Notes under the pieces: model-generated
The model's input: the letters and a program-made list of their open reading frames with translations, nothing else
The model's database searches: none
Told to the model about the DNA's origin: nothing
Shown: one piece after another, positions 1-64,000 of the stretch
How positions within the stretch are numbered: position 1 is the first letter of the stretch
Layout: every line of letters starts with the position of its first letter
From: Candidatus Sumerlaeota bacterium
Lineage (GTDB): Bacteria; Sumerlaeota; Sumerlaeia; JAFGJS01
Direction: 5' to 3'
Length of the DNA: 64,000 nucleotides
Assembly (NCBI GenBank): GCA_016928995.1
Contig: JAFGJS010000030.1
Span: 41,458 to 105,457, forward strand
Translations under genes and position numbers: made by a program

Positions 1-273
1 GCCTGGCGGGATGCGCTTGGTGGATTGCGGCGAGTAATGGGCGTGCGGAACGGCGATGGAATAGACCGTGCGGATGTCTTCCGCGGAAACTTCGCCGATG
101 TCGATCGGACGGTCGCCGCCGAGCTGAGCCAGCAGCGGACGGGTGTTTTGATTGATCGCGTTGAGCGCGATGGTTTGGCCGGCATGGAGTCCGGCAGGGC
201 CGCAGAGCAAGACGGCGAGCGTGAAAATCGCCGTCAGCGCGGCGCAACAGGAACGGGAGCGAGCAATGGGCAT
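1..273 (-). CDS. N-terminus of a secreted protein of unknown function (partial)
   Basis: Reverse-strand reading frame that starts at 273 and stays open for 91 codons to the left edge, so the C-terminus is missing. The first 30 or so residues form a signal peptide: a basic start (MPIARSRSCC), a hydrophobic core (LTAIFTLAVLL) and a likely signal peptidase I site after LHA. The mature part begins GQTIALNAINQNTRPLL. A purine-rich AAGGTGGAG lies just upstream of the ATG and supports this start. The forward-strand frame across the same bases looks like a shadow. I do not recognise the family, and the exported location is inferred only from the signal peptide. Confidence 0.6.
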   Translation of the reverse strand, partial: MPIARSRSCCAALTAIFTLAVLLCGPAGLHAGQTIALNAINQNTRPLLAQLGGDRPIDIGEVSAEDIRTVYSIAVPHAHYSPQSTKRIPPG

Positions 274-487
274 GAATCTCCACCTTGACATGGAATGTTG
301 AGCGTTGATTGTGTTTAACCAGACTGGACCGCTCCGCAGCGGTTTGGCTGCATTTTCATCACTGGAGAGTTGACCACTGGAAAAATCTCTGTGAGTCTTG
401 GCCAATCAAGTGCGTTCTGTCAAGGCGGATCGGCGCTTGCGCTGACTGTGGACGCGTCTCATTTCAGTTACGGAGGCTAATCTCTTA

Positions 488-638
488 AATCATGGCTCCT
501 TATCAGCACTGAAAGTGCTGCGTACCACAGCCCAGGCCAGAGCGTAGGCCGCTTGCGGCCGTGAGCGCCGGCCTGGGTAGAGAGTTAAAGCATTCTAGGC
601 TGGCGGGATTTTTGCTCCGCAAAAATCATGACAGCCGT
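488..638 (-). repeat. Dispersed palindromic repeat, copy A
   Basis: Read on the reverse strand, this begins ACGGCTGTCATGATTTTTGC and ends with AAGGAGCCATGATT. A second copy lies in the opposite orientation at 25930-26126. The first 40 bases of the two copies differ at one position. They also share the block CGGCGCTCACGGCCGCAAGC and the AAGGAGCCATGATT end, while the middle differs in length and sequence. The GC-rich centre contains self-complementary parts (GGCCGCTTGCGGCC at about 547-560). It looks like a REP/BIME-type or MITE-like dispersed element; no transposase is associated. Confidence 0.75.
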
Positions 639-716
639 GTTTTGCAGTTTCGGAGCTGAAGAGAGATGCACCCTTGCGCTGCGGCGGAATGCGAATAGGC
701 ATCGGGAATAAAAAAT

Positions 717-812
717 CATCATCGGGATCGGGATCGCTATCGGTATCGAAAAATCGAAATGATTGTGATTGCATTAATATCGATTCCGATTTCGATAGCG
801 ATTTCGATTCTG
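717..812. repeat. Degenerate GAT/ATC hexanucleotide tract that can fold
   Basis: The first part repeats units such as ATCGGG, ATCGCT, ATCGGT and ATCGAA. The second part contains CGATTCCGATTTCGATAGCGAT, largely the reverse complement of the first, so the region can form a long imperfect hairpin. It lies immediately before the WecA-like gene. It creates an artificial N-terminal extension rich in Ile and Ser if translation is begun at 759 instead of 846. Confidence 0.6.
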
Positions 813-845
813 ATGTATTCATGCAAGGATCAGGAAAAAAGGCAC

Positions 846-1928
846 ATGATGCAACTGCTGACATGGCCGGTGTGTCTGGCGATTTTGTTTTTTGAGGCGG
901 TCGGGCTTTCGCTGCTGCTCACGCCAGTGGCGCAACGCTTGGGGCAGCGCGGTTTTCTTGACGCGCCCGGCGAGCGGAAGATTCATGAAGCGCCGATTCC
1001 GCGCAATGGCGGCATGGCCATCGTGGCCGCCTTTCTCATCGTGCTGCTGGGCAACATCGCGGCGGCGTGGCTCTTTCGCGACGCGCTGATTGAGCGCGTG
1101 CCGCATGCCGCGAACCTGGGGCAGAAATGGAAAGAATTGACCGCCGTGCTGGCTGGCGGCGTGTGGATTTTCGGCGTAGGGCTGCTCGATGACCGGCGCG
1201 CGCTGCGGCCGCTGGTGAAATTCGCCGGACAGTTGCTGGCCGCCGCGCCGTTGCTCATTGCTGGCATCCAGTTGAAAAGTTTCCTGCCCGATGCGGCGGG
1301 CATGGCGCTTACGGTGTTCTGGGTCGCGCTGCTGTGCAATTCGCTCAACTTTCTGGACAACATGAACGGTCTGAGCAGTGGTGTGGGCGTAATCTGCGCG
1401 CTGATTTTCGGTTGGATCGCCTATGACAGCGGGCAGTTTTTCATGGCCGCGATGTTCCTGATTCTCGCCGGCAGCTACGCCGGCTTCTGGCATTTTAATT
1501 TCAACAAGGGCGACATCTTCATGGGCGACGGCGGCTCGATGTTCCTCGGTTATATGCTGGCGGCGCTGTCGATTCTGACGAACTACTGGGAGGCCGGGGC
1601 GCCGTCCGGGTTGCCGGTGCTGATGCCGGTTGTGGTGCTGGGCGTGCCGTTGTTCGACACACTGTCGGTCTTCTGGATTCGCTTCCGCAGCGGCCAGCCG
1701 CTGTACAAAGGCGACATGAACCACTTTTCGCACCGGCTGGTCGATCTTGGACTTTCGCGGCGAGGGGCTGTGATGTTCATCTATCTGGTCACGGCCTGCG
1801 TCGGCCTCAGCGCGCTGCCATTCAAGGCGCTCAGCCTCGCGCAGGCGCTGGTCTATTCGCTGCAGATTGTGATCTGGTTCTGCATCATCTACTGGATCGA
1901 ACGATTGGGGAAAAAGAAGGCGGAATAA
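846..1928 (+). CDS. WecA/MraY-family undecaprenyl-phosphate sugar-1-phosphate transferase
   Basis: Polytopic membrane enzyme of the glycosyltransferase 4 (MraY/WecA) family, 360 aa from this start. The family moves a HexNAc-1-phosphate from a UDP-sugar onto undecaprenyl phosphate, the first membrane step of surface-glycan synthesis. Signature segments are visible: FLDNMNGLSSG (Asp-rich loop), KGDIFMGDGGSMFLGY and the late cytoplasmic loop HFSHRLVDLGLSRR. The frame opens at 759, but those 29 codons come from the GAT/ATC tract. The ATG at 846 follows AGGAAAAAAGG and is the better start. It reads away from the leftward polysaccharide locus but plausibly supplies its lipid-linked primer. The exact sugar cannot be told. 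Confidence 0.88.
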   Translation: MMQLLTWPVCLAILFFEAVGLSLLLTPVAQRLGQRGFLDAPGERKIHEAPIPRNGGMAIVAAFLIVLLGNIAAAWLFRDALIERVPHAANLGQKWKELTAVLAGGVWIFGVGLLDDRRALRPLVKFAGQLLAAAPLLIAGIQLKSFLPDAAGMALTVFWVALLCNSLNFLDNMNGLSSGVGVICALIFGWIAYDSGQFFMAAMFLILAGSYAGFWHFNFNKGDIFMGDGGSMFLGYMLAALSILTNYWEAGAPSGLPVLMPVVVLGVPLFDTLSVFWIRFRSGQPLYKGDMNHFSHRLVDLGLSRRGAVMFIYLVTACVGLSALPFKALSLAQALVYSLQIVIWFCIIYWIERLGKKKAE

Positions 1929-2334
1929 CCGCAAACAAATAAACGCAAAGACGCAGAGACGCAAAGTTTTTGACAGGATTCACAGGATGGGCAGGATAAA
2001 AATGTGGAGATGCTGAGTGGCGCTTCACATCACACAACCCCATCAATTCTGTCGATCCTGTTTAAGAGGTTCTTCTGCGGTTGGTATGGATGAAGCGATA
2101 TGATCATCGTTCACAAGATGCTAGATACTGGATGCTCGATACTGGATATCGATCGAGCAGTTGCGTTCGTTGTCAGTTCATCCAGTATCTAGTATCCAGC
2201 ATCGGATTCATTGGGAGCGCGATCGCAAAAAAACAGCGATAATGCCGAATCCACAACAAAACGTGAAGATCCAAAAAAATCAGTTCTTTGTGCCTTTGTA
2301 TGAGGAAAAAACGCGGTTTTGGGTCGAGTGGAAA
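1929..2334. repeat. Non-coding region made of dispersed and inverted repeat fragments
   Basis: The stretch after the WecA-like gene has no credible gene. It starts with direct repeats (ACGCAAAGACGCAGAGACGCAAAG around 1943-1966), continues with CAGGATTCACAGGATGGGCAGGAT (about 1975-1998), and contains an inverted repeat: GATGCTAGATACTGGATG... at 2117-2147 against ATCCAGTATCTAGTATCCAGC at 2180-2203. Fragments of this kind are typical of dispersed intergenic repeats in environmental genomes. Confidence 0.6.
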
Positions 2335-2410
2335 TGGCGCGCCTGACAGGACTCGAACCTGTAACCTTTGGTTCCGTAGACCAACGCTCTATCCATTGAG
2401 CTACAGGCGC
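2335..2410 (-). tRNA. tRNA-Arg (anticodon ACG)
   Basis: The reverse strand folds as a full tRNA. Acceptor GCGCCTG pairs with CAGGCGC, the D-stem is GCTC/GAGC, and the anticodon stem TTGGT/ACCAA encloses loop CTACGGA (anticodon ACG, read as ICG for CGN arginine codons). The T-stem is ACAGG/CCTGT with loop TTCGAGT. The discriminator is G and the 3' CCA is encoded. It sits alone between WecA and thiL. Confidence 0.96.
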
Positions 2411-2505
2411 GCAAATGCCTTTCGAGCGATTGACTCGAAAGGAGGGCTAAACCTAAGTCCGTGAGGCGGCGCGGTCAAGACTTTTTTTATGGGATGCGAG
2501 GATCG

Positions 2506-3561
2506 ATGACAGAGACGGATAACAATAAAGATACGAATGCGCCACACGCCGGCGAGGCGTTGCGCGACGTCGGTGAACGGGGCTTTCTGAAGCGTATGCG
2601 GCGCGTCATGGGCCGGCCAGACGCCGCGCTGACCGGCGGGCTGGATGATGATGCGGCGATGATCCGCAGCGGCAAGCGGCGTCATCTGCTGCTGACCAAT
2701 GATATGCTGGTCGAGGACACGCATTTCACCCTGGCGACAACGCCGCCGGAGGCGCTGGGGTACAAGATTGTGGCGGTGAATGTCAGCGATATCGCCGCGA
2801 TGGCCGGACGGCCGGGGCTGATGACCGTGGGGTTGGGCGCTCCGCCGTCCATGCCAATGGCGGATTTGGAGGCGTTATATCAGGGGATTCGCCAGGCCTG
2901 CCGCCTGTTCGGCGTGACGCTGGCCGGCGGCGACACGGTGCGCGCGGAGCGGCTGACGCTGAGTGTGACGCTTACCGGAGAATATCGAGGACGCAAGAGC
3001 CGCGCGCCGCTGCGCTCGCGGATGAAGCCCGGCGACTGGATCTACGCGACTGGGACGCTGGGCGACTCAGCCGCTGGTTTGATGCTGCTACTGGAGGCGG
3101 AACAGGGGCGCGAGCTGGACGAGGGCGACCGCGAATTCCTGATTCAGCGTCATCAGCGGCCCACGCCGCGTGTGAAAGAGGCGCTGGCGCTGCATGCGGC
3201 GCTGGGGCGAATGGCGATGATGGACCTGAGCGACGATCTGCTTTCGTCGTTGCGGATGCTGGCGGAGCTTTCCGGCGCGGGATTCGAGGCGGAGTTGGAT
3301 GACTTGCCGTTGAGCGAGCCGCTGCTGCGATTCACGGAGAACATCGGCCGGCAAGCCTCGGACCTGGCGCTGCTGGGCGGCGAGGATTTTGAGTTGCTCT
3401 TCGCCTGCCCCGCCGAACCCGAGCGCGTGCGAGAGATCCTGCATCAGGCAAAAATTAAGACGCTCGTGACGCCGATCGGCCGCGCGACAAAAAGCGGCGA
3501 GAAATTCCTGCGTCAAGGCCGCGAAATCGCCGTGAAAAGCAATTCCTTTTCACATTTTTAA
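2506..3561 (+). CDS. thiL: Thiamine-monophosphate kinase
   Basis: ThiL phosphorylates thiamine monophosphate to thiamine diphosphate using ATP, the last step of vitamin B1 cofactor synthesis in the cytoplasm. The 351-aa protein shows the family blocks in order: GLDDDAAMI, TNDMLVEDTHF, a central GGDTVRAERL nucleotide/metal segment and GGEDFELLF near the C-terminus. Length is close to the usual size. The frame is open from a GTG at 2461, but the ATG at 2506 is preceded by GCGAGGA at good spacing and fits the family N-terminus better. It converges with the polysaccharide locus with only 13 bases between stops. Confidence 0.92.
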   Translation: MTETDNNKDTNAPHAGEALRDVGERGFLKRMRRVMGRPDAALTGGLDDDAAMIRSGKRRHLLLTNDMLVEDTHFTLATTPPEALGYKIVAVNVSDIAAMAGRPGLMTVGLGAPPSMPMADLEALYQGIRQACRLFGVTLAGGDTVRAERLTLSVTLTGEYRGRKSRAPLRSRMKPGDWIYATGTLGDSAAGLMLLLEAEQGRELDEGDREFLIQRHQRPTPRVKEALALHAALGRMAMMDLSDDLLSSLRMLAELSGAGFEAELDDLPLSEPLLRFTENIGRQASDLALLGGEDFELLFACPAEPERVREILHQAKIKTLVTPIGRATKSGEKFLRQGREIAVKSNSFSHF

Positions 3562-3574
3562 AAATCGAGCGACT

Positions 3575-5707
3575 CTAGATCCGCACGACAATTCCATCTC
3601 GCGCCGATTGGACTGCGGCGAAACTTGCGCGGGTCACATTGGCCAGTTCCGAGAAGGGGATGAGCGGCGCGCCGCCTTCGCTGACGCGTGTGATGAAGGC
3701 TTCCACTTCCGCCTGATGCCCTTTGTCCTGCCGGGATGTCTTGAACTTGCTCAATCGCGGGAATCCATATCCGCGAGTCAGCCGGAAATTTTCCATCCGC
3801 ATAATCCGGCCATCGCTGAACACTTCCAGCGTTTCCTTGGGGTAGGACTTTGCGCCGTTGGAGAAGTAATTGATCGTGCCGACCGAGCCGTCTTCAAAGC
3901 CGAGGAGGATGCTCATTTTGTCTTCCCGCACGGCCGGACCTTCTCCGACCATCATGGCGGAAACGGTCTGGATTTTCGCGCCGGTCAGATAGAGTAGCAA
4001 ATCAATAAAATGGCACGCCTCGCCAATGATCCGGCCGCCGCCCGCTTGGGGATCCTGAGTCCAGTGATCGGCCGGAATCGCGCCGCTGTTCACTGTCATG
4101 GTTAAACACATCGGTTCGCTGCGGCCGCGAAGCGCGTCTTTCATTTTTTGAATGTGGGGGCTGAACCGGCGATTGAAGCCGACCATCAGCTGCCGCTCCG
4201 GGCGTCTTTTCACGGTTTGCTCGATGTGCTGCAATTGCGTTTCATTGAGCGCCAGCGGTTTTTCGACGAACACATGTTTGTCCGCTTCCAACGCTTCGCT
4301 GACCAGGTTCGCATGAGAGGCGTGCCCCGTGATGATGAACACAGCGTTCACGGCTGGATCTTTCAGCATGGTCCGGTAATCGGTCGAGGCCTGTTCGATG
4401 CCGTATTTCTTCGCCGCATGCTGCGCCGCCTGCGCCTTGCTGCGTACCGCCACGTATTTCATCGCCGCATCGGTCTTGCTGATCGCGGGAATCAAGACGC
4501 CCGTGGCGAATCCGCCGGCGCCGATGACGCCCACTGTTGTTTTTTCTGAACCGGCGCTCTGGCGCTGCGTCACCGCCACGTTGATTTCCCGGCTCACTTC
4601 CGCGGGATATTCCAGGATGATCCCCAGCGCGGACGGATCGTTCTGCACTTTATCATAGGCTTTCAGCGCGTCATTGAGCTGGAAGCGGTGCGTGATCAAT
4701 GGCTTGACGTTCAAGAGGCCGCTGTTGATTGCGCTCAGGATCGCCTCGAAATTCCGCCCTTCGGTCCAGCGCACGTAGCTGATCGGATAGTCCTGCCCCT
4801 TCTGTTCGTAGGTTTCGTCATACCGGCCCGGGCCATAAGAGCAGGAGACCTGGAAGGTTAATTCTTTTTTATAGAAATCGTCGCGCCGCAAATTCAATCC
4901 CACGACGCCGACAAGGATGATGCGTCCGCGCTTGCGGCATGCCTCGGCCGCTTGATGCATGATCACGTCCGTTTTGGCCGAGGCTGTGATGATGACGCCG
5001 TCGACGCCGGCGCCGCCTGTCGCGGTTAAGGCCGACGCCACGGGATCGGCGCCCGCGTCGAGATTGACTGCTTTGGCGCCGAAGGTTTCGGCCAGCGCCA
5101 GGCGATCCGCGTTCAGATCCACGGCCAACACCTCGCAACCGCTGGCTCGCAGCAGCTGAGCGGTCAGAAGTCCGATCAGGCCCATGCCAAAAACCATGAT
5201 TGTCTCGCCGAGTTCCGGCTTGAGCAGCCGTACTCCTTGGAGCGCGATGCTGGCCAGCACGGTGAAGGCGGCTTCTTCGTCAGGAATGCCTTCGGGAACC
5301 TTCGCGCAGAGGTTGCGCGGCGCCGCGATGATTTCGGCGTGATTGCCGTTGGAGATCACACGATCGCCAGGCGCCAAATCCTGAACGCCCTCGCCGGCTT
5401 CCAGCACGACGCCGCAGTTGCAGTAACCCAGCGGCATCGGCGTGTCGAGTTTGCGGAACACGGCGTCGAGAGTGGGGAGCAGGCCGTCCGTTTTGATCTT
5501 ATCCAGAACTTGCTTCACCTTGTCCGGTTGCTGCCGCGCTTTTTGGATCAGGCTCGCCTGGCTGAACTCCACGAGCATACGTTCCGTGCCCGATGAAATC
5601 AGCGAGGCCCGGGATTGAATGAGCGCTTCACCGCGTCCCGCCGTTGGGGATGGAAGTTCAGCGATTTCCATCTTGCCGGTCTTTAAGTGTTGAAGGATTT
5701 GTTTCAT
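3575..5707 (-). CDS. Two-domain oxidoreductase: zinc-type alcohol dehydrogenase fused to Gfo/Idh/MocA
   Basis: Long fusion of 710 aa. Residues 1 to about 370 resemble a medium-chain alcohol dehydrogenase: an N-terminal GroES-like half (SSGTERMLVEF, LGYCNCGVV, GDRVISNGNHAE) and a Rossmann half (ETIMVFGMGLIGLLTAQLL). Residues from about 390 carry a Gfo/Idh/MocA dehydrogenase (VGVIGAGGFATGVLIPAI, then HVFVEKPLALNE with the conserved EKP). Fusions of this type are known in surface-polysaccharide loci, where they are thought to oxidise or epimerise nucleotide or glycan sugars; the substrate is unknown. It is the last gene of the leftward locus, 43 bases after the next Gfo/Idh/MocA gene. Confidence 0.85.
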   Translation of the reverse strand: MKQILQHLKTGKMEIAELPSPTAGRGEALIQSRASLISSGTERMLVEFSQASLIQKARQQPDKVKQVLDKIKTDGLLPTLDAVFRKLDTPMPLGYCNCGVVLEAGEGVQDLAPGDRVISNGNHAEIIAAPRNLCAKVPEGIPDEEAAFTVLASIALQGVRLLKPELGETIMVFGMGLIGLLTAQLLRASGCEVLAVDLNADRLALAETFGAKAVNLDAGADPVASALTATGGAGVDGVIITASAKTDVIMHQAAEACRKRGRIILVGVVGLNLRRDDFYKKELTFQVSCSYGPGRYDETYEQKGQDYPISYVRWTEGRNFEAILSAINSGLLNVKPLITHRFQLNDALKAYDKVQNDPSALGIILEYPAEVSREINVAVTQRQSAGSEKTTVGVIGAGGFATGVLIPAISKTDAAMKYVAVRSKAQAAQHAAKKYGIEQASTDYRTMLKDPAVNAVFIITGHASHANLVSEALEADKHVFVEKPLALNETQLQHIEQTVKRRPERQLMVGFNRRFSPHIQKMKDALRGRSEPMCLTMTVNSGAIPADHWTQDPQAGGGRIIGEACHFIDLLLYLTGAKIQTVSAMMVGEGPAVREDKMSILLGFEDGSVGTINYFSNGAKSYPKETLEVFSDGRIMRMENFRLTRGYGFPRLSKFKTSRQDKGHQAEVEAFITRVSEGGAPLIPFSELANVTRASFAAVQSARDGIVVRI

Positions 5708-5750
5708 TTGAGCTCCAATCCCGCGCTTTCATGCCGCCTTATAACTTATG

Positions 5751-6917
5751 TCATGCGGGGCCGTTTTTTTTCGAAGCGGCATAGCCGTGAATTGTGATTG
5801 GCCGGTTTTGCTCCAGCGCCTCGCGTGTCTTGAGAAAGAGATTCCCCGTCTCCCAAACGTATTCAATTGAACATCCCTGCGCCCCGGCGTCTGCCGTTGG
5901 CCGCGCCATCTCGTAACTGCGCAGGATATTCTCCCGATGCCCGTGATCGCGAAACAGCGGCGCGATCCTGCGCTTTTTTTCCACCACTTCGATGGTCAGC
6001 GTTTTAAAGTCATCCATGGAAATCAACGCATTGCCGCGATGCGCCGCAAACCGTTCGCGCACTCCTTCGAAGGTGTGGCCTTTCGCTGAGAATGTGATCG
6101 CCGCGATGCTTTCGTCGCCAAACACATACGTCACCGCGATGTCGCAATCCGATTTTTCACCGCGCGTCGGCGTGATGGTCAGCGGATAACGATTCTCCGG
6201 CGCGACCATTTGCAGCACGAAGTCCGTCCAGTGGCACAGATTGCCCAGCACGCGTCCGCCTTCTTCCGGCTTGAAATACCAATGCTCCGGCGCGATTTCA
6301 TGCCCCGCGATGAACCAGTTGAACATCGCCGGACCGTCCTGCGCGGCCAGACATTCCATGATCGCGCGCCCCATGCGGCTCATCGGACGGTTGAATCCCA
6401 ATCCCACTCGTCCTTTGCTTTCCGCCATCGCTGCGCAGAGCCGCTCGAGCTGCTCTTCACGCACCACATGCGGTTTTTCGATATGCACATGCTTGCCTGC
6501 CTTCAGCGCCTGAATCGCATACTCCGCATGCGAGGCGTGGTTCGACGCGATGTAAATCAGATCAATCGCGGGGTCGTTGATGATTTTTTCCGCGTCATCC
6601 GTGTAGTAGCGCAGTCCGTATTTTTCGTACAGCGACGCCGCCTTGTGCAGGTCGATGTCCATCGCGCCGCGCATCACCCGGTCGTATTTTTTATGCAGAT
6701 AGTATGCGATGTTGCTGAAGGCGAAATTTCCGCAGCCGATCAATCCCACATGCCCGCCGTCTTCGATGCGCTCCGGCAAGGCCGGCAGCGGATCGAAGCG
6801 CTTTTTCATGTGGTATTGCCCTTTGATTTTAACCAGCGTGCGGCTGGGGCCGTAAAGCCGCATGTAACGCAGAGCCTTTTTTATTTTAAATCCCAATTTT
6901 TGCGTCGTGTAATCCAT
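5751..6917 (-). CDS. Gfo/Idh/MocA-family sugar oxidoreductase
   Basis: 388-aa NAD(P)-dependent oxidoreductase. The Rossmann motif is seen as VGLIGCGNFAFSNIAYYL, and the family EKPHV motif as HVHIEKPHVVREEQLE, carrying the conserved lysine. GLGFNRPMSR and the substrate-side GGRVLGNLCHWTDF match the second domain. It is paired with the larger fusion oxidoreductase downstream and the two share local similarity, so they may act in sequence on the same sugar. The first 40 residues (TTQKLGFKIKKALRYMR...) form a basic extension before the Rossmann fold. The substrate is not predictable. Confidence 0.85.
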   Translation of the reverse strand: MDYTTQKLGFKIKKALRYMRLYGPSRTLVKIKGQYHMKKRFDPLPALPERIEDGGHVGLIGCGNFAFSNIAYYLHKKYDRVMRGAMDIDLHKAASLYEKYGLRYYTDDAEKIINDPAIDLIYIASNHASHAEYAIQALKAGKHVHIEKPHVVREEQLERLCAAMAESKGRVGLGFNRPMSRMGRAIMECLAAQDGPAMFNWFIAGHEIAPEHWYFKPEEGGRVLGNLCHWTDFVLQMVAPENRYPLTITPTRGEKSDCDIAVTYVFGDESIAAITFSAKGHTFEGVRERFAAHRGNALISMDDFKTLTIEVVEKKRRIAPLFRDHGHRENILRSYEMARPTADAGAQGCSIEYVWETGNLFLKTREALEQNRPITIHGYAASKKNGPA

Positions 6918-6929
6918 GCATGCCCGCCT

Positions 6930-8084
6930 CTAATTTCCTCGCCAATCCACGAGCGCCGAATAGGTTTCATCGGCGCACTTTTCCCAGGAGAACGCGGCCG
7001 CGCGATCCCGCGCGCGTTTTCGCAAATCGTTGCTCAATGCCTCGTTTTCAATGCACCGCCGCATCCGCTCCGCCAAGCCGTCAATGTCTCGCGCGCGGCA
7101 TTCCAGCGTGCAATCCTGGAAAATTTCCGGCAACGGCGGCCGGTCCGTGGAGACAATCGCGCAACCGGATGCCATCGCTTCAATCGCGATATTCGGGCAT
7201 GCCTCGATCTCCGTCGCGATCACGCAAACTCGACAGCGGCGGTATAGAGCGGCCATGATTTCCCGCGAAACATGCCCGGCTGCCAGGATTCGTTCGCGCG
7301 CAGGCGATGCTTGAATGGTCTGCTCGATCAGGCGTCCATAGCGCTGGTCGATTCCCGCGCCTGCAATCACAAGTTGGAGCTCGCTGTCCGAAGGACCGGT
7401 CAATCGCCCGTACGCTGCGATCACATCTTCGCAACGACGGTAGGGAAGCAACGAACCGCAGGTCAAGATGAATTCACGGTTCACGCCGATGTCTTTCAAG
7501 GCTTTCCCATCATGCTCCTGCGCAGCGTCATCCGGAGCGAAACTTGCGTCCCGCCCATGATAGATCCGCCGGACGCGATTCGCATCGACGCCCAATTCCT
7601 CGATCAGGCAATTCCGCGCATAGTCCGACACGGCGATGATCCGATCCGCTTCACGCAACGCTTTCGCAGATTGCCTACGCAGCGCGCGGTTGCGCAATCC
7701 CTGGCGAAAACTGTAGCGATAATTCATGAAGCGGAACGGCTCCATATTGCGCAGCATCAGCACTTGCTTCACGCCGGGCGCCTTCGGCCCGATCTGATAT
7801 GGCGTAAAGAGGACATCCGACTCTAATTCCCGCGCGATGCGCGCCATGTTTCGCCGTTCCCATACAATCCGCCGCCATCCAGCCGGACGCGCACCCTGGA
7901 TCAAAACGAGCTGCTCTTTCTGTGTCGATGGCAATAATACAGATTGGCTTTCATGCGCCAAGAACTTCAATTCATGTCCGTCTGCCGCATTTTGAAATCG
8001 AGCCGCCAGCAAAGGAGCTAGATTACATAGATAAGACACCGCCCCGCCGCTGACCGAGGATAGGCAATTGATTAGAATTTTCAT
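6930..8084 (-). CDS. Glycosyltransferase, GT4 (GT-B fold)
   Basis: 384-aa cytoplasmic or peripheral membrane glycosyltransferase of the GT-B type. The N-terminus MKILINCLSSVSGGAVSYL has the glycine-rich acceptor-side loop. The C-terminal domain carries FILTCGSLLPYRRCEDVI and the donor-binding stretch EIEACPNIAIEAMASGCAIV, with the E-x7-E arrangement of GT4 enzymes. It would add one sugar to the lipid-linked repeat unit. It lies 12 bases before the Gfo/Idh/MocA gene in the same transcription direction. Donor and acceptor are unknown. Confidence 0.88.
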   Translation of the reverse strand: MKILINCLSSVSGGAVSYLCNLAPLLAARFQNAADGHELKFLAHESQSVLLPSTQKEQLVLIQGARPAGWRRIVWERRNMARIARELESDVLFTPYQIGPKAPGVKQVLMLRNMEPFRFMNYRYSFRQGLRNRALRRQSAKALREADRIIAVSDYARNCLIEELGVDANRVRRIYHGRDASFAPDDAAQEHDGKALKDIGVNREFILTCGSLLPYRRCEDVIAAYGRLTGPSDSELQLVIAGAGIDQRYGRLIEQTIQASPARERILAAGHVSREIMAALYRRCRVCVIATEIEACPNIAIEAMASGCAIVSTDRPPLPEIFQDCTLECRARDIDGLAERMRRCIENEALSNDLRKRARDRAAAFSWEKCADETYSALVDWRGN

Positions 8085-8106
8085 CGAGGCGTCCTTGCGC
8101 GGCGGA

Positions 8107-9348
8107 TCAGTAATGCGTATTATTGTTTGACGGCTGTAAATTTTTTTCTGTTGTGCGAATTCTACGTAATATTTCCTCCAACGCCGCGCCCCAGGTTGAT
8201 TCCCAGGTGAAGCGGCGTTTCACGTCCTCGCGCGCCAGACGCCCCATACGTTCGCGCATTCCGCTGTCATTCGCCAGCAGCAGGATCGCGTCCGCCAAGG
8301 CTTTCTCATCCGCCGGTTGGAACAATAATCCTGTTTCTTCGTGGTTAATCACTTCACGGTTGCATGCGTAATCCGGCGCTATTGTCGCTAATTCCGACGC
8401 CATATATTCCTGAATTTTTATGGGACAGATGATGTCCGTTGATCCGGGCAGCACGGCGATGTCCAGCGCGGACAAGATTCCAGGCACTTCGTCTTTGGGC
8501 ACGCCGGGAATCATCATCATCGATGATTGGAGCAAATTTCGTCTTGCTGCTAAACGATGTGCCTTGTCATATTCTTTGCCCGAACCCACCATGAGGCAGC
8601 ACACATTGTTTATCCCTCGCTCTTGAATTTTGGCCATCGCCTCAATAAGGAGGCACGTGCTATGGTACCAGGCATAACTTCCTAGATATCCAATCAGCAC
8701 CGTATCTTTGGAGATGCCCAGTCGTTTGCGTGTTTCTTCACGCTCTTGCGCATCGCATCGGAATTGCTGGGGATCGACAGCATTATGCGCGACAATGATC
8801 TTGTCGCTATTAATGCCTTGTTGGATCAAATCTACTCGCAAAACCTCGGATTCTGTGACGATGAAATCAGCCTCTTCATTTTTCCAATGTTCCATCCTTC
8901 GGGCTCGATGCAAGTGCAATGAAAGCGAATATGCGGCGATGTTATCCTTCCACTCCAGAACATACGGAACGCCAAATTGGCGCGCCAACTTCAAACCCGC
9001 GCAATGCAACCGGCAAGATCGCTCCCACACAATGTCGGGTTTGAATGCTTTACATTGAAGTTCCAGATGTCGCAGCATCTCCATGTCATGGTGGATATCC
9101 CGCCGTTCTGAAACGCTACGGATCAGCGGATTGAGTATTTCGACGCGCCGATACCACTGCCGATGAAAAGAATGCTTCCCGTACTCCCGGCTCTGGCTGT
9201 TACTCGAATTCGGCAAAATGTCGCCGCCGCAAATGGCTTTTACTTCAAAGCCCAACTTTTTCCAACAAGCGAGAAACGAAGAGATTTTTCGACCCGGATT
9301 ATCGCTGAATATGCTTCGTCCGCCGGCGATGTATAGCACTTTGCTCAT
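8107..9348 (-). CDS. Glycosyltransferase, GT4 (GT-B fold)
   Basis: 413-aa GT-B enzyme. It starts MSKVLYIAGGRSIF and has the interdomain segment DKIIVAHNAVDPQQF, then VLIGYLGSYAWYHST at the start of the donor domain. The nucleotide-sugar region reads IAVLPGSTDIICPIKIQEYMASELATIA, where the usual second Glu of E-x7-E is within QEYMAS. It is one of four consecutive glycosyltransferases (6.9-11.7 kb), separated from its neighbours by about 20 bases, so they are probably co-transcribed. Its specificity cannot be told. Confidence 0.87.
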   Translation of the reverse strand: MSKVLYIAGGRSIFSDNPGRKISSFLACWKKLGFEVKAICGGDILPNSSNSQSREYGKHSFHRQWYRRVEILNPLIRSVSERRDIHHDMEMLRHLELQCKAFKPDIVWERSCRLHCAGLKLARQFGVPYVLEWKDNIAAYSLSLHLHRARRMEHWKNEEADFIVTESEVLRVDLIQQGINSDKIIVAHNAVDPQQFRCDAQEREETRKRLGISKDTVLIGYLGSYAWYHSTCLLIEAMAKIQERGINNVCCLMVGSGKEYDKAHRLAARRNLLQSSMMMIPGVPKDEVPGILSALDIAVLPGSTDIICPIKIQEYMASELATIAPDYACNREVINHEETGLLFQPADEKALADAILLLANDSGMRERMGRLAREDVKRRFTWESTWGAALEEILRRIRTTEKNLQPSNNNTHY

Positions 9349-9366
9349 TATGCAATTCCCAGGCGC

Positions 9367-10509
9367 TTATGCAGATTTATTTTCAGTGTAGATGGCTTTA
9401 AGCGCTTTGATATTGTTTTTTATATTGAATGGGCTTTTCTCAATGATGCTCAGGGCTTTGCTCTGTTTCATGATTCGATTCGTGATCTTCGTGTGGAATA
9501 TCGCTTGCGCCCATTCCTCTGGCGACTGCGATAGAGAGATTCTTTGTACGAGATGAGAGATGACATCCGCTTCTTTGGGGATTGTATCCGAACAAATGCA
9601 AGGCAGACCAGCGGCTTGCGCTTCCACCAGCGCCAGTCCTAAGCCTTCATATAGTGAAGGAAACAGGAATAGATCCATCGCGCCTAGCATGATTTGCGGC
9701 ACATCAGTACGAACTCCTGTAAAAAAAACATTGTCTTTAAGCCCAGATTGAGCGGCTTGGACTTCAATCTTCGACTTAAACTTTCCATCACCCACAAATA
9801 AAAAAACAATGCCGGGATCTTTTTTTTGAATTTCTCTAGCGATTTCAATAATGAATTCATGGTTTTTTTGGCTATTTCGAAAGCTTCCCACATGGCCTAC
9901 TACATAAGCGCCTTTTGGCAATCCGAACGATTCTCGCAAAACATCCTTTTTCGTCGTTGCTCCAAATATAGAAAAATCCACGCCGTAATATAAAAGTTTC
10001 CAGCGTGAATCCTCGCGCCAATGCGGGCCGAAATAGCTGTTGGCTGCTATTTCTGAACAAGCGAATCCATGTGTGGCGTGAACTTTGCTGTTTTTTTGAC
10101 TCTGTAGTGCAAACAACCGCTGGAAAAAATTACTTGGCATCGCCTGGGACATGTCGTTGTGGCTATGGACAATGCGGATGGGCGTTCCAACTTGTTTGGC
10201 GGCGGACATAACAGGGCCGTTCCAGTTCACGCAATGCGAATGGACAACATCATATGGCCCGTATTTTATTAGTATCGCTTTTAATTCGCGCATATATCTC
10301 AACGGCCGGGAGGGTGAGCAACAATGATATAAACTACACCCCATATCCTTCAATTCCTCGCCATAATCGCCAGGCTTGTCTGCATGAATAAGAAAGTCCA
10401 TGCGATATTGATCGCGATCAATGTTACGTAATACATGCATTAACCACGTCTCAACTCCTCCGCGATTCATCGAGTAAACGACTTGAAGTATTCTTACAGG
10501 CTTAACCAT
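9367..10509 (-). CDS. Glycosyltransferase, GT4 (EpsF-like)
   Basis: 380-aa glycosyltransferase. The N-terminus RILQVVYSMNRGGVETWLMH is the classic GT4 opening with the GGVE loop. YDVVHSHCVNWNGPV and the donor site LFPSLYEGLGLALVEAQAAG follow, the latter with the two glutamates of the E-x7-E motif (EGLGLALVE). Overall it resembles exopolysaccharide glycosyltransferases of the EpsF type. Base composition in this part of the locus is more AT-rich than in ligA or the dcw genes, which is common for polysaccharide loci. It belongs to the four-gene glycosyltransferase run. Confidence 0.88.
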   Translation of the reverse strand: MVKPVRILQVVYSMNRGGVETWLMHVLRNIDRDQYRMDFLIHADKPGDYGEELKDMGCSLYHCCSPSRPLRYMRELKAILIKYGPYDVVHSHCVNWNGPVMSAAKQVGTPIRIVHSHNDMSQAMPSNFFQRLFALQSQKNSKVHATHGFACSEIAANSYFGPHWREDSRWKLLYYGVDFSIFGATTKKDVLRESFGLPKGAYVVGHVGSFRNSQKNHEFIIEIAREIQKKDPGIVFLFVGDGKFKSKIEVQAAQSGLKDNVFFTGVRTDVPQIMLGAMDLFLFPSLYEGLGLALVEAQAAGLPCICSDTIPKEADVISHLVQRISLSQSPEEWAQAIFHTKITNRIMKQSKALSIIEKSPFNIKNNIKALKAIYTENKSA

Positions 10510-10531
10510 ATGACTTTTCTAACCGGCTGAT

Positions 10532-11749
10532 TCACTGCTCTGATATTTGCGTTCCAAAGCAATGTCCAAATTTTGAAAATAAAGCATCCCTTACAATCCC
10601 CATTTGTTTTTCGTAAGTGTTATTCGATGCTGACTGCAATCCGTTTTGAATGATGGCGATGCGTTTTTTCGGATTATCCAAGAGAAACTCTACAGCCTGG
10701 ACGATCTCCCGCGAGGATCCTGGCTGAATCAGCAGACCATTATGATTTTGTTCAATCATGCCGGAAACGCTGCCGATTCGTGTGGCGATGACCGGACAGC
10801 TTTTTGCCATCGCTTCCATAATCACCTTTGGGCGGCCTTCCGATGCGACAGACGGCAAGATAAATATATCATGAGATTTGTAATACTCCCATAATCTGGG
10901 TCCAAACGGAACTCGTCCCGCGAATTCCACTGCATTGCTCATCTCAGTTCTTGCGACTTCTGTTTTCAATTTTGCTAACAATGTGCCCTCTCCAACTAAG
11001 GTCAGGCAAATATCTCTCCCGCCTTGTCGCAGCAGGCGCACCGCTTCCAAGAGAAAAATTACGCCTTTTCTAGGGGAAATGTTCCCGACAAACAACAGTC
11101 GACAGGGCTTTGATTGGCAAGTATCGCGGAATTCCTCGATATCGCGCTGTTCAACGAGAAAATTTGCAAAGACGCAGAAATCAGTGCGATTTTGAGCATA
11201 GCGCTCAAGCAGCTTTTCACCGACGGCAAATAGTGCGTCGCACTGGGCGGTTGTTTCCCTGAAGATCCTGTCTGCACGCCATACAATAAATGGCCGCAGA
11301 ATACGCTTCAGGCCGATTCGCCATTCCGCGGAGTAGGCCTCCGCCCAATCACCGTGCAATGAGACGATAGTGTGTTTATTCATTCTTTTTGCAATCCGGA
11401 CTGCATGCCATCCTTCGTACGATGGCAATCGGCCATAAACAATGTCAACATCGCTAAGAAGATCTGCCAGGCGACGTGGAGCCAGACCGAGATTATTCAA
11501 CAGGGCGCCATATTTATCCTGCGGGCCTCGCAACTCGCGCGCATCAGTATGCTCAGGAAGGCGAACCCAATCCTTCTGCCCTTCACGATACTCCACACGA
11601 GGCCGCACAAGCGTCGCTCGTTTGAAGCAACGTGTGAAAATTTCAAGAATACGACACTCTACAGGATTCACATAGCAAGTATCATTTTGTTGCGTATATG
11701 GTACATGCGATACGATCGCTACATGGGCGTTCAGAATATCGTTCTGCAT
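10532..11749 (-). CDS. Glycosyltransferase, GT4
   Basis: 405-aa GT-B enzyme. The acceptor half includes VDIVYGRLPSYEGWHAVRIA and TIVSLHGDWAEAY. The donor half has RLLFVGNISPRKGVIFLLEA and FILPSVASEGRPKVIMEAMAKS, the donor-sugar motif with EGRPKVIME. The first gene after the O-antigen polymerase in transcription order, 25 bases downstream of its stop. It would add one sugar of the repeat unit; linkage and sugar are unknown. Confidence 0.87.
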   Translation of the reverse strand: MQNDILNAHVAIVSHVPYTQQNDTCYVNPVECRILEIFTRCFKRATLVRPRVEYREGQKDWVRLPEHTDARELRGPQDKYGALLNNLGLAPRRLADLLSDVDIVYGRLPSYEGWHAVRIAKRMNKHTIVSLHGDWAEAYSAEWRIGLKRILRPFIVWRADRIFRETTAQCDALFAVGEKLLERYAQNRTDFCVFANFLVEQRDIEEFRDTCQSKPCRLLFVGNISPRKGVIFLLEAVRLLRQGGRDICLTLVGEGTLLAKLKTEVARTEMSNAVEFAGRVPFGPRLWEYYKSHDIFILPSVASEGRPKVIMEAMAKSCPVIATRIGSVSGMIEQNHNGLLIQPGSSREIVQAVEFLLDNPKKRIAIIQNGLQSASNNTYEKQMGIVRDALFSKFGHCFGTQISEQ

Positions 11750-11774
11750 CGTTCATTTCAACTTCGTAAAAAAA

Positions 11775-13175
11775 TCAAGTCCCTGTATCTATTAACCGAT
11801 TCATCATGGAAATAGAATTCTGTTTTTGTCTGTAATTCTGTTGTTCATTTGTTATTACATTTAATGCGTTTATTTTTTGCGTAGCAATGATTAACAATAA
11901 AATGACATAGGTGTTGAAATTGCCGGTGCCAAATCCACGCCAAAATCCCTGTCCGGCAAAACCATTGATCAATACAAATACCATATAAGCGTAAAGCCCT
12001 AAAGCAAATTGCACATCGACGGACATTCTGGATTTGCGCATTTTGTTGAGTCGGTGAATGCCGCAGGCCAAAAAGAGAAGAAACAACACAAAAGCGGCTG
12101 TACCTCCTTGTTCGAAAGCAAAGAAATACGAATTATGAATTCCATATCCAACCCGGTAACGTAAAGAGTTCAATCCTTCCGATATTGGAGCGACATAAAA
12201 ACCTGCGCCGATGAACGGGACTGGCAAGCCATCGAACATGTATCGATCAATGGAATAGTCAAATCTGATACGATTCATAATGCTGTTTTCTGTATTTCTA
12301 TAGATCTCGAAGCGTTTGAATCCAAGCGATGCTTGATTCGCGTCGAAGGAGCGCACATTGAAGCCTGCCAAGTATACAAAGCATGCCGCCATGATCGCGA
12401 ACACCAGCGATTTGCGCATCAGCATCGGTTTGAGCCACACACTGACAAGCAAGACAATCGCCGTTCCAGCGATCGCCGCGCGAGACCCGCACGCCAGGGC
12501 CGGCCATGCGACAAAGAAGGCCAGTCCGAGGCAAAGCCAACTGCGCGGCACACTTCGGATGGAAGGAACCAAGGTAAGAGTCATCGCGAATGATAAAACA
12601 CTGAATAGGCCGATGTGAAAATAGGTCCGTGAAAGCGGACCAAAGATAGCGCCTTCAAATGACTTTACTGTTTTTCCGCCGGAAATCGCCCATTCAGTGG
12701 GTTTGCTGCCATACTGCGGAATGGCATACAGCGCGACAAAAACGCCGCCGCAGACTATCAGTTGATGAATGATCTTTTTTTGACGGGCATCCAACGGAAT
12801 TTGGGTTCCGATATAAATGACAATCAGACCTTCGATATACTTGGCGGCGAAGAACAATGAAAATTGTCCATATTCCCAAGGGAGAATAGCAATCGTCCAC
12901 ACTGTCGCGCAAAAACAGAAAACCCCCACGATCGAAGCCCAAATTCGAAAGAGCCAGGATACCCGTATACCGTGACGCAAATGAGGCAGTACGCCTACGA
13001 CGCCGATGAGAAACATCACATCGAACAAACGAGGATTCACTCGGTCATAAGGAGTCGGTTGCCAAAGCGGAAGTTCATAAGCAAAGGACAAGATCAATCC
13101 ACACAGCCAATAGAATTCCAACCTTCTGGCTTTATGCCTTTGAAGGTGGGGGGGATTTTCCAATTCTGCTGTCAT
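11775..13175 (-). CDS. O-antigen ligase/polymerase-like membrane protein
   Basis: 466-aa polytopic inner-membrane protein with about ten or more hydrophobic segments (for example ILSFAYELPLW, DVMFLIGVVGVL, IAGTAIVLLVSVWL, AAFVLFLLFLACGI). A periplasmic loop carries GVGYGIHNSYFFAFEQGG-like residues, the His-Asn-x-Tyr plus Glu-x-Gly pattern typical of Wzy polymerases and WaaL-type ligases. Its role would be to polymerise or transfer lipid-linked repeat units in the periplasm. Its ATG overlaps the stop of the LamG gene as TGATG, so translation of the two may be coupled. Polymerase and ligase cannot be separated by sequence alone. Confidence 0.82.
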   Translation of the reverse strand: MTAELENPPHLQRHKARRLEFYWLCGLILSFAYELPLWQPTPYDRVNPRLFDVMFLIGVVGVLPHLRHGIRVSWLFRIWASIVGVFCFCATVWTIAILPWEYGQFSLFFAAKYIEGLIVIYIGTQIPLDARQKKIIHQLIVCGGVFVALYAIPQYGSKPTEWAISGGKTVKSFEGAIFGPLSRTYFHIGLFSVLSFAMTLTLVPSIRSVPRSWLCLGLAFFVAWPALACGSRAAIAGTAIVLLVSVWLKPMLMRKSLVFAIMAACFVYLAGFNVRSFDANQASLGFKRFEIYRNTENSIMNRIRFDYSIDRYMFDGLPVPFIGAGFYVAPISEGLNSLRYRVGYGIHNSYFFAFEQGGTAAFVLFLLFLACGIHRLNKMRKSRMSVDVQFALGLYAYMVFVLINGFAGQGFWRGFGTGNFNTYVILLLIIATQKINALNVITNEQQNYRQKQNSISMMNRLIDTGT

Positions 13176-14302
13176 CAGCCGTCAGCTCGCATATTAAACA
13201 ATGTTTGAATTTCATCAGGAGTCAACGCCCGGTCGTATACTCGGAAATCATCCACAGCCCCTTGATAAGGCCCCCAGCCGTTGTGCCGCATGCCCAGCCG
13301 CATGGATTCCGTGGGATTTGAAAAGTCTCCGTCATTGTCTGGATTCGTGTTGGCGTACCTTTTGATTCCGTCATACCAATGTTCGATCGTCGTTCCTTGC
13401 CGCATAATCGTATAATGGTGAAAGCTGCCATCCAGCGTGCCGGGCATAATTAAAAACCGGTTGACGGTTCCGTTGTAAAGTTGCATGACCGTCCGTCCGC
13501 CATTGCTGGGTTCATATTTTATTTCGATGGTGTGTTTCGAGAGCGCATACACAACATCGCTGACCGCAGTGGGATTCTGAATCCATACGGCAATCGTGAA
13601 ATCATGGCCTTCGGCAAAAAGATCGATGGCAAAATCAGCCCCGAAATCAATCCGGTCATCCACGCCGTCAAACTGCAAGGCCGAAGCGATGACGCCGGAA
13701 ACGCTGTGCGCAGCGGTGTTCGGATTGCCTCCTGGATCGATAAAAGTCTGATGCCGCAGGGCTGGCGAGGCGTCATGCACTGTTGAATCAGCGGCATTGT
13801 CATCCATTGGCAAATGAATATACAATCCTGGGAATTCCCCGGTCAACTCAATGTTGCGGATAAAAATGCCGTCCATGAGCGCGGGATTATTGTCATATTG
13901 ACAAAAACGGATTCGGAATGCCGAGCTGTAAGACAGCCCCCATTGCGCAATGGCGGCATCCAAATCGAGTTCGTAGCTTGTAAAGCGATCCGAGCGCAGA
14001 TGCCGCAAGTCCTGCACCTCATACCAGTCCACGCCATCGGCGCTGATTGCCACGCCATCGAAATTGGCGTCGCCGGCAAATGGGTTCGGCGGCGGCGCAT
14101 GGGGTTCATCGCCATATTCCTTCGCCTCAAATGTCAATCGCAGTTGTTCATAGGCGGTCAAGTCATACGTCAAGGTCACGGCATTGCGGGCATATTCGAA
14201 GTCCTGCACTGGATCGGACATATCAATCGACAATCCCGACGGCGCATGGGAAAGATCGATTCCCGGACCGGATGTTTCGATATGGATCGGTTGGATGTTC
14301 AT
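13175..14302 (-). CDS. LamG/concanavalin A-like domain protein without a visible signal peptide
   Basis: 375 aa. The C-terminal 200 residues form a LamG/Laminin_G_3 domain: LYIHLPMDDNAADSTVHDAS opening, SALQFDGVDDRIDFG, FTIAVWIQNP, and the closing GAVDDFRVYDRALTPDEI. The N-terminal part (VTLTYDLTAYEQLRLTFEAK, FDGVAISADGVDWYEV) looks like a beta-sandwich module. Such domains usually bind glycans outside the cell, yet the protein begins MNIQPIHIETSGP with no signal peptide or membrane helix. It may be a truncated piece of a larger secreted protein, or be exported another way. AAGGA precedes the ATG. It overlaps the O-antigen polymerase start by one base. Confidence 0.75.
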   Translation of the reverse strand: MNIQPIHIETSGPGIDLSHAPSGLSIDMSDPVQDFEYARNAVTLTYDLTAYEQLRLTFEAKEYGDEPHAPPPNPFAGDANFDGVAISADGVDWYEVQDLRHLRSDRFTSYELDLDAAIAQWGLSYSSAFRIRFCQYDNNPALMDGIFIRNIELTGEFPGLYIHLPMDDNAADSTVHDASPALRHQTFIDPGGNPNTAAHSVSGVIASALQFDGVDDRIDFGADFAIDLFAEGHDFTIAVWIQNPTAVSDVVYALSKHTIEIKYEPSNGGRTVMQLYNGTVNRFLIMPGTLDGSFHHYTIMRQGTTIEHWYDGIKRYANTNPDNDGDFSNPTESMRLGMRHNGWGPYQGAVDDFRVYDRALTPDEIQTLFNMRADG

Positions 14303-14326
14303 TTTTTTTGTTCCTTAAGTAAAAGA

Positions 14327-14426
14327 GGCATTAAGGCAACGAGGCATCGAGGCATCAAGGCAATAAGGCACTGAGTCTTCCCGAACTGCCTTCAGTTTTG
14401 CCTCGATGCCTCGTTGCCTTAATGCC
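14327..14426. repeat. Perfect 28-bp inverted repeat in a GGCATYNAGGCA-like tract
   Basis: The left arm 14327-14354 begins GGCATTAAGGCAACGAGGCA. The right arm 14399-14426 is its exact reverse complement over 28 bases. The 44-base loop contains more of the same repeat (GGCATCAAGGCAATAAGGCA). The right arm touches the stop codon of the four-helix-bundle gene. Related CTGATGCCTCGATCCC/TGCCTTGATGCCTAAATGCC sequence also lies upstream of that gene at about 14835-14890, so the gene is bracketed by this repeat. Confidence 0.8.
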
Positions 14427-14801
14427 TTACCACTTTTTCCCATTTCTTACCTTCCTGGCTAACGACGCCAGCATCCGTTCAATTTCAGCGAGATCGGCAT
14501 CCAGTTTTTCAAAGTTGCCACTTTCAAGAAAATGCAGATTGCGGCATATTTCCAATTGCGTCTGCAACTCATAAACGGAACCAATGGCAATCTGGAGAAA
14601 GCGGATATAATCGTTGGTGGAACGGCGGCCATAACCTTCCGCGATATTGCTGGGAATCGACACTGCGCATCGTCGCATTTGTGAGACCAATCCGAATTTT
14701 TCATCGGATGGGAATGCGCCTGTTTCCATATAAATCCCAGTGACCAACTCCATAGCCTTCTGCCAGACGATCAAATCCTTGAACGACCGAATCTCCGCCA
14801 T
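14427..14801 (-). CDS. Four-helix-bundle protein (23S rRNA intervening-sequence type)
   Basis: 124-aa soluble helical protein matching the four-helix-bundle family named after proteins encoded in 23S rRNA intervening sequences (TIGR02436 type). Family segments: SFKDLIVWQKAMELV, SQMRRCAVSIPSNIAEGYGR (the conserved core) and YIRFLQIAIGSVYELQTQLE. Biochemical function is unknown for the family. Here it stands alone, not within rRNA, and is flanked on both sides by GGCATNNAGGCA-type repeats and a perfect inverted repeat. This suggests the gene and its flanks moved as a unit into the polysaccharide locus. Start supported by GGGAAAAG before the ATG. Confidence 0.88.
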   Translation of the reverse strand: MAEIRSFKDLIVWQKAMELVTGIYMETGAFPSDEKFGLVSQMRRCAVSIPSNIAEGYGRRSTNDYIRFLQIAIGSVYELQTQLEICRNLHFLESGNFEKLDADLAEIERMLASLARKVRNGKKW

Positions 14802-14834
14802 CTTTTCCCAGCCTCCGATTTTGATGGTTACTCG

Positions 14835-14890
14835 TTGCCCTGATGCCTCGATCCCTCACTGCCTTGATGCCTAAATGCCTTGTTGCCTTT
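14835..14890. repeat. GCCTNGATGCC-type simple repeat flanking the four-helix-bundle gene
   Basis: Short tract of units such as CTGATGCCTCGATCCC, TGCCTTGATGCC and TAAATGCCTTGTTGCC upstream of the four-helix-bundle gene and just after the Fn3 gene stop. The same word pattern makes the arms of the inverted repeat at 14327-14426. Confidence 0.6.
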
Positions 14891-14891
14891 T

Positions 14892-15500
14892 CTACAAAAC
14901 CGCCGCCACTGTATTACTCGGCGTCCCTTCTCCCGCCTTGTTTTGAGCGATGATGCGATACTCCCAGTCCTTGCCGCGCTCCTGATTATTCAAGGTGGCT
15001 TCCGTTTCGATGGCCATATTCACAAGCGTCCAATCGCCCGATGGCCGCTCCCGCCGTTCAATTTTATAAGCCGCCACGGCGCCGCCATCCAGCGGCTTTT
15101 TCCAATCCAGAAAGATCCAGCCTTCGCCCTGACGCGGCGCTTCCAGCGCGCGCGGCTGCCCGGGCGCCTGTAAATCCGTCGGCGCGGCCTTGCCGCCCCA
15201 GCCCAATGCGCTCAGTTTCGCATCGTCACGATTCACCGCGTCTTCCGCATAACGCAGGACCGCTTTCATCGCGGTCGCAAGCTCATGTATTGCAGCACTC
15301 TTCACTGCCGTGGCTTGCTCCGCCGCCGCTTGCGCCGCAACCTGTTCATCGCTGAGTGTGATCAGAGAAGCGAGCAGCGCCTGCAAATCCGTCGAGGAGA
15401 CCGGCGGCGCGGGAAAATCCGCCGCACTTTCGGTCAAGCCTGTCACGATGTTCTGGGCCAGCGCCCGGATTTCCGCTTCCCGATCGGGAAATTGTGCCAT
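14892..15500 (-). CDS. Fibronectin type III domain protein
   Basis: 202 aa. Residues 1-110 are helical (REAEIRALAQNIVTGLTESA, DEQVAAQAAAEQATAVKSAA). Residues 115-202 make one Fn3 domain: RALEAPRQGEGWIFLDWKKP, VAAYKIERRERPSGDWTLV, KDWEYRIIAQNKAGEGTPSN. There is no signal peptide. Proteins of this architecture recur in uncultured bacterial genomes, with unknown function. A clear AGGAGG precedes the ATG. The partial gene at the right edge of the window ends like the usual companion of this family (WVNTRQEPGPWSE), so the genome holds more than one copy of this system. Confidence 0.82.
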   Translation of the reverse strand: MAQFPDREAEIRALAQNIVTGLTESAADFPAPPVSSTDLQALLASLITLSDEQVAAQAAAEQATAVKSAAIHELATAMKAVLRYAEDAVNRDDAKLSALGWGGKAAPTDLQAPGQPRALEAPRQGEGWIFLDWKKPLDGGAVAAYKIERRERPSGDWTLVNMAIETEATLNNQERGKDWEYRIIAQNKAGEGTPSNTVAAVL

Positions 15501-15692
15501 GATACAATCCTCCTGTGGTTAGGTTTGGCATTTGAAGTTTATCTTGCCGCGAGAGGACTTTACCAAACAAAACACGGGCTTCAACCTTTTTTGTCCTATC
15601 TCCAGCAATTATAATTAATGAACGGCGCCGCTCATATTGCCGCTATTGATTTGTGTTTTATAAACTACTTAATTTCAAGCATATATGATTGA

Positions 15693-15986
15693 TTGGAGAT
15701 TGTTGGCATCATAAATCATACTGAAAATGTCACGTTTTCAACTGGAAATGCCACATTCCCGGTTGGAAATGTCACATTCCGAACTGGAAATGCCACATTT
15801 TCAATTGGGAATGCCATATTTCCAACAGGAAATGCCATGTTTTTGATTAGGAATGCCGCGTTTTCAACTGGAAATGCCATATTCCGAACAGGGAATGCCG
15901 CATTTCAAACGGGAGTTGCTATGTTTCTGATAGGAGATGCTGTATTCTTAACTGAAAATGCCGGATTTCCAGTTCGCGGCGCTTGA
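15693..15986 (+). CDS. Doubtful ORF of heptapeptide repeats (x-G-N-A-x-F-x)
   Basis: A forward frame of 97 codons begins with a TTG right after a stop and ends at a TGA. Its sequence is almost entirely a seven-residue repeat, for example TGNATFP, VGNVTFR, TGNATFS, IGNAIFP and TGNAMFL. The repeat length (21 nt) is a multiple of three, so an open frame would persist by chance if one unit lacks a stop. There is no good ribosome binding site and no neighbour on this strand. Substitutions between units mostly keep the G, N, A and F positions, which is the one argument for a real protein. Confidence 0.25.
   Translation: MEIVGIINHTENVTFSTGNATFPVGNVTFRTGNATFSIGNAIFPTGNAMFLIRNAAFSTGNAIFRTGNAAFQTGVAMFLIGDAVFLTENAGFPVRGA
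15720..15971. repeat. 12 tandem 21-nt repeats with a palindromic core
   Basis: Twelve consecutive 21-base units of the type ACTGGAAATGCCACATTCC plus two bases. Units diverge at several positions but keep length exactly, with no indels. The core GGAAATG..CATTTCC is imperfectly self-complementary, so each unit could form a small hairpin or bind a dimeric protein. There are no spacers, which excludes CRISPR. Confidence 0.85.
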
Positions 15987-16073
15987 TTTCAGAAACCGAG
16001 TTCGACAATCCTCTCGCACAGTGAGGATAGAATGAGAGTTAAAGAAAAATTGTGAAATAATCTTATACAGTTT

Positions 16074-17222
16074 TCAATTTTCGAAACGGGAATAGATTTC
16101 TTCCAATCGCCGGCCTTGTTGCGCGGCTTCATAGTTTTTTTCAATGTGCTTGCGGGCCTGCTCGCCGAATTTCAAGCGTGTCTCCGGCTCTAGCGCAAGG
16201 CGGCAGATGAACTCTGTCAACGCATCGCTGTTGCGCTCCGGCGCCAGCAATCCGGTTTTGTCGTGCAGCACCACTTCGGGGATGTCGGCATGCGTGGTGG
16301 AGACCACTGGCAGCCCCGAAGCGCCGGCCTCGATGATCGCCACTGGCGCGCCGCCCTCCGTGTCGCCATTGGCGGCCGTCACGCTTGGTGAAAGAAATAG
16401 ATCCGCCTGGTGCAGCGCATCGAGAAAAAAATCATGCGGCTGATAACCCGTCCATGTGATCTCCTGCTCGATGCCAAGCTCGCCGGCCAGCGCATGCAAA
16501 GGCTCTTTCAGCACGCCGTCGCCGATTACAGTCGTTGCGATGCGCAGCTTTGGCAGTCTTTCGCGAGTCTGCGACAAAGCGCGCAAGGCATATTCGATTC
16601 CTTTTTTCTCCTTGAATGTTCCGGCGATCAACACGCGCAACATGCCCGGCTTCGGTTCGCGCGGCGCGTAAGCGATGCGATCCAGTTCCGTCCCCAAATG
16701 ATGCACGACGATTTTATCTTCCGGGCATCCCAAGCCGGTGAGGATCGCCTTCATGTTCGTTCCCTCGACGATGAACAGATCGCCCTCCTCGAACAAGCGC
16801 GCATACCTTCTGCGCCATAAGGGAATTCGAGGCAAGATGCCCACGTCGTATCCATAAAATCGTGTGACGAGCGGCAGATGATGTTTGCGCTTTAAGCCCA
16901 ACGCGAAGAATCCATCCCAGCCGAAATGTGCATGCAGGAATATCGGCGGCAACTCGCGCATCGCCGCGGAATAACAACGAAAATCCACTGGCGGCTGGAA
17001 GCCCAGGCGCCGCACCAGTCGCTCATAATATGATGTCGGCTTACCGGCGCTTTGGGGATTTCGAGAAACAAAAATGCGATCAAGCGGATAGGCATCGAGA
17101 TTTTTCGTCCGCTGCGTCATGATATATGGTTCATAGCGCTTGACGTATTTGAGTTGAGTGTAAAGCCAATTCAGCGTATGGCCCAGATATTCCGGGATCA
17201 TGTGTGCAATGTATTTAGGCAT
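16074..17222 (-). CDS. Glycosyltransferase, GT4 (WcaL/AmsK-like)
   Basis: 382-aa GT-B enzyme of the colanic-acid type. The acceptor half includes PPIFLHAHFGWDGFFALGLK and LPLVTRFYGYDVG, the DxH/HAHFG features of the WcaL/AmsK group. The donor half has RVLIAGTFKEKKGIEYALRA and LSPSVTAANGDTEGGAPVAI followed by IEAGASGLPVVSTTHADIPE. These features suggest a galactosyl-type transferase, but the sugar is only an inference. It follows the methyltransferase gene by 3 bases and is the last gene before the repeat-rich interruption. Confidence 0.88.
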   Translation of the reverse strand: MPKYIAHMIPEYLGHTLNWLYTQLKYVKRYEPYIMTQRTKNLDAYPLDRIFVSRNPQSAGKPTSYYERLVRRLGFQPPVDFRCYSAAMRELPPIFLHAHFGWDGFFALGLKRKHHLPLVTRFYGYDVGILPRIPLWRRRYARLFEEGDLFIVEGTNMKAILTGLGCPEDKIVVHHLGTELDRIAYAPREPKPGMLRVLIAGTFKEKKGIEYALRALSQTRERLPKLRIATTVIGDGVLKEPLHALAGELGIEQEITWTGYQPHDFFLDALHQADLFLSPSVTAANGDTEGGAPVAIIEAGASGLPVVSTTHADIPEVVLHDKTGLLAPERNSDALTEFICRLALEPETRLKFGEQARKHIEKNYEAAQQGRRLEEIYSRFEN

Positions 17223-17225
17223 GCT

Positions 17226-17963
17226 TTATTCTTTCTTTTTCCGCGCGACGACCATATACATCCATGTCCATTGCTCAGTCCTGTCGATTTTATCAAGGAC
17301 ATACGCTGTCGCCTGGATCATCAGCGAAAGAATGGAAATGATCCGGATCCAATGCAAAAATCCGCGATTCAGGCGATTGATGTTGTAGGCAAACAGCTGT
17401 CCGAACGTGACCCAGAAGCCGGAAAGCGGCTTGATTTCGATGATTTCGAAACCAGCTTTTTCGAAAAGATATTTTAATCCATACTTTGAATAGCGGTAAA
17501 AATCCCTTGGCTCTTCATGCAGATGCCAGATGAAAGGAACGGAGTATATTGCGATGCCGCTTGGCTTGAGCACACGCCAGCATTCACGCAAAGCCTGCTC
17601 AGGCTCTTCGAGATGTTCCAGCACAGCGGTGCAAAGCGCGGAGTCGAACTCACCGTCATGAGCAGGAATGTCATAAGCCGTGCCGAAGCGATCGATATTT
17701 GATTTGTTATGAAGGGTCGCCTCATGATCAATGCCAACATGCTGAGTGATAAAGGGTGAGAGCATCTTTTCGAATGGCTTTATTCCGCAACCGATATCAA
17801 CCAAAGATCCGCTAAAATATTTTTGGCTCATGCATTGCAGTTCTTTTTGCAGAATTCCTTGGACGAGCAGATTTAATGAGGAAGCGTTGACTATTCCCAA
17901 CATTGGATCGTATACCTCGTCATTGTTTATCAAAATGAGTTTTAACATTTTTTCGGAGTACAT
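17226..17963 (-). CDS. SAM-dependent methyltransferase (class I)
   Basis: 245-aa class I methyltransferase, Methyltransf_11 type. SAM-binding motif I is VDIGCGIKPFEKML. The acidic motif is followed by FDSALCTAVLEHLEEPEQAL and the post-motif RVLKPSGIAIYSVPFIWHLH; DFYRYSKYGLKYLFEKAGFE closes the core. In a polysaccharide locus it probably O-methylates a sugar or caps a chain; this is inference. The start overlaps the acyltransferase gene by 44 bases. A second ATG at 17948 would shorten the overlap. Confidence 0.87.
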   Translation of the reverse strand: MYSEKMLKLILINNDEVYDPMLGIVNASSLNLLVQGILQKELQCMSQKYFSGSLVDIGCGIKPFEKMLSPFITQHVGIDHEATLHNKSNIDRFGTAYDIPAHDGEFDSALCTAVLEHLEEPEQALRECWRVLKPSGIAIYSVPFIWHLHEEPRDFYRYSKYGLKYLFEKAGFEIIEIKPLSGFWVTFGQLFAYNINRLNRGFLHWIRIISILSLMIQATAYVLDKIDRTEQWTWMYMVVARKKKE

Positions 17964-18492
17964 TTGCTGGCGTTCCGCCGACTAAAACGTTTTCAGGAAC
18001 GTCTTTTGTGACAACTGCTCCTGCGGCAATGACAGCGCCATTTCCGATGGCGACTCCGGGGCTAATGACAGCATTCGCAAAGATCGTCACATCATCACCG
18101 ATTCGAACGGGAGCGAAGATGTGCCGGTCAAAGCGTTCTGTGTAATCGGTGCGGCTGGCGAATATTCCAACTCCGGGGCCGCAGTCAAAGTTGCGCCCAA
18201 TTTCGATTCCGCCAGGACCGCACGCGTAAATCACGCAATTGGGCGAGATGACGCCATTATCGCCGATTGCGAGGCTGCCCGAATGATCACACCACTCCAT
18301 GCCGCCAAGGTGCAGAACAGAGCCAAATTGGATGATGACATGATCTCCCAGCATGAGGTTGTCAAGATCTCCCTTAATATCGACATTGTCCTCAATGCAA
18401 CACGATGGAAATTTCTTTTGGATATGCAATCGAATCATTTGTCTTCGAAGGTCTTGCCGGAACTGTCTGATCATGCAGCGGATGATATTCAT
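17920..18492 (-). CDS. Hexapeptide-repeat acyltransferase
   Basis: 190-aa left-handed beta-helix acyltransferase. The C-terminal 110 residues carry tandem hexapeptide turns: IGDNGVISPNCVIYACGPGG, RIGDDVTIFANAVISPGVAI and GNGAVIAAGAVVTKDVPENV, ending with the usual VLVGGTPANVL. It likely acetylates a sugar of the glycan using acetyl-CoA. The open frame extends to 18618, but the upstream 42 codons overlap the FemAB-like gene. The ATG at 18492 forms a 4-base ATGA overlap with the upstream stop, the pattern seen repeatedly in this operon. Confidence 0.88.
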   Translation of the reverse strand: MNIIRCMIRQFRQDLRRQMIRLHIQKKFPSCCIEDNVDIKGDLDNLMLGDHVIIQFGSVLHLGGMEWCDHSGSLAIGDNGVISPNCVIYACGPGGIEIGRNFDCGPGVGIFASRTDYTERFDRHIFAPVRIGDDVTIFANAVISPGVAIGNGAVIAAGAVVTKDVPENVLVGGTPANVLRKNVKTHFDKQ

Positions 18493-19505
18493 GATTTGTG
18501 TTCCTTGTGTGATTTCTGCGAGAGGACTTTTTTCGCTCTCCTTAATGCTCCCTTCATTTTGCCTTGCGCTGTCACATAGCCCTTTGCGATAGGCGGCATC
18601 ATCGTAACCACTGGGCAAGACAGTTGTTGCGCGCCAAAACTTTCCTTGAACTTCACAACCCCTTCATGGCCTCCGCTAGGATTGAAATCAAACCATTTGT
18701 ATCCTGCCTGTTTGTAATATTGAATGAGATTAAAATATAGAAACTCGTAGGGCTTCATCGTTAATGCATCGGTGTCCGCTATGGCCAGCCATGACACGAC
18801 ATGGCGTCCCATTTTCAAAAAAGGCCCTGCGCAGACTAATTGATCCGATGGCGTGAATACGCCCCAAAAATCGCATCCTTCCGATAGACAGACATCGCGA
18901 AGAAAATTCAGGTTATATAAACTACTCGCCCTATCCCATCGATTGATACAACTTTTATAGATATTATAGTAATCTTCTATAGATTCACGTCCGATTTTGC
19001 GTAATTGCAACTGGTTCCTATCCGCGATGCGCACCTTGCGAGGAATCTGCTTTCGATTCATGCCGGAAATCAATTGTTCCAAGGGTTGTTCCAAATCAAG
19101 CGCCTGAGTGAAATCGTTTCTGATCGATCCTGCGCACTCTTTGAGAAGCGGGTGGAAAGGATTATCGCGCACGTAATAACAGCGTAAAGAGGCAATGAAC
19201 TCAAGCATAGCCGCTCGGTCCTGTTCGGAAATCGCTCCTTCGACCAGATAACCGCCATACGTGCCTAATGGCGATGAGATATAATGACGCCATAACCCTC
19301 CGGCGATGCCTGCTGAGGCCAGGGGCAGCAGCACACGCCGTTTTTCGTCGAGGAGAATCAGTTTCGGCGTCAATCGAAGTTTTCGCGCATGGGCGACCAT
19401 TTCATACCAAGTGCGAGAATGAAAATAGGTGGCGTGGCAATTGCGGCTGACAAAATCATCCCATTCATCGTTGGTCGCTGGACGAATCTGTTGGATCACT
19501 TGCAT
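18489..19505 (-). CDS. FemAB/GNAT-like acyltransferase
   Basis: 338 aa from the ATG at 19505 (the frame is open to 19571). It resembles the FemAB-like/GNAT proteins of exopolysaccharide loci: an N-terminal NCHATYFHSRTWYEMVAHAR, a middle VRIADRNQLQLRKIGRESIE, and a C-terminal GNAT-like AGYKWFDFNPSGGHEGVVKFKESFG. This last stretch (FDFNPSG...G...FK..FG) is typical of the family. It may transfer an amino acid or acyl group to a sugar. The upstream start would overlap the pyruvyl-transferase gene by 40 bases; 19505 has GAGGAA close by, with short spacing, so the start is uncertain. Confidence 0.72.
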   Translation of the reverse strand: MQVIQQIRPATNDEWDDFVSRNCHATYFHSRTWYEMVAHARKLRLTPKLILLDEKRRVLLPLASAGIAGGLWRHYISSPLGTYGGYLVEGAISEQDRAAMLEFIASLRCYYVRDNPFHPLLKECAGSIRNDFTQALDLEQPLEQLISGMNRKQIPRKVRIADRNQLQLRKIGRESIEDYYNIYKSCINRWDRASSLYNLNFLRDVCLSEGCDFWGVFTPSDQLVCAGPFLKMGRHVVSWLAIADTDALTMKPYEFLYFNLIQYYKQAGYKWFDFNPSGGHEGVVKFKESFGAQQLSCPVVTMMPPIAKGYVTAQGKMKGALRRAKKVLSQKSHKEHKS

Positions 19506-19531
19506 TTCCTCGTGAGTGTTGTTGCACCGGC

Positions 19532-20869
19532 TTATAATCGACGTTCCCATTCCCGGCGCACTCTTTTCCATAATTCGCGCGATTGCTTCTCAAGCGTTGG
19601 GATGCGTTCGCTCAATTGAGCATGCACGGATTGGCGATTCTTCCATAGTGATTTGATTCGTTCAATCATCATGTCTGTATCCGCAGGATCACAAATATAA
19701 TCATCTAGTCCGCACATCATCGCGAAGCCCTTCAATTTATGCGCTTTGGGTTCCATGCCATAATCGATGATTGCTGTGGGTATGCATTGTGAGATGCCTT
19801 GCATCGCGCCATGAATTCGTCCGCTGATAAGCATCGAGAAGTGACTGATGATGAAATTATTTCCAGACGCGTTATACAAGCCGTTTATGGTGAATACATC
19901 ATTGGCGATTTCCTGCGGGATAAGCTCCACAAGCCGTCCGACTAGTTTATGGTCTGGACTTGGGATGAAATTGCAGTCGCTATCGGTCCTATTTTGATGA
20001 GACATCACACAAACTCGAACTTCTAGTCTTTTCACTAAAGCTTCAACTATACGTATAAAAGGTTCGTATTCCCAATCTTCACGAGGCCATTTATATAATG
20101 GAGGTTCTGACATATTGATATTACATAAGATCAGTCCGACTAATGGCTTATCATCTGCCGTGATTTTGGGTTCTCGAGTTCGAATTTCATTCACGGACAT
20201 TGTTTGTAGAGGGCGAAAGCCGACAGATGGGCATGGAAACCAGACGAATTTCGCACCTGAGAGTCCGATGTGGTTGAGATTGTGATGACTCAACGGTTCG
20301 CGCACGGCGACAAGATCGCATTGTTTCAAAACAAATCGCGCGACAAGCAGGCGAAAGGTAGAGCGAAAGGGACCTGGAGAAGATGCGACGAAGCAGATTT
20401 TTTTCTCCATCAATCGTGCGATCAGGATCGCCATCGACCAAATTAAGAAATGACGAATGCTCTGTGCATTATCACCATACATGTCTCCGCTGAAATCAAT
20501 CACCAATTCCGCATCAGATAGCGCCTTGAGACGAGGACTGCACATTCGCAGCATTTTCAAATCGATTCGAAAAATGCGTTTGGCGATAAACCATGCCAGC
20601 GCGCAAAGAAAGTCTATGCAGCAACGCAGCAGACCTTTATAGCCAAAGGTCCAAAGAGATTTATCACGCAACACATTGATATCCACGTATTGACTGTAGT
20701 CGTCGGTCAATTGGAGTGAAGTCGTGATGGATGAGGTTAGGAATTCCTCCTTCAACGTGCGAAAGAAAGGTTCGACAATGACAAAATTACCGAGATTTTC
20801 AAATTCCATCGCGTATGGATGCAGGGAGGTCATTCCCGTGACGAAGATTTTTTTTGGATCCTGGGTCAT
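19532..20869 (-). CDS. Polysaccharide pyruvyl transferase family protein
   Basis: 445 aa. The fold family (PS_pyruv_trans) adds pyruvate ketals from phosphoenolpyruvate to sugars of exopolysaccharides. Family features: an early GD-rich segment (AELVIDFSGDMYGDNAQSIR), the central KICFVASSPGPFRSTFRLLV and the late conserved block HFSMLISGRIHGAMQGISQC with the SxRxHG pattern. The start overlaps the upstream DegT stop by 4 bases. Some members of this family act as glycosyl-type transferases, so pyruvylation is an inference. Confidence 0.8.
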   Translation of the reverse strand: MTQDPKKIFVTGMTSLHPYAMEFENLGNFVIVEPFFRTLKEEFLTSSITTSLQLTDDYSQYVDINVLRDKSLWTFGYKGLLRCCIDFLCALAWFIAKRIFRIDLKMLRMCSPRLKALSDAELVIDFSGDMYGDNAQSIRHFLIWSMAILIARLMEKKICFVASSPGPFRSTFRLLVARFVLKQCDLVAVREPLSHHNLNHIGLSGAKFVWFPCPSVGFRPLQTMSVNEIRTREPKITADDKPLVGLILCNINMSEPPLYKWPREDWEYEPFIRIVEALVKRLEVRVCVMSHQNRTDSDCNFIPSPDHKLVGRLVELIPQEIANDVFTINGLYNASGNNFIISHFSMLISGRIHGAMQGISQCIPTAIIDYGMEPKAHKLKGFAMMCGLDDYICDPADTDMMIERIKSLWKNRQSVHAQLSERIPTLEKQSRELWKRVRREWERRL

Positions 20870-22083
20870 TTCCGTTCCTTGAGAATGCGTTTGGTTGACT
20901 CATGGGAAGCGTTCGACTTGAGGCAGATTCGCACTGCCTGGATCACATCGTCAACATCCTCGTCCGTCAGCTTCGCCGAGAGCGGAAGGCTGAGCGTTTG
21001 CCTTCCGATGCGCATGGCATGGGGATAGTCCTCAGGCTTCCAGCCGAATGTCTCCTGGTAATATGGATGTTCTGGAATACTTAGGTAATGCACGCCGCTT
21101 CCAATGTTTTGTTCATGCATGGCGCAAAGGAATTCATCGCGGTCGCGGCCTGTTTTTTCCTTATTGATCAACAGCGTGTAAAGATGATGAGCGTGGCGAG
21201 TGTCCGGCTCCGGCTCCGCAGGGCGCTCAACCGGCAAATCCGCGAACGCTTCGTTATATTGATTCCATATTTCTTTCCGCCGCAGCCAATAGGAGTCGAT
21301 CCGTCGCAGCTGATGCACACCGATGGCGGCCTGAAGATCCATCATGTTATATTTGAAGCCGGGTTCTGTCACCCAATAGTGTTTGTATCCTTGATCGGAG
21401 AAACGGCTCCAGGCGTCGGCGCTCATTCCATGCAGCGCCAGCGTCTTCGCGCGGGCGGCGTAGGCTTCGTTTTCCGTCAGGATCATCCCTCCTTCGCCGG
21501 TGACGATGTTTTTGGTCACGTAGAAACTGAAGCAACCCAGATCGCCAAACGTGCCTGTCGTATATCCTTTATATTCTGCTTCAATGGCATGCGCGCAATC
21601 CTCGATCAATTTCAAATTGTTCTTGCGAGCAATGGCGCAGAGACGATCCATATCGCACGGGCGTCCGGCGAAATGAACAGGCAGAATCGCGCGAGTCTGC
21701 GGCGTAATTTTTGCCTCAATCGCCGCCGGATCAATGTTCATCGTGCGAGGATCCACGTCTGCCAGCACCGGCGTCGCGCCTGTGTGGATGATCGCGTTGA
21801 TCGTGGCGCAAAATGTCAATGGCGTGGTGATGACCTCGTCCCCGCGGCCGACTCCAGCCACGATCATCGCCAGGTGCAACGCCGCCGTGCAGGAGTTGAC
21901 TGCCACTGCGTGCGCGACATTTTTATAGGCCTTGAAATCCGCTTCGAATCGAGCGACCTTGGGACCTGTGCCAAGCCATCCGGTTTTCATGCTGGCAACC
22001 AACTCGTCGATCTCATCTTGTTCGATGATTGGTGATCCGAAGACGAGAAAACGATCCTTGGGGCGCACGGGAACAGACGACAT
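20866..22083 (-). CDS. DegT/DnrJ/EryC1/StrS aminotransferase
   Basis: 405-aa PLP-dependent sugar aminotransferase. It converts a keto-nucleotide sugar to an amino sugar with glutamate as donor. Key features: GLGTGPKVARFEADFKAY at the N-terminus, the cofactor region VNSCTAALHLAMIVAGVGRG, DEVITTPLTFCATINAI, VPLIED-equivalent LKLIEDCAHAIEAEYKG, and the PLP-lysine segment GCFSFYVTKNIVTGEGGM. Its presence suggests the surface glycan contains an amino sugar. It is the next gene after the flippase in the leftward operon. Confidence 0.92.
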   Translation of the reverse strand: MSSVPVRPKDRFLVFGSPIIEQDEIDELVASMKTGWLGTGPKVARFEADFKAYKNVAHAVAVNSCTAALHLAMIVAGVGRGDEVITTPLTFCATINAIIHTGATPVLADVDPRTMNIDPAAIEAKITPQTRAILPVHFAGRPCDMDRLCAIARKNNLKLIEDCAHAIEAEYKGYTTGTFGDLGCFSFYVTKNIVTGEGGMILTENEAYAARAKTLALHGMSADAWSRFSDQGYKHYWVTEPGFKYNMMDLQAAIGVHQLRRIDSYWLRRKEIWNQYNEAFADLPVERPAEPEPDTRHAHHLYTLLINKEKTGRDRDEFLCAMHEQNIGSGVHYLSIPEHPYYQETFGWKPEDYPHAMRIGRQTLSLPLSAKLTDEDVDDVIQAVRICLKSNASHESTKRILKERK

Positions 22084-22111
22084 GACGGGCTCTCCTTGAT
22101 GATGCGAACCG

Positions 22112-23617
22112 TTATTTTTTCGTGAAAACTAATGCCGCGACTGAGAAAATCTCATTGATATCCTTCCATACCGAGGGCAAACCGCGCGCGAAAAGCGCGA
22201 ATACGATTCCTCCAACGGCAAGAGAAGCCACAATAATCCATATCATTCCGAACTCGATGAGATAACCGCGCGTGATCCACATTGTCAATCCCATGAGTAT
22301 GCTGAGCGCGAAGGGATGACAGACATTCGAGAATACATCTCCGACACGGATAGGCGAGCGCTTCAACGCGAATGAAAAAACAGGATAGATTAATATATAA
22401 GTGCCGATGGTATAACCGGCGGCGACTCCCAATGCGCCCCATCGCAAGCCGATGATAAAGCAAACGATTCGCACCGTCGTTGAAATGCATGCCCAGGCGA
22501 ACATCCTTCGTGTTTGGCCCAGCGTAGTATAAATCCAAGCGATAGCCGTGTTGGTCACAGGCGCCCATATCGCAGCGCAGGCGAGAACCATGAAAATAGA
22601 ACCGGCGTAATACCATTTTCGACCCAAGACCAGATCGACAATTTCTGTGGATAGCACGGTCATTGCAACCACAAACGGCATGGTTAAGTAGGCGATAAGC
22701 TTGATGGCCTTGAGATAAAAACTGCGAAAATGTTCTGGCTCATTTTGCATTCGACTGAGCGCTGGGATGGCCACAGCGCTCAGGGGTCCGGTGATTTGGT
22801 TGATCGGTAGAAGAAGCAAAGAATAGGCTTTCGAATAATAGCCTGTGGCTTGCGCCCCGCAATAACGTCCCAGGAGGATTTTATCAAGGTTTCGAGCGAA
22901 GTAATTGATAATATTGAAACTCGTCAAATAGCCACCGAACGCTAACATCTCACGCACACCCGAGCGTCGTATGGGAAGTCCCGGACGCCAATTACAGGCG
23001 AGCCAGACTCCGGCCGCCATCGTGAATGGCGTGGCGAGCTGCATCAGCACCAGCGACCAATAACCTAATCCTGCCCATGCACAGGCGATGCCCGTCAGTA
23101 CGCCAGCACTCAGGCTGAGTGTGTCAATCACCGCCAGCGCCGTAAAACGCATCTGCCGCCGGAGCAGCGCCTGATGCTGCACCGTAAGTCCGCCGAAGAT
23201 GAAAGCCAGCGACAGCGCGATCGTCAGATTAAGCAGTCTCGGCTCGCCATAAAACCAAACGACAAGCGGAGCAAGGGCGATCGTAATCAGCATCAAAGTG
23301 GAACTGATGGTCACATTGATCCAAAACAGCGTGCTGATCTGGCCGTGGTTGATTTCGGCCTTTTGCACCGTGGCCATGGAAAGGCCAAGGTCTTTGAATA
23401 TCATAATGAAGCCGGTGATCGCCGCCACCATCGCAACCAAGCCAAAGTCCTGCGGCGTCAGCAGCCGGGCCAGAATCATTGTCGAACCAAGTTGCAGGAA
23501 TAATTTCGCCCCCTGGCCTAAGAAGGTGATGGCGCCGCCACGAGCGGAACGGCGGCCAAGGTCCTTTTTTAGATCATCCGTTTGAAAAACATTATGATTA
23601 TGTTGGGCGTTTGACAA
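22112..23617 (-). CDS. Wzx-type polysaccharide flippase (MOP superfamily)
   Basis: 501-aa inner-membrane protein with about 12-14 transmembrane segments. The N-terminal RRSARGGAITFLGQGAKLFLQ and STMILARLLTPQDFGLVAMV are hallmark segments of lipopolysaccharide/exopolysaccharide flippases (WzxC type). GYWSLVLMQL and YYSKAYSLLLLP also match. Its role would be to move undecaprenyl-linked repeat units to the periplasmic face, where the O-antigen polymerase-like protein at 11775-13175 acts. It lies 28 bases upstream of the aminotransferase gene. Confidence 0.9.
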   Translation of the reverse strand: MSNAQHNHNVFQTDDLKKDLGRRSARGGAITFLGQGAKLFLQLGSTMILARLLTPQDFGLVAMVAAITGFIMIFKDLGLSMATVQKAEINHGQISTLFWINVTISSTLMLITIALAPLVVWFYGEPRLLNLTIALSLAFIFGGLTVQHQALLRRQMRFTALAVIDTLSLSAGVLTGIACAWAGLGYWSLVLMQLATPFTMAAGVWLACNWRPGLPIRRSGVREMLAFGGYLTSFNIINYFARNLDKILLGRYCGAQATGYYSKAYSLLLLPINQITGPLSAVAIPALSRMQNEPEHFRSFYLKAIKLIAYLTMPFVVAMTVLSTEIVDLVLGRKWYYAGSIFMVLACAAIWAPVTNTAIAWIYTTLGQTRRMFAWACISTTVRIVCFIIGLRWGALGVAAGYTIGTYILIYPVFSFALKRSPIRVGDVFSNVCHPFALSILMGLTMWITRGYLIEFGMIWIIVASLAVGGIVFALFARGLPSVWKDINEIFSVAALVFTKK

Positions 23618-23629
23618 TAGAGCTGCTTT

Positions 23630-24397
23630 CTACTCAACCAGATAGGCATTCCATCCAAGTCTAAGCGTCGGGCCGCAGCTGGCTTGTTTGATGGGCTTCC
23701 CTTGCGAATCTTTTTCGTTATAAAAGAATCTCAGGGTGCAATTATAGGGGATATCCTGCGTTTCTTCCAATTCCGCCCGCACAACATGCAAACTCGTTTG
23801 CCACTGCGACGTCGGCGGTTGGGGATTGATATTCCACGGTTGGTATTTATAACCCCAATCCCGAAAGCGCTGAGGGATTTTATCCAAATTCGTCGCATCG
23901 ACAGATCCCAGCAGCTGCAAGGTATAATCGCTATTCATGGGCTGTTTGACGTCAAACAACCACCATCCATAACACTTCCCATCCTCGTTTGATTTCCTCA
24001 TCTCAAAAGTCAGAAAATCCACTTTGCCGGTGATGATTTCCTGCGGCTTGTAATTCGCGAGCAAGGTGCTCCATTTCTCATGGATCGCCTGCGCAACGGC
24101 ATCCGATGGGTGTTCGCGCTGTTGATTGGCCTCTCTCAATGCATAGAGCTCGAATATATCTTCGCATGCTTTGACATCCGTTAAAAGGCCGGAATCTTCG
24201 TCCTTCTTCACCGAGTTGGAATCGTCTTTTTTTTCGGCCTCATGGCTTATCGCTGGTTTGGTTTCAGGAGGTAGAGCTGTTGTCTTCGAACGTTGGGGAA
24301 GTGTGTCCTTGCACGCTAATGCAGTGAGCGTGCATCCCAAAGCCAAGCACTGCGCCAGTCGGGAATAGAATCCTATATTTATTTGAATCTTTTTCAT
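23630..24397 (-). CDS. Exported protein of unknown function, possible lipoprotein
   Basis: 255 aa. The N-terminus has a basic start and hydrophobic stretch (MKKIQINIGFYSRLAQ, then CLALGCTLTALAC). A cysteine follows ALA or ALG, but neither site is a canonical lipobox. The next 60 residues are charged and low in complexity (EKKDDSNSVKKDEDSG), typical of a tether. The C-terminal part (GKVDFLTFEMRKSNEDGKC, WQTSLHVVRAELEETQ) gives no recognised family. It is between wecB and the flippase, 12 bases from the flippase, so it probably belongs to the polysaccharide operon. Confidence 0.65.
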   Translation of the reverse strand: MKKIQINIGFYSRLAQCLALGCTLTALACKDTLPQRSKTTALPPETKPAISHEAEKKDDSNSVKKDEDSGLLTDVKACEDIFELYALREANQQREHPSDAVAQAIHEKWSTLLANYKPQEIITGKVDFLTFEMRKSNEDGKCYGWWLFDVKQPMNSDYTLQLLGSVDATNLDKIPQRFRDWGYKYQPWNINPQPPTSQWQTSLHVVRAELEETQDIPYNCTLRFFYNEKDSQGKPIKQASCGPTLRLGWNAYLVE

Positions 24398-24638
24398 CGT
24401 CCATGGCTCCAGAATTCGACTCTGAATCGATCATTTCAGTCTTCAATGATGATTGAACGCTTGTCAAGCCGGTTTGCTCGAAGAGGAAACTTTGAGATTC
24501 ACAAAGAGCTGGCTTACAATCAAATCAACTGAGAAGACTTTATGGTATCCGTTGCTTAGAATCTACTTCTTTTGATGTGATCCATAGTCCGCCGGATTTG
24601 CACAAGGGCGGTTCAAAGTTTTTTTGCGTCGTCGATGT

Positions 24639-25808
24639 TTACGTATGGTCTGAAAAAAAGTGTTCGCATGCGGCCAGGATGCGCCCGGTGGCTTTGCCGT
24701 CGCCGTAGGGATTGACCGCGTTGGCCATGGTTTGATACGCCGCTTCGTCCGTGAGCAGCGTGGAGACGGCGTCCATGATCGCCTGTTTGTCCGTGCCGGT
24801 CAGCCGCACCGTGCCCATTTCCACGGCTTCGGGGCGCTCGGTGGTGTCGCGCATGACGAGCACGGGTTTGCCGAGGCTGGGCGCCTCTTCCTGCACGCCG
24901 CCGGAGTCGGTCAGGATCACCGTGGCGCGATTCATCATGGCGATGAACTCGAGATAGGGGAGCGGTTCGATCAGGTGGATGTTGGTGGATTCCGCTGTAT
25001 GCAGGATGCGCTCCACGGGTTCGCGCACATTCGGATTGAGGTGCACCGGATAGACGAAATGCACATCGGCAAAACGGTTCGATAATTCGGCGATGGCGCG
25101 GCAGATGTTCTCGAAGCCTTCACCGAAGTTTTCGCGCCGGTGGCCGGTGATGAGCACGACGCGCGGGTCTTGATCGTCGGTTGACGCGGGTTGCAGCGCC
25201 TGAGGTAGTGCGGCGATGGCGGGCGGAGCGGAGCGGATTTTGTCCACCGTGAGGTAAAGGGCGTCGATTACGGTGTTGCCGGTGACCCAAATCTGATTTT
25301 CCGCCACGCCTTCACGCAGCAGATTGCGCTTCGCGGTTTCCGTCGGCGCAAAATGCAGGTTAGTGAGTCTGCTGCAGAGCACGCGATTCATCTCTTCTGG
25401 ATAAGGGGAGCGCAGATTGCCGGTGCGCAGTCCGGCCTCGACATGACCGACGGGAACGTTGCGGTAAAACGCGGCTAGCGCGCCGCACAGCACGGTCGTG
25501 GTGTCGCCTTGCACCAGCGCCAGGTCAGGGTATTCGCGGTCCAGATAGGCGTCGATCGCCTCGATGGCCCGGGAAGCGAATCCGGCCAGCGTCTGATCGG
25601 GCTGCATCAGTTCCAGATCGCAATCGGGCTGGATGCCGAAGACTTGCAGCACCTGATCCAGCATCTCGCGATGCTGGCCCGTGACGCAGATTTGAGGCTG
25701 AATCGTAGGATGGTTTTTCAACGCCAGGATGATGGGCGCGAGTTTGATCGCTTCGGGACGCGTGCCGAAGATGAATGAAATTTTTTTCAACAGCGCTGGC
25801 TCCTGCAT
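24639..25808 (-). CDS. wecB: UDP-N-acetylglucosamine 2-epimerase (non-hydrolysing)
   Basis: 389-aa cytoplasmic enzyme interconverting UDP-GlcNAc and UDP-ManNAc. Family features are unmistakable: IFGTRPEAIKLAPIILAL, VQGDTTTVL, HVEAGLRTGNLRSPYPEEMN, VLITGHRRENFGEGFENIC, and ILTDSGGVQEEAPSLGKPVL followed by MRDTTERPEAVEMG. Length is usual for the family. It is the most upstream gene of the leftward locus, 241 bases before the lipoprotein-like gene, and likely supplies ManNAc-derived sugar for the glycan. Confidence 0.95.
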   Translation of the reverse strand: MQEPALLKKISFIFGTRPEAIKLAPIILALKNHPTIQPQICVTGQHREMLDQVLQVFGIQPDCDLELMQPDQTLAGFASRAIEAIDAYLDREYPDLALVQGDTTTVLCGALAAFYRNVPVGHVEAGLRTGNLRSPYPEEMNRVLCSRLTNLHFAPTETAKRNLLREGVAENQIWVTGNTVIDALYLTVDKIRSAPPAIAALPQALQPASTDDQDPRVVLITGHRRENFGEGFENICRAIAELSNRFADVHFVYPVHLNPNVREPVERILHTAESTNIHLIEPLPYLEFIAMMNRATVILTDSGGVQEEAPSLGKPVLVMRDTTERPEAVEMGTVRLTGTDKQAIMDAVSTLLTDEAAYQTMANAVNPYGDGKATGRILAACEHFFSDHT

Positions 25809-26189
25809 TCATGGTCAAGAGCATGCTCCGGCAGGGCTGAGCTAGAATCAAGCGGAATCAATCCCGCTTTATCGCGTGGGTGCATGTCTTCATCCAGGCA
25901 GTGGTTATTGTATATTCCGCTGATCGTTGACGGCTGTCATGATTTTTGCGGGGCAAAAATCCCGCCAGCTTGAGTTGTTTTGTCCGTCTACCCAGGGCGG
26001 CGCTCACGGCCGCAAGCGGAAAACCAAACCGACAACTGCATTGCGAAACGCTCCGCAGGAGCCTTTCGCTGCTCTGCCCTGGACTACGATCTTGAGCGCT
26101 TTCAGCGCTAATAAGGAGCCATGATTAGAAGAGATATGATCTTCGCGCATGCTGTCAGAATGAAGAAATGTACCTGATCGCATCATGGA
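25809..26189. other. Intergenic region between ligA and wecB
   Basis: The gap between the ligA stop (26190) and the wecB start (25808). Beyond the repeat copy at 25930-26126 no gene or RNA is apparent. The wecB promoter would have to lie in 25809-25929. Confidence 0.5.
25930..26126 (+). repeat. Dispersed palindromic repeat, copy B
   Basis: Forward-strand copy of the element at 488-638. It starts ACGGCTGTCATGATTTTTGC, continues with CGGCGCTCACGGCCGCAAGC, and ends AGCGCTAATAAGGAGCCATGATT-like sequence. Its central part is about 45 bases longer than in copy A, with an inserted CGAAACGCTCCGCAGGAGCC segment, itself a small inverted repeat. The two copies face each other and bracket the entire polysaccharide region. 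Confidence 0.75.
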
Positions 26190-28250
<2,061 letters not shown>

Positions 28251-28335
28251 TCAGAATTGCATGCGTTGTGTTCTGCGTTTTCAATGCGCAAGGCGCAATT
28301 GACAATTCGCAATGTGGCTATTTCTTGGTGGATCG

Positions 28336-29115
28336 TCAGCTGCCGTAGGTGAGGCGGGTGGCCAGCACCTCGGGCAATCCCTGTTCGAGGATTCGGCTCT
28401 GGGCGGCGTCGATGTCGTACGGCACGCGGACCAGTTCCAGCCGTTTCGTGTTGCGGTCGTATAGCGCGAAGCAGGACTCCGGATTATGGTCGCGCGGCTG
28501 GCCTACGCTGCCGACGTTCACCAGGTAGCGGTATTGCTCTTGGATCTCGATCTGCGGCTCTTCGGGGCACATCAGTTTGCCGTCGCGGTTCTCGATGATG
28601 AACGGCTGATGGGAATGCCCGATGCAGCAGATGCGCTCCTTGAAATGTTCGAAGTTCAGGTGCGCGTCCGGGATGCTGAGGATGTAATTCCACTCTTCTG
28701 GATTGCGCGGCGAGGCGTGGACGAGGAAGACGTCCTCCAGCGAGATTTCCATCGGCCGGCTGCGCAGGAAGTCCTGATTTTCTTTGGAGAGCTCGTTTTG
28801 CGTCCAGCGGATGGCCTGCTTGGCGACGGCGTTGAAGTTTGTGATGTCCAGCTCGCCCAGCGCGGCCTGGTCGTGGTTGCCCAGCACGCAGGGAACCTTT
28901 TTTTCGCGCAGGATGGTGACGCATTCATTGGGATGACCGCCGTAGCCGACGATGTCGCCCAGGCAGTAGACTTGATCGACTTTGAGCTCTTCGATGCGCT
29001 GCAGCACGGCTTGCAGCGCGGGCAGGTTGGCGTGTATATCCGAGATGACCGCGATGCGCGGAGGCCTGTCCGGCCTCGTTTCATAGCGCATGGTTACATC
29101 GATTTTATTTGTCAT
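28336..29115 (-). CDS. Calcineurin-like metallophosphoesterase
   Basis: 259-aa phosphoesterase with the complete dimetal motif set: RIAVISDIHANLPAL (D-x-H), YCLGDIVGYGGHPNE (G-D), VLGNHDQAALGE (G-N-H-D) and CIGHSHQPFI (G-H-x-H). Architecture and length resemble the YfcE-like/serine-threonine phosphatase-related group of bacterial phosphoesterases. The substrate is unknown. Its start overlaps the end of the FHA gene by 11 bases, so the two are probably co-transcribed; a start at 29091 (MRYETRP) is an alternative. Confidence 0.88.
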   Translation of the reverse strand: MTNKIDVTMRYETRPDRPPRIAVISDIHANLPALQAVLQRIEELKVDQVYCLGDIVGYGGHPNECVTILREKKVPCVLGNHDQAALGELDITNFNAVAKQAIRWTQNELSKENQDFLRSRPMEISLEDVFLVHASPRNPEEWNYILSIPDAHLNFEHFKERICCIGHSHQPFIIENRDGKLMCPEEPQIEIQEQYRYLVNVGSVGQPRDHNPESCFALYDRNTKRLELVRVPYDIDAAQSRILEQGLPEVLATRLTYGS

Positions 29116-30760
29116 AATCTTTGCCTGTCAATTGCTTGAGCCGCTTGAGGGCCTCTTTACGGATGGCCGGACTGGCGTTTTTCAGCGCGCGTTCCCAGAG
29201 TTTGATCTCCTTTTGTGCATCGGCGTCATCCGCGGCCGGGGCTTCTTCAGCCGGCTCTTCATCGGCTTCTTCTTCCACAGGCGCGGCTTCCTCTGGCTCG
29301 CTGCTGGCTTCGTCTTCGGCGGCTTCCAGTTCTTCCTCGGCCTCTTCTTCGGGCGGCGCGGCTTCGATTTCTTCAACAGCTTCGTCGAGTTCGGCTTCCG
29401 CTTCCGCGGCTTCCGCCTCCGGTAGGGCTTCTTCTTCCTCGTCGTCGGCGCTTTCCTTGACGATTTGCTTGACGACATCGGCGACGTCGAGTTCCGAGTC
29501 GAGTTCGAGAACGTTCAAGTCGCTGTTGGAGGAATGCGAGAAGACTTCAACTCCATCCGGCGGCGCGGTTTTGCCCGGTTGCGCGGCTTCGGGTTCCGGC
29601 TGGTCCTTTTGCTCTTCTTCCGGGGCCGCTTCGACTTCGGCCGCGGCCTCGCGCGGAATCGAAAGCATATTGGCTGTGGTGTAGACGTAATCCGCGTTTT
29701 CCACGAAAACGGCGATGAATTGATCTTCACTGTTAGGCAATTCAACGGCTTGCGGCGCTGGCTCCGCTTCCGGTTCGGGCTCCTCGGGCGCGGCCTCCGC
29801 TTCGGCGGGCGATTCCGCATCGATAAAGGCGTCCGGCTCTTCCCGGAATTCAACGACGCCTTCGCTGGGCGTCGCATCTTCCATCGAGACCAGTTCGGCT
29901 TCATCGTCGCCGTCATAGGCCAGGGTCTCTTTGGCTCCAGATGGGATCTCCCGGTCCAGCACGGGTTCGTGCACGAAGTGAAGCCGGCATGATCCGATCT
30001 GGATCACATCGTTATGCAGCAACTCGCGCTCGCCGTCCTCTTCCTTCAGCGGTTCGCCGTTGACCAGCGTTCCGCGCCAGCTGCCCAGATCCTTAATGAT
30101 AAACTGATCGTCCGTGCGTCCGATCATCGCATGCTGCTTGGAGGCGAAGATATCCGGCAGCACGATGTCGTTCGATTTGGCCTTGCCGATGGCGGTCTCC
30201 GCTTTGCTGATCTGATATTGCCAGTTGTTTTTGCCTTTGCTGATGCGCAGCACGGGGACGAACGGTTTGCCTGGTTCGACGGGCGGGGCGGGCTGGATGT
30301 CGGAGTAATCGAGTTTCGCTTGCGGCGGCGGCGGAATTTCCCCGGAGCCTTCCGGCTCTTCCGGCGCCTCGGCCTCAGCCTCGGCCTCTGGGGCGGAATC
30401 CATGGCGCTCGATTTCGGCGCCGTCGCGTCGTCCAGTATTTCCACGGACGACGTGATCGTGTCGTCTTCCATGAGTTCCGGGACGGTGAATCTGAACTCC
30501 ACGCGCCCCACGGAGATCACGTCGCCTTCGCTGAGCTCCGTTTTGGTCACGCGCTCGCCGTTGACGAGCGTGCCGTTGGAACTGTTCAGGTCGGTCAGAA
30601 TATACTTGCCGCCCTCGACGCGGATGCGCGCATGGCTACGTGAGACGTTCAGGTTTTCAATGACGATATCGTTATCGCGGGAGCGGCCGATCGTAATGAC
30701 ATCCTGTTCCAGGACGTATTCCTTGTGGTCGCTTTCGCAGATCAATGCAATTGGCGCCAT
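29105..30760 (-). CDS. Double FHA-domain protein with an acidic, alanine-rich linker
   Basis: 551 aa from MAPIALICE. Two forkhead-associated domains bind phosphothreonine. The first, residues 1-95, has ITIGRSRDNDIVIENLNVSR, SHARI and SSNGTLVNG. The second, roughly residues 175-265, has TAIGKAKSNDIVLPDIFASK, QHAMIG and SWRGTLVNGE. The rest, about 280 residues, is extremely rich in Glu and Ala with little complexity. The tail (LWERALKNASPAIRKEALKR) is helical and HEAT-like. No kinase is nearby. The frame is open to 30841, but 30760 fits the domain start and follows GAGGGTGGG. Its position beside pilC suggests a regulatory scaffold for the secretion or pilus system. Confidence 0.87.
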   Translation of the reverse strand: MAPIALICESDHKEYVLEQDVITIGRSRDNDIVIENLNVSRSHARIRVEGGKYILTDLNSSNGTLVNGERVTKTELSEGDVISVGRVEFRFTVPELMEDDTITSSVEILDDATAPKSSAMDSAPEAEAEAEAPEEPEGSGEIPPPPQAKLDYSDIQPAPPVEPGKPFVPVLRISKGKNNWQYQISKAETAIGKAKSNDIVLPDIFASKQHAMIGRTDDQFIIKDLGSWRGTLVNGEPLKEEDGERELLHNDVIQIGSCRLHFVHEPVLDREIPSGAKETLAYDGDDEAELVSMEDATPSEGVVEFREEPDAFIDAESPAEAEAAPEEPEPEAEPAPQAVELPNSEDQFIAVFVENADYVYTTANMLSIPREAAAEVEAAPEEEQKDQPEPEAAQPGKTAPPDGVEVFSHSSNSDLNVLELDSELDVADVVKQIVKESADDEEEEALPEAEAAEAEAELDEAVEEIEAAPPEEEAEEELEAAEDEASSEPEEAAPVEEEADEEPAEEAPAADDADAQKEIKLWERALKNASPAIRKEALKRLKQLTGKDYDK

Positions 30761-31043
30761 ACCATTACCCACCCTCATCGCATGTGTGTCGCATGTTCTC
30801 CCGGCGGCTAATTCGCCCTTCGACCGAACCGCAGGATACATTCGCGAAGCTTGGCTGAATGCAACTTATCGGATTGAACATCCGTTGGTCAAAGAAAATT
30901 GTCGCATTCCGTGTGTTGCGCACATGGTTTTTTTCAGGGCGAATATTCAGGGTTTTGATCCGTCCTTGCCAGTAAAATCGGAGCGCGCGGGCCGCTTTTC
31001 CGCGGCGGCCGCGCGCTGCGCCTGCTTTTTTCCGGCCGATCCC

Positions 31044-32243
31044 TTATTCAGAGATATAGTCCAGCATGCTGAAATAGGGCATGAACAGCGCGAATGCGAT
31101 GAACAGCACAACGACTCCCATGATCAGGATCAGAGCCACTTCGATCAAGCTTTGAATGATGGGAATGGCGGCTTCCACCTCGTCGTCGCAGTTGTCCGCG
31201 ATGTTCAGCAGCATCGTATCCAGCGTGCCGGATTCCTCGCCGACAGAGATCATGTCCGTGATCACCGGAGGAAACATCACTGTCTCGTCGCGCAGCGGCG
31301 TTTCGAATTTCCCGCCGCTTTCCAGGCTCTGTCCCACGCGGCGAAGGGCTTTGCTCATGCGCGGGCTCTCGGAGGAATCCGCCGTGACTCGCAGCGCCTC
31401 CATGAGCGGAATGCCGGCGGCCAGCAGGCTGCCCAGCGAACGCATGGTGCGGGAGAGGGCGATGTTGACGGATAGATTACGAAGCCGCGGGATAGTGAGC
31501 AGGGCCGATTCCAGTGTGCGGCGGCCCATGTTGCTGCGAAGATAGAAGAATCCGCCGAGCAGAACCGCGGCGATGGCGCCGATGACGCCTAGCCAATATT
31601 GCTCGAAGAATGCGCTAATGGTCATCAGCGCAGCCGTGGCTGTGCTGACGTGAGCTTCAGCGGGCAGCTCAGCGGTGAACGCGGGAACGGCCTTGCCCAG
31701 CAGCACCGCGATGACGATGGCCATCATGGTGAAGACGAAAACGGGATAGATCGAGATTGCCATGACCTTGCGACGCATGTTCAATTTGCTCTCCAGCACT
31801 TCGGTCAGACGCGCCAGGGCGCTCTCCAGAATCCCGCCTTTTTCGCCGATGCGCACGATGTTGACGAAGAGATTGTTGAACACCTTCGGGTGCTTCTCCA
31901 GCGAGTCGGCGAGGTTGCTGCCGGAGTCGATGGCGACGGCGATCTCTTTGACGATTTCGCGCAATTTGGGATGTTGTGTGCGCTCGGCCAGGATCTGCAG
32001 CGAGCGTTGCAACGGTATGCCCACGTTGAGCAGCGTCGAAAGTTGCCGGCAGAAGATCGACGTTTGCTTCAGGCCCGGTCCGCCGATGACGATGCCTTTG
32101 CCCGGCGCCGCCGCGCGGGACGCCGGGGCGGGAGCAGGAGCCGCGGCTGCGGCCGGCTCCTGGGTCTCGCCTTCGGTCTTGGCGGCTTGGCGCTCGCGGA
32201 TGGCGTCCCGCAGCGAGCGTTTCTCATGGGTGTCTGGAGACAT
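31044..32243 (-). CDS. Type II secretion/type IV pilus inner-membrane platform protein (GspF/PilC)
   Basis: 399-aa polytopic platform protein. After an Ala/Pro-rich 50-residue N-terminus come two T2SSF repeats: FCRQLSTLLNVGIPLQRSLQ with VAIDSGSNLADSLEKHPKVF and ISIYPVFVFTMMAIVIAVLL, then the second copy ALSRTMRSLGSLLAAGIPLM with MISVGEESGTLDTMLLNIAD. It links the ATPase to the pseudopilin machinery in the inner membrane. AAGGAG precedes the ATG. It lies downstream of the PilB/GspE gene, separated by a 132-base gap containing an inverted repeat. Confidence 0.93.
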   Translation of the reverse strand: MSPDTHEKRSLRDAIRERQAAKTEGETQEPAAAAAPAPAPASRAAAPGKGIVIGGPGLKQTSIFCRQLSTLLNVGIPLQRSLQILAERTQHPKLREIVKEIAVAIDSGSNLADSLEKHPKVFNNLFVNIVRIGEKGGILESALARLTEVLESKLNMRRKVMAISIYPVFVFTMMAIVIAVLLGKAVPAFTAELPAEAHVSTATAALMTISAFFEQYWLGVIGAIAAVLLGGFFYLRSNMGRRTLESALLTIPRLRNLSVNIALSRTMRSLGSLLAAGIPLMEALRVTADSSESPRMSKALRRVGQSLESGGKFETPLRDETVMFPPVITDMISVGEESGTLDTMLLNIADNCDDEVEAAIPIIQSLIEVALILIMGVVVLFIAFALFMPYFSMLDYISE

Positions 32244-32281
32244 GGATCCACTCCTTATGGCAGCATTTGATAGTATTCAGT

Positions 32282-32365
32282 GTTCAGAGTTGAGTGTTCA
32301 GAATTGATGTTTGGAAAATCCAAACGAGCTCGGTCATCCTGAACACTGAACACTCAGCTCTGAAC
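32282..32365. repeat. Inverted repeat (GTTCAGAG-type) between pilB and pilC
   Basis: The left arm 32282-32301 (GTTCAGAGTTGAGTGTTCAG) pairs with the right arm 32346-32365 with one G-T wobble. A smaller hairpin (TTTGG...CCAAA, about 32310-32324) lies in the loop. TTCAGTGTTCAG words of this kind are common dispersed repeats. It could act as an mRNA hairpin that sets different levels for the ATPase and platform genes, but there is no U-tract. Confidence 0.65.
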
Positions 32366-32375
32366 GCACATTTCG

Positions 32376-34601
32376 CTATTCGTTCATCAGCACACTGCTG
32401 ATGATTTCCTCCGCTGTGGTCAGCCCGGCCTTGATCTTCAAGATCGCATTTTCGCGCAAGGTCATCATGCCGTCCGCCACGGCGGCTTCCAAAATCGCCG
32501 ACTCGGGGGCGTTATCGCTGATCAGATTGCGCAGTTTCGCGTTGATCACCATCACTTCATAGATGCCCACACGGCCGTGTTTGCCCGTGCCCCAGCAAGC
32601 GTCGCAGCCCTTGCCCTCGTAAAATTTTGGCTTGGATTCGGGCGGCAGGCCCAGTTCCGCCAGCATGGTCTTGGTGACGCGTTGCGGCGTCTTGCACTCC
32701 TGGCAGATCAGGCGCACGAGCCGTTGGGAGATGATTCCCGCCACCGAGGTGGAAATCAGGAAATGCGGCACGCCCATGTGGCCCAGCGATGAAATGGCGC
32801 TGGGTCCGGTGTTGGAATGCAACGTGCTGAAAACCAGGTGGCCGGTGAGCGCGGCGCGCATGGCCACTTGCGCCGTTTCAGGATCGCGAATCTCTCCGAC
32901 CATGATTACGTCCGGATCTTGCCGCAGGATTGAACGCAGTCCGCTGGCGAACGACACGTTCGCCCTGAAGTTCACCGGCACCTGGTTCACGCCGGGAAGC
33001 TGGTACTCCACGGGATCCTCGATCGTGACCAGATTGCGGTTCTCGTTGTTGATCAAATTCAGCGCGGTGTAGAGCGTGGTTGTTTTGCCCGAGCCGGTCG
33101 GACCGACGGTCAGGATGCAGCCGTAAGTGCGCTGCAGGAGCTTGCGCAGGGCGTCCTGTTGATTCTGCTCAAGCCCCAGGTCCGTGAGGCCGGCGACGAC
33201 GGTCTGATTGCGCAGGGCGCGGATGACGATTTTCTCGCCCAGCATGCAGGGGAGCGTGGAGACGCGGAAGTCGTATTTGCTGCGTTCGCCCTGCAGGCTG
33301 AAGTTTCCATCCTGCGGACGCCGCCGTTCCGTCACGTCCATGTTCGCCATCACCTTGACGCGCGAGATGATCTCGGCCATGATGCTGCGCGGGAGATCGC
33401 TGATCTTATGCAGCACGCCGTCGATGCGATAGCGCACGCGCAAGGCTTCCTGCGTCGGCTCCATGTGAATGTCCGTCGCGTTGGCCCTCATGGCGTCTTC
33501 GATGATCTTCGAAACCAGCTGCACAGTGGTCATGCTGTCCACTGCGCTCTCTTCATCGGCGTCAGCCGCCGCATGGAATCCCTGTCCCGCGCTCATTTTT
33601 CCACTCGCTATCTCCGCCTTTTCCTTTGCGGCTGTATTGGCGCGCAGGCTTGCTTCGCGCACGCTATAGACTTGGTTGATGCAGTCGATGATTTTATTCT
33701 GCGGCGCGCCGGACATGCGCACGGGGCGGCAGGTAAGCAGCGAGAGCGTGTCCGCCAGGCTGAAATTCAACGGATCGGCCACGGCGATATGCAGATACTC
33801 AGGGCGGTATTCCAACGGCAGGAAAGTTTCCCGCCGGACGCAGCCAGTGGGGAACAGCGCGGACGCGTCGTCCGAGACCATCTCTGGTTTCAGCGACAAG
33901 GTGGGCAGTTCAAGCGGCTCGCTCAGCAGTTCGACGAACTTGCCTTCCGTTATTTTGCCCCGCTGAAACAGCGCTTCGCAGAAGTACTGGTGCGCGTCGA
34001 TGGCCTCCTGCAGAATCTCGTCGAACAGCGCCTCTTCCACGATCTCATTGAGACTGAAGATGCGCCGGATCTGATTCATCCGATTGTCGTCGTAATACGG
34101 ATGCTCCGAGTTTCGCGCGGCCGCGCTGATTATGTTAGCATCGAGACGGCGGCGCTCGAACAGATCGCAATACAGGTCGTCCTGATCTTCGTTTTTGAAT
34201 TTTTTCAACGCAGCTTTCAGCTCATCCTTCAATGCCGGCTTCAGCTCGATCAGGACGCCCAGAAACGTCTCGGCCGGCGTCTGATTGAGCCGCAGGATAT
34301 ACAGCATCTCGTCATCCTGCAGGTTGACCGGCTGCAAACCGTCAGTCCGGTTGGCGCCGGTTTTTTTGTCCTTGCGGCTGCGGAAGGGATTAATGTCCTG
34401 ATTGGCGATTTCGAGCAGCGTGTCGCGCGAAACCTGGGCCAGTTCCTTGAACGCCGAGGTGGAGACGTCGCTTTTCATGATATCGATCAGCGATTTGCCA
34501 TCATAGGCGCGCATCGATGATTGCAGCCGCTCATGGAGAGCGTCGGTCAGGATGCCCATCTCGCGACACAGGTTGATCAGGCGGTAAGGTTGCACTTTCA
34601 T
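32376..34601 (-). CDS. Type II secretion/type IV pilus assembly ATPase (GspE/PilB)
   Basis: 741-aa hexameric ATPase. The N-terminal half holds a long MshEN/GspE-N region (LPLEYRPEYLHIAVADPLNF); residues 390 onward form the RecA-like motor. Walker A is GPTGSGKTTTLYTAL, the Asp-box region is IEDPVEYQLPGVNQVPVNFR, Walker B is DPDVIMVGEIRDPETAQ, and a Cys4 zinc motif is present (CQECKTPQ...CDACWGTGKHGR). It powers pseudopilus or pilus assembly at the inner membrane. The first 170 residues are an unusually long extension. Four bases separate its start from the GspK-like gene stop. Confidence 0.94.
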   Translation of the reverse strand: MKVQPYRLINLCREMGILTDALHERLQSSMRAYDGKSLIDIMKSDVSTSAFKELAQVSRDTLLEIANQDINPFRSRKDKKTGANRTDGLQPVNLQDDEMLYILRLNQTPAETFLGVLIELKPALKDELKAALKKFKNEDQDDLYCDLFERRRLDANIISAAARNSEHPYYDDNRMNQIRRIFSLNEIVEEALFDEILQEAIDAHQYFCEALFQRGKITEGKFVELLSEPLELPTLSLKPEMVSDDASALFPTGCVRRETFLPLEYRPEYLHIAVADPLNFSLADTLSLLTCRPVRMSGAPQNKIIDCINQVYSVREASLRANTAAKEKAEIASGKMSAGQGFHAAADADEESAVDSMTTVQLVSKIIEDAMRANATDIHMEPTQEALRVRYRIDGVLHKISDLPRSIMAEIISRVKVMANMDVTERRRPQDGNFSLQGERSKYDFRVSTLPCMLGEKIVIRALRNQTVVAGLTDLGLEQNQQDALRKLLQRTYGCILTVGPTGSGKTTTLYTALNLINNENRNLVTIEDPVEYQLPGVNQVPVNFRANVSFASGLRSILRQDPDVIMVGEIRDPETAQVAMRAALTGHLVFSTLHSNTGPSAISSLGHMGVPHFLISTSVAGIISQRLVRLICQECKTPQRVTKTMLAELGLPPESKPKFYEGKGCDACWGTGKHGRVGIYEVMVINAKLRNLISDNAPESAILEAAVADGMMTLRENAILKIKAGLTTAEEIISSVLMNE

Positions 34602-34605
34602 GGGC

Positions 34606-35100
34606 TTAGCTTCCTATCAGGGGCAACGGCGCCCGGTCCGGATTGTTGGGATTCCACAGCCACTGTGTGATTTTGTCCGACGGCGGCAATTCATCCAAAG
34701 TCTTCATCTGCGCTTCGGGCTTGCCCCGGAAAAGACGCAATTCAACCAACCAGTCTCCTTCGCTGGGCTGCACGCCATTTGCCGCGTAGCGCGCGTCGCC
34801 GGTCTCGATTTCTTCCTTAATGACCACGATGAAGGAGGCGCCCAGCGCGGTGTTGCTCAGGTCCATCTGGACAATCAGCCATTGAGCGGCTTCCAGATTT
34901 TTCAGGTTGGCCGGCAACAGCGCCGCTTGCATCAGCATGCGCTCCTGGATCCGGCGCTCCACGTTGGCTGTGTTGCGATAGCTCATTTGCCACGCCGCGC
35001 TGGCCGAAGTGGCCACGATCACCAGGATCGCCAGCACGCCCAGCGCAACCATCAGGATAAAGCCGGAGCGGCGTCGTTGGATGGTGTGTTTGCATATCAT
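34606..35100 (-). CDS. GspK/PilX-like minor pseudopilin
   Basis: 164 aa. The N-terminus is prepilin-like: basic QRRRSG, then the hydrophobic FILMVALGVLAILVIVATSA. Cleavage is expected after Gly13. The Glu usually at position +5 is absent, as is typical of GspK/PilX proteins that cap the pseudopilus. The remainder gives no strong family match. It overlaps the preceding pseudopilin gene by 4 bases (ATGA) and runs into pilB, so it belongs to this operon. The GspK assignment rests on the N-terminus and position. Confidence 0.68.
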   Translation of the reverse strand: MICKHTIQRRRSGFILMVALGVLAILVIVATSASAAWQMSYRNTANVERRIQERMLMQAALLPANLKNLEAAQWLIVQMDLSNTALGASFIVVIKEEIETGDARYAANGVQPSEGDWLVELRLFRGKPEAQMKTLDELPPSDKITQWLWNPNNPDRAPLPLIGS

Positions 35101-35702
35101 GGCAGCGCAACCCCCGAGTTGAGGATCACCGGCCGCGTCATGACCTTGGCGCGGTCCTGGACCGTGACGCGATAGCGCACGAAGCGCGGCCGCTGGTTTT
35201 CCGGATACTGCTCTTGAATCTGCGGTTCGATGTTTTCATCGAACGCATCGGCGAAAAAGAACTCGACGTCGGAGTTATACAGGTCGGATTGCCCTCCGGC
35301 CATTTGCTCGCGGGATCCGTATTTTGCGGCGACGGCGCGCGACTCGCCGTCGTCCGAGGTAGGCTTGTTTTCAATCACGACGAGTTGCCAGGGTGCGTCC
35401 GCCGAGGCTCCTGCGCGAGAATAAAGGGCGATGCGCCGGTTGCGGAATTTTTCTTCGGTTCCGGCGGGCTTTTCCACGCCATACGCGGCCGGGTTCAGGG
35501 ATTGGCTCAGCGCGGCGCTGATCGTGTTGGAGATCATCAGCGCTTCATCCAGGGCGTGAGCTTGCAATATCTGGCGGCGGGCGACTTTGTCCGTTTGATC
35601 GTAGCAAGTCCAGATCATGCCCAGCACGGCCGCGCCGACGGCCGCGCAGATCGTGGTTTCAATCATCGTCATACCGAGTCTGCGGGAATGGCGTCGCATC
35701 AT
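35097..35702 (-). CDS. Type IV pilin-like pseudopilin (GspJ-like)
   Basis: 201 aa from the ATG at 35702 (the frame is open to 35750). The class III prepilin signal reads MMRRHSRRLG followed by MTMIETTICAAVGAAVLGMI, cleavage after Gly and Glu at +5. The mature domain is 190 residues long, longer than GspH/GspI, which fits a GspJ/PulJ-like minor pseudopilin. It forms a 4-base ATGA overlap with the next upstream pseudopilin and with the GspK-like gene downstream, so the three should be translated together. Confidence 0.8.
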   Translation of the reverse strand: MMRRHSRRLGMTMIETTICAAVGAAVLGMIWTCYDQTDKVARRQILQAHALDEALMISNTISAALSQSLNPAAYGVEKPAGTEEKFRNRRIALYSRAGASADAPWQLVVIENKPTSDDGESRAVAAKYGSREQMAGGQSDLYNSDVEFFFADAFDENIEPQIQEQYPENQRPRFVRYRVTVQDRAKVMTRPVILNSGVALP

Positions 35703-36163
35703 GCCCCTCCCTTCGCGCCGACCTGCCCGGCGATTTCCATGGAATCCCACAGATCCCCGGCTTCATCGGGTTTCAGCCGGTTTTTGCGGAAAAACACCCG
35801 GATGTGATATTCCACGACGCTGCCGGAATGATTCAGTTCCGCGCGCCAGGAGTAGTTGGGATCGGCTTGAAACGGCTTGGTGGCGGAGGCCGCGGGCAGT
35901 TGAGCCGCTTGCTGGCCCTGCATGGCGGCGAGCAAGGCGTCATAGCCGGCGGCTTCAAATTCGGCGGCTTTCATGCGGGCCAGTTCCACGGCGATGGCGC
36001 GATTGACGGCGCGCTGGTTCGCCGCGAAGTTGGTGCGCAGGATATTCATTGAGCCGTAGATGCCGAACGTCAGCACCAGCATGGCAAAGAGAATTTCGAG
36101 AAAACTAAGACCCGCGCGGCGAGAGCGCGGAGACAAGGACGGTCCAGAACGTCTTGGCAGCAT
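35699..36163 (-). CDS. Type IV pilin-like pseudopilin (GspI/PilV-like)
   Basis: 154 aa from MLPRRSGP (the frame is open to 36232). The prepilin cleavage motif is RRAG followed by LSFLEILFAMLVLTFGIYGS, with Glu at +5. AGGGG lies about 7 bases before the ATG at 36163 and favours this start. The mature part is short (about 135 residues), as for GspI/PilV minor pseudopilins. First gene of the pseudopilin-ATPase-platform operon seen in this window; the major pseudopilin (GspG) and secretin (GspD) are not here. Confidence 0.82.
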   Translation of the reverse strand: MLPRRSGPSLSPRSRRAGLSFLEILFAMLVLTFGIYGSMNILRTNFAANQRAVNRAIAVELARMKAAEFEAAGYDALLAAMQGQQAAQLPAASATKPFQADPNYSWRAELNHSGSVVEYHIRVFFRKNRLKPDEAGDLWDSMEIAGQVGAKGGA

Positions 36164-36350
36164 AGCTGAACCCCTGTGGTTATGGCGAGTTGGAAGCGGA
36201 TGCATGGCCTCTGCATGCATCCGCTTCGTCATTCCGTATCGGCTGTTGAAACCAGCGAGTTAAATCCTAAATTTCAATAAACCACAAAAAACGCCGGTTT
36301 GTCCAACAATTTCATCATGACCGCAGGTTTTGGTTTGTTTTTTATTTCGC

Positions 36351-37385
36351 TTAAACCGTCGCCGCCGGGGTGGCTTTGACCCAGTTTTTCGCTATCAGCA
36401 GTTCCGCGATTTGAACCGCATTAAGCGCCGCGCCTTTACGGAGGTTGTCGCTCACGATCCACATGTCGATGGCGTTGGGATTGGAGATGTCCTGACGGAT
36501 GCGTCCGACGAACGTCTCGTCGCGGCCTTCGCAGTCGCGTTGCAGCGGATAGACGCAGTTGGCCGGATCGTCCTGCACCTCCACGCCGGGCGCATGGCGG
36601 AGCATTTCGCGGACTTCATCCGCGGAGATGGGATTGATCATTTCGACGTTCACGCACTCGGCATGGCCGCGATACACCGGCACGCGCACGGTCGTCGCGG
36701 TGGCCATGATCGATTGGTCGCCAAGGATCTTGCGGGTTTCGTTGACCATCTTCATTTCTTCCTTGGTGTATCCGTTCTCAAGGAAGCTATCGATGTGCGG
36801 CAGGCAGTTGAACGCGATCGGATGCGGGAACTGTTCGCATTTCAGCTCGCCGCCGGTGGTCAGTTGCTGCCGGGATTGGATTGTCAATTCCTCCATCGCC
36901 TTCATGCCTTTGCCGGAGGTCGATTGATAGGTGGAGATCACCAGCCGTTTGATGCCGGCCTTGCGGTGGATCGGCGCCAGCGCGACGACCATCTGGATCG
37001 TCGAGCAGTTGGGATTGGCGATGATGCCGGGATGCCCCTGGCAGGCGTCGGGATTGACTTCGGGCACGACCAGCGGGATGTGCGGCTCCATACGGAAGGC
37101 GCTGGTGTTGTCGACGATCGTGGCGCCGGCCTTGAGGATGGCAGGAACGAAGCGCTTCGAGACGCTGGCGCCGGCCGAGGCCAGCACAATGTCCACGTCA
37201 TCGAAGGATGCGTCGGTCAGTTCTTCCACGGCGTATTCCCGTCCGCTGACGGTGATTTTTTTACCCGCGCTGCGCGCTGAAGCGAGCAGTTTCAACGAGT
37301 CGTACTGGAACTTACGCTGTTCCAGAATATTCAGCATTTCCTGTCCCACGGCGCCCGTGGCGCCCATCACGGCGAGTCGTAGCAT
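36351..37385 (-). CDS. asd: Aspartate-semialdehyde dehydrogenase
   Basis: 344-aa enzyme reducing aspartyl-phosphate to aspartate semialdehyde with NADPH, a step toward lysine/diaminopimelate, threonine and methionine. Motifs: LRLAVMGATGAVGQEML (NADP site), SAGASVSKRF, IVDNTSAFRMEPHIPLVVPE, and the catalytic Cys in IIANPNCSTIQMVVAL. The C-terminal block SDNLRKGAALNAVQIAE is also typical. The frame is open to 37472, but the ATG at 37385 follows AAGGA and begins exactly at the Rossmann strand. It is divergent from the DUF2723 gene. Confidence 0.95.
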   Translation of the reverse strand: MLRLAVMGATGAVGQEMLNILEQRKFQYDSLKLLASARSAGKKITVSGREYAVEELTDASFDDVDIVLASAGASVSKRFVPAILKAGATIVDNTSAFRMEPHIPLVVPEVNPDACQGHPGIIANPNCSTIQMVVALAPIHRKAGIKRLVISTYQSTSGKGMKAMEELTIQSRQQLTTGGELKCEQFPHPIAFNCLPHIDSFLENGYTKEEMKMVNETRKILGDQSIMATATTVRVPVYRGHAECVNVEMINPISADEVREMLRHAPGVEVQDDPANCVYPLQRDCEGRDETFVGRIRQDISNPNAIDMWIVSDNLRKGAALNAVQIAELLIAKNWVKATPAATV

Positions 37386-37627
37386 TTTGATTCCTTGCAC
37401 ACCTCTCGGTTTGTGGTCTTTTTTCCCGGCTGCCTGTGGCAATCCAAGGCGATTGTTCTTTTCGTTGAACAAACTGGGACTTGCAAGCGCTTTTTGCAGA
37501 ACGAAGCTTCAATTCAGAAATTAGGCGCTGTAGCCGCCGCATGCGGAAAATTTCTCTTGCTCTTGCGTTCCATCCTGCTCTTGGTATTCTTGTGTCGCGA
37601 GATGAGGATTCAGGCGCGAAGAATTTT

Positions 37628-39694
37628 ATGATGCTTTCACCATCGGGCAATGCTTTTCAACGCTGGGAACGGGAACGCTGGCTGGGCGCGCTGCTGGCCG
37701 GACTGGTGTTTTTATTGTATTGGCTGACGATGGCGCCGGGCGTGATGACGGACGATTCGGCGGAGTTTCAGCATCTGTGCCGCACGCTGGGCAAGACGCA
37801 TCCGCCGGGCTATGCCTTGCTCTTGCTGGCGGGACGCGCCTTCGCCGCGCTGCCGCTGGGCGCGCAGGCCTGGCGCATGACGCTGCTTTCCGTGGCGTCC
37901 GGCGCGGCGGGCGTATGGCTGCTGTATCGTTTGCTGATCCGCCTGGGTCTGCGCGGCTGGATCGCCTTTTTCAGCGCGGCGGCGTTCGCCGTGTCGCACA
38001 CCTTTTGGATGCAGTGCGTCATGCCGGAGGCCTATGCGCTGAATGTGGTTTTCCTCGGCGCGCTGGCGCACATGGCGCTTGGCGTGCGCGAGGGCGGACC
38101 GATGGCGCGGCGCTGGCTATGGGCCGGAGCGCTGACCTCTGCGCTGGCCGCCGGCAATCATCAGACGCAGGTTTTCCTGACGCCTGCCTTGTTGTTGTGG
38201 GGCGTCTGTTACGCCCGTGCGGGCGGTTTGAACGGGAAGGACTTCGCCGCCGCCGCCGCGTTTTATCTGCTGGGATTGACGGTGTTCCTCGTATTGCCAT
38301 TACGTTTTGCCGCGATTCCCGGAGCGATCGCGGAGGGGCGCACGCCTTGGACCGAGGCGCTGAATTTAATTAGCGGCGGTCCCAGCCGGGGGCTGTTTAT
38401 CGGCTTCGACTGGCCCCGTCTGGTCAAGCGTGTGGCAACGTATATCGGATACCACGGTCTGCAGGTTCCGGGATTAGCGGGATTGGTCATCCTGATCGGG
38501 TTCGCGGTTGCCCTGAAGCGCGACCGGGCGCTGCTGGCGCTGCTGATTTATATCTGGGGCGTCACGGTGGGGTATGCCACGTTCTTCGACAGCAGCGACG
38601 TGTATGTCTTCTACATCCCGGCCTATTGGGTCGGCGCCGTGTTGCTGGCGTATGGGTTGAGCGGAGCTGACGGATGGCAGACGCAGCGCCGCTGGAGCCC
38701 GATGTGCAAATCAGCCTTATCTATCACGACGCTGCTAAGCCTGATCATCATTCCTCCGGCCACGTATTTCTATCTGCCCGGCTGGATCGAACGGCACGGC
38801 TCGGAGCGTCTGCGCAATCTCAGTCAGGACAAAGGCAATGTCTATTACTTGCAGCCGTGGAAGCTGCGTTACACCTTCGCGGAGGATGCGATGCGGCACT
38901 GGCTGCGTGCCGCCCGTCCGGGCGAGGCGATCATCACGGACTGGAATTTTTATCACACCGCGCTGTACTTGCAGCGCATCGAGCGGTTTTGTACGGACGC
39001 GCGGACGGTGAACGTGGAGTATCCCTCGATGGGCGGGATTGAGGATTGGCGGCGATACCTCAGCCTGCGGCTGGATGGATATTGGCCGGAGGAATTTCTC
39101 ATCACCAGCATCGAACCGCCGTTGGCGCAGCATTGCTTCGTGGAGTGCTTTGGCGCCGGATATCGCGTGAACACGACCCAACATCCTTTGCGTCGGGCAT
39201 TGCGTCATCCCATCGAGTTGGATTTGGCGCGATTGCCCCAGCATCGTGATTTTTCCGGCGGCGCGCTGCCATACTGGACGCAATATGAGAAGTATCTGTT
39301 CTGGGACCGGTTTGATTTTCGCAACGGCGTGATGCCGGACGCGCCGGATGAGCCGGCATGGGAATGGATGCGCGGCAGCCGCCTGTGTTTCCGTTTTCGC
39401 AACATCGCAACGGATGATTTCCATCCGCGGGCGTATTGCCTGGAGTTGAACCGGATCGGCGCGGCGAAGCGGTTGAGCTTCAATCGCGCTTTTCATCGCG
39501 AGCGCGGCATGGAGCCGTATTTCATCACATTTGCGCCGGAGCATCACGGCGGCGAGCTGGATGCGGACACTTGGATCGGCGGTTATTGGCCGCCGGGGCG
39601 CTATGCGCTTTATCTGCGTTTGAGCGAGAGCGACGGCTTTTCTCCGGACAATACGAACCGGGTCTGGCGTTTGGGGCAAGTCGTCTTGCACTGA
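37628..39694 (+). CDS. DUF2723 (GT-C type) membrane protein
   Basis: 688 aa from the ATG at 37628 (the frame is open to 37481). N-terminal 400 residues form about ten membrane helices. The first periplasmic loop carries the DUF2723 signature: WLTMAPGVMTDDSAEFQHLC with the acidic pair, then LGKTHPPGYALLLLAGR. The family is related to GT-C glycosyltransferases that use lipid-linked sugars (protein O-mannosyltransferase-like). The C-terminal 280 residues, from about WIERHGSERLRNLS, would lie in the periplasm. Acceptor and sugar are unknown. It converges with a histidine kinase gene 9 bases beyond its stop. Confidence 0.85.
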   Translation: MMLSPSGNAFQRWERERWLGALLAGLVFLLYWLTMAPGVMTDDSAEFQHLCRTLGKTHPPGYALLLLAGRAFAALPLGAQAWRMTLLSVASGAAGVWLLYRLLIRLGLRGWIAFFSAAAFAVSHTFWMQCVMPEAYALNVVFLGALAHMALGVREGGPMARRWLWAGALTSALAAGNHQTQVFLTPALLLWGVCYARAGGLNGKDFAAAAAFYLLGLTVFLVLPLRFAAIPGAIAEGRTPWTEALNLISGGPSRGLFIGFDWPRLVKRVATYIGYHGLQVPGLAGLVILIGFAVALKRDRALLALLIYIWGVTVGYATFFDSSDVYVFYIPAYWVGAVLLAYGLSGADGWQTQRRWSPMCKSALSITTLLSLIIIPPATYFYLPGWIERHGSERLRNLSQDKGNVYYLQPWKLRYTFAEDAMRHWLRAARPGEAIITDWNFYHTALYLQRIERFCTDARTVNVEYPSMGGIEDWRRYLSLRLDGYWPEEFLITSIEPPLAQHCFVECFGAGYRVNTTQHPLRRALRHPIELDLARLPQHRDFSGGALPYWTQYEKYLFWDRFDFRNGVMPDAPDEPAWEWMRGSRLCFRFRNIATDDFHPRAYCLELNRIGAAKRLSFNRAFHRERGMEPYFITFAPEHHGGELDADTWIGGYWPPGRYALYLRLSESDGFSPDNTNRVWRLGQVVLH

Positions 39695-39703
39695 GCTTTG
39701 CGG

Positions 39704-41269
39704 TTAAAGCGGAAAGCTTAGGCGGAAAGTGGTGCGTTCCTCATCGCTGAGGACGTCGATGGAGCCGCCGTTGAAATTGACGATTTGATAGGTGATGGAG
39801 AGGCCGAGTCCGCTGCCTCCCTCGCGATGCGAATAGAACGGCTCGAAGATGTGGTCGCGATCTTCATGCGGAATCGGCGGACCGTTGTTGCTGATCGCCA
39901 CGCATTGCACTTCGCGTTTCGCTCCGCGTTCATCTTCCTCCTCGGCAAGCTGCGTTTTCACTTCAATGAAGCCGTTTTCCTCGGGGGCGAATTCATACGC
40001 GTTTTCCAGGATGTTGTTGAAGGCCTGAAGCAATTTTTCCGCGAAGTAATTTTTTTGCGGCAAGCCGCCATAGGTCTCGCGGAGCTGGATGTTTTTCTTT
40101 CCGCCGGAGTCGCGCATTTTGAGATTGTGCAACGCTCGCGCGGCTAATTCGTCCAGCGAGACGATCTCCAGGTTGCTTTCATCGGGTTGGGAAAAATCGA
40201 GCAGTTCGCGGACCACGTGATCCAGCCGCAGGGATTCCTTGGCGATGATGTCGGCGAACTTGCGGCTCTCGCTGCCTTCCGGGATGTCCTGCTGCAGGAG
40301 CTGCGCCATGCCGCGGATGGAAGCGAGCGGATTGCGGATCTCATGCGCCACGCCCATCGCCAGAGTGCCGGCCGTGGCCAGGCGGTCCGTGCGATTCAGG
40401 CGATGATGGAAGGATTTATACTTGGTTAGATCGCGGATGTTGAGGCTCAGGCCGCGAATCTCATCGTTTTGCCCGCGCAGGATCGAGGTCGTGGCCACCA
40501 GCGGGAACGGCGATCCATCAGCGCGCAGGATCGAAGTTTCCACGGAATGGACCATCTGCCCGTCGTCCAGCCCCATGCGCGAGAATTCGATCAAGGGCTC
40601 GATGCCCCTGCGCATTTTTTCCAGTTCCTTGATTTTTTTGCCCATTACGTCTGCGGCGGAAAGTTCGAGGATTTGTTCGGCGGCTTTATTCATCGCAGAT
40701 ATCCGGCTATCCGCGCCCATGGTGATCAGACCGCCGGTGTAGCATTCCAGAATCAGCTGGTTGCGCTCTGCGATGGTGTGGTTCAAGGCTTGGATCATAT
40801 GGTTGAACGAGCGTCCCAGATTGGAAAATTCATCCTGAGTGCGGATATCGATTGATGTGTCCAAATTACCTTGCGCGATCATGTCGATTAGATTGATCAT
40901 ACGGTTGATTTGTTTTGTGATGTAATAAGCCAGCAGGGCGCCGAACACCGCCGCGACAAGCACCAGCAGTCCGGAGGTCAACATCAGGACGATGAAGGAA
41001 TCATCCAGCGCCTGTTGCAAGCTTTCGGTTTTTCTGGTGTAATAATCGAATACGTTGAATTGGATCACGCCGGAAAAGATCGGCAGGCAGACCATCAGCA
41101 CCGGAATGATAATGATCAGCCGCAGCCGGGTGCGCTCTTTGCGCAGGTCCGATTTGCCCGGCCATGACCGCGGCGCTGGATGTTGGGAGTCCGCCGATTT
41201 CATCATTCGCTTCTTTTGCGCGGACGCGTCTTTGGCTCCGCCGCGGAAAAATAATGGCGCTGAATTCAT
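39704..41269 (-). CDS. Sensor histidine kinase with HAMP and PAS domains
   Basis: 521 aa from MNSAPLFF; another plausible ATG lies at 41206. Order: basic N-terminus, transmembrane segment (LIIIIPVLMVCLPIFSGV), short periplasmic stretch, second transmembrane segment (FIVLMLTSGLLVLVAAVFGA), HAMP (NRMINLIDMIAQGNLDTSID), PAS (about residues 190-290), HisKA with the phosphorylatable His in MGVAHEIRNPLASIRGMAQL, and HATPase_c with GSGLGLSITYQIVNF. The architecture resembles NtrY/AtoS-type kinases. The frame reaches 41416, but that region overlaps the divergent kinase gene and looks untranslated. No response regulator is beside it on this strand. Confidence 0.9.
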   Translation of the reverse strand: MNSAPLFFRGGAKDASAQKKRMMKSADSQHPAPRSWPGKSDLRKERTRLRLIIIIPVLMVCLPIFSGVIQFNVFDYYTRKTESLQQALDDSFIVLMLTSGLLVLVAAVFGALLAYYITKQINRMINLIDMIAQGNLDTSIDIRTQDEFSNLGRSFNHMIQALNHTIAERNQLILECYTGGLITMGADSRISAMNKAAEQILELSAADVMGKKIKELEKMRRGIEPLIEFSRMGLDDGQMVHSVETSILRADGSPFPLVATTSILRGQNDEIRGLSLNIRDLTKYKSFHHRLNRTDRLATAGTLAMGVAHEIRNPLASIRGMAQLLQQDIPEGSESRKFADIIAKESLRLDHVVRELLDFSQPDESNLEIVSLDELAARALHNLKMRDSGGKKNIQLRETYGGLPQKNYFAEKLLQAFNNILENAYEFAPEENGFIEVKTQLAEEEDERGAKREVQCVAISNNGPPIPHEDRDHIFEPFYSHREGGSGLGLSITYQIVNFNGGSIDVLSDEERTTFRLSFPL

Positions 41270-41415
41270 CGCGGAGCGAGGACGCGTCTCTTTCGCCAGT
41301 TGAACTGCAAGAGTGATTGACGCCCAGCGATATTTAATAATAGAATGTTGATGACACGTGCAACAGGAAAGATCAAATCCGGCGGAATGAATATGAAAGG
41401 CGCGGCCGAGGATCA

Positions 41416-43917
41416 ATGAATATCTGGCGCAACTTTTTTTACAGCTTCATCATCTTCTCCGGCATCCTGACGTTGTCGCTGTTGATTGGACAAAGTCAGC
41501 AGCTCGACTTCAGCGATTCGCAATCGGCGCTGAACAACAAGGACGTGGCGCGATTGACGTTCGCCGCGCAGAACATGATCGACAAACTGCGTCTGGAGAT
41601 CACCAGCCGCGGCGACCAGCTGCGCTTTTGGGGCTTGCTCGTTCAACGTCAGCCTTCGGACGCCGATCCTGGCGCTTTGCGTCCGGAGGACGCGGAGTTG
41701 AAAAAATTTAACGGCGCAGCGCTCCTGAAGCCGGACGGCTCAACCGTCTGGAGCGTGGGCGACGTGCCTGATGCGTTGCTGCACGCCAGCCAGGATGAGG
41801 AAATGTCGAGAGCCCTGAAGCACTCTCGCGGGCTTCAGGAACTGTTTTATTATGATAATTGTTCCGGCGCGGACGGCGCCCGCAAGCTGGTGATGATTCA
41901 GCCGTTGACGCGCGACGGCGTGTTCCTGGGTTGGCTGACGGGAGTGTGCGACATTGCGAACCTGATTCGTTCCGTGCATAATATCGAACCGGCGCCCTTT
42001 ATCCTCGTAATCCGCAAATACCGGGATTACAACTTCGAGTCCGGACGCGGCGCCGATCCATCCGGTTTGACATTGTTCGGCAATGAGCAGCAGTTGAAAT
42101 TCAGCGACGACCGGCGCCGCACGTTATATCTGCAGATCGGACATCTGCCGCCTTCGCCGGAAGGGCCGTTCGGCGGCGATTGGATGATCAACTGGGCGGC
42201 GACGTTCGCCGTCAACCTGGAGGCTTCGCCTCCGCTCACGCCGCATCCAGCCAAAGCCTCGCCGATTTTTCTTCTGGGCTTGCTGGTGTCGCTGATCTCG
42301 GGGACATTCACGTTCCTGATTCTCTCGCGCAACGACAAACTCGAGCAGGAGGTGGCTGAGCGCGTGCGCGACGTGCAGACTTCCCAGGAGGAGCTGCGCG
42401 CCATCATCGAAGGCGCGCCCGTAGCGATCCTTGGCTATGACGAGTCGCTCAGCGTGATTCTCTGGAATCCGAAATGCGAGGCGATTTTCGGCTATGGCGC
42501 GGCGGAGGCCGAGGGGCGTCAGGTGCTGAGCCTGGTGGCTACGGAGAATGAAGATCCGATTCGCGAGATTCTGCGCGAGGGAATTTTCGACGACCTGACC
42601 AGTCAAAATCTGACGTGGGAGACGCGCCGCAAGAACGGCAAGATGATCGTTTGCGGCGGCTCGTTCACCACCGTCTCGCATGAGACGGACAGCGAGCGTT
42701 TCGCCCTGTTGATCTGCGACGACATCACGGAGCGCCGCCAGCTCGAGGCGGAGCTGGAAAAACACGCCCAGCATCTGGAGCAAATGGTGCATGAGCGATC
42801 GGGCGAGTTGGCCGAGTCCGAGGCGCGCTATCGCGAGCTGTTGAGCAATGCGCGCGATTCCATCGTGAGCATCGACGAGCAGCAGAATATCACGCTGTTT
42901 AATTTCGCCGCCGAGCGCGCTTTCGGCTATGCGGCGGCGGAGATCATTGGCCAGCCGATTTGGACGATTCTGGAGAAAGGCGAGGGCGCCGGATCGGGCA
43001 TCACGCCGTTCCTGCAATCGGGTCAGACCTCGCGCGTGGGGATCACCCGCGAAATCCAGGGGCGGCGCAAAAACGGCGACCTGTTTCCGCTGGAGATTTC
43101 GCTGTCCGTTTATTCACGCGGCGGGCATACCTACTTCACGGCGATCATGCGCGACATCGCGGAGCGCAAACGGATGGAACTGCGTATGGATCGCATGATC
43201 CACGATTTGCAGCACGCCAACCGGGAAATGGAGCAGTTCTCCTATGTCGTTTCGCACGACCTGAAGGCGCCGTTGCGAGCGGTGAAGAACATGAGCCAGT
43301 TTCTGGCCGAGGATTGCGGGGAGAGTCTGGATGACACCGGCAAGGATTACCTGCGCCGCATCCAGGATTCCACGCAGCGGATGAGCGAATTGATCGACAA
43401 CCTGCTTGATCTATCGCAAATCAGCCGCGTCAACAAGCGCCGCTCGCTGGTCAAACTGGATACGCTGATCGACAAGGTGATCGACGTGCTCAAACCCGGC
43501 GTCAACGTATCAATCGAGGTGCAACGCGATCTGCCTTTGGTGATGTGCGCCGAGACGAAGATGGAACAAGTGTTCATGAACTTAATTGGGAATGGCATTA
43601 AATATAACCAAAATGAAAAAATCGTGATTGAAATCGGATACGAAGAAAAAGATAATGAATACCGCTTTTATGTGCGCGACAATGGAATCGGCATTGATAA
43701 AAAATATCAGCAGCGCATCTTTGAGCCATTCCAGCGACTGCATAAAGCTCATGAATATGAAGGCACGGGGATTGGGCTGTCCATCGTGAAGAAGGTTGTG
43801 CAGGAGCATGGCGGACGCATATGGGTGGATTCCGAGCCGGAGAAGGGAACGACGTTTTATTTTTCCATGAGCAAGCCCAGGGCTGAAGAACTTCTGGGAA
43901 CAACGCCGTTGAGATGA
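41416..43917 (+). CDS. Multi-PAS sensor histidine kinase
   Basis: 833 aa. N-terminal transmembrane helix (FFYSFIIFSGILTLSLLIG), about 240 residues outside the membrane, then a second helix (SPIFLLGLLVSLISGTFTFL). Two PAS/PAC units follow (AIIEGAPVAILGYDESLSVI; YRELLSNARDSIVSIDEQQN), with short coiled coils between. HisKA: SYVVSHDLKAPLRAVKNMSQ. HATPase_c: MNLIGNGIKYNQNEK and GTGIGLSIVKKVVQEHGG. The H-D-L-K-A-P-L core and response-regulator partner resemble phytochrome-type/Rcp systems without a bilin domain. The response regulator gene starts 10 bases after the stop. Confidence 0.92.
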   Translation: MNIWRNFFYSFIIFSGILTLSLLIGQSQQLDFSDSQSALNNKDVARLTFAAQNMIDKLRLEITSRGDQLRFWGLLVQRQPSDADPGALRPEDAELKKFNGAALLKPDGSTVWSVGDVPDALLHASQDEEMSRALKHSRGLQELFYYDNCSGADGARKLVMIQPLTRDGVFLGWLTGVCDIANLIRSVHNIEPAPFILVIRKYRDYNFESGRGADPSGLTLFGNEQQLKFSDDRRRTLYLQIGHLPPSPEGPFGGDWMINWAATFAVNLEASPPLTPHPAKASPIFLLGLLVSLISGTFTFLILSRNDKLEQEVAERVRDVQTSQEELRAIIEGAPVAILGYDESLSVILWNPKCEAIFGYGAAEAEGRQVLSLVATENEDPIREILREGIFDDLTSQNLTWETRRKNGKMIVCGGSFTTVSHETDSERFALLICDDITERRQLEAELEKHAQHLEQMVHERSGELAESEARYRELLSNARDSIVSIDEQQNITLFNFAAERAFGYAAAEIIGQPIWTILEKGEGAGSGITPFLQSGQTSRVGITREIQGRRKNGDLFPLEISLSVYSRGGHTYFTAIMRDIAERKRMELRMDRMIHDLQHANREMEQFSYVVSHDLKAPLRAVKNMSQFLAEDCGESLDDTGKDYLRRIQDSTQRMSELIDNLLDLSQISRVNKRRSLVKLDTLIDKVIDVLKPGVNVSIEVQRDLPLVMCAETKMEQVFMNLIGNGIKYNQNEKIVIEIGYEEKDNEYRFYVRDNGIGIDKKYQQRIFEPFQRLHKAHEYEGTGIGLSIVKKVVQEHGGRIWVDSEPEKGTTFYFSMSKPRAEELLGTTPLR

Positions 43918-43927
43918 GGTGATCTTT

Positions 43928-44359
43928 ATGATTCAGGAAGTGAACATCCTGCTGGTTGAAGATGACGAGAACGACATTCTGGCGATTCGGCGTGCGTTCA
44001 AAAAACACAGCATTTCCAATCCGTTGTTTGTGGTTGAGAACGGCGAGGACGCCCTTGACTTCCTGCATAACCGGGGGGAGTACGAGGACGAGAAAGCGCA
44101 TCCCAAACCGGATTTGATCCTGCTGGACATCAACATGCCGCGCATGAACGGCATCGAATTTCTAAACATCATCAAACGCGACGATAAATTCAAATCGATT
44201 CCCGTGGTGATTTTAACCAGCTCGAAGCGGGAATGGGACAAGATCGAGAGCTACAAACTGGGCGTGAACAGCTATATCATCAAGCCGGTCGATTTCGATA
44301 AATTCGCTGATTCCATTCTGATGATCAATCAATACTGGTCGATGACGGAATTGCCCTGA
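43928..44359 (+). CDS. Single-domain response regulator (Rcp1/CheY-like)
   Basis: 143-aa receiver domain only, no output domain. Acidic pocket: ILLVEDDENDILAIRRAFKK; phosphoacceptor Asp in DLILLDINMPRMNGIEFLNI; Thr/Ser in VVILTSSKREWDKIES; Lys in SYIIKPVDFDKFADSI. This matches the Rcp1-like group typically partnered with the H-D-L-K-A-P-L kinases, fitting its position directly after such a kinase. The frame could begin at the GTG 43919, but GAGGTGA precedes the ATG at 43928 with ideal spacing. Confidence 0.93.
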   Translation: MIQEVNILLVEDDENDILAIRRAFKKHSISNPLFVVENGEDALDFLHNRGEYEDEKAHPKPDLILLDINMPRMNGIEFLNIIKRDDKFKSIPVVILTSSKREWDKIESYKLGVNSYIIKPVDFDKFADSILMINQYWSMTELP

Positions 44360-44386
44360 GGCATTCCGCGATTGTTTTGAGTTTCC

Positions 44387-45367
44387 ATGAAATTTTTCAT
44401 ACGACATCGAATATTATTGTTATGTTGCGTATCGGGCGCGTTGATTTCGCTTTATCTGCTGGCGGAGGACTATCTGCCCTATCGCGATCCAGTGTGCCAC
44501 GGATCGCGCTGGTTTGCCTGCGGCGCCACGGAAGCGTTGCTCGGCGTCCCCTGGCTTCAGTCCTTCAACGCCGCTTTGGGGCTGCTCGTTTTCATCGCGC
44601 TGGGCCTCATTGCGTTGCGTTTGCCGAAGATGCCCCTGGACGCCGTCAAGCCTCGCCGCGGGCTGCTTTGGCTCTGCAACGCCGGATTGGGGTATGCGTT
44701 GCTGTTGCGCGCATTGGAATTTTTTGTCAGCGGCGGAGTTTGTCCCTGGTGCCTGGGCATGTTTTTATGCTTTCTGGGCGCCACGATCTGCGTCTGGTTT
44801 GAATGCGGCGCCAGTTTGAAACGGCAAGACGTGACGTTTCTGCCAGGCGATTTTTACGGCGCCAACGTCAAACTGACGATCGTATTGCTGCTGGTTTGCA
44901 CTATCGGAGTATGCAGCACACGCAAGATGTTGCCGAACACGATGCTGCTTTCGAAGGAGAATTTTTACAAGGCCGGCTTCTTGCCGGACAAGGACGCGGT
45001 GTTCAGCCGGGCGGAGAGCGAGGGGACGCCGTGTCTGTTGCTGGTATACGACCAGCGCTGCGGTCATTGCTATCAGCTCTCCCTGGCCATTCAGGACGCC
45101 ATGCTCAAGCCCTTGATCGCGGAGCTGCCCAAGGCGTCGATGGAGGCTACGGATCCGGGCGCGCTGCGGCTGATGTCTGAAATGGGACGGCTTGCTTATC
45201 CTGCGCTGATTGTTTTCGGTCCGGATCATCAACGCTGGGGCGTCATTGTTGGCGAACGGACGCCGGAAAAGCTCAAAGAGGAGTTGAATGAGATTTTACA
45301 TGCGCGCCGGGAGCAAGACCCTGGCGCGCAGCCGGAGAAAGATGGCGCTCTCATCCATGAATCCTGA
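44387..45367 (+). CDS. VKOR-family disulfide enzyme fused to a thioredoxin-like domain
   Basis: 326 aa. Residues 1-165 resemble bacterial vitamin K epoxide reductases: several membrane helices, loop cysteines Cys37 and Cys45 (VCHGSRWFACG), then GVPWLQSFNAALG and the quinone-side active site Cys119-Pro-Trp-Cys122. Residues from about 180 form a thioredoxin-like domain with CGHC in LLLVYDQRCGHCYQLSL. Such fusions are expected to oxidise cysteines of exported proteins, passing electrons to quinone (DsbB plus DsbA in one chain). The end overlaps the next gene by 26 bases. The fusion gives a dedicated oxidation system for periplasmic proteins. Confidence 0.83.
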   Translation: MKFFIRHRILLLCCVSGALISLYLLAEDYLPYRDPVCHGSRWFACGATEALLGVPWLQSFNAALGLLVFIALGLIALRLPKMPLDAVKPRRGLLWLCNAGLGYALLLRALEFFVSGGVCPWCLGMFLCFLGATICVWFECGASLKRQDVTFLPGDFYGANVKLTIVLLLVCTIGVCSTRKMLPNTMLLSKENFYKAGFLPDKDAVFSRAESEGTPCLLLVYDQRCGHCYQLSLAIQDAMLKPLIAELPKASMEATDPGALRLMSEMGRLAYPALIVFGPDHQRWGVIVGERTPEKLKEELNEILHARREQDPGAQPEKDGALIHES

Positions 45368-47408
45368 TTTCGATTTCGTTCCATTGGAATTCGAAGAGTT
45401 TCGATCGTCCTGGAGCCGGACGGCGTGGCGAATCGCTTTGGCGCTTGCCGCCTTTGGGCTGCTGGCGACCAGTTTGTCTTACGCGTTGAATCCGCGAAGC
45501 GCCGTTCCGCTGCATTTGCATCTCCCGGCGCCATACAGTCTGATTATATTCACAGGATGCTTTTTTCTCGGTTTGGCTTCCCGGCGGTTGTTGACCGACG
45601 CGCTGCTCTTGATCGCGCCGCTGGCGGTTATGCCGTTGTATTCGATGACTGAGTTGGGTTTGCGCGCGGGGCTGGCCGGTCTGTTGCTGCGCGCGGCATG
45701 GCGTCCGCGCATGCTAAAGTCTTCCTGTGCGCTGACGCCCGCGTTGCTTTTCATGTGCGGCGTGACGCTGTTTTCTCTAGTTTTTAACCTGATTCAAACC
45801 AGCGGTTTCTTCAACGGATATCTTTGGCGCATGATCGCGCATTGCTCGGGCTGCAGCGTGGAACTGATGCAGGATTGCACGGAGAACGGTTTCACGACGG
45901 TGTTTGCCATGATCAACGCCACAGCCGTGTTTCATTTGGCGCTGTTTCGCGCGCAGGAGGGGGGCTTGCGCCGGATGATCGCCGCTTTGCTCATTGGCGC
46001 GCTCGGGGCCAGCGGTTTCGCGATCCTGCAATATTTTTTTCCCGTGGGACTGGTTGAATTTTACAGCGTGTCGGATCAAACGACACGAGTGAACGGCACG
46101 TTTACCGATCCGAATACACTGGGCACTTACTTGACACTGACAGCGGGGATTGGCGCGGCGAGCTGGTTCGGGCGCGGCGCGCTTGGTCCGCGCAAGCTGG
46201 GCGGCGCCGTGTTCATCGTCTCCGCAATCGCTGTGATCCTGACACGCAGCGACATCGCCTGGCTGGGGATGCTGCTGCTTATCGGTTGGATCGTGCTTTG
46301 GAGCTTTGTCAGCGCCGCCGGGCTGACCGTTTGGTTGCGCCGCCGCCGGATTCCGCTGCTGGCCGGCGTGATTCTGGCGTTTTTCGCGTGCTGGGCGCTG
46401 ATCATGCAGATCAATGTGACTGGCGACAATTTTTACACTGTGCTGGACTGGATGTATCAGGACAATTTCATCACGCGGCTGTTCCGCGGACGATTCGCCA
46501 TTTGGCGGCGTTGTCTGATGCTGATCGATCTGCATCCGTTTTGGGGCGTGCAGACGGGAAGGTTGTACATGGCGATTTCCGCGATGTGGGCGCCGGTGGC
46601 GAGCGAGTGGAATCCCATCTCCGAAAATGCGCACAATCAATTTCTGCAATACTGCACTGAACTCGGTCCGCTGGGCGGCCTGGGCGCTTTGCTGCTTTTC
46701 GTGTTGCCGTTCTGGCGCTTGATTCAACTCATGAGCGCCGAATCAGGGCCGCGGCGCATGGGATTCATCGCGCTGGGCGGCGGGTGGCTTGGATGCTGTC
46801 TGACGATGACCACCGGTCATCCGCTGATTGTCCGCGAAATGTTGTATGTTTTCGCGGCGGCCACGGCGTTGTTGTATTTACCCATCGAAGCGGACACGGG
46901 CGCGGCGCGGGAATCGGCCTTTCGCAAGATCGATCCCTGGCTGCCCGCCTGGGTTGCGTTGCTGCTGCTGCTGATTCCCCTGTCGGTCGATGCGTCGCGT
47001 TATACGGATTTCAGCGCTCAACTTTACGGCGCTTCGTGCTATGCGGATTATGATCAGCACATTCTCCGCGCTTGGCCCATGGACCGCGAGGTGCATATCC
47101 GCGGCTATAAGACCACGCCGTTGGTTCGTCTGGAAATCTTGCCGAAACTGGCCAGCCCCGAAGAGCCGCTGAACGTCACAGTTCGCATCGGCGATCAGGA
47201 ATGGAAGGAGGAATTAAGCGGCGGCGGATGGCGCACTTTAGATTGCCCGCTTTCGCGGAGCGTAATGGGCAAGCCGCTGGAGATGACCATCGCTTTTGAC
47301 CGATATTACTACGAGAAAAACGCCGATGGCGACCGTTCGGAATACGCCCCATACTACGCCGAGTTGCAGCGCATATTTCAAAATTTCAATTTTGAATCCC
47401 AGCCCTGA
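45342..47408 (+). CDS. O-antigen ligase-like membrane protein
   Basis: 688 aa from the ATG at 45342, which follows GGAGAAAG (the frame is open to 45288). About a dozen membrane helices. The ligase/polymerase loop is WNPISENAHNQFLQYCTELG (Asn-His-x-Asn... Glu-x-Gly type), and the earlier FTDPNTLGTYLTLTAG matches the Wzy_C/O-antigen ligase region. The last 170 residues (RYTDFSAQLYGASCYADYDQ onward) form a soluble extension. It is a second protein of this type, well outside the main polysaccharide locus, and overlaps the VKOR gene. Substrate unknown. Confidence 0.83.
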   Translation: MALSSMNPDFDFVPLEFEEFRSSWSRTAWRIALALAAFGLLATSLSYALNPRSAVPLHLHLPAPYSLIIFTGCFFLGLASRRLLTDALLLIAPLAVMPLYSMTELGLRAGLAGLLLRAAWRPRMLKSSCALTPALLFMCGVTLFSLVFNLIQTSGFFNGYLWRMIAHCSGCSVELMQDCTENGFTTVFAMINATAVFHLALFRAQEGGLRRMIAALLIGALGASGFAILQYFFPVGLVEFYSVSDQTTRVNGTFTDPNTLGTYLTLTAGIGAASWFGRGALGPRKLGGAVFIVSAIAVILTRSDIAWLGMLLLIGWIVLWSFVSAAGLTVWLRRRRIPLLAGVILAFFACWALIMQINVTGDNFYTVLDWMYQDNFITRLFRGRFAIWRRCLMLIDLHPFWGVQTGRLYMAISAMWAPVASEWNPISENAHNQFLQYCTELGPLGGLGALLLFVLPFWRLIQLMSAESGPRRMGFIALGGGWLGCCLTMTTGHPLIVREMLYVFAAATALLYLPIEADTGAARESAFRKIDPWLPAWVALLLLLIPLSVDASRYTDFSAQLYGASCYADYDQHILRAWPMDREVHIRGYKTTPLVRLEILPKLASPEEPLNVTVRIGDQEWKEELSGGGWRTLDCPLSRSVMGKPLEMTIAFDRYYYEKNADGDRSEYAPYYAELQRIFQNFNFESQP

Positions 47409-47439
47409 GCGTCTTCGTTCCAGCCCGTCTTCTTCATTG

Positions 47440-47592
47440 ATGACCGATTTCGGGGCAAAACCGCCGTACGGCCGAATTGCCCTTTGGTTGTTAATAGCCA
47501 TTGACATTCAAGGTTTGTGGCGGCATATTTTAATATTAATGGCTGCGTTGGCGGCCTTATACGAGCGACAGATCCTGTTGATTTCGTTCTAG
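47440..47592 (+). CDS. Possible small membrane protein
   Basis: A 50-codon frame upstream of ftsQ: a basic start (MTDFGAKPPYGR) then hydrophobic LWLLIAIDIQGLWRHILIL and AALAALYERQILLISF. It ends 3 bases before the ftsQ ATG, which could couple translation. No ribosome binding site is clear and no family is known, so it may be chance. Confidence 0.2.
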   Translation: MTDFGAKPPYGRIALWLLIAIDIQGLWRHILILMAALAALYERQILLISF

Positions 47593-47595
47593 CGA

Positions 47596-48471
47596 ATGCT
47601 CACGGTGCCGTTGATGACGTTGAATGATCGCACGCCTCCCAAACGGAGAAAACGCAGGCGGCCTTCCCGTCTGCGCCGGTCAGGAATGCGCTTGCACGAG
47701 CGTATTTTCGCCTGTTTTCGCTTTCTATTCAAAGCCGCTGTGATCTGCGCCGTGTTGGGCGTGGCGGGAGTTTTTGGCGCTCAGCTTTACGCTTATTTGT
47801 TCCGCTCGGAGCGATTTCTGCTGCGCAAGGTGGAGTTTTCCGGTGTGAATCTCCGCATTGAGCGCGAGCTGATACGTCTGAGCGAGTTGGATCTGGCGCA
47901 GGCGCCGCCCAACCTGATTTTATTGCGTAAATCCGAGCTCTCTCGGCTGTTGCTGCAACATCCCCGCGTCAAGTCGGTGGAACTGCACAAGAGCCTGCCC
48001 GACTCCTTGCATGTGAAAGTGCAGCTGCGTCAACCCGTGGCCGTGGTGATGGGCGATGCATTGTATTTGCTGGATCGTGAGGCGATGGTGATCGGACTGC
48101 TGCTGCCGGACGAGTCGCGGTATTACGATCTGCCATACATCACTGGTCTGCATCACAGCCAGGTGGCGCTTGGTGAGACGATCCAGCATGAATCGTTGAA
48201 TTGGACGCTGGCGGCGATCGATCAGCTCTCGCGCGTCAATCCTGCGTTGTTGAAGCGGTTTTCCGAGTTTTCATTCGAGCGCGGCGGCGTGATCACCGCG
48301 CGGTTGAAAGGCGGGTTGAAGGTGCTCTTCGGCCATCAGCCGCCGTTGGAAAAAATCGTCGCGCTGGAGCTCTTCCTGGAGAAATATCAGGCGGAAGCGA
48401 AGGATAGCAGCTACGTGGATTTGCGCTTCGACAATCAGATCGTCTATTTGCCCAAGTCCGCGCAGCCCTGA
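47596..48471 (+). CDS. ftsQ: Cell division protein FtsQ/DivIB
   Basis: 291-aa single-pass division protein. Very basic cytoplasmic N-terminus (KRRKRRRPSRLRRSG), one transmembrane helix (AAVICAVLGVAGVFGAQLYA), then POTRA (VEFSGVNLRIERELIRLSEL) and the FtsQ domain (HPRVKSVELHKSLPDSLHVK, VQLRQPVAVVMG). Recruits the divisome in the periplasm. Position directly before ftsA-ftsZ confirms the call. Start uncertain; an in-frame ATG at 47614 is an alternative. Confidence 0.88.
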   Translation: MLTVPLMTLNDRTPPKRRKRRRPSRLRRSGMRLHERIFACFRFLFKAAVICAVLGVAGVFGAQLYAYLFRSERFLLRKVEFSGVNLRIERELIRLSELDLAQAPPNLILLRKSELSRLLLQHPRVKSVELHKSLPDSLHVKVQLRQPVAVVMGDALYLLDREAMVIGLLLPDESRYYDLPYITGLHHSQVALGETIQHESLNWTLAAIDQLSRVNPALLKRFSEFSFERGGVITARLKGGLKVLFGHQPPLEKIVALELFLEKYQAEAKDSSYVDLRFDNQIVYLPKSAQP

Positions 48472-48583
48472 CGATATTCCTGAAGACGATGATGAAATAA
48501 ACTGCGGCGTCCAATTTTTTGGGCGCCGGATCTGCGCCGGAAGACGCTAAACGAACCGGCGCGCTGGATCCTGAGCGACACGC

Positions 48584-49825
48584 ATGAGTCCGAGTTCCGC
48601 ACATTCCGCCCCGATCGTCGCCGCGCTGGATATCGGCACGACGAAGATTTGCGCCATTATCGGATCGAGAGACGATGACGGTTCGATTCGCGTGCTGGGC
48701 ATTGGCGCGCATCCCTCGAAGGGGCTGGCGCGGGGCATGGTCGTTGATTTCGACGAGGCCGTCGAGAGCATCGAGAAGGCGGTCAGCCACGCCGAGCAGA
48801 TGGCCGGCTGCGTTGTAGAGGACGTCTATGTCGGCATCGCCGGCGGGCATATGGCCAGTTTCAACGCCGCGGCGGAAATTCAGATCGACAACGCCATGCG
48901 CGGAGTGGACGAGAAAGACATCGAGGCTGTCGTGGAACTGGCCCGGCGATCGATCGATCTGCCGAAAAATCACGAGATCATCCAATGCTTCCGCGAGGAA
49001 TACTTCTGCGACGGCGTGCCTATCGCCAATCCCGAAGATCGCAAATGCCACACTCTCCGGGTACGCTGCCATATCGTCACCGCCGCCGTGACTTCAGCCC
49101 AGAACATCGCGCACTGCGTGCAACTGGCCGGGCTGCGCGTGGCCGATTTGCTGGTGGAGAGCGTAGCCTCGGCGTATAGCGCGCTGAACGAAAACGAGAA
49201 AGAACTCGGCGTGCTGTTGATTGACATCGGCGGCGGCACGAGCGACCTGGCGGTGTATCAGGAGGGCAAAATCCGCCATTCCAGCTGCATCCCGTACGGC
49301 GGCGACGACATCACCAACGACATCCGCAAGGCGCTGAAGATTTCGCGTTTTGACGCGGAGAACCTGAAGAAGAAATCCGGCTGTTCCTATGCGCGGATGG
49401 TGCAGGATGATGAGGAGGTGGAGGTCAATGAAATCTTCAAGGAAAAGCGCTGCAAGGTCCAGCGGCGTTTTCTGGCGCAGGTGATCCAGGCCCGCTGCCA
49501 GGAGATTCTGCAGCGCTGCCTCGACGACGTGCGCGCATCGGAGACGCCTTTCACGGAAATCAGCGGCGTGGTGCTGACGGGCGGCTCGTCGCTGCTGGGA
49601 CGCCTGCCGGAACTGACCGAGCGGATGTGCGGATTGACCGTGAAAATCGGCCAGCCGCAGAATATTAAAGGCATGAGCAGCATCGTTTCCAGCCCGATTT
49701 ACTCCACGGGAATCGGCTTGCTGGCCTATGGATTGAAAAACCCGCCAAACCGGGAGTTGACAGGACTGCAGTTGGTGGACAAAATAAAGCTGTTTTTCCG
49801 GCGTTTGATCAATTGGTACGATTAA
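48584..49825 (+). CDS. ftsA: Cell division protein FtsA
   Basis: 413-aa actin-like protein that tethers FtsZ to the membrane. Phosphate-1 segment VAALDIGTTKICAIIG; the 1C subdomain region LGIGAHPSKGLARGMVVDFD; phosphate-2 LLIDIGGGTSDLAVYQEGKI; adenosine segment ISGVVLTGGSSLLGRLPELT. The C-terminus KIKLFFRRLINWYD is an amphipathic membrane-targeting helix with aromatic residues. Usual length. It lies between ftsQ and ftsZ in the typical dcw order; upstream mur genes are not in the window. Confidence 0.95.
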   Translation: MSPSSAHSAPIVAALDIGTTKICAIIGSRDDDGSIRVLGIGAHPSKGLARGMVVDFDEAVESIEKAVSHAEQMAGCVVEDVYVGIAGGHMASFNAAAEIQIDNAMRGVDEKDIEAVVELARRSIDLPKNHEIIQCFREEYFCDGVPIANPEDRKCHTLRVRCHIVTAAVTSAQNIAHCVQLAGLRVADLLVESVASAYSALNENEKELGVLLIDIGGGTSDLAVYQEGKIRHSSCIPYGGDDITNDIRKALKISRFDAENLKKKSGCSYARMVQDDEEVEVNEIFKEKRCKVQRRFLAQVIQARCQEILQRCLDDVRASETPFTEISGVVLTGGSSLLGRLPELTERMCGLTVKIGQPQNIKGMSSIVSSPIYSTGIGLLAYGLKNPPNRELTGLQLVDKIKLFFRRLINWYD

Positions 49826-49885
49826 CGGCCATTATTCTAAAAAGACCTCCATCCGGCGATCCGGTTGCGAGAGGGAGACAGTGTC

Positions 49886-51241
49886 ATGACGGACGTCCCG
49901 TTTGAAGTGGTCAGCGACGAACCGCGCGCGGCGGTGATCAAGGTCATCGGCTCCGGCGGCGGCGGCTCCAACGCCGTGGACAGCATGATCAAGCACGGCA
50001 TCGACTCCGTCGAGTATTTCGTGGTGAACACGGATGCGAAGGCGCTGAGCCGTTCGATGTGTCAGAACAAGATTCAGATCGGCGTGGAGATCACCAACGG
50101 TCTTGGCTCCGGCGGCGATCCGGCCGTGGGCAAGACTTCCGCCGAGGCGGCCGAGAATCAGCTGCGCGAAGCGCTGGCCGGCGCCGACATGGTTTTCCTC
50201 ACGGCCGGGTTGGGCGGCGGCACGGGCACGGGCGCGAGTCCGGTCATCGCGCGCATCGCCAAGGAGATCGGCGCGCTGACCGTTGCGATCATGACGAAGC
50301 CGTTTCGCTTTGAAGGTCCGCAGCGCATGCGCAGGGCGATGCAAGGCGTGGAGCAGCTACGGGAGTTCGTCGACACGCTGATCCTGATCAGCAACGACCG
50401 GCTGCTGGAAGTGATCGACCGCTCGGCCACGCTGGTGGACGCGTTCAACATCGCCAACGGCGTGCTCTGCCAGGGCGTGCAGAGCATCAGCGACCTGATC
50501 AGCGAGCCGGGATTGATCAACGTGGATTTCGCCGACGTGCGCACGATCATGGGCGGCACGCATGGCGCCGTGATGGGCATCGGCGTCGGCCGCGGAGACG
50601 ATCGCGCCGTGGAGGCTGTAAACAAAGCCTGCGCCAGTCCGCTGCTCGACAAGATTGTGATCGACGGCGCGCGCGGCGTGCTGATCAGCATCTGCGGCGG
50701 ACCGGAACTCAAACTGCTCGAAGTCAACGAGGCCATGACGCTGGTCTACGAAAAGGCCGATCCCGAGGCGAACATCATCTTCGGCGCCGTGATCGATGAG
50801 AAAATGAAGGACGAGGTGCGCGTGACGATCATCGCCACGGGTTTCCTGGATGACGAAGCCGACGCCTTGCCCGGAAAATCGAAATACGCCGCGCCTCAAG
50901 CGCAAGCGAAATCCTCCGAGGTTCAGGACGAAGCGCCGCGACAGCCGCTGAAGTCCCCCACCTCTCCTGTCTCGCTGAAATCGAAACTGGAGTCGATGAT
51001 CGGCAAAGAGGCTTCGCCGCAACCGAACGCCAAGGCTCGTCCGGAAGCTCCCAAAACAAAGGAAACCGATACATCCTCCGTTCCAACTCCGACGCCTTCC
51101 GATGTGAAAATCGGCACGGCGGAGATCGAGATGGATTTCACGGATGAGGATGAAGAGAGCCCGCAAGAATCCAAGCAGGCCTCGGACAATGAGGATCCGG
51201 ACATCCCGGCTTATCTGCGCAACAAGGACCTACTGGACTGA
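49886..51241 (+). CDS. ftsZ: Cell division protein FtsZ
   Basis: 451-aa tubulin-like GTPase that builds the division ring. AVIKVIGSGGGGSNAVDSMI at the N-terminus, tubulin signature LGGGTGTGASPVIA, and the T7-type region NVDFADVRTIMGGTHGAVMG. After residue 330 a long, variable linker rich in Ala, Pro, Ser and Glu leads to the C-terminal tail NEDPDIPAYLRNKDLLD, which holds the D-I-P-A-x-L-R peptide bound by FtsA. The frame starts at a TTG (49865), but the ATG at 49886 follows a GAGAGGGAG and is preferred. Confidence 0.96.
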   Translation: MTDVPFEVVSDEPRAAVIKVIGSGGGGSNAVDSMIKHGIDSVEYFVVNTDAKALSRSMCQNKIQIGVEITNGLGSGGDPAVGKTSAEAAENQLREALAGADMVFLTAGLGGGTGTGASPVIARIAKEIGALTVAIMTKPFRFEGPQRMRRAMQGVEQLREFVDTLILISNDRLLEVIDRSATLVDAFNIANGVLCQGVQSISDLISEPGLINVDFADVRTIMGGTHGAVMGIGVGRGDDRAVEAVNKACASPLLDKIVIDGARGVLISICGGPELKLLEVNEAMTLVYEKADPEANIIFGAVIDEKMKDEVRVTIIATGFLDDEADALPGKSKYAAPQAQAKSSEVQDEAPRQPLKSPTSPVSLKSKLESMIGKEASPQPNAKARPEAPKTKETDTSSVPTPTPSDVKIGTAEIEMDFTDEDEESPQESKQASDNEDPDIPAYLRNKDLLD

Positions 51242-51260
51242 CGCGTCGCTATGGAGCGAG

Positions 51261-54200
51261 ATGCTGCGGACACATTTCAATAAAGCGAAACATAAAAGAG
51301 CGCTTTTTACGCGGCTTGCTATCGCGCTCTTTCTGCCATTGCTGGCGGCTCATACGCTGGCGCTGGATTGGACCAGCGCCAGCGTTCGCACGTTCGAGGC
51401 GAATGGCGAGCTTTATGCATACGTCACGCAGTACGGGGATTTTTTCCTTAAAGGAAAACTGCGTGAGTTTTCGGACGTGCCGGATACCCCGCCGGATGAT
51501 TGTTTCGTTTTTTTTGATTCATCTCCGCTCGCCGTCATCAATGCCGCCACGGGCGATTTATCGTTGCGGGGCAAGGTGATTCATCAACCCTATATTGTCG
51601 ATAACCAGTCGTTGAAGTTAAAATACTATAATCGGGACAATGAGATTGTCGCGGCGTTCTCCGAACAGGGCGATCTGTACTTACGGGGGCATGTATTATG
51701 TGACAATGAATATCAGGACAGCTCGTTATCTCCCGATGTGCTGTTCGCTCAACGATCCCTATCCGTGCGGCTTCGCTGCGAGAATCAAATCAATCCAGAC
51801 TGTGTAGATCCAAATACTCTACCGCGCTTGTCATGGACGGTGGACTACAATCACCTCGTGCAGCCTGGCTTGAGCGACATCGTTCAAACCGGATATGAAA
51901 TACGAGTCTATCACAATGCGATATTGATGGCGATGGACGGCCTTGGAGCGTTGGGCTTCAAATTAAATACATATCTTTATCAGCAGCGGAACGACGATAC
52001 GTTTCAATCTGTTAATATACCATTGAACATCAACGAGTTGATTCCAGGAAAAAGATACTATTGGAAGGCGATTATTTCATATTCCGCCAAAATCAATGGC
52101 GCGCCAGTTAAGTTTCAATTAGATAGTTATCAAAGCAATCTGTATTATACTGCACGCGAAAGCCGGGAATCCTGGTTCGAAACGGGATTGCAGCATAGTA
52201 CAACATCAACGCTGACGGCTGATAATGACTGGTGCATCGGCGACAATGATCCGATTGAATGGCTTGGCGCCGCCAAGCCCAGCGACGAATTCAAGCGCAT
52301 TGATCGCTTGGGCGTGAAGTCGGAATATTATGCGTTCAATGCGGATAAGGATGCCGATGATCCGGAGAATAAAGGTTATCCGCATTATTTCATTCTGGAC
52401 ATGGCCCGGCGGCAGGACAGTATAAAAGAAATACATCTCTATCCTGCGCAGTGGTTTCGATACAAAGCCAATAAACTCCAACTCGAAAACGGCCGGCGTC
52501 ACAAGGATTTTCTCAATCAGTATTTCCTGTTTCCCATAACGCATGACATGGATCAATCGGGCCATTTAAAGATACAATCGGCGCGCGATGAGACATCGTC
52601 CTTTAGGGTGGTCGGCGATTATCAGGTCATCGCGCCGAACGAAAATCAGCCTTATGCCAAGATTGTATTTCAAGACGCCCTGGACGGCGTGCGATACATT
52701 AAATTGTCCTTCTGTAAACTTGCCAAAGCCGGAGACGGAGCTTACGGAGTCGCATTCGCTGAGATTGAGGCGTATAAGCAGGGCGCTACGGCGACAAATC
52801 CTGCAGCATATGCCAAGAACAATAATATATTATTGAATGAGAATGATGATCCATCCGGACCGATTGTTATTTGTTATTCCGGATTTTATAACCTTGATCC
52901 GGCTACGCCATCAGAGGCGGCGCAATACGATATTTCCCGGACGCAGTTTCCCTATCCGGCCCAATGGGATCCGCGAAACGCCAATGATGGAACGCGTATT
53001 ACCACTGCATATCCCGGCGGATCGGTTGTGTTTAGAAGAAAGTTGCCGCCACCGGTCGATCCCGGCAGACAGTATTTATATATCTCTGCCTTAGGATTGT
53101 ACGAGGCCTTTATTGTGCAGATGAATGAGGCGGGCGGAATTGATCACATCGTTCGGATCGGCGATAATCAATTGGCTCCGGAATGGACTGATTATAAATC
53201 GCGCGTTCAATATCAGAAATACGATATAACCGGCATGTTGTCCGGAGAGAACGATTATATTTATGTGACGCTTGTGGATGGCTGGTATGCGGGGCTGCAA
53301 GGCCCGATGGAATGGCGCCGTAGTTACGGCGAGTCGCCGAAGTTTATTATGCAGATTCGTAATTATGATGAGAACAAAGATCTGGCGCCAGGCGCACCGT
53401 GGTGTATATCGCATAGCGGTTCTCGCAAGCTGGGCGACGAGTCAAGGGGCGCCTGGGAGGTCGCGTATAACGGGCCGATTCGCGCGTTTTGTCATTATCG
53501 CGGCGAGGTTTGGGACGAGGACAAGGCTGACTTCAATAACTTGATCTTTACGACAAACGGGATCGAATCCTGGCCGGTTACGGATGTCAATTCACGTGCG
53601 AAGCCGATCGTGAAAATGCAGCAGGAGTATCGCCATCGCGATGGCTTGGAATCAAATCCATATGATATTAATTATTTCGCTGAGGAAGATTTGCATCACT
53701 CTATATCGTTGCAACCACAATCGTATCCGCCGATGAAATTCACGCAACTCATGACGCCGGTCCGTCCCGCCTGGCGGCAGGATGACGGCGCCTGGGTGTT
53801 TGACTTTGGGCAAAATATCGTGGGACGGCCCAGAATGAGATACACTGTTCCGGCAAACACGTTTTCCGAAGTTGGCATCGTTTTCGCGGATTTCCTGAGT
53901 CAGGAGGGCGAGAAGAATAAGATCTATCTTGCATGCAACAAAGGCAATTACGCGATGGATCTATGCAAGAAAGATAATTCGCAAGGCGCTGAACCTTATA
54001 TCGTCGATTTTCAGCCGCGGTTTTCCCGGCATCCGTTTCGATACATGGCGGTGTATGGCTTGGAAGAGACGCCTGCCGCCGATCCAAACTTTATTATTGA
54101 AGCCTATGCGTTGCATAACGCCCTTGAACGGACGATTGATTTCGAGTGCTCCTCGCGGGATCTTAATCAATTGATGCGCAATATCATGTGGACGCAACGA

Positions 54201-55724
54201 AACGCGCTGATGGGGATGGTCGCCGATTGCAGCAATCGGCAGGAGGCGCTGAGTTATGCGAATAACAATTTCATGCAGACGTCGATGTATAATATGAACA
54301 TGGCGCCGCTTTACCGGAAAGTGTTGGGCGACTTTTTCGACACTCGCAGAGGGACCGAGTTTTCATTGTTCGCGCCAACGGTGTCGCGCAATCATTTCAT
54401 GTGGAATTTTCACGGATGGTCGGATGGCGTGTTTGAAATCCCCTATTATTTATATGTTAATTATGGCGATGATGAAGCTATCCAAAGTGATAGTATTTTC
54501 GATGGATTCAGGGATTATCTGGATCATGTATTAAGCGAGAATACAGGGCTGATTAGTTATAATGAAGATACGTTGTGGGACCCGGGGTATTATTATTCCC
54601 GGCATTTTTTCGCCAGCGATTGGTTGAATGAATCATCGATATATACGACGCCATCCGTGAAAAACGGCTGGGGCGATCATCTCGGGCCGCCCACGAGCCA
54701 AAGCGCCACTGACTATGAACTGACCGGGATGGCGTTCATCGCGGATGATTGCCGCAAAATGCACCTGATGGATTTGATTAAAAACGGGTCGCAGAGCCTT
54801 GAAGGCAGCGTTCGATTGCATGCGACGTATGGCGAGCTGTTTGAGCGCATAAAGGCCGTTTTTAAGCAATGGTACACGCCCGATTCAATCGCCAGCGGCC
54901 ACGTGCGCAACAGCAAAACGGATAACAGCCTTGTCCATACGCAAGGGGCGTATGCGCTGCCAGTGTTCTTGGGGCTGCTTGACGACGTTTCCGGGATTTA
55001 TGCACTCCGGCTGGCGCAGATTATCATGAACTGCCGATATGACCCTGCGTTGAATCAACATCTGACCACGGGCAATCACGGCGCCTGGCGGACGATGCGC
55101 GTCCTTGGGGATTCCGGCCAGTTCGCCGCGGCTTATGCGGCGTTGTTTCAGCGCGGTTGTCCGGGGTGGCTGTATATGATCGATCAGGGCGCGACAACGG
55201 TTTGGGAGCGTTGGGATACGATGCTGGAAGACCGGACAACGAGCGATTCCGGCTATCCGGTTCCCTTTGCGCGGCCGGTGATGAATTCCGCCAGTCATCC
55301 GATGTTTTGCGGCGTGGGCGAATTTATTTACCGTTATATCGGCGGATTGCATCCGGACGAGGAACTGATCAATGATAATGGCGAGTCGCGCAATGTTCAG
55401 GGGTATAAAGAGTTTATGGTGAAATTCAGGCCGTCCGTGGAGCATGGCCTGACTCGCGCGCGGACCGAATATCAATCGGCTCATGGGCGTATCGTGATTC
55501 AATGGGAGTTGCAGGGCGCGACGGATGACAGCGAGTTGCGCTTGAATGTCGCTGTTCCGCCGAATGCATCGGCGAAAATCTGCATGCCTGCTCCCGGCGG
55601 CGCCAATTATATCGTCACGGATCAAGCGAAGCACCAATTCGCTTCTGGCGGTATGGATGAAGATTATCTGGAGTTTACGGTGGGATCTGGGCGTCACGAG
55701 TTTATCCGCGCGTTAGTTCCTTAG
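51261..55724 (+). CDS. Large secreted GH78-like alpha-L-rhamnosidase
   Basis: 1487 aa with a signal peptide (RLAIALFLPLLAAHTLA). Beta-sandwich modules fill the first 850 residues. The catalytic part has GAWVFDFGQNIVGRPRMRYT, typical of bacterial rhamnosidases, then the (alpha/alpha)6 barrel region NQLMRNIMWTQRNALMGMVA and ALFQRGCPGWLYMIDQGATT (WxxM...G). At the acid-residue site the protein reads ADCSNRQEALSYANNNF: Asp989 and Glu995 are kept, but the later Asp of family members aligns with Asn1002. It would release rhamnose from polysaccharide outside the cytoplasm if active. GGAGCGAG precedes the ATG. Unexpectedly it follows ftsZ by 19 bases. Confidence 0.8.
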   Translation: MLRTHFNKAKHKRALFTRLAIALFLPLLAAHTLALDWTSASVRTFEANGELYAYVTQYGDFFLKGKLREFSDVPDTPPDDCFVFFDSSPLAVINAATGDLSLRGKVIHQPYIVDNQSLKLKYYNRDNEIVAAFSEQGDLYLRGHVLCDNEYQDSSLSPDVLFAQRSLSVRLRCENQINPDCVDPNTLPRLSWTVDYNHLVQPGLSDIVQTGYEIRVYHNAILMAMDGLGALGFKLNTYLYQQRNDDTFQSVNIPLNINELIPGKRYYWKAIISYSAKINGAPVKFQLDSYQSNLYYTARESRESWFETGLQHSTTSTLTADNDWCIGDNDPIEWLGAAKPSDEFKRIDRLGVKSEYYAFNADKDADDPENKGYPHYFILDMARRQDSIKEIHLYPAQWFRYKANKLQLENGRRHKDFLNQYFLFPITHDMDQSGHLKIQSARDETSSFRVVGDYQVIAPNENQPYAKIVFQDALDGVRYIKLSFCKLAKAGDGAYGVAFAEIEAYKQGATATNPAAYAKNNNILLNENDDPSGPIVICYSGFYNLDPATPSEAAQYDISRTQFPYPAQWDPRNANDGTRITTAYPGGSVVFRRKLPPPVDPGRQYLYISALGLYEAFIVQMNEAGGIDHIVRIGDNQLAPEWTDYKSRVQYQKYDITGMLSGENDYIYVTLVDGWYAGLQGPMEWRRSYGESPKFIMQIRNYDENKDLAPGAPWCISHSGSRKLGDESRGAWEVAYNGPIRAFCHYRGEVWDEDKADFNNLIFTTNGIESWPVTDVNSRAKPIVKMQQEYRHRDGLESNPYDINYFAEEDLHHSISLQPQSYPPMKFTQLMTPVRPAWRQDDGAWVFDFGQNIVGRPRMRYTVPANTFSEVGIVFADFLSQEGEKNKIYLACNKGNYAMDLCKKDNSQGAEPYIVDFQPRFSRHPFRYMAVYGLEETPAADPNFIIEAYALHNALERTIDFECSSRDLNQLMRNIMWTQRNALMGMVADCSNRQEALSYANNNFMQTSMYNMNMAPLYRKVLGDFFDTRRGTEFSLFAPTVSRNHFMWNFHGWSDGVFEIPYYLYVNYGDDEAIQSDSIFDGFRDYLDHVLSENTGLISYNEDTLWDPGYYYSRHFFASDWLNESSIYTTPSVKNGWGDHLGPPTSQSATDYELTGMAFIADDCRKMHLMDLIKNGSQSLEGSVRLHATYGELFERIKAVFKQWYTPDSIASGHVRNSKTDNSLVHTQGAYALPVFLGLLDDVSGIYALRLAQIIMNCRYDPALNQHLTTGNHGAWRTMRVLGDSGQFAAAYAALFQRGCPGWLYMIDQGATTVWERWDTMLEDRTTSDSGYPVPFARPVMNSASHPMFCGVGEFIYRYIGGLHPDEELINDNGESRNVQGYKEFMVKFRPSVEHGLTRARTEYQSAHGRIVIQWELQGATDDSELRLNVAVPPNASAKICMPAPGGANYIVTDQAKHQFASGGMDEDYLEFTVGSGRHEFIRALVP

Positions 55725-55752
55725 CATGAAAAGGCAGTGAAGGTTTTCATGC
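55724..55752. terminator. Weak hairpin between convergent genes
   Basis: GCATGAAAA (55724-55732) pairs with TTTTCATGC (55744-55752) across an 11-base loop. It separates the converging rhamnosidase and gspB genes. No strong U-tract follows on either strand, so termination is only possible. Confidence 0.35.
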
Positions 55753-55768
55753 GCTTTGGCGCGTCAGC

Positions 55769-56581
55769 CTAGTAGAACAGCGTGTATTCCTCGCCTTTGA
55801 ATTCCACGACGACGGATTCGCTTTGAATGTCGATGATTTTAAGGCCGCGGATTTCGTCGCCGATATAGACCACTTGCTCGCAGACCATGGCCTTCGGCGC
55901 CTCTTTGCTCCAAATGATGCCGTTGATCGTCACTTCTTCGATGCTCTCGATGGGCTTGGCGCCGCGGCTGTAGATCACTTTGCGTTTCGGACGCTGACTC
56001 GTCCCGGTTTCTTCCTGCGGCGCTTCGTCCTGGGCGTCGGCTTGTGTTTTTTCCTGAACTGCTTCCGCTTCGGGCGTCATCTCGAAATTCAGCTCCACGA
56101 TTTGCATCGGGACTTCATTTTCCGGCGCGGATGCGTCTGCGTCCGCCGATTTCGGCGTCGCCTCAGTGTGCGCGATCGGAGCTTGATCCGGCGGCTCTTC
56201 TGCAGTGATGGCCGGAGCGTCTGCCGGCGTCGTATGAGGCGCGAGCTCTTTGTTCAAGGTTTGAGGCTGCTGAACTAAGGCAGGAGCGGCGAGCTGCGGC
56301 GCTGTGCGGGATGCGCTGATTGTCATTTGATACAGCAGCATGCCGCCGACGCCCGCCAATGCGATGATGGCCAGCGAAACAAGGACCGCGCCTGCGAAAA
56401 TCAGGGCGCCGGTGTTTCCTCGCGCGGCGGAATGTTGCTGCTCTTCGCGCTCCGGTGCTTCTGTCTCGTCGTCGCCGCCTTGCTGGTAGGCCAGCTCGTT
56501 GTAAAGCTGGGAATCCTCCGTCGCTTGCTCCTGATCGCGTTCGCGTTTCGCCTTGGACAATGCATTCAGAATGATGCTCAT
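55769..56581 (-). CDS. gspB: General secretion pathway protein B (GspB-like)
   Basis: 270 aa. The N-terminus MSIILNALSKAKRERDQEQA is the characteristic opening of GspB. One transmembrane helix follows (ALIFAGAVLVSLAIIALAGV), then a Pro/Ala/Glu-rich periplasmic linker of about 110 residues. The C-terminal T2SSB domain is clear: EEVTINGIIWSKEAPKAMVC, then VVYIGDEIRGLKIIDIQSES. With GspA it helps the outer-membrane secretin assemble across the cell wall. Its ATG overlaps the gspA stop by 4 bases, so the pair is translationally coupled. Confidence 0.87.
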   Translation of the reverse strand: MSIILNALSKAKRERDQEQATEDSQLYNELAYQQGGDDETEAPEREEQQHSAARGNTGALIFAGAVLVSLAIIALAGVGGMLLYQMTISASRTAPQLAAPALVQQPQTLNKELAPHTTPADAPAITAEEPPDQAPIAHTEATPKSADADASAPENEVPMQIVELNFEMTPEAEAVQEKTQADAQDEAPQEETGTSQRPKRKVIYSRGAKPIESIEEVTINGIIWSKEAPKAMVCEQVVYIGDEIRGLKIIDIQSESVVVEFKGEEYTLFY

Positions 56582-58467
56582 AATGGCAGTTCCTCCCCTT
56601 CGGTCAGGCGGGGATGATCGGCATGAAAGAGCAGCGAGAGATACAACGCGGTCCTGGCGTCGATTTCACCCGTGGCCTTGAGCTGGTGATAACGCTGAAA
56701 ACGGATCAGCGCCTCTTCGGTGAAACGTCCATAGTTGCCATCCAGCGCGTAATCGTAAAATTTGCGCTCCTTGAGCGCTTGTTGCAGTTTCTTCACGCGT
56801 TCGCCCTCTTCGCCGCGCAAGACCTGATTGAGCCGCAACTGGTCGAAGTAAACGACGCGCACCGTCGCCACCCGGCGCGAAAGCCAGCTGCGCTGCACGA
56901 TGCTGCAGCCCCAGATCGGATCGTGGATCGTGATCGCTTCGCCTTCCATGCGGCGCAACACAACCCACGGCGAGAGTTGATCCTGCCCTTCCGGCGTGAT
57001 TTTCAACAGCAGCGGCACGTCGTAAACCAGGGCTTTCTCCAGCCCCTCCTCCGCGTCGAACCACGCCACGCCCAAGCCGTAATTGGCGGCCAGTAAATCA
57101 AGCTCCGCCATTTGCTCGGCATCGCGTTCGTGCAGATCGCCCATGTTCGCCGGACGCACCCGCCATACGGAGAGCAAGCTCAAAACCGCGGCCGCCTGCG
57201 TCTGGTACGGCTCCATGACTCGCAGGATTCCGTTCTCATCGTACTTCCAGGCGGTGTCCTGTGTCACGGGATTTTTACGCGGCTCCGGTTTCGGCGGTTC
57301 TGGCTCCGGCAGGTCGATGGCGATGCGGACGTATGACGAAGCCGCGTTCTGCGCCTGCGCCGTTGCCGTCGTCGCGCCCGTTTCCAACTCCGGCGGCAGG
57401 GCGATGACCACCGGCGGACGCGCCGCCGCATCGCTTTCAATTCCGGAGTCATCCGCCGCGCCGCCGATTTTTGCCAGCAGTTCATTCACGCCCATGTCGC
57501 GGCGGGACATCTCCTGCAGTCCGTAATACGCCCCGCCTCCCGCGGCGATCAGCAGCAGCGCCAAGGTCAGCGGCAGCCAGAACCGGCGGCGTTTGCTTTT
57601 TGGCGCGCCGCTCTGAGCGCGCCGCCTTGATCCTTTGGACGCGCGCGAGTCGTCAGCCCGCTTGCCTGTGATCTCCGACACGGCCTGGCGCACCATGCGC
57701 TCGTCCACGATGTACGAACTCGCCACGTACGCCGCCATCAGCGCGTTGTCGCAGACCACGTTGATCTTGCGCGGCACGCCGGCGCTGTGCTCGAAAATCC
57801 GCCGCAGCGCTCCGGGCGTCCAATTGATTTCGATCTTCGCCTGCGCCCGGTTCAGCCGGTGCCGGATATACGCCGGGACTTCATCCTCCGGCAGCGGTTT
57901 AAGGTGGTAGCGCACGGTGATGCGCTGATTGAGCTGCTCGAGCTCCGGCAGCGCCATGATGTCGTTGAGCTCCGGCTGACCCATCAGCACGATCTGGATC
58001 AGTTTCTCGCTTTCGGTCTCCAGGTTGCTGATCATGCGCACCTGTTCGAGGGTTTCGGGCGCCATATTCTGCGCCTCGTCGATAATCAGCACGCATGTGC
58101 GGCCCTGGTTGAAGCGCTCGAGCAAGTAGATATTGAGCGCATCGATCAACCCCTTCTTTGTCTCCGCCGTGCTGTCGATGCCGAAGTCGTCGTTGATCGC
58201 GCGCAGCAGTTCGATGTCCGTGAGGTACGAATTGAAAATCACGGCGAATTCGATTTCCGATTCGCCCAGGTCGCGCAGCAGCGCGCGGCACACGGTCGTC
58301 TTGCCCGCGCCGACGTCGCCGGTGAGCATGATGAAGCCCTTGCGTTCCTGAATGCCGTAAAGCAGCGCCCCGATCGCCTCGCGGTGCTGCCGGCTGAGGT
58401 ACAGGAAACGCGAATCGGGCGTCAGGTTGAAGGGCGCCTCTTCCAAGCCGAAAAATTTGTTGTACAT
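56578..58467 (-). CDS. gspA: General secretion pathway ATPase GspA/ExeA
   Basis: 629 aa. N-terminal AAA ATPase: MYNKFFGLEEAPFNLTPDSR opening, Walker A LTGDVGAGKTTVCRALLR, Walker B CVLIIDEAQNMAPETLEQVR. A transmembrane helix follows near residue 295 (FWLPLTLALLLIAAGGGAYY). In the periplasm there is a C39-peptidase-like module (YQTQAAAVLSLLSVW...) in which Ala replaces the catalytic cysteine, as in ExeA relatives, then a peptidoglycan-binding domain (GEEGERVKKLQQALKERKFY). GspA remodels or binds peptidoglycan for secretin insertion. Overlaps gspB by 4 bases. Confidence 0.9.
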   Translation of the reverse strand: MYNKFFGLEEAPFNLTPDSRFLYLSRQHREAIGALLYGIQERKGFIMLTGDVGAGKTTVCRALLRDLGESEIEFAVIFNSYLTDIELLRAINDDFGIDSTAETKKGLIDALNIYLLERFNQGRTCVLIIDEAQNMAPETLEQVRMISNLETESEKLIQIVLMGQPELNDIMALPELEQLNQRITVRYHLKPLPEDEVPAYIRHRLNRAQAKIEINWTPGALRRIFEHSAGVPRKINVVCDNALMAAYVASSYIVDERMVRQAVSEITGKRADDSRASKGSRRRAQSGAPKSKRRRFWLPLTLALLLIAAGGGAYYGLQEMSRRDMGVNELLAKIGGAADDSGIESDAAARPPVVIALPPELETGATTATAQAQNAASSYVRIAIDLPEPEPPKPEPRKNPVTQDTAWKYDENGILRVMEPYQTQAAAVLSLLSVWRVRPANMGDLHERDAEQMAELDLLAANYGLGVAWFDAEEGLEKALVYDVPLLLKITPEGQDQLSPWVVLRRMEGEAITIHDPIWGCSIVQRSWLSRRVATVRVVYFDQLRLNQVLRGEEGERVKKLQQALKERKFYDYALDGNYGRFTEEALIRFQRYHQLKATGEIDARTALYLSLLFHADHPRLTEGEELPL

Positions 58468-58680
58468 CGCCTCGCTGGTTTACCGTCTTTAAAAAGATTA
58501 AACGCCGTCAGGGCCTTCGGCGCTTGCCAGAAAAATTCAACATGAGCGCAGCCCCGCTGTAAAGTGCGGAATGCCTTGTCTTTTTGATTGATTCCGCCGA
58601 AACTACGTCCATGATAGCGCTCGAAACGCTGGATGCCGGCGTGATTTTGCCGGTTTTTAATTTTTCCATGAAAGATACTG

Positions 58681-60027
58681 ATGAACGCACTTCCTGTCAT
58701 CGCCATTGTCGGCCGCCCGAACGTGGGGAAATCCACGCTGTTCAACCGCATTTGCGGCTCGCGCAAGGCCGCCGTGCTCGATACGCCTGGCGTCACGCGC
58801 GACCGCAATTACGAGGAATGCGAGATCGGCGGACGCGGATTTATCCTGATCGACACCGGCGGCTATGACCCGGACGAGGATTCATCGCTTGCGTTCCATA
58901 TGCGCGAGCAGATCGCAATGGCTGTAGAGGAGGCGGACGCTATCATCCTGATTGTGGACCGCATGCAGCCGGACAATCCGATCGACCGCGAAATGGCGGA
59001 GAAACTGCGCCGCAGCGGCAAGACGTGCCTGCTCGCGGTGAACAAGTGCGACAACGTGCAGCAGGAACAGGAGGCGTGGGGTTTCACCGAGTTGGGCGTG
59101 GGCGAGGTTCATCCGGTGTCCGCGCTGAATGGCGCGGGCGTGGCCGAGTTGCTGGAAAACGCGCTGGAGTCGCTGCCGCATGTGGAGGCGCCGCCGAAAG
59201 ATGAGGACGCGCTGAAGATCGCCGTGGTCGGCCGGCCGAACGTGGGCAAGAGCACGCTGGTGAACCGCATTCTGGGCGCGGAACGGGTGATCGCCGATTC
59301 CACGCCTGGCACCACGCGTGACGCCATCGACATGCCCTTCACACGCGACGGGCGCAATTACGTCCTGATCGACACGGCGGGCATCCGGCGGCGCGGCAAG
59401 GTCGAGCGCGGAATCGAGAAACTCAGCGTGATGAGCGCGCTGATCAGCCTCAAGCGCTGCGACGTAGCGCTGATCCTGCTCGACGCCGAACGCGGCATCA
59501 CCGACCAGGACACGCACATCGCGGGCTACGCCGAAGAAAGCGGCAAACTGCTGATCTTCATCGTGAACAAATGGGACGCTGTGCCGGACAAGGACAATTC
59601 AAGCGCCGGCGACTTCGTCAAAAAAATCCGTCAGGAATTCAAATTTCTCCAGTGGGTTCCGATCCAGTTCATCAGCGCCAAAACCGGCGACCGGGTGGGG
59701 CGCATCTTCAAGATCATCGACGAGCTCATGCCGCAGTACGACTGCCAGATCCCCACGTCGCAGGTGAACGACGCGATTCAGCAGGCGCTGATCGATCATT
59801 CGCCGCCGATGCGCCGCGGCCTGCGGTTGAAGATCAAGTACGCCTGCCAGACCGGCTCCAAACCGCCGATCTTTTCGCTCTTCGTCAACGATCCTGGCCT
59901 GATCCACTTTTCCTATCGTCGCTATCTGGTCAACAAGTTGCGCGAATCCTTCGGCCTGACCAACGTCCCCCTCTGGCTCGCGCTCAAACGCAAGTCAACC
60001 AATCGCTACGTAAGCGATGAGGATTAA
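58681..60027 (+). CDS. der: Ribosome-assembly GTPase Der (EngA)
   Basis: 448-aa double GTPase needed for 50S ribosomal subunit maturation. First G domain: AIVGRPNVGKSTLFNRICGS, DTPGVTRDRNYEE, LIDTGGYDPDE, NKCDNV. Second: AVVGRPNVGKSTLVNRILGA, STPGTTRDAIDMPFT, LIDTAGIRRRGKVERGIEKL, VNKWDAVPDKD. The C-terminal KH-like domain is KPPIFSLFVNDPGLIHFSYR, and LVNKLRESFGLTNVPLWLAL closes the protein. Complete. Divergent from gspA over a 213-base gap that probably carries both promoters, though I see no clear sites. Confidence 0.96.
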   Translation: MNALPVIAIVGRPNVGKSTLFNRICGSRKAAVLDTPGVTRDRNYEECEIGGRGFILIDTGGYDPDEDSSLAFHMREQIAMAVEEADAIILIVDRMQPDNPIDREMAEKLRRSGKTCLLAVNKCDNVQQEQEAWGFTELGVGEVHPVSALNGAGVAELLENALESLPHVEAPPKDEDALKIAVVGRPNVGKSTLVNRILGAERVIADSTPGTTRDAIDMPFTRDGRNYVLIDTAGIRRRGKVERGIEKLSVMSALISLKRCDVALILLDAERGITDQDTHIAGYAEESGKLLIFIVNKWDAVPDKDNSSAGDFVKKIRQEFKFLQWVPIQFISAKTGDRVGRIFKIIDELMPQYDCQIPTSQVNDAIQQALIDHSPPMRRGLRLKIKYACQTGSKPPIFSLFVNDPGLIHFSYRRYLVNKLRESFGLTNVPLWLALKRKSTNRYVSDED

Positions 60028-60095
60028 AGCGCAACATGACATTGAGTGAAAAATCTGGATTACGAGGATAAGTGGCAGCATCAAACGATCGCAAC

Positions 60096-60116
60096 AGAAG
60101 TTGCTTGCAACCTTCT
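60096..60116 (+). terminator. Possible terminator after der
   Basis: An imperfect hairpin (AGAAGTTGC against GCAACCTTCT, one bulge) 70 bases after the der stop and before the converging DUF1573 gene stop. It is followed by an AT-rich stretch (ATCATTTATTTTAT). The loop is very short, so support is weak. Confidence 0.3.
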
Positions 60117-60121
60117 ATCAT

Positions 60122-62008
60122 TTATTTTATATTTAGAACATGAAAGATCGGTGATTCCGAGTTCGTCATCTCACCGGAAAAAGAGATTTTACCCAATCCC
60201 TCTCCAGCCGGATCAATAAACTGCACTCCATTTTCCATATAGATCTCTTGATTTGCAGCTATCGAAAATGAAAATGTGTAATTAAATTTTGGCGATTTTG
60301 GCAACCGAATGCCTTCGATTATCATTTTTCCAGAATAGCTCGGATGAACTTTAACTATTCGCACTTGATGAGTGCCCGCATCTTCCGCATTGCCAGATAA
60401 CTCTATGCCAAGAAACAGTGGTTCTTGTATGCTATTATCCAAGATGATCGAAAACATGTGATGGTTGTCTGCATATCTGCCTTCATATTTTATCTCACGA
60501 ACAGAAAGAGTTCTATCCATATTATGCAACATTCCCCGCCAGATCGTTTGCGAAACCACTTGATTGTCAAATTCATTAAACACCATGAGAGGCGTTAAAT
60601 CCTGTATATCGCCTTTCTCGTCACAGAGTTGCAAATGCAATATCTGATTTTCCTTGCTAGTATATGCTTTTTTTAATTCAAGTTGTAGCTTTTCATAATC
60701 ATTGATCTTCTCTATAGCATTAAGACCCCACCGATCTTCTGGAAGTCCTATAATATTGAAGCGCAATGGAATCCCCGGCATATTTTGTTTTATATAAAAC
60801 TCCGTATGAGCGTCCACGATATTTTCAATCATTAACGGTTTTGGAATAAAGCTTACTCGGCCTATTATATCTGCAAAAACTGGCAGATGCTGAGAGCCCA
60901 TATTGGTGACGACATTTATGGTTCCAAATTTTTTGCCCACTGAAAGTTTATCATCATTTATTGCAATTTTTATTATATCGTTCTCGAAATCACACTCGAC
61001 CCAATCCTCCAAAGTTTCTACTTCTTTAATACATACGGAGTCAATGCGATCTTTAAGGATGCCAATGCTAATAGGTTTGGGTATTTCCCATGAACCGAAT
61101 CGACCAAAATAAACCTTATTCATTGTCAAACCAATTGGCGAAATGTAGTTAACATGGATTTCAATCAGTTCTGTCGATTGAATTATTTCATTTTTGGCAG
61201 AAACACTGGAATAATAATTTCGTTCTCCATATTCATCAATAGGAGGTGTTATTGATAATGTAATGGAGGATACCTCATCTGGAAGGAGGATTGTTCCCTC
61301 GCCTTGAGAAGCGATACAACCACAGGAACTCTCTATAGATTCGATTGTAACCGTATGTGTTGAAATGTTTTTTATCTTAAATTGTTTTATTATCTGATGA
61401 TGACCATTAATTGCAACGTTTCCTAAGTCTATCTGGTTTGGCGTTATTTCTATTAGGTGTGGTCTTTCATACGTTTCATCCGAAGATTTCTCAACCGATG
61501 CACTTATTGGAAAATTCTTGAGGATTATTCTATCCAAGTCATAAGTGATAGGAGGCAAGCGAAGCGCCACAGAATTACTGCTTTCCAAGAGATACTCAAT
61601 ATCTTCTAATTGATATGTTGGCGGATCAATGATTAAGCACTGCTTTGGATTGTTAAATCCTAATGTGACCACAAAATGATCACGTTGCTGAGTATGCAAC
61701 GAAACAATGCAGGGACGGCCGCCATCTCTCAAATGAGAACTCTTGATTTTTATTCCCTCACACTCAATGCCATAATTTTCAATTAAGCGCTTGAGATCCA
61801 ACAGGGAGTTCGATTTTCTTCGTTGATTCTGAATCTGTTTTGCAAGACTGTTTAGCGATACATCTACATCATATAATTTCAAAAGAAAATATGAACATCG
61901 AACGCCACACGGTAAATCGGCAATACTAACAACAGCCGGATCATTGCCCCAGGCAAACGCCCAGCTCAATGAATAAAATATAACCAATATACTGTTTCTA
62001 TTTAACAT
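60122..62008 (-). CDS. Secreted C39-like peptidase fused to DUF1573
   Basis: 628 aa from the ATG at 62008, with signal peptide (SILVIFYSLSWAFAWG). Residues 30-155 look like a C39-like peptidase: nucleophile candidate Cys34 in LPCGVRCSYFLLKLYD, His111 in QRDHFVVTLGF and Asp128 in LIIDPP, spacing typical of the Cys-His-Asp set. Residues 188-310 form a DUF1573 beta-sandwich (ITPNQIDLGNVAINGHHQII, SSCGCIASQG). The rest is beta-rich and unrecognised. It overlaps the upstream membrane-anchored gene by 11 bases. Unlike C39 domains in ABC exporters, this one would face the periplasm, and could trim the Cys-rich peptide encoded at the head of the cluster. AT-rich relative to neighbours. Confidence 0.78.
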   Translation of the reverse strand: MLNRNSILVIFYSLSWAFAWGNDPAVVSIADLPCGVRCSYFLLKLYDVDVSLNSLAKQIQNQRRKSNSLLDLKRLIENYGIECEGIKIKSSHLRDGGRPCIVSLHTQQRDHFVVTLGFNNPKQCLIIDPPTYQLEDIEYLLESSNSVALRLPPITYDLDRIILKNFPISASVEKSSDETYERPHLIEITPNQIDLGNVAINGHHQIIKQFKIKNISTHTVTIESIESSCGCIASQGEGTILLPDEVSSITLSITPPIDEYGERNYYSSVSAKNEIIQSTELIEIHVNYISPIGLTMNKVYFGRFGSWEIPKPISIGILKDRIDSVCIKEVETLEDWVECDFENDIIKIAINDDKLSVGKKFGTINVVTNMGSQHLPVFADIIGRVSFIPKPLMIENIVDAHTEFYIKQNMPGIPLRFNIIGLPEDRWGLNAIEKINDYEKLQLELKKAYTSKENQILHLQLCDEKGDIQDLTPLMVFNEFDNQVVSQTIWRGMLHNMDRTLSVREIKYEGRYADNHHMFSIILDNSIQEPLFLGIELSGNAEDAGTHQVRIVKVHPSYSGKMIIEGIRLPKSPKFNYTFSFSIAANQEIYMENGVQFIDPAGEGLGKISFSGEMTNSESPIFHVLNIK

Positions 62009-63188
62009 CAGCTGCTCGCTTTCTTCCATAAATAAGAAATGAGATAACGCCAACAATTACAAGTGAAATGAAAGTGACTATAAACAAAATATATTTTACT
62101 CTATGTTTTTTCTTTATTTCAGGATTATTGTCTTTAATTTTATTCATTCCCCTGATCTGATTTGCAAGATTTGCAATTGCGTCAACGTTTTCATCATGCG
62201 GTATATGTGACGTCTCTGCTTTCTGATATTCATTCTCTTTGCGATCCAAGTTTACATCATCGTCCAATTTAAGCGTTGCTGGAAATTTGAGTTTGCTTAC
62301 GCTTTCGCCTATAATGTAATCATATACATCAGTGTCAGGCGGAAAATGTGGATCAAATATGCTGTCATCAACTTCTTTTAGAACCTTAACACCCGTGATG
62401 ATCGAACGCGTCTCAACGGCGGGGATAAATTCAGTAGAGGCACCCTCATGTATAGGAATATATGAAATTGATGAATACTCCATCGGCATATAAACCGCTC
62501 CATATAACCCCTCGATCGCATCTACCTTATCAACTGAGCCTTTATTTATTACATTCCCATGCTTATCTGAGATATTATATGAAACTGGAAGGTATTCGTA
62601 TCGGGCGTCAAATATATACTTTGCAATATAGTTTTTCCATGCAGTAAATTCAATTATGACCTGATCTTCAGAAAATGATATGATGGCGGTTTGTGCGTTA
62701 TCTTCAAGCCATTTATACAGTTCCTTATTCATTAATGTCGTATAAAATGGATCCAATGTTTCTTGAATCAAATTGCTCTTTGATTGAGAGACCGTGCCAT
62801 GCTTTTTATCAGGATAAAAAACAGATTCAACGCTGCCATTCCATCGCCGCAAACTCTTTCCTGCCACATCTTCTCCCTCGGGCAAATAATCAACCTCCTC
62901 GATATACTGTTTCTCATGGTGATATATCATTTTAAGATGCACTTTTTGATCGATTCGGTCTTGATCGGCGTAGCCAAGTTTTGATGGATATGTTTCACGT
63001 AAATATCGTGTCGCATATTCAGTTCTTGTCTGTATTTGCTCAATGCTATATTCAAGCGCAGGAATTGATTCTTGTCGTTGTTTTAAGCGGAAAACTATTT
63101 GCTCGATAAGGTCCGGTGAATGTTCAGCATCAGTCCACGCATTAGTGATAATTGAAACAGTAATAAAAAAAACACATATGAATCTCAT
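61998..63188 (-). CDS. Exported, C-terminally anchored protein of unknown function
   Basis: 396 aa. Signal peptide (FICVFFITVSIITNAWTDA), a long mixed domain, and a C-terminal transmembrane helix (YILFIVTFISLVIVGVISFL) followed by basic YGRKRAADVK, so the bulk is outside the cytoplasm. The domain opens IEQIVFRLKQRQESIPALEY and contains FDARYEYLPVSYNISDKHGN and YGAVYMPMEYSSISYIPIHE, a beta-rich pattern reminiscent of LolA/outer-membrane-lipoprotein-sorting folds, but I am not sure of that. It overlaps the C39-DUF1573 gene and follows the peptide gene, so a role in processing, holding or release of the peptide is inferred from context. Confidence 0.6.
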   Translation of the reverse strand: MRFICVFFITVSIITNAWTDAEHSPDLIEQIVFRLKQRQESIPALEYSIEQIQTRTEYATRYLRETYPSKLGYADQDRIDQKVHLKMIYHHEKQYIEEVDYLPEGEDVAGKSLRRWNGSVESVFYPDKKHGTVSQSKSNLIQETLDPFYTTLMNKELYKWLEDNAQTAIISFSEDQVIIEFTAWKNYIAKYIFDARYEYLPVSYNISDKHGNVINKGSVDKVDAIEGLYGAVYMPMEYSSISYIPIHEGASTEFIPAVETRSIITGVKVLKEVDDSIFDPHFPPDTDVYDYIIGESVSKLKFPATLKLDDDVNLDRKENEYQKAETSHIPHDENVDAIANLANQIRGMNKIKDNNPEIKKKHRVKYILFIVTFISLVIVGVISFLIYGRKRAADVK

Positions 63189-63214
63189 AGATCATAACCA
63201 CCATTATATTTGTT

Positions 63215-63256
63215 ACACGGCGTGCGCATAGACTGCAATCTATGCGCGCGCCGTGT
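63215..63256 (-). promoter_or_regulatory. Stable hairpin between the Cys-rich peptide gene and downstream genes
   Basis: An 18-bp stem: ACACGGCGTGCGCATAGA (63215-63232) pairs with TCTATGCGCGCGCCGTGT (63239-63256) with one G-U wobble, loop CTGCAA. On the gene strand the stem is followed by AACAAATATAATGG, not a run of U, so it is not a standard terminator for the peptide mRNA. The T-tract lies on the opposite side (TTTTTCTTTT) and would terminate only rightward transcripts. It probably protects or attenuates the peptide mRNA, making more peptide than processing protein. Confidence 0.6.
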
Positions 63257-63293
63257 TTTTCTTTTAATGCATCAAAGGATCAATTCATCGTCG

Positions 63294-63764
63294 TTAGCAT
63301 GTTAAGTGGTTTTCACAATCCATATATGGGATATGAATGCAGCCCCAAAAGCCCGTAACGGCGCATTTTCCATTTTCACAATCCACATCTGCATGTTGGC
63401 ATGCATACCATTTCCCACACCAGATTGTCGTAATCGCCTCACAATTCGGATCTGGGCTTTGATTGGGGCCTATACAACGCTTTTGCGCTGTAAAATCTTT
63501 CTCGCATTTTGTGATCGACCATACTCCAGAAAGACAATCATCCTGTGAACTACAAGAAGCACCCTCTGTTGAACCTCCAACAATTGTATGCCCGCACACA
63601 TTCATCTTGAAGACACATGTTGGGCCGCACGTAGCTTCTGCGACAATAGTATCAAGTTCTGAATCAGAAACTGCATTCGAGGTAATCATTGCTTGAGTGG
63701 CATATAAGAATATACCGCCAATTGCAATAAAACATGCTAGCTGTACCTTTTTTTTCAATTTCAT
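63294..63764 (-). CDS. Cysteine-rich exported peptide precursor with C39-like leader motif
   Basis: 156 aa. Residues 1-30 are a hydrophobic export signal (KKKVQLACFIAIGGIFLYAT). Residues 32-44, VSDSELDTIVAEA, resemble the ELxxIxGG/GA end of leaders cut by C39 peptidases, though the last two residues are not Gly-Gly. The region after it (from Cys46) contains 15 cysteines in about 110 residues, including CGPTC at its start and two DCEN motifs near the C-terminus (DCENGKC, DCENHLTC). An odd number implies one free or intermolecular cysteine. A strong AAGGAGG precedes the ATG. It heads a leftward cluster with a membrane-anchored protein and a C39-DUF1573 protein. No known family recognised. Confidence 0.72.
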   Translation of the reverse strand: MKLKKKVQLACFIAIGGIFLYATQAMITSNAVSDSELDTIVAEATCGPTCVFKMNVCGHTIVGGSTEGASCSSQDDCLSGVWSITKCEKDFTAQKRCIGPNQSPDPNCEAITTIWCGKWYACQHADVDCENGKCAVTGFWGCIHIPYMDCENHLTC

Positions 63765-63846
63765 GTTTGACCTCCTTGGTCATTATAATAATGTTAGATT
63801 ACCGTACAAGACGATAAATTTATTACTGCACCTTATTCACTTCAAA

Positions 63847-63999
63847 TTATGCTGCAATAGTGGCCATCACAGTTTCGGACCAGGGGCCGGGTTCTTGCCG
63901 GGTGTTGACCCAGCGGGCGGCCCACCAGGCGGGCTTGCCGGCGTCTTCGGCTTCGAAATGATAGACGTATGGCGTGGCGGAGTCGTACGCGACGTATTG
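63847..63999 (-). CDS. C-terminus of an Fn3-associated or secreted protein (partial)
   Basis: Reverse-strand frame open from the right edge to a TAA at 63847-63849; 50 residues seen. It reads YVAYDSATPYVYHFEAEDAG, WWAARWVNTRQEPGPWSETV and ends VMATIAA. Segments of this kind end proteins that accompany the Fn3 family seen at 14892-15500 in this window. Its N-terminus lies to the right, outside the window, and no function can be given. Confidence 0.6.
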   Translation of the reverse strand, partial: QYVAYDSATPYVYHFEAEDAGKPAWWAARWVNTRQEPGPWSETVMATIAA

Positions 64000-64000
64000 C

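Follow-up and report, generated by a model that had tools for sequence, protein, structure and literature searches.

A recurrent bacterial cassette encoding a C39::DUF1573 protein, a LolA-like protein and Cys-rich peptides, with a proposed role in peptide maturation outside the cytoplasm

Cassette layout and gene content

Near the end of the window, by which we mean the whole 64,000-nucleotide stretch of Sumerlaeota DNA analysed here, an AT-rich segment carries three minus-strand open reading frames that encode a Cys-rich peptide, a LolA-like protein and a C39::DUF1573 protein. An ORF check places all three leftward genes where an initial annotation, made from the sequence alone, had put them. 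The features are as follows.

58681-60027, der, adjoining the AT-rich cassette
60110..63860, no strand, AT-rich cassette, 38% GC, flanked by der and, at the contig end, by the tail of a GC-rich gene
60122..62008, minus, 628-aa C39::DUF1573 protein, putatively exported, ATG start (Pfam domains, AF2 model)
61247..61450, minus, DUF1573 domain (Pfam match)
61316..61324, minus, CGC motif Cys229-Gly-Cys231 of the DUF1573 domain (sequence)
61625..61627, minus, codon of Asp128
61676..61678, minus, codon of the predicted catalytic His111
61907..61909, minus, codon of the predicted catalytic Cys34 of the C39 domain
61998..63188, minus, 396-aa LolA-like protein, putatively exported and membrane-anchored at its C-terminus (ORF; HMM of the neighbour family including the window protein)
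62016..62093, minus, predicted transmembrane anchor at the C-terminus of the LolA-like protein, about residues 366-391 (hydropathy; AF2 helix 356-394)
63294..63764, minus, Cys-rich precursor peptide, 156 aa, ATG start, RBS AAGGAGG (ORF, Cys-rich, putatively exported, C39-type leader in register)
63297..63635, minus, predicted mature core of 113 aa with 15 Cys and a net charge of -5 (from the inferred cleavage site)
63636..63671, minus, C39-type leader segment VSDSELDTIVAE of the precursor, residues 32-43 (leader alignment; consensus from PMC6959990)
63672..63764, minus, signal/anchor segment at the precursor N-terminus, basic and hydrophobic, residues 1-31 (sequence, hydropathy)

The cassette has a GC content of 38% against 61% in its flank, and this difference, together with recurrence in five phyla, makes the gene set more than a chance grouping. 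The two larger genes overlap, as originally described, by 11 nt when the C39::DUF1573 frame is read from the ATG at 62008 (628 aa), a better start than the less likely TTG at 62056. The window ends with the contig: 236 bases precede the peptide gene, and the visible upstream context stops there.

The C39::DUF1573 protein consists of a signal peptide, a C39 domain and a DUF1573 domain, with no fusion of C39 to a TMD and NBD; its signal segment and domain order suggest that it is exported. Pfam recovers both domains of the initial annotation, in which Cys34, His111 and Asp128 had been named correctly: Peptidase_C39 (PF03412) at 45.7 bits (cut-off 22, E 7e-12) and DUF1573 (PF07610) at 32.7 bits (cut-off 26.1, E 8e-8), the latter with its CGC at 229-231. 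A C39 profile compared with the PDB finds the LahT double-glycine protease (6mpz, E 1.2e-18). Structure prediction had been proposed as a check on fold and active site; the AF2 model (mean pLDDT 51, about 45-82 per 10-residue block in the C39 part) superposes in its C39 region on the peptidase domains of ComA, PCAT1 and LahT (Z 10-11, 118-122 residues, rmsd about 3 Å), and the aligned ranges suggest that Cys34/His111/Asp128 occupy the positions of PCAT1 C21/H99/D115. With moderate model confidence, this points to a papain-like C39 fold with Cys, His and Asp in place. No clear counterpart of the oxyanion Gln conserved in PCATs is seen, and the domain is among the most divergent in the C39 tree (end branch 3.4). 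A search of the genome contigs for close homologues of the window protein returned nothing, a profile scan with poor seed patterns matched just two contigs, both already known, and a plasmid search gave only ABC exporters, plain DUF1573 and partial matches lacking annotation.

The middle gene had been described as encoding an exported protein with a C-terminal anchor, and its 396 residues do carry an N-terminal signal segment and a hydrophobic C-terminus (about residues 366-391). A very divergent family HMM further suggests that this protein is LolA-like. It has no match to Pfam LolA_like (PF17131), the outer-membrane lipoprotein-sorting proteins, whose cut-off is passed by a single homologue (L117, 30.7 vs 30 bits); besides great divergence from that family, a membrane anchor is added in the window genome and in genome G006. 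The AF2 model of the window protein (pLDDT 34) is too low to support the fold. A match of the anchored protein in genome G022 was rejected as chance, being antisense within a type II/IV secretion ATPase region.

Recurrence across genomes

Similar versions of the three-gene set recur in five or more phyla, frequently with the gene order kept and sometimes with fusions, so that the co-occurrence on which the initial annotation had made its proposal depend is found well beyond the window. The window genome has a second copy (L073), other Sumerlaeota loci are L012 and L074, both lacking the catalytic Asp, and L083, which is without C39, and further loci occur in four more phyla. LolA::C39::DUF1573 fusions are present at L121, L193, L196, L197, L201, L205, L209 and L211, and a C39::DUF1573::Trx::CcdA-like fusion at L116. 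Thiol-redox partners include MauE/thioredoxin-like genes in the L074 neighbourhood and Trx-CcdA genes at L119, L191 and L197; an ECF sigma factor and zf-HC2 anti-sigma adjoin L074, and BlaI/M56 adjoin L118. Besides the reported lack of an adjacent ABC transporter, the whole 64 kb window contains no PCAT-like gene, and at none of the 25 precursor loci was a peptidase-containing ABC exporter detected. Among the papers searched, none combined C39 and DUF1573.

Double-glycine-type leaders

The initial selection of peptides relied on Cys content and the presence of a hydrophobic segment, the leader not being used; L197 was added later. The initial annotation had suggested looking for short Cys-rich precursors with a common leader, and 24 such peptides adjoin a C39 gene, sharing the leader consensus LSDxEMxxLxGG behind a Sec-type segment and in register with the published C39 site, L(-12)xxxE(-8)L(-7)xxxxG(-2)G(-1) (PMC6959990). 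A leader was scored at >=5/6 on the C39 consensus with a tolerant alphabet that we set ourselves; by this alphabet L/I/V stands at -12 in 22/24, E/Q/D at -8 in 22/24, M/L/I at -7 in 23/24, G/A at -2 in 24/24 and G/A/S at -1 in 19/24, while strict Gly is found in 21/24 at -2 and 14/24 at -1. The leader is not at the extreme N-terminus: a hydrophobic stretch lies within the 22-61 residues preceding it in all 24. This C39-type leader in the neighbouring peptides, the key link between peptide and enzyme, had escaped the initial annotation.

A detector including the leader gave 24 matches in 327 kb near C39+DUF1573 genes and one in 489 kb elsewhere, where the sole match adjoins a stand-alone C39. 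The control loci with stand-alone and ABC-fused C39 (L224-L236 except L233) contained no such peptides. Leader shuffles of single peptides are often not significant. The cores are mostly acidic, 44-170 aa long and variable in sequence, with 6-36 Cys, and NCBIfam TIGR04149 (GG leader) matches three precursors weakly.

The window peptide has the length and the 15 Cys after the predicted leader originally reported for it. Its leader agrees with the consensus at -12 (V), -8 (E), -7 (L) and -4 (I) and has A-E at -2/-1 where other family members have G-G; across the five positions -12, -8, -7, -2 and -1 it reads V, E, L, A, E, and the L073 paralogue K, E, L, G, G. Its single-peptide shuffle p is 0.22. 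With an AE site instead of GG, the window copy appears to be a divergent member of the peptide system. It matched no Pfam or NCBIfam family, and weak matches in relatives (L008, L009) were discarded as chance overlaps with unrelated genes. Its leader may resemble Bacteroidetes NVEALA leaders; none of the papers searched mentions NVEALA.

Co-loss of catalytic Cys and leader

Where Ser or Thr replaces the catalytic Cys of C39, a GG-leader peptide is found at 0/8 loci, compared with 23/32 loci with an intact domain (Fisher p 3e-4, and 2e-5 for untruncated loci); 5 of the 9 intact C39+DUF1573 loci without a detected GG-leader peptide are contig-truncated. The tree needs three separate losses of the Cys. 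Between L212 and L213, whose enzymes are 62% identical, the Cys-to-Ser change in the enzyme accompanies deletion of the leader from the peptide, and at L083, which has no C39, the peptide has no leader. This co-loss lends indirect support to cleavage after the GG-type site.

Proposed mechanism and alternatives

We consider it probable (roughly 0.75) that the cassette matures Sec-exported disulfide-rich peptides, the C39 domain cutting the leader outside the cytoplasm. The precursor, ordered as a signal/anchor segment of about 30 residues, the double-glycine-type leader LSDxEMxxLxGG and a Cys-rich core, would be exported by Sec through its N-terminal segment; C39 would then bind the leader helix and cut after the GG-type site to free the core. 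The linked DUF1573 domain (Ig-like fold, CxC or likely UxC) would probably help to form or shuffle the core disulfides, although CxC is common to DUF1573 proteins generally and is not specific to such a role here; DUF1573 appears in a list of selenoprotein families, with UGC as its motif (PMC9312934). The LolA-like protein may escort or hold precursor or product at the membrane. Processing after export had been put forward initially as inference; co-occurrence, the C39 fold model, the leader behind a Sec-type segment and the Cys/leader co-loss all argue for it, and cleavage by the exported C39 is what we infer from them. Taken further, the loci may represent an undescribed multi-phylum class in which a bifunctional C39 leader peptidase and DUF1573 thiol/selenol (CxC/UxC) disulfide-setting enzyme, with a LolA-like escort, matures such peptides extracytoplasmically, an extension that we advance only tentatively.

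Among other explanations, the Cys-rich proteins could be surface-fibre subunits or plugs of a Fap- or pilus-like export system, trimmed during assembly by an extracytoplasmic C39, as by FapD in Pseudomonas, a periplasmic C39 that is exported through Sec and cannot support FapC secretion without its active-site Cys (PMC5557850). FilB and FapD models do match the window protein weakly, and acidic, variable cores are unlike typical cationic bacteriocins, but we judge this unlikely given that no FapF-like barrel or fibre-forming repeats were noticed at the loci, that LolA-like and DUF1573 proteins, not Fap proteins, are the partners, and that the canonical GG leader is absent from Fap substrates. 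The peptides might instead be precursors of ordinary double-glycine bacteriocins or RiPPs, processed in the cytoplasm for an ABC transporter encoded elsewhere and having the hydrophobic N-terminus as an unusual leader, which would account for the PCAT-type consensus and the weak TIGR04149 matches; the hydrophobic segment ahead of every leader, the signal peptides or anchors of the C39 proteins themselves, and the lack of peptidase-containing ABC exporters at precursor loci and of such peptides at ABC-linked C39 controls make this highly improbable. A classical cationic bacteriocin is likewise disfavoured, most cores being acidic.

The persistence of Cys-to-Ser domains (L209, L211, L213-L216, L237), the missing Asp at some loci and the A-E site in the window would fit a C39 that only binds the leader, as chaperone or sensor like the HlyB C39-like domain, with any leader removal left to signal peptidase or another protease. 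We regard this as quite unlikely: almost every locus with a GG-leader peptide keeps Cys and His, and loss of the Cys goes with loss or absence of the leader, the opposite of what pure binding predicts. RseB has a LolA-like fold, and this, with the regulators beside L074 and L118, could suggest an envelope-stress or regulatory module with a LolA/RseB-like sensor, with the Cys-rich peptide acting as a redox sensor and not as a secreted product; it is very unlikely, since the regulators vary by locus, the sigma/anti-sigma pair is absent at loci other than L074, and the cores are too variable in sequence and Cys count for a conserved sensor.

Relation to known systems

In the textbook view, C39/double-glycine processing is cytoplasmic and ABC-coupled. 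PCATs (PCAT1, ComA, LahT; PF03412) share with the window protein the C39 fold, the Cys/His/Asp and a leader consensus in the same register, but have fused TMD and NBD and substrates without a Sec segment, whereas signal peptide, C39 and DUF1573 would here lie outside. Bacteriocin and CFB RiPP leaders (e.g. TIGR04149) have the same LSxxEM/LxxLxGG form and differ in not standing behind a hydrophobic Sec-type segment or ahead of a Cys-rich, mostly acidic core of 44-170 aa. The initial annotation had contrasted C39 domains on the cytoplasmic face of ABC exporters with one acting after export: an exported C39 without ABC transporter stands, but is not unprecedented, since FapD (NF058616, functional amyloid operon) is also Sec-exported and lacks an ABC transporter domain (PMC5557850). 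FapD is the nearest precedent, but in an unrelated fibre-export operon with non-canonical substrates (Fap proteins without canonical C39 sites), and the window protein, which adds DUF1573, scores 22.5 of 330 bits against its model, far below the cut-off.

The FapD study describes periplasmic C39 peptidases as uncharacterised and possibly using another recognition sequence (PMC5557850); with more than 20 putative natural enzyme-substrate pairs from five phyla and a defined leader motif, that question can be tested directly. The system further brings to light secreted Cys-rich peptides of little-studied bacteria that had escaped annotation, and suggests a candidate function for DUF1573 and LolA-like domains, whose role in such a context is unclear. 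DUF1573/OS_HP2 (seleno)proteins with rhodanese and MauE/DoxX neighbours have the same Ig-like domain with CxC or UxC, whereas here DUF1573 is fused to C39 and linked to peptides; a locus in genome G018 (L013) may bridge the two groups.

Gene content and recurrence of the cassette

The window is the final 64 kb of a 105-kb contig from a Sumerlaeota metagenome-assembled genome. Its cassette consists of three adjacent leftward genes, as the initial annotation had described, and forms an AT-rich island (38% GC, versus 61% in the flank):

63294-63764, minus strand: Cys-rich peptide, 156 aa
61998-63188, minus strand: exported protein with C-terminal anchor, 396 aa
60122-62008, minus strand: exported C39::DUF1573 protein, 628 aa

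Taking ATG 62008 as the start of the C39::DUF1573 gene gives an 11-nt overlap with the preceding gene, bearing out the annotated overlap of the two larger genes, and reproduces the annotated numbering Cys34, His111 and Asp128. Only 236 bases of contig lie upstream of the peptide gene; any genes beyond that point are not visible.

The co-occurrence of the three genes elsewhere, on which that annotation had made its proposal depend, was found in a second copy in the same genome, at further Sumerlaeota loci and in other phyla. In the second copy (L073, contig C36 of the window genome G000), a DUF1573 protein and a 100-aa Cys-rich peptide bearing a GG leader are accompanied by two proteins anchored at their C-termini, one LolA-like and one C39; locus L012 (genome G006) carries these four parts in identical order, with a single in-frame TAG (10438-10440) in its C39 frame shortly past the signal peptide, reflecting sequencing error, recoding or decay. 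L074 (G001) has the peptide, LolA-like and C39::DUF1573 genes arranged as in the window, with genes for an ECF sigma factor and a zinc-finger anti-sigma ahead of them. A profile search of 386 genomes, then further phyla, detected C39::DUF1573 proteins outside the Sumerlaeota loci; L117 (G152), L118 (G183), L119 (G354) and L116 (G167) have a peptide and a LolA-like gene within a few kilobases, as do many loci in the phyla of G354 and G183, such that the gene set spans five phyla as counted from the phylum sets of the search tool. Eight loci encode LolA::C39::DUF1573 fusions, and the L116 protein continues from C39::DUF1573 into thioredoxin-like and CcdA-like parts (assigned by sequence inspection). 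L083 has LolA-like, DUF1573 and Cys-rich genes without C39, and its peptide is without a leader. At L013 (G018, contig C301), C39::DUF1573 adjoins rhodanese and DoxX/MauE-like genes and its C39 has Asp at the His position; no Cys-rich peptide was found on this short contig.

A C39-type leader in the precursors

Peptides were initially chosen for their Cys content and a hydrophobic N-terminal segment, blind to the leader, except L197 (added by eye) and L222 (from a leader-based scan). A common leader, which the annotation had suggested looking for, is present: 24 of 25 peptides beside a C39 gene contain a C39-consensus segment scoring at least 5/6 (combined shuffle p ~1e-14, peptides taken as independent). 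Residues across the 24 are L18/I3/V1 at -12, E13/Q7/D2 at -8, M19/L2/I2 at -7, G21/A3 at -2 and G14/A3/S2 at -1. The consensus for substrates of peptidase-containing ABC transporters (PCATs) is L(-12)xxxE(-8)L(-7)xxxxG(-2)G(-1); -12 and -7 are the positions through which the helical leader packs onto the peptidase (PMC6959990). The NCBIfam GG-leader model TIGR04149 gives a sub-cut-off match to three precursors. The window precursor has VSDSELDTIVAE as this segment, followed by ATCGPTC, with -12, -8, -7 and -4 in register and A-E replacing G-G. Unlike ordinary double-glycine leaders, which lack a preceding hydrophobic stretch, all 24 are preceded by 22-61 residues that include one. Across the 327 kb surrounding C39+DUF1573 genes, a combined-feature detector gave 24 hits, of which 23 are real and one is probably spurious; 489 kb elsewhere gave a single hit, at L200, adjoining a stand-alone C39. 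These rates are descriptive, as the detector was tuned after some cases were known. The L200 precursor (2044-2709; 221 aa, 36 Cys) has a GG leader and its neighbor is a lipoprotein.

Loss of the catalytic Cys accompanies loss of the leader

At eight loci the C39 beside DUF1573 has Ser or Thr replacing Cys, and a GG-leader peptide occurs at none of these, whereas 23 of the 32 loci with an intact C39 have one (p 3e-4 by Fisher test, or 2e-5 with truncated loci left out), values that overstate the evidence since the tree requires three separate losses. The most telling example is L212 versus L213, whose C39::DUF1573 proteins are 62% identical: L213 has Ser for Cys, and its peptide is missing the leader-bearing stretch between signal segment and core. 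In L214, more distant in this clade, the DUF1573 Cys pair is gone and no Cys-rich peptide was seen at the locus.

Predicted fold and mechanism

Among PDB entries, the LahT double-glycine protease (6mpz, 1.2e-18) and PCAT1 (1e-17) match the C39 profile. The predicted structure likewise upholds the annotated C39 fold: modeled by AF2 from a shallow alignment (mean pLDDT 51, C39 part about 45-82), the C39-DUF1573 region of the window protein has 6mpz as top Foldseek match (E 9.5e-5) and aligns with ComA/PCAT1 at Z about 11 across 120 residues, its DUF1573 part aligning to Ig/MSP-like folds.

Most likely, the precursor would be exported by Sec, its leader recognized by the extracytoplasmic C39 domain and cleaved at the GG-type site, releasing the Cys-rich core; the LolA fold suggests, by analogy, a possible escort role for the LolA-like protein, with precursor or product as its cargo. 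Such a mode of action would resemble double-glycine processing, but the cassette is not a PCAT. FapD, the periplasmic C39 of the Pseudomonas functional amyloid operon, is Sec-exported and able to act as a peptidase; its substrate is not clear, and canonical sites are absent from Fap proteins (PMC5557850). Our literature search found no paper joining C39 and DUF1573. A reading of the peptides as classical cationic bacteriocins is disfavored by their cores, which are acidic in most precursors.

The DUF1573 CxC motif is kept at almost all peptide-bearing loci (first Cys only in L116 and L117). DUF1573 is listed among selenoprotein families with a UGC motif (PMC9312934, PMC13188914), and the fusions L121 (6268-8355) and L201 (352-1995) have an in-frame TGA in place of the first CxC Cys codon, probably encoding selenocysteine. 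Together with neighboring Trx-CcdA and MauE/thioredoxin-like genes, this suggests a thiol role for DUF1573 in disulfide formation of the core.

Additional observations

Cys counts are odd in all four Sumerlaeota cores (15, 9, 13 and 9 in the window, L073, L074 and L012) and even in 17 of 20 others. Formylglycine-generating-enzyme-like genes recur beside the cassette within one phylum (L119, L193, L197, L208, L209, L211, L121, L201, L217); their presence may be incidental, or they could have Cys residues as targets. Elsewhere in the window are an exported GH78-type alpha-L-rhamnosidase (51144-55724, plus strand; 1526 aa, Pfam rhamnosidase domains present) and, just before der, a T2SSB/GspB-like protein adjoining an AAA + peptidoglycan-binding ExeA/GspA-like protein (55769-58467, minus strand). 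Genes of a GC-rich family (PDFIPQQDAEFDEWLAG...GPWSETVMATIA) terminate immediately upstream of both AT-rich cassettes of the window genome (window 63850-64000; L073 8392-8950), and a third copy (L084 4018-4761) adjoins a third DUF1573 gene; the family may mark preferred insertion or linkage.
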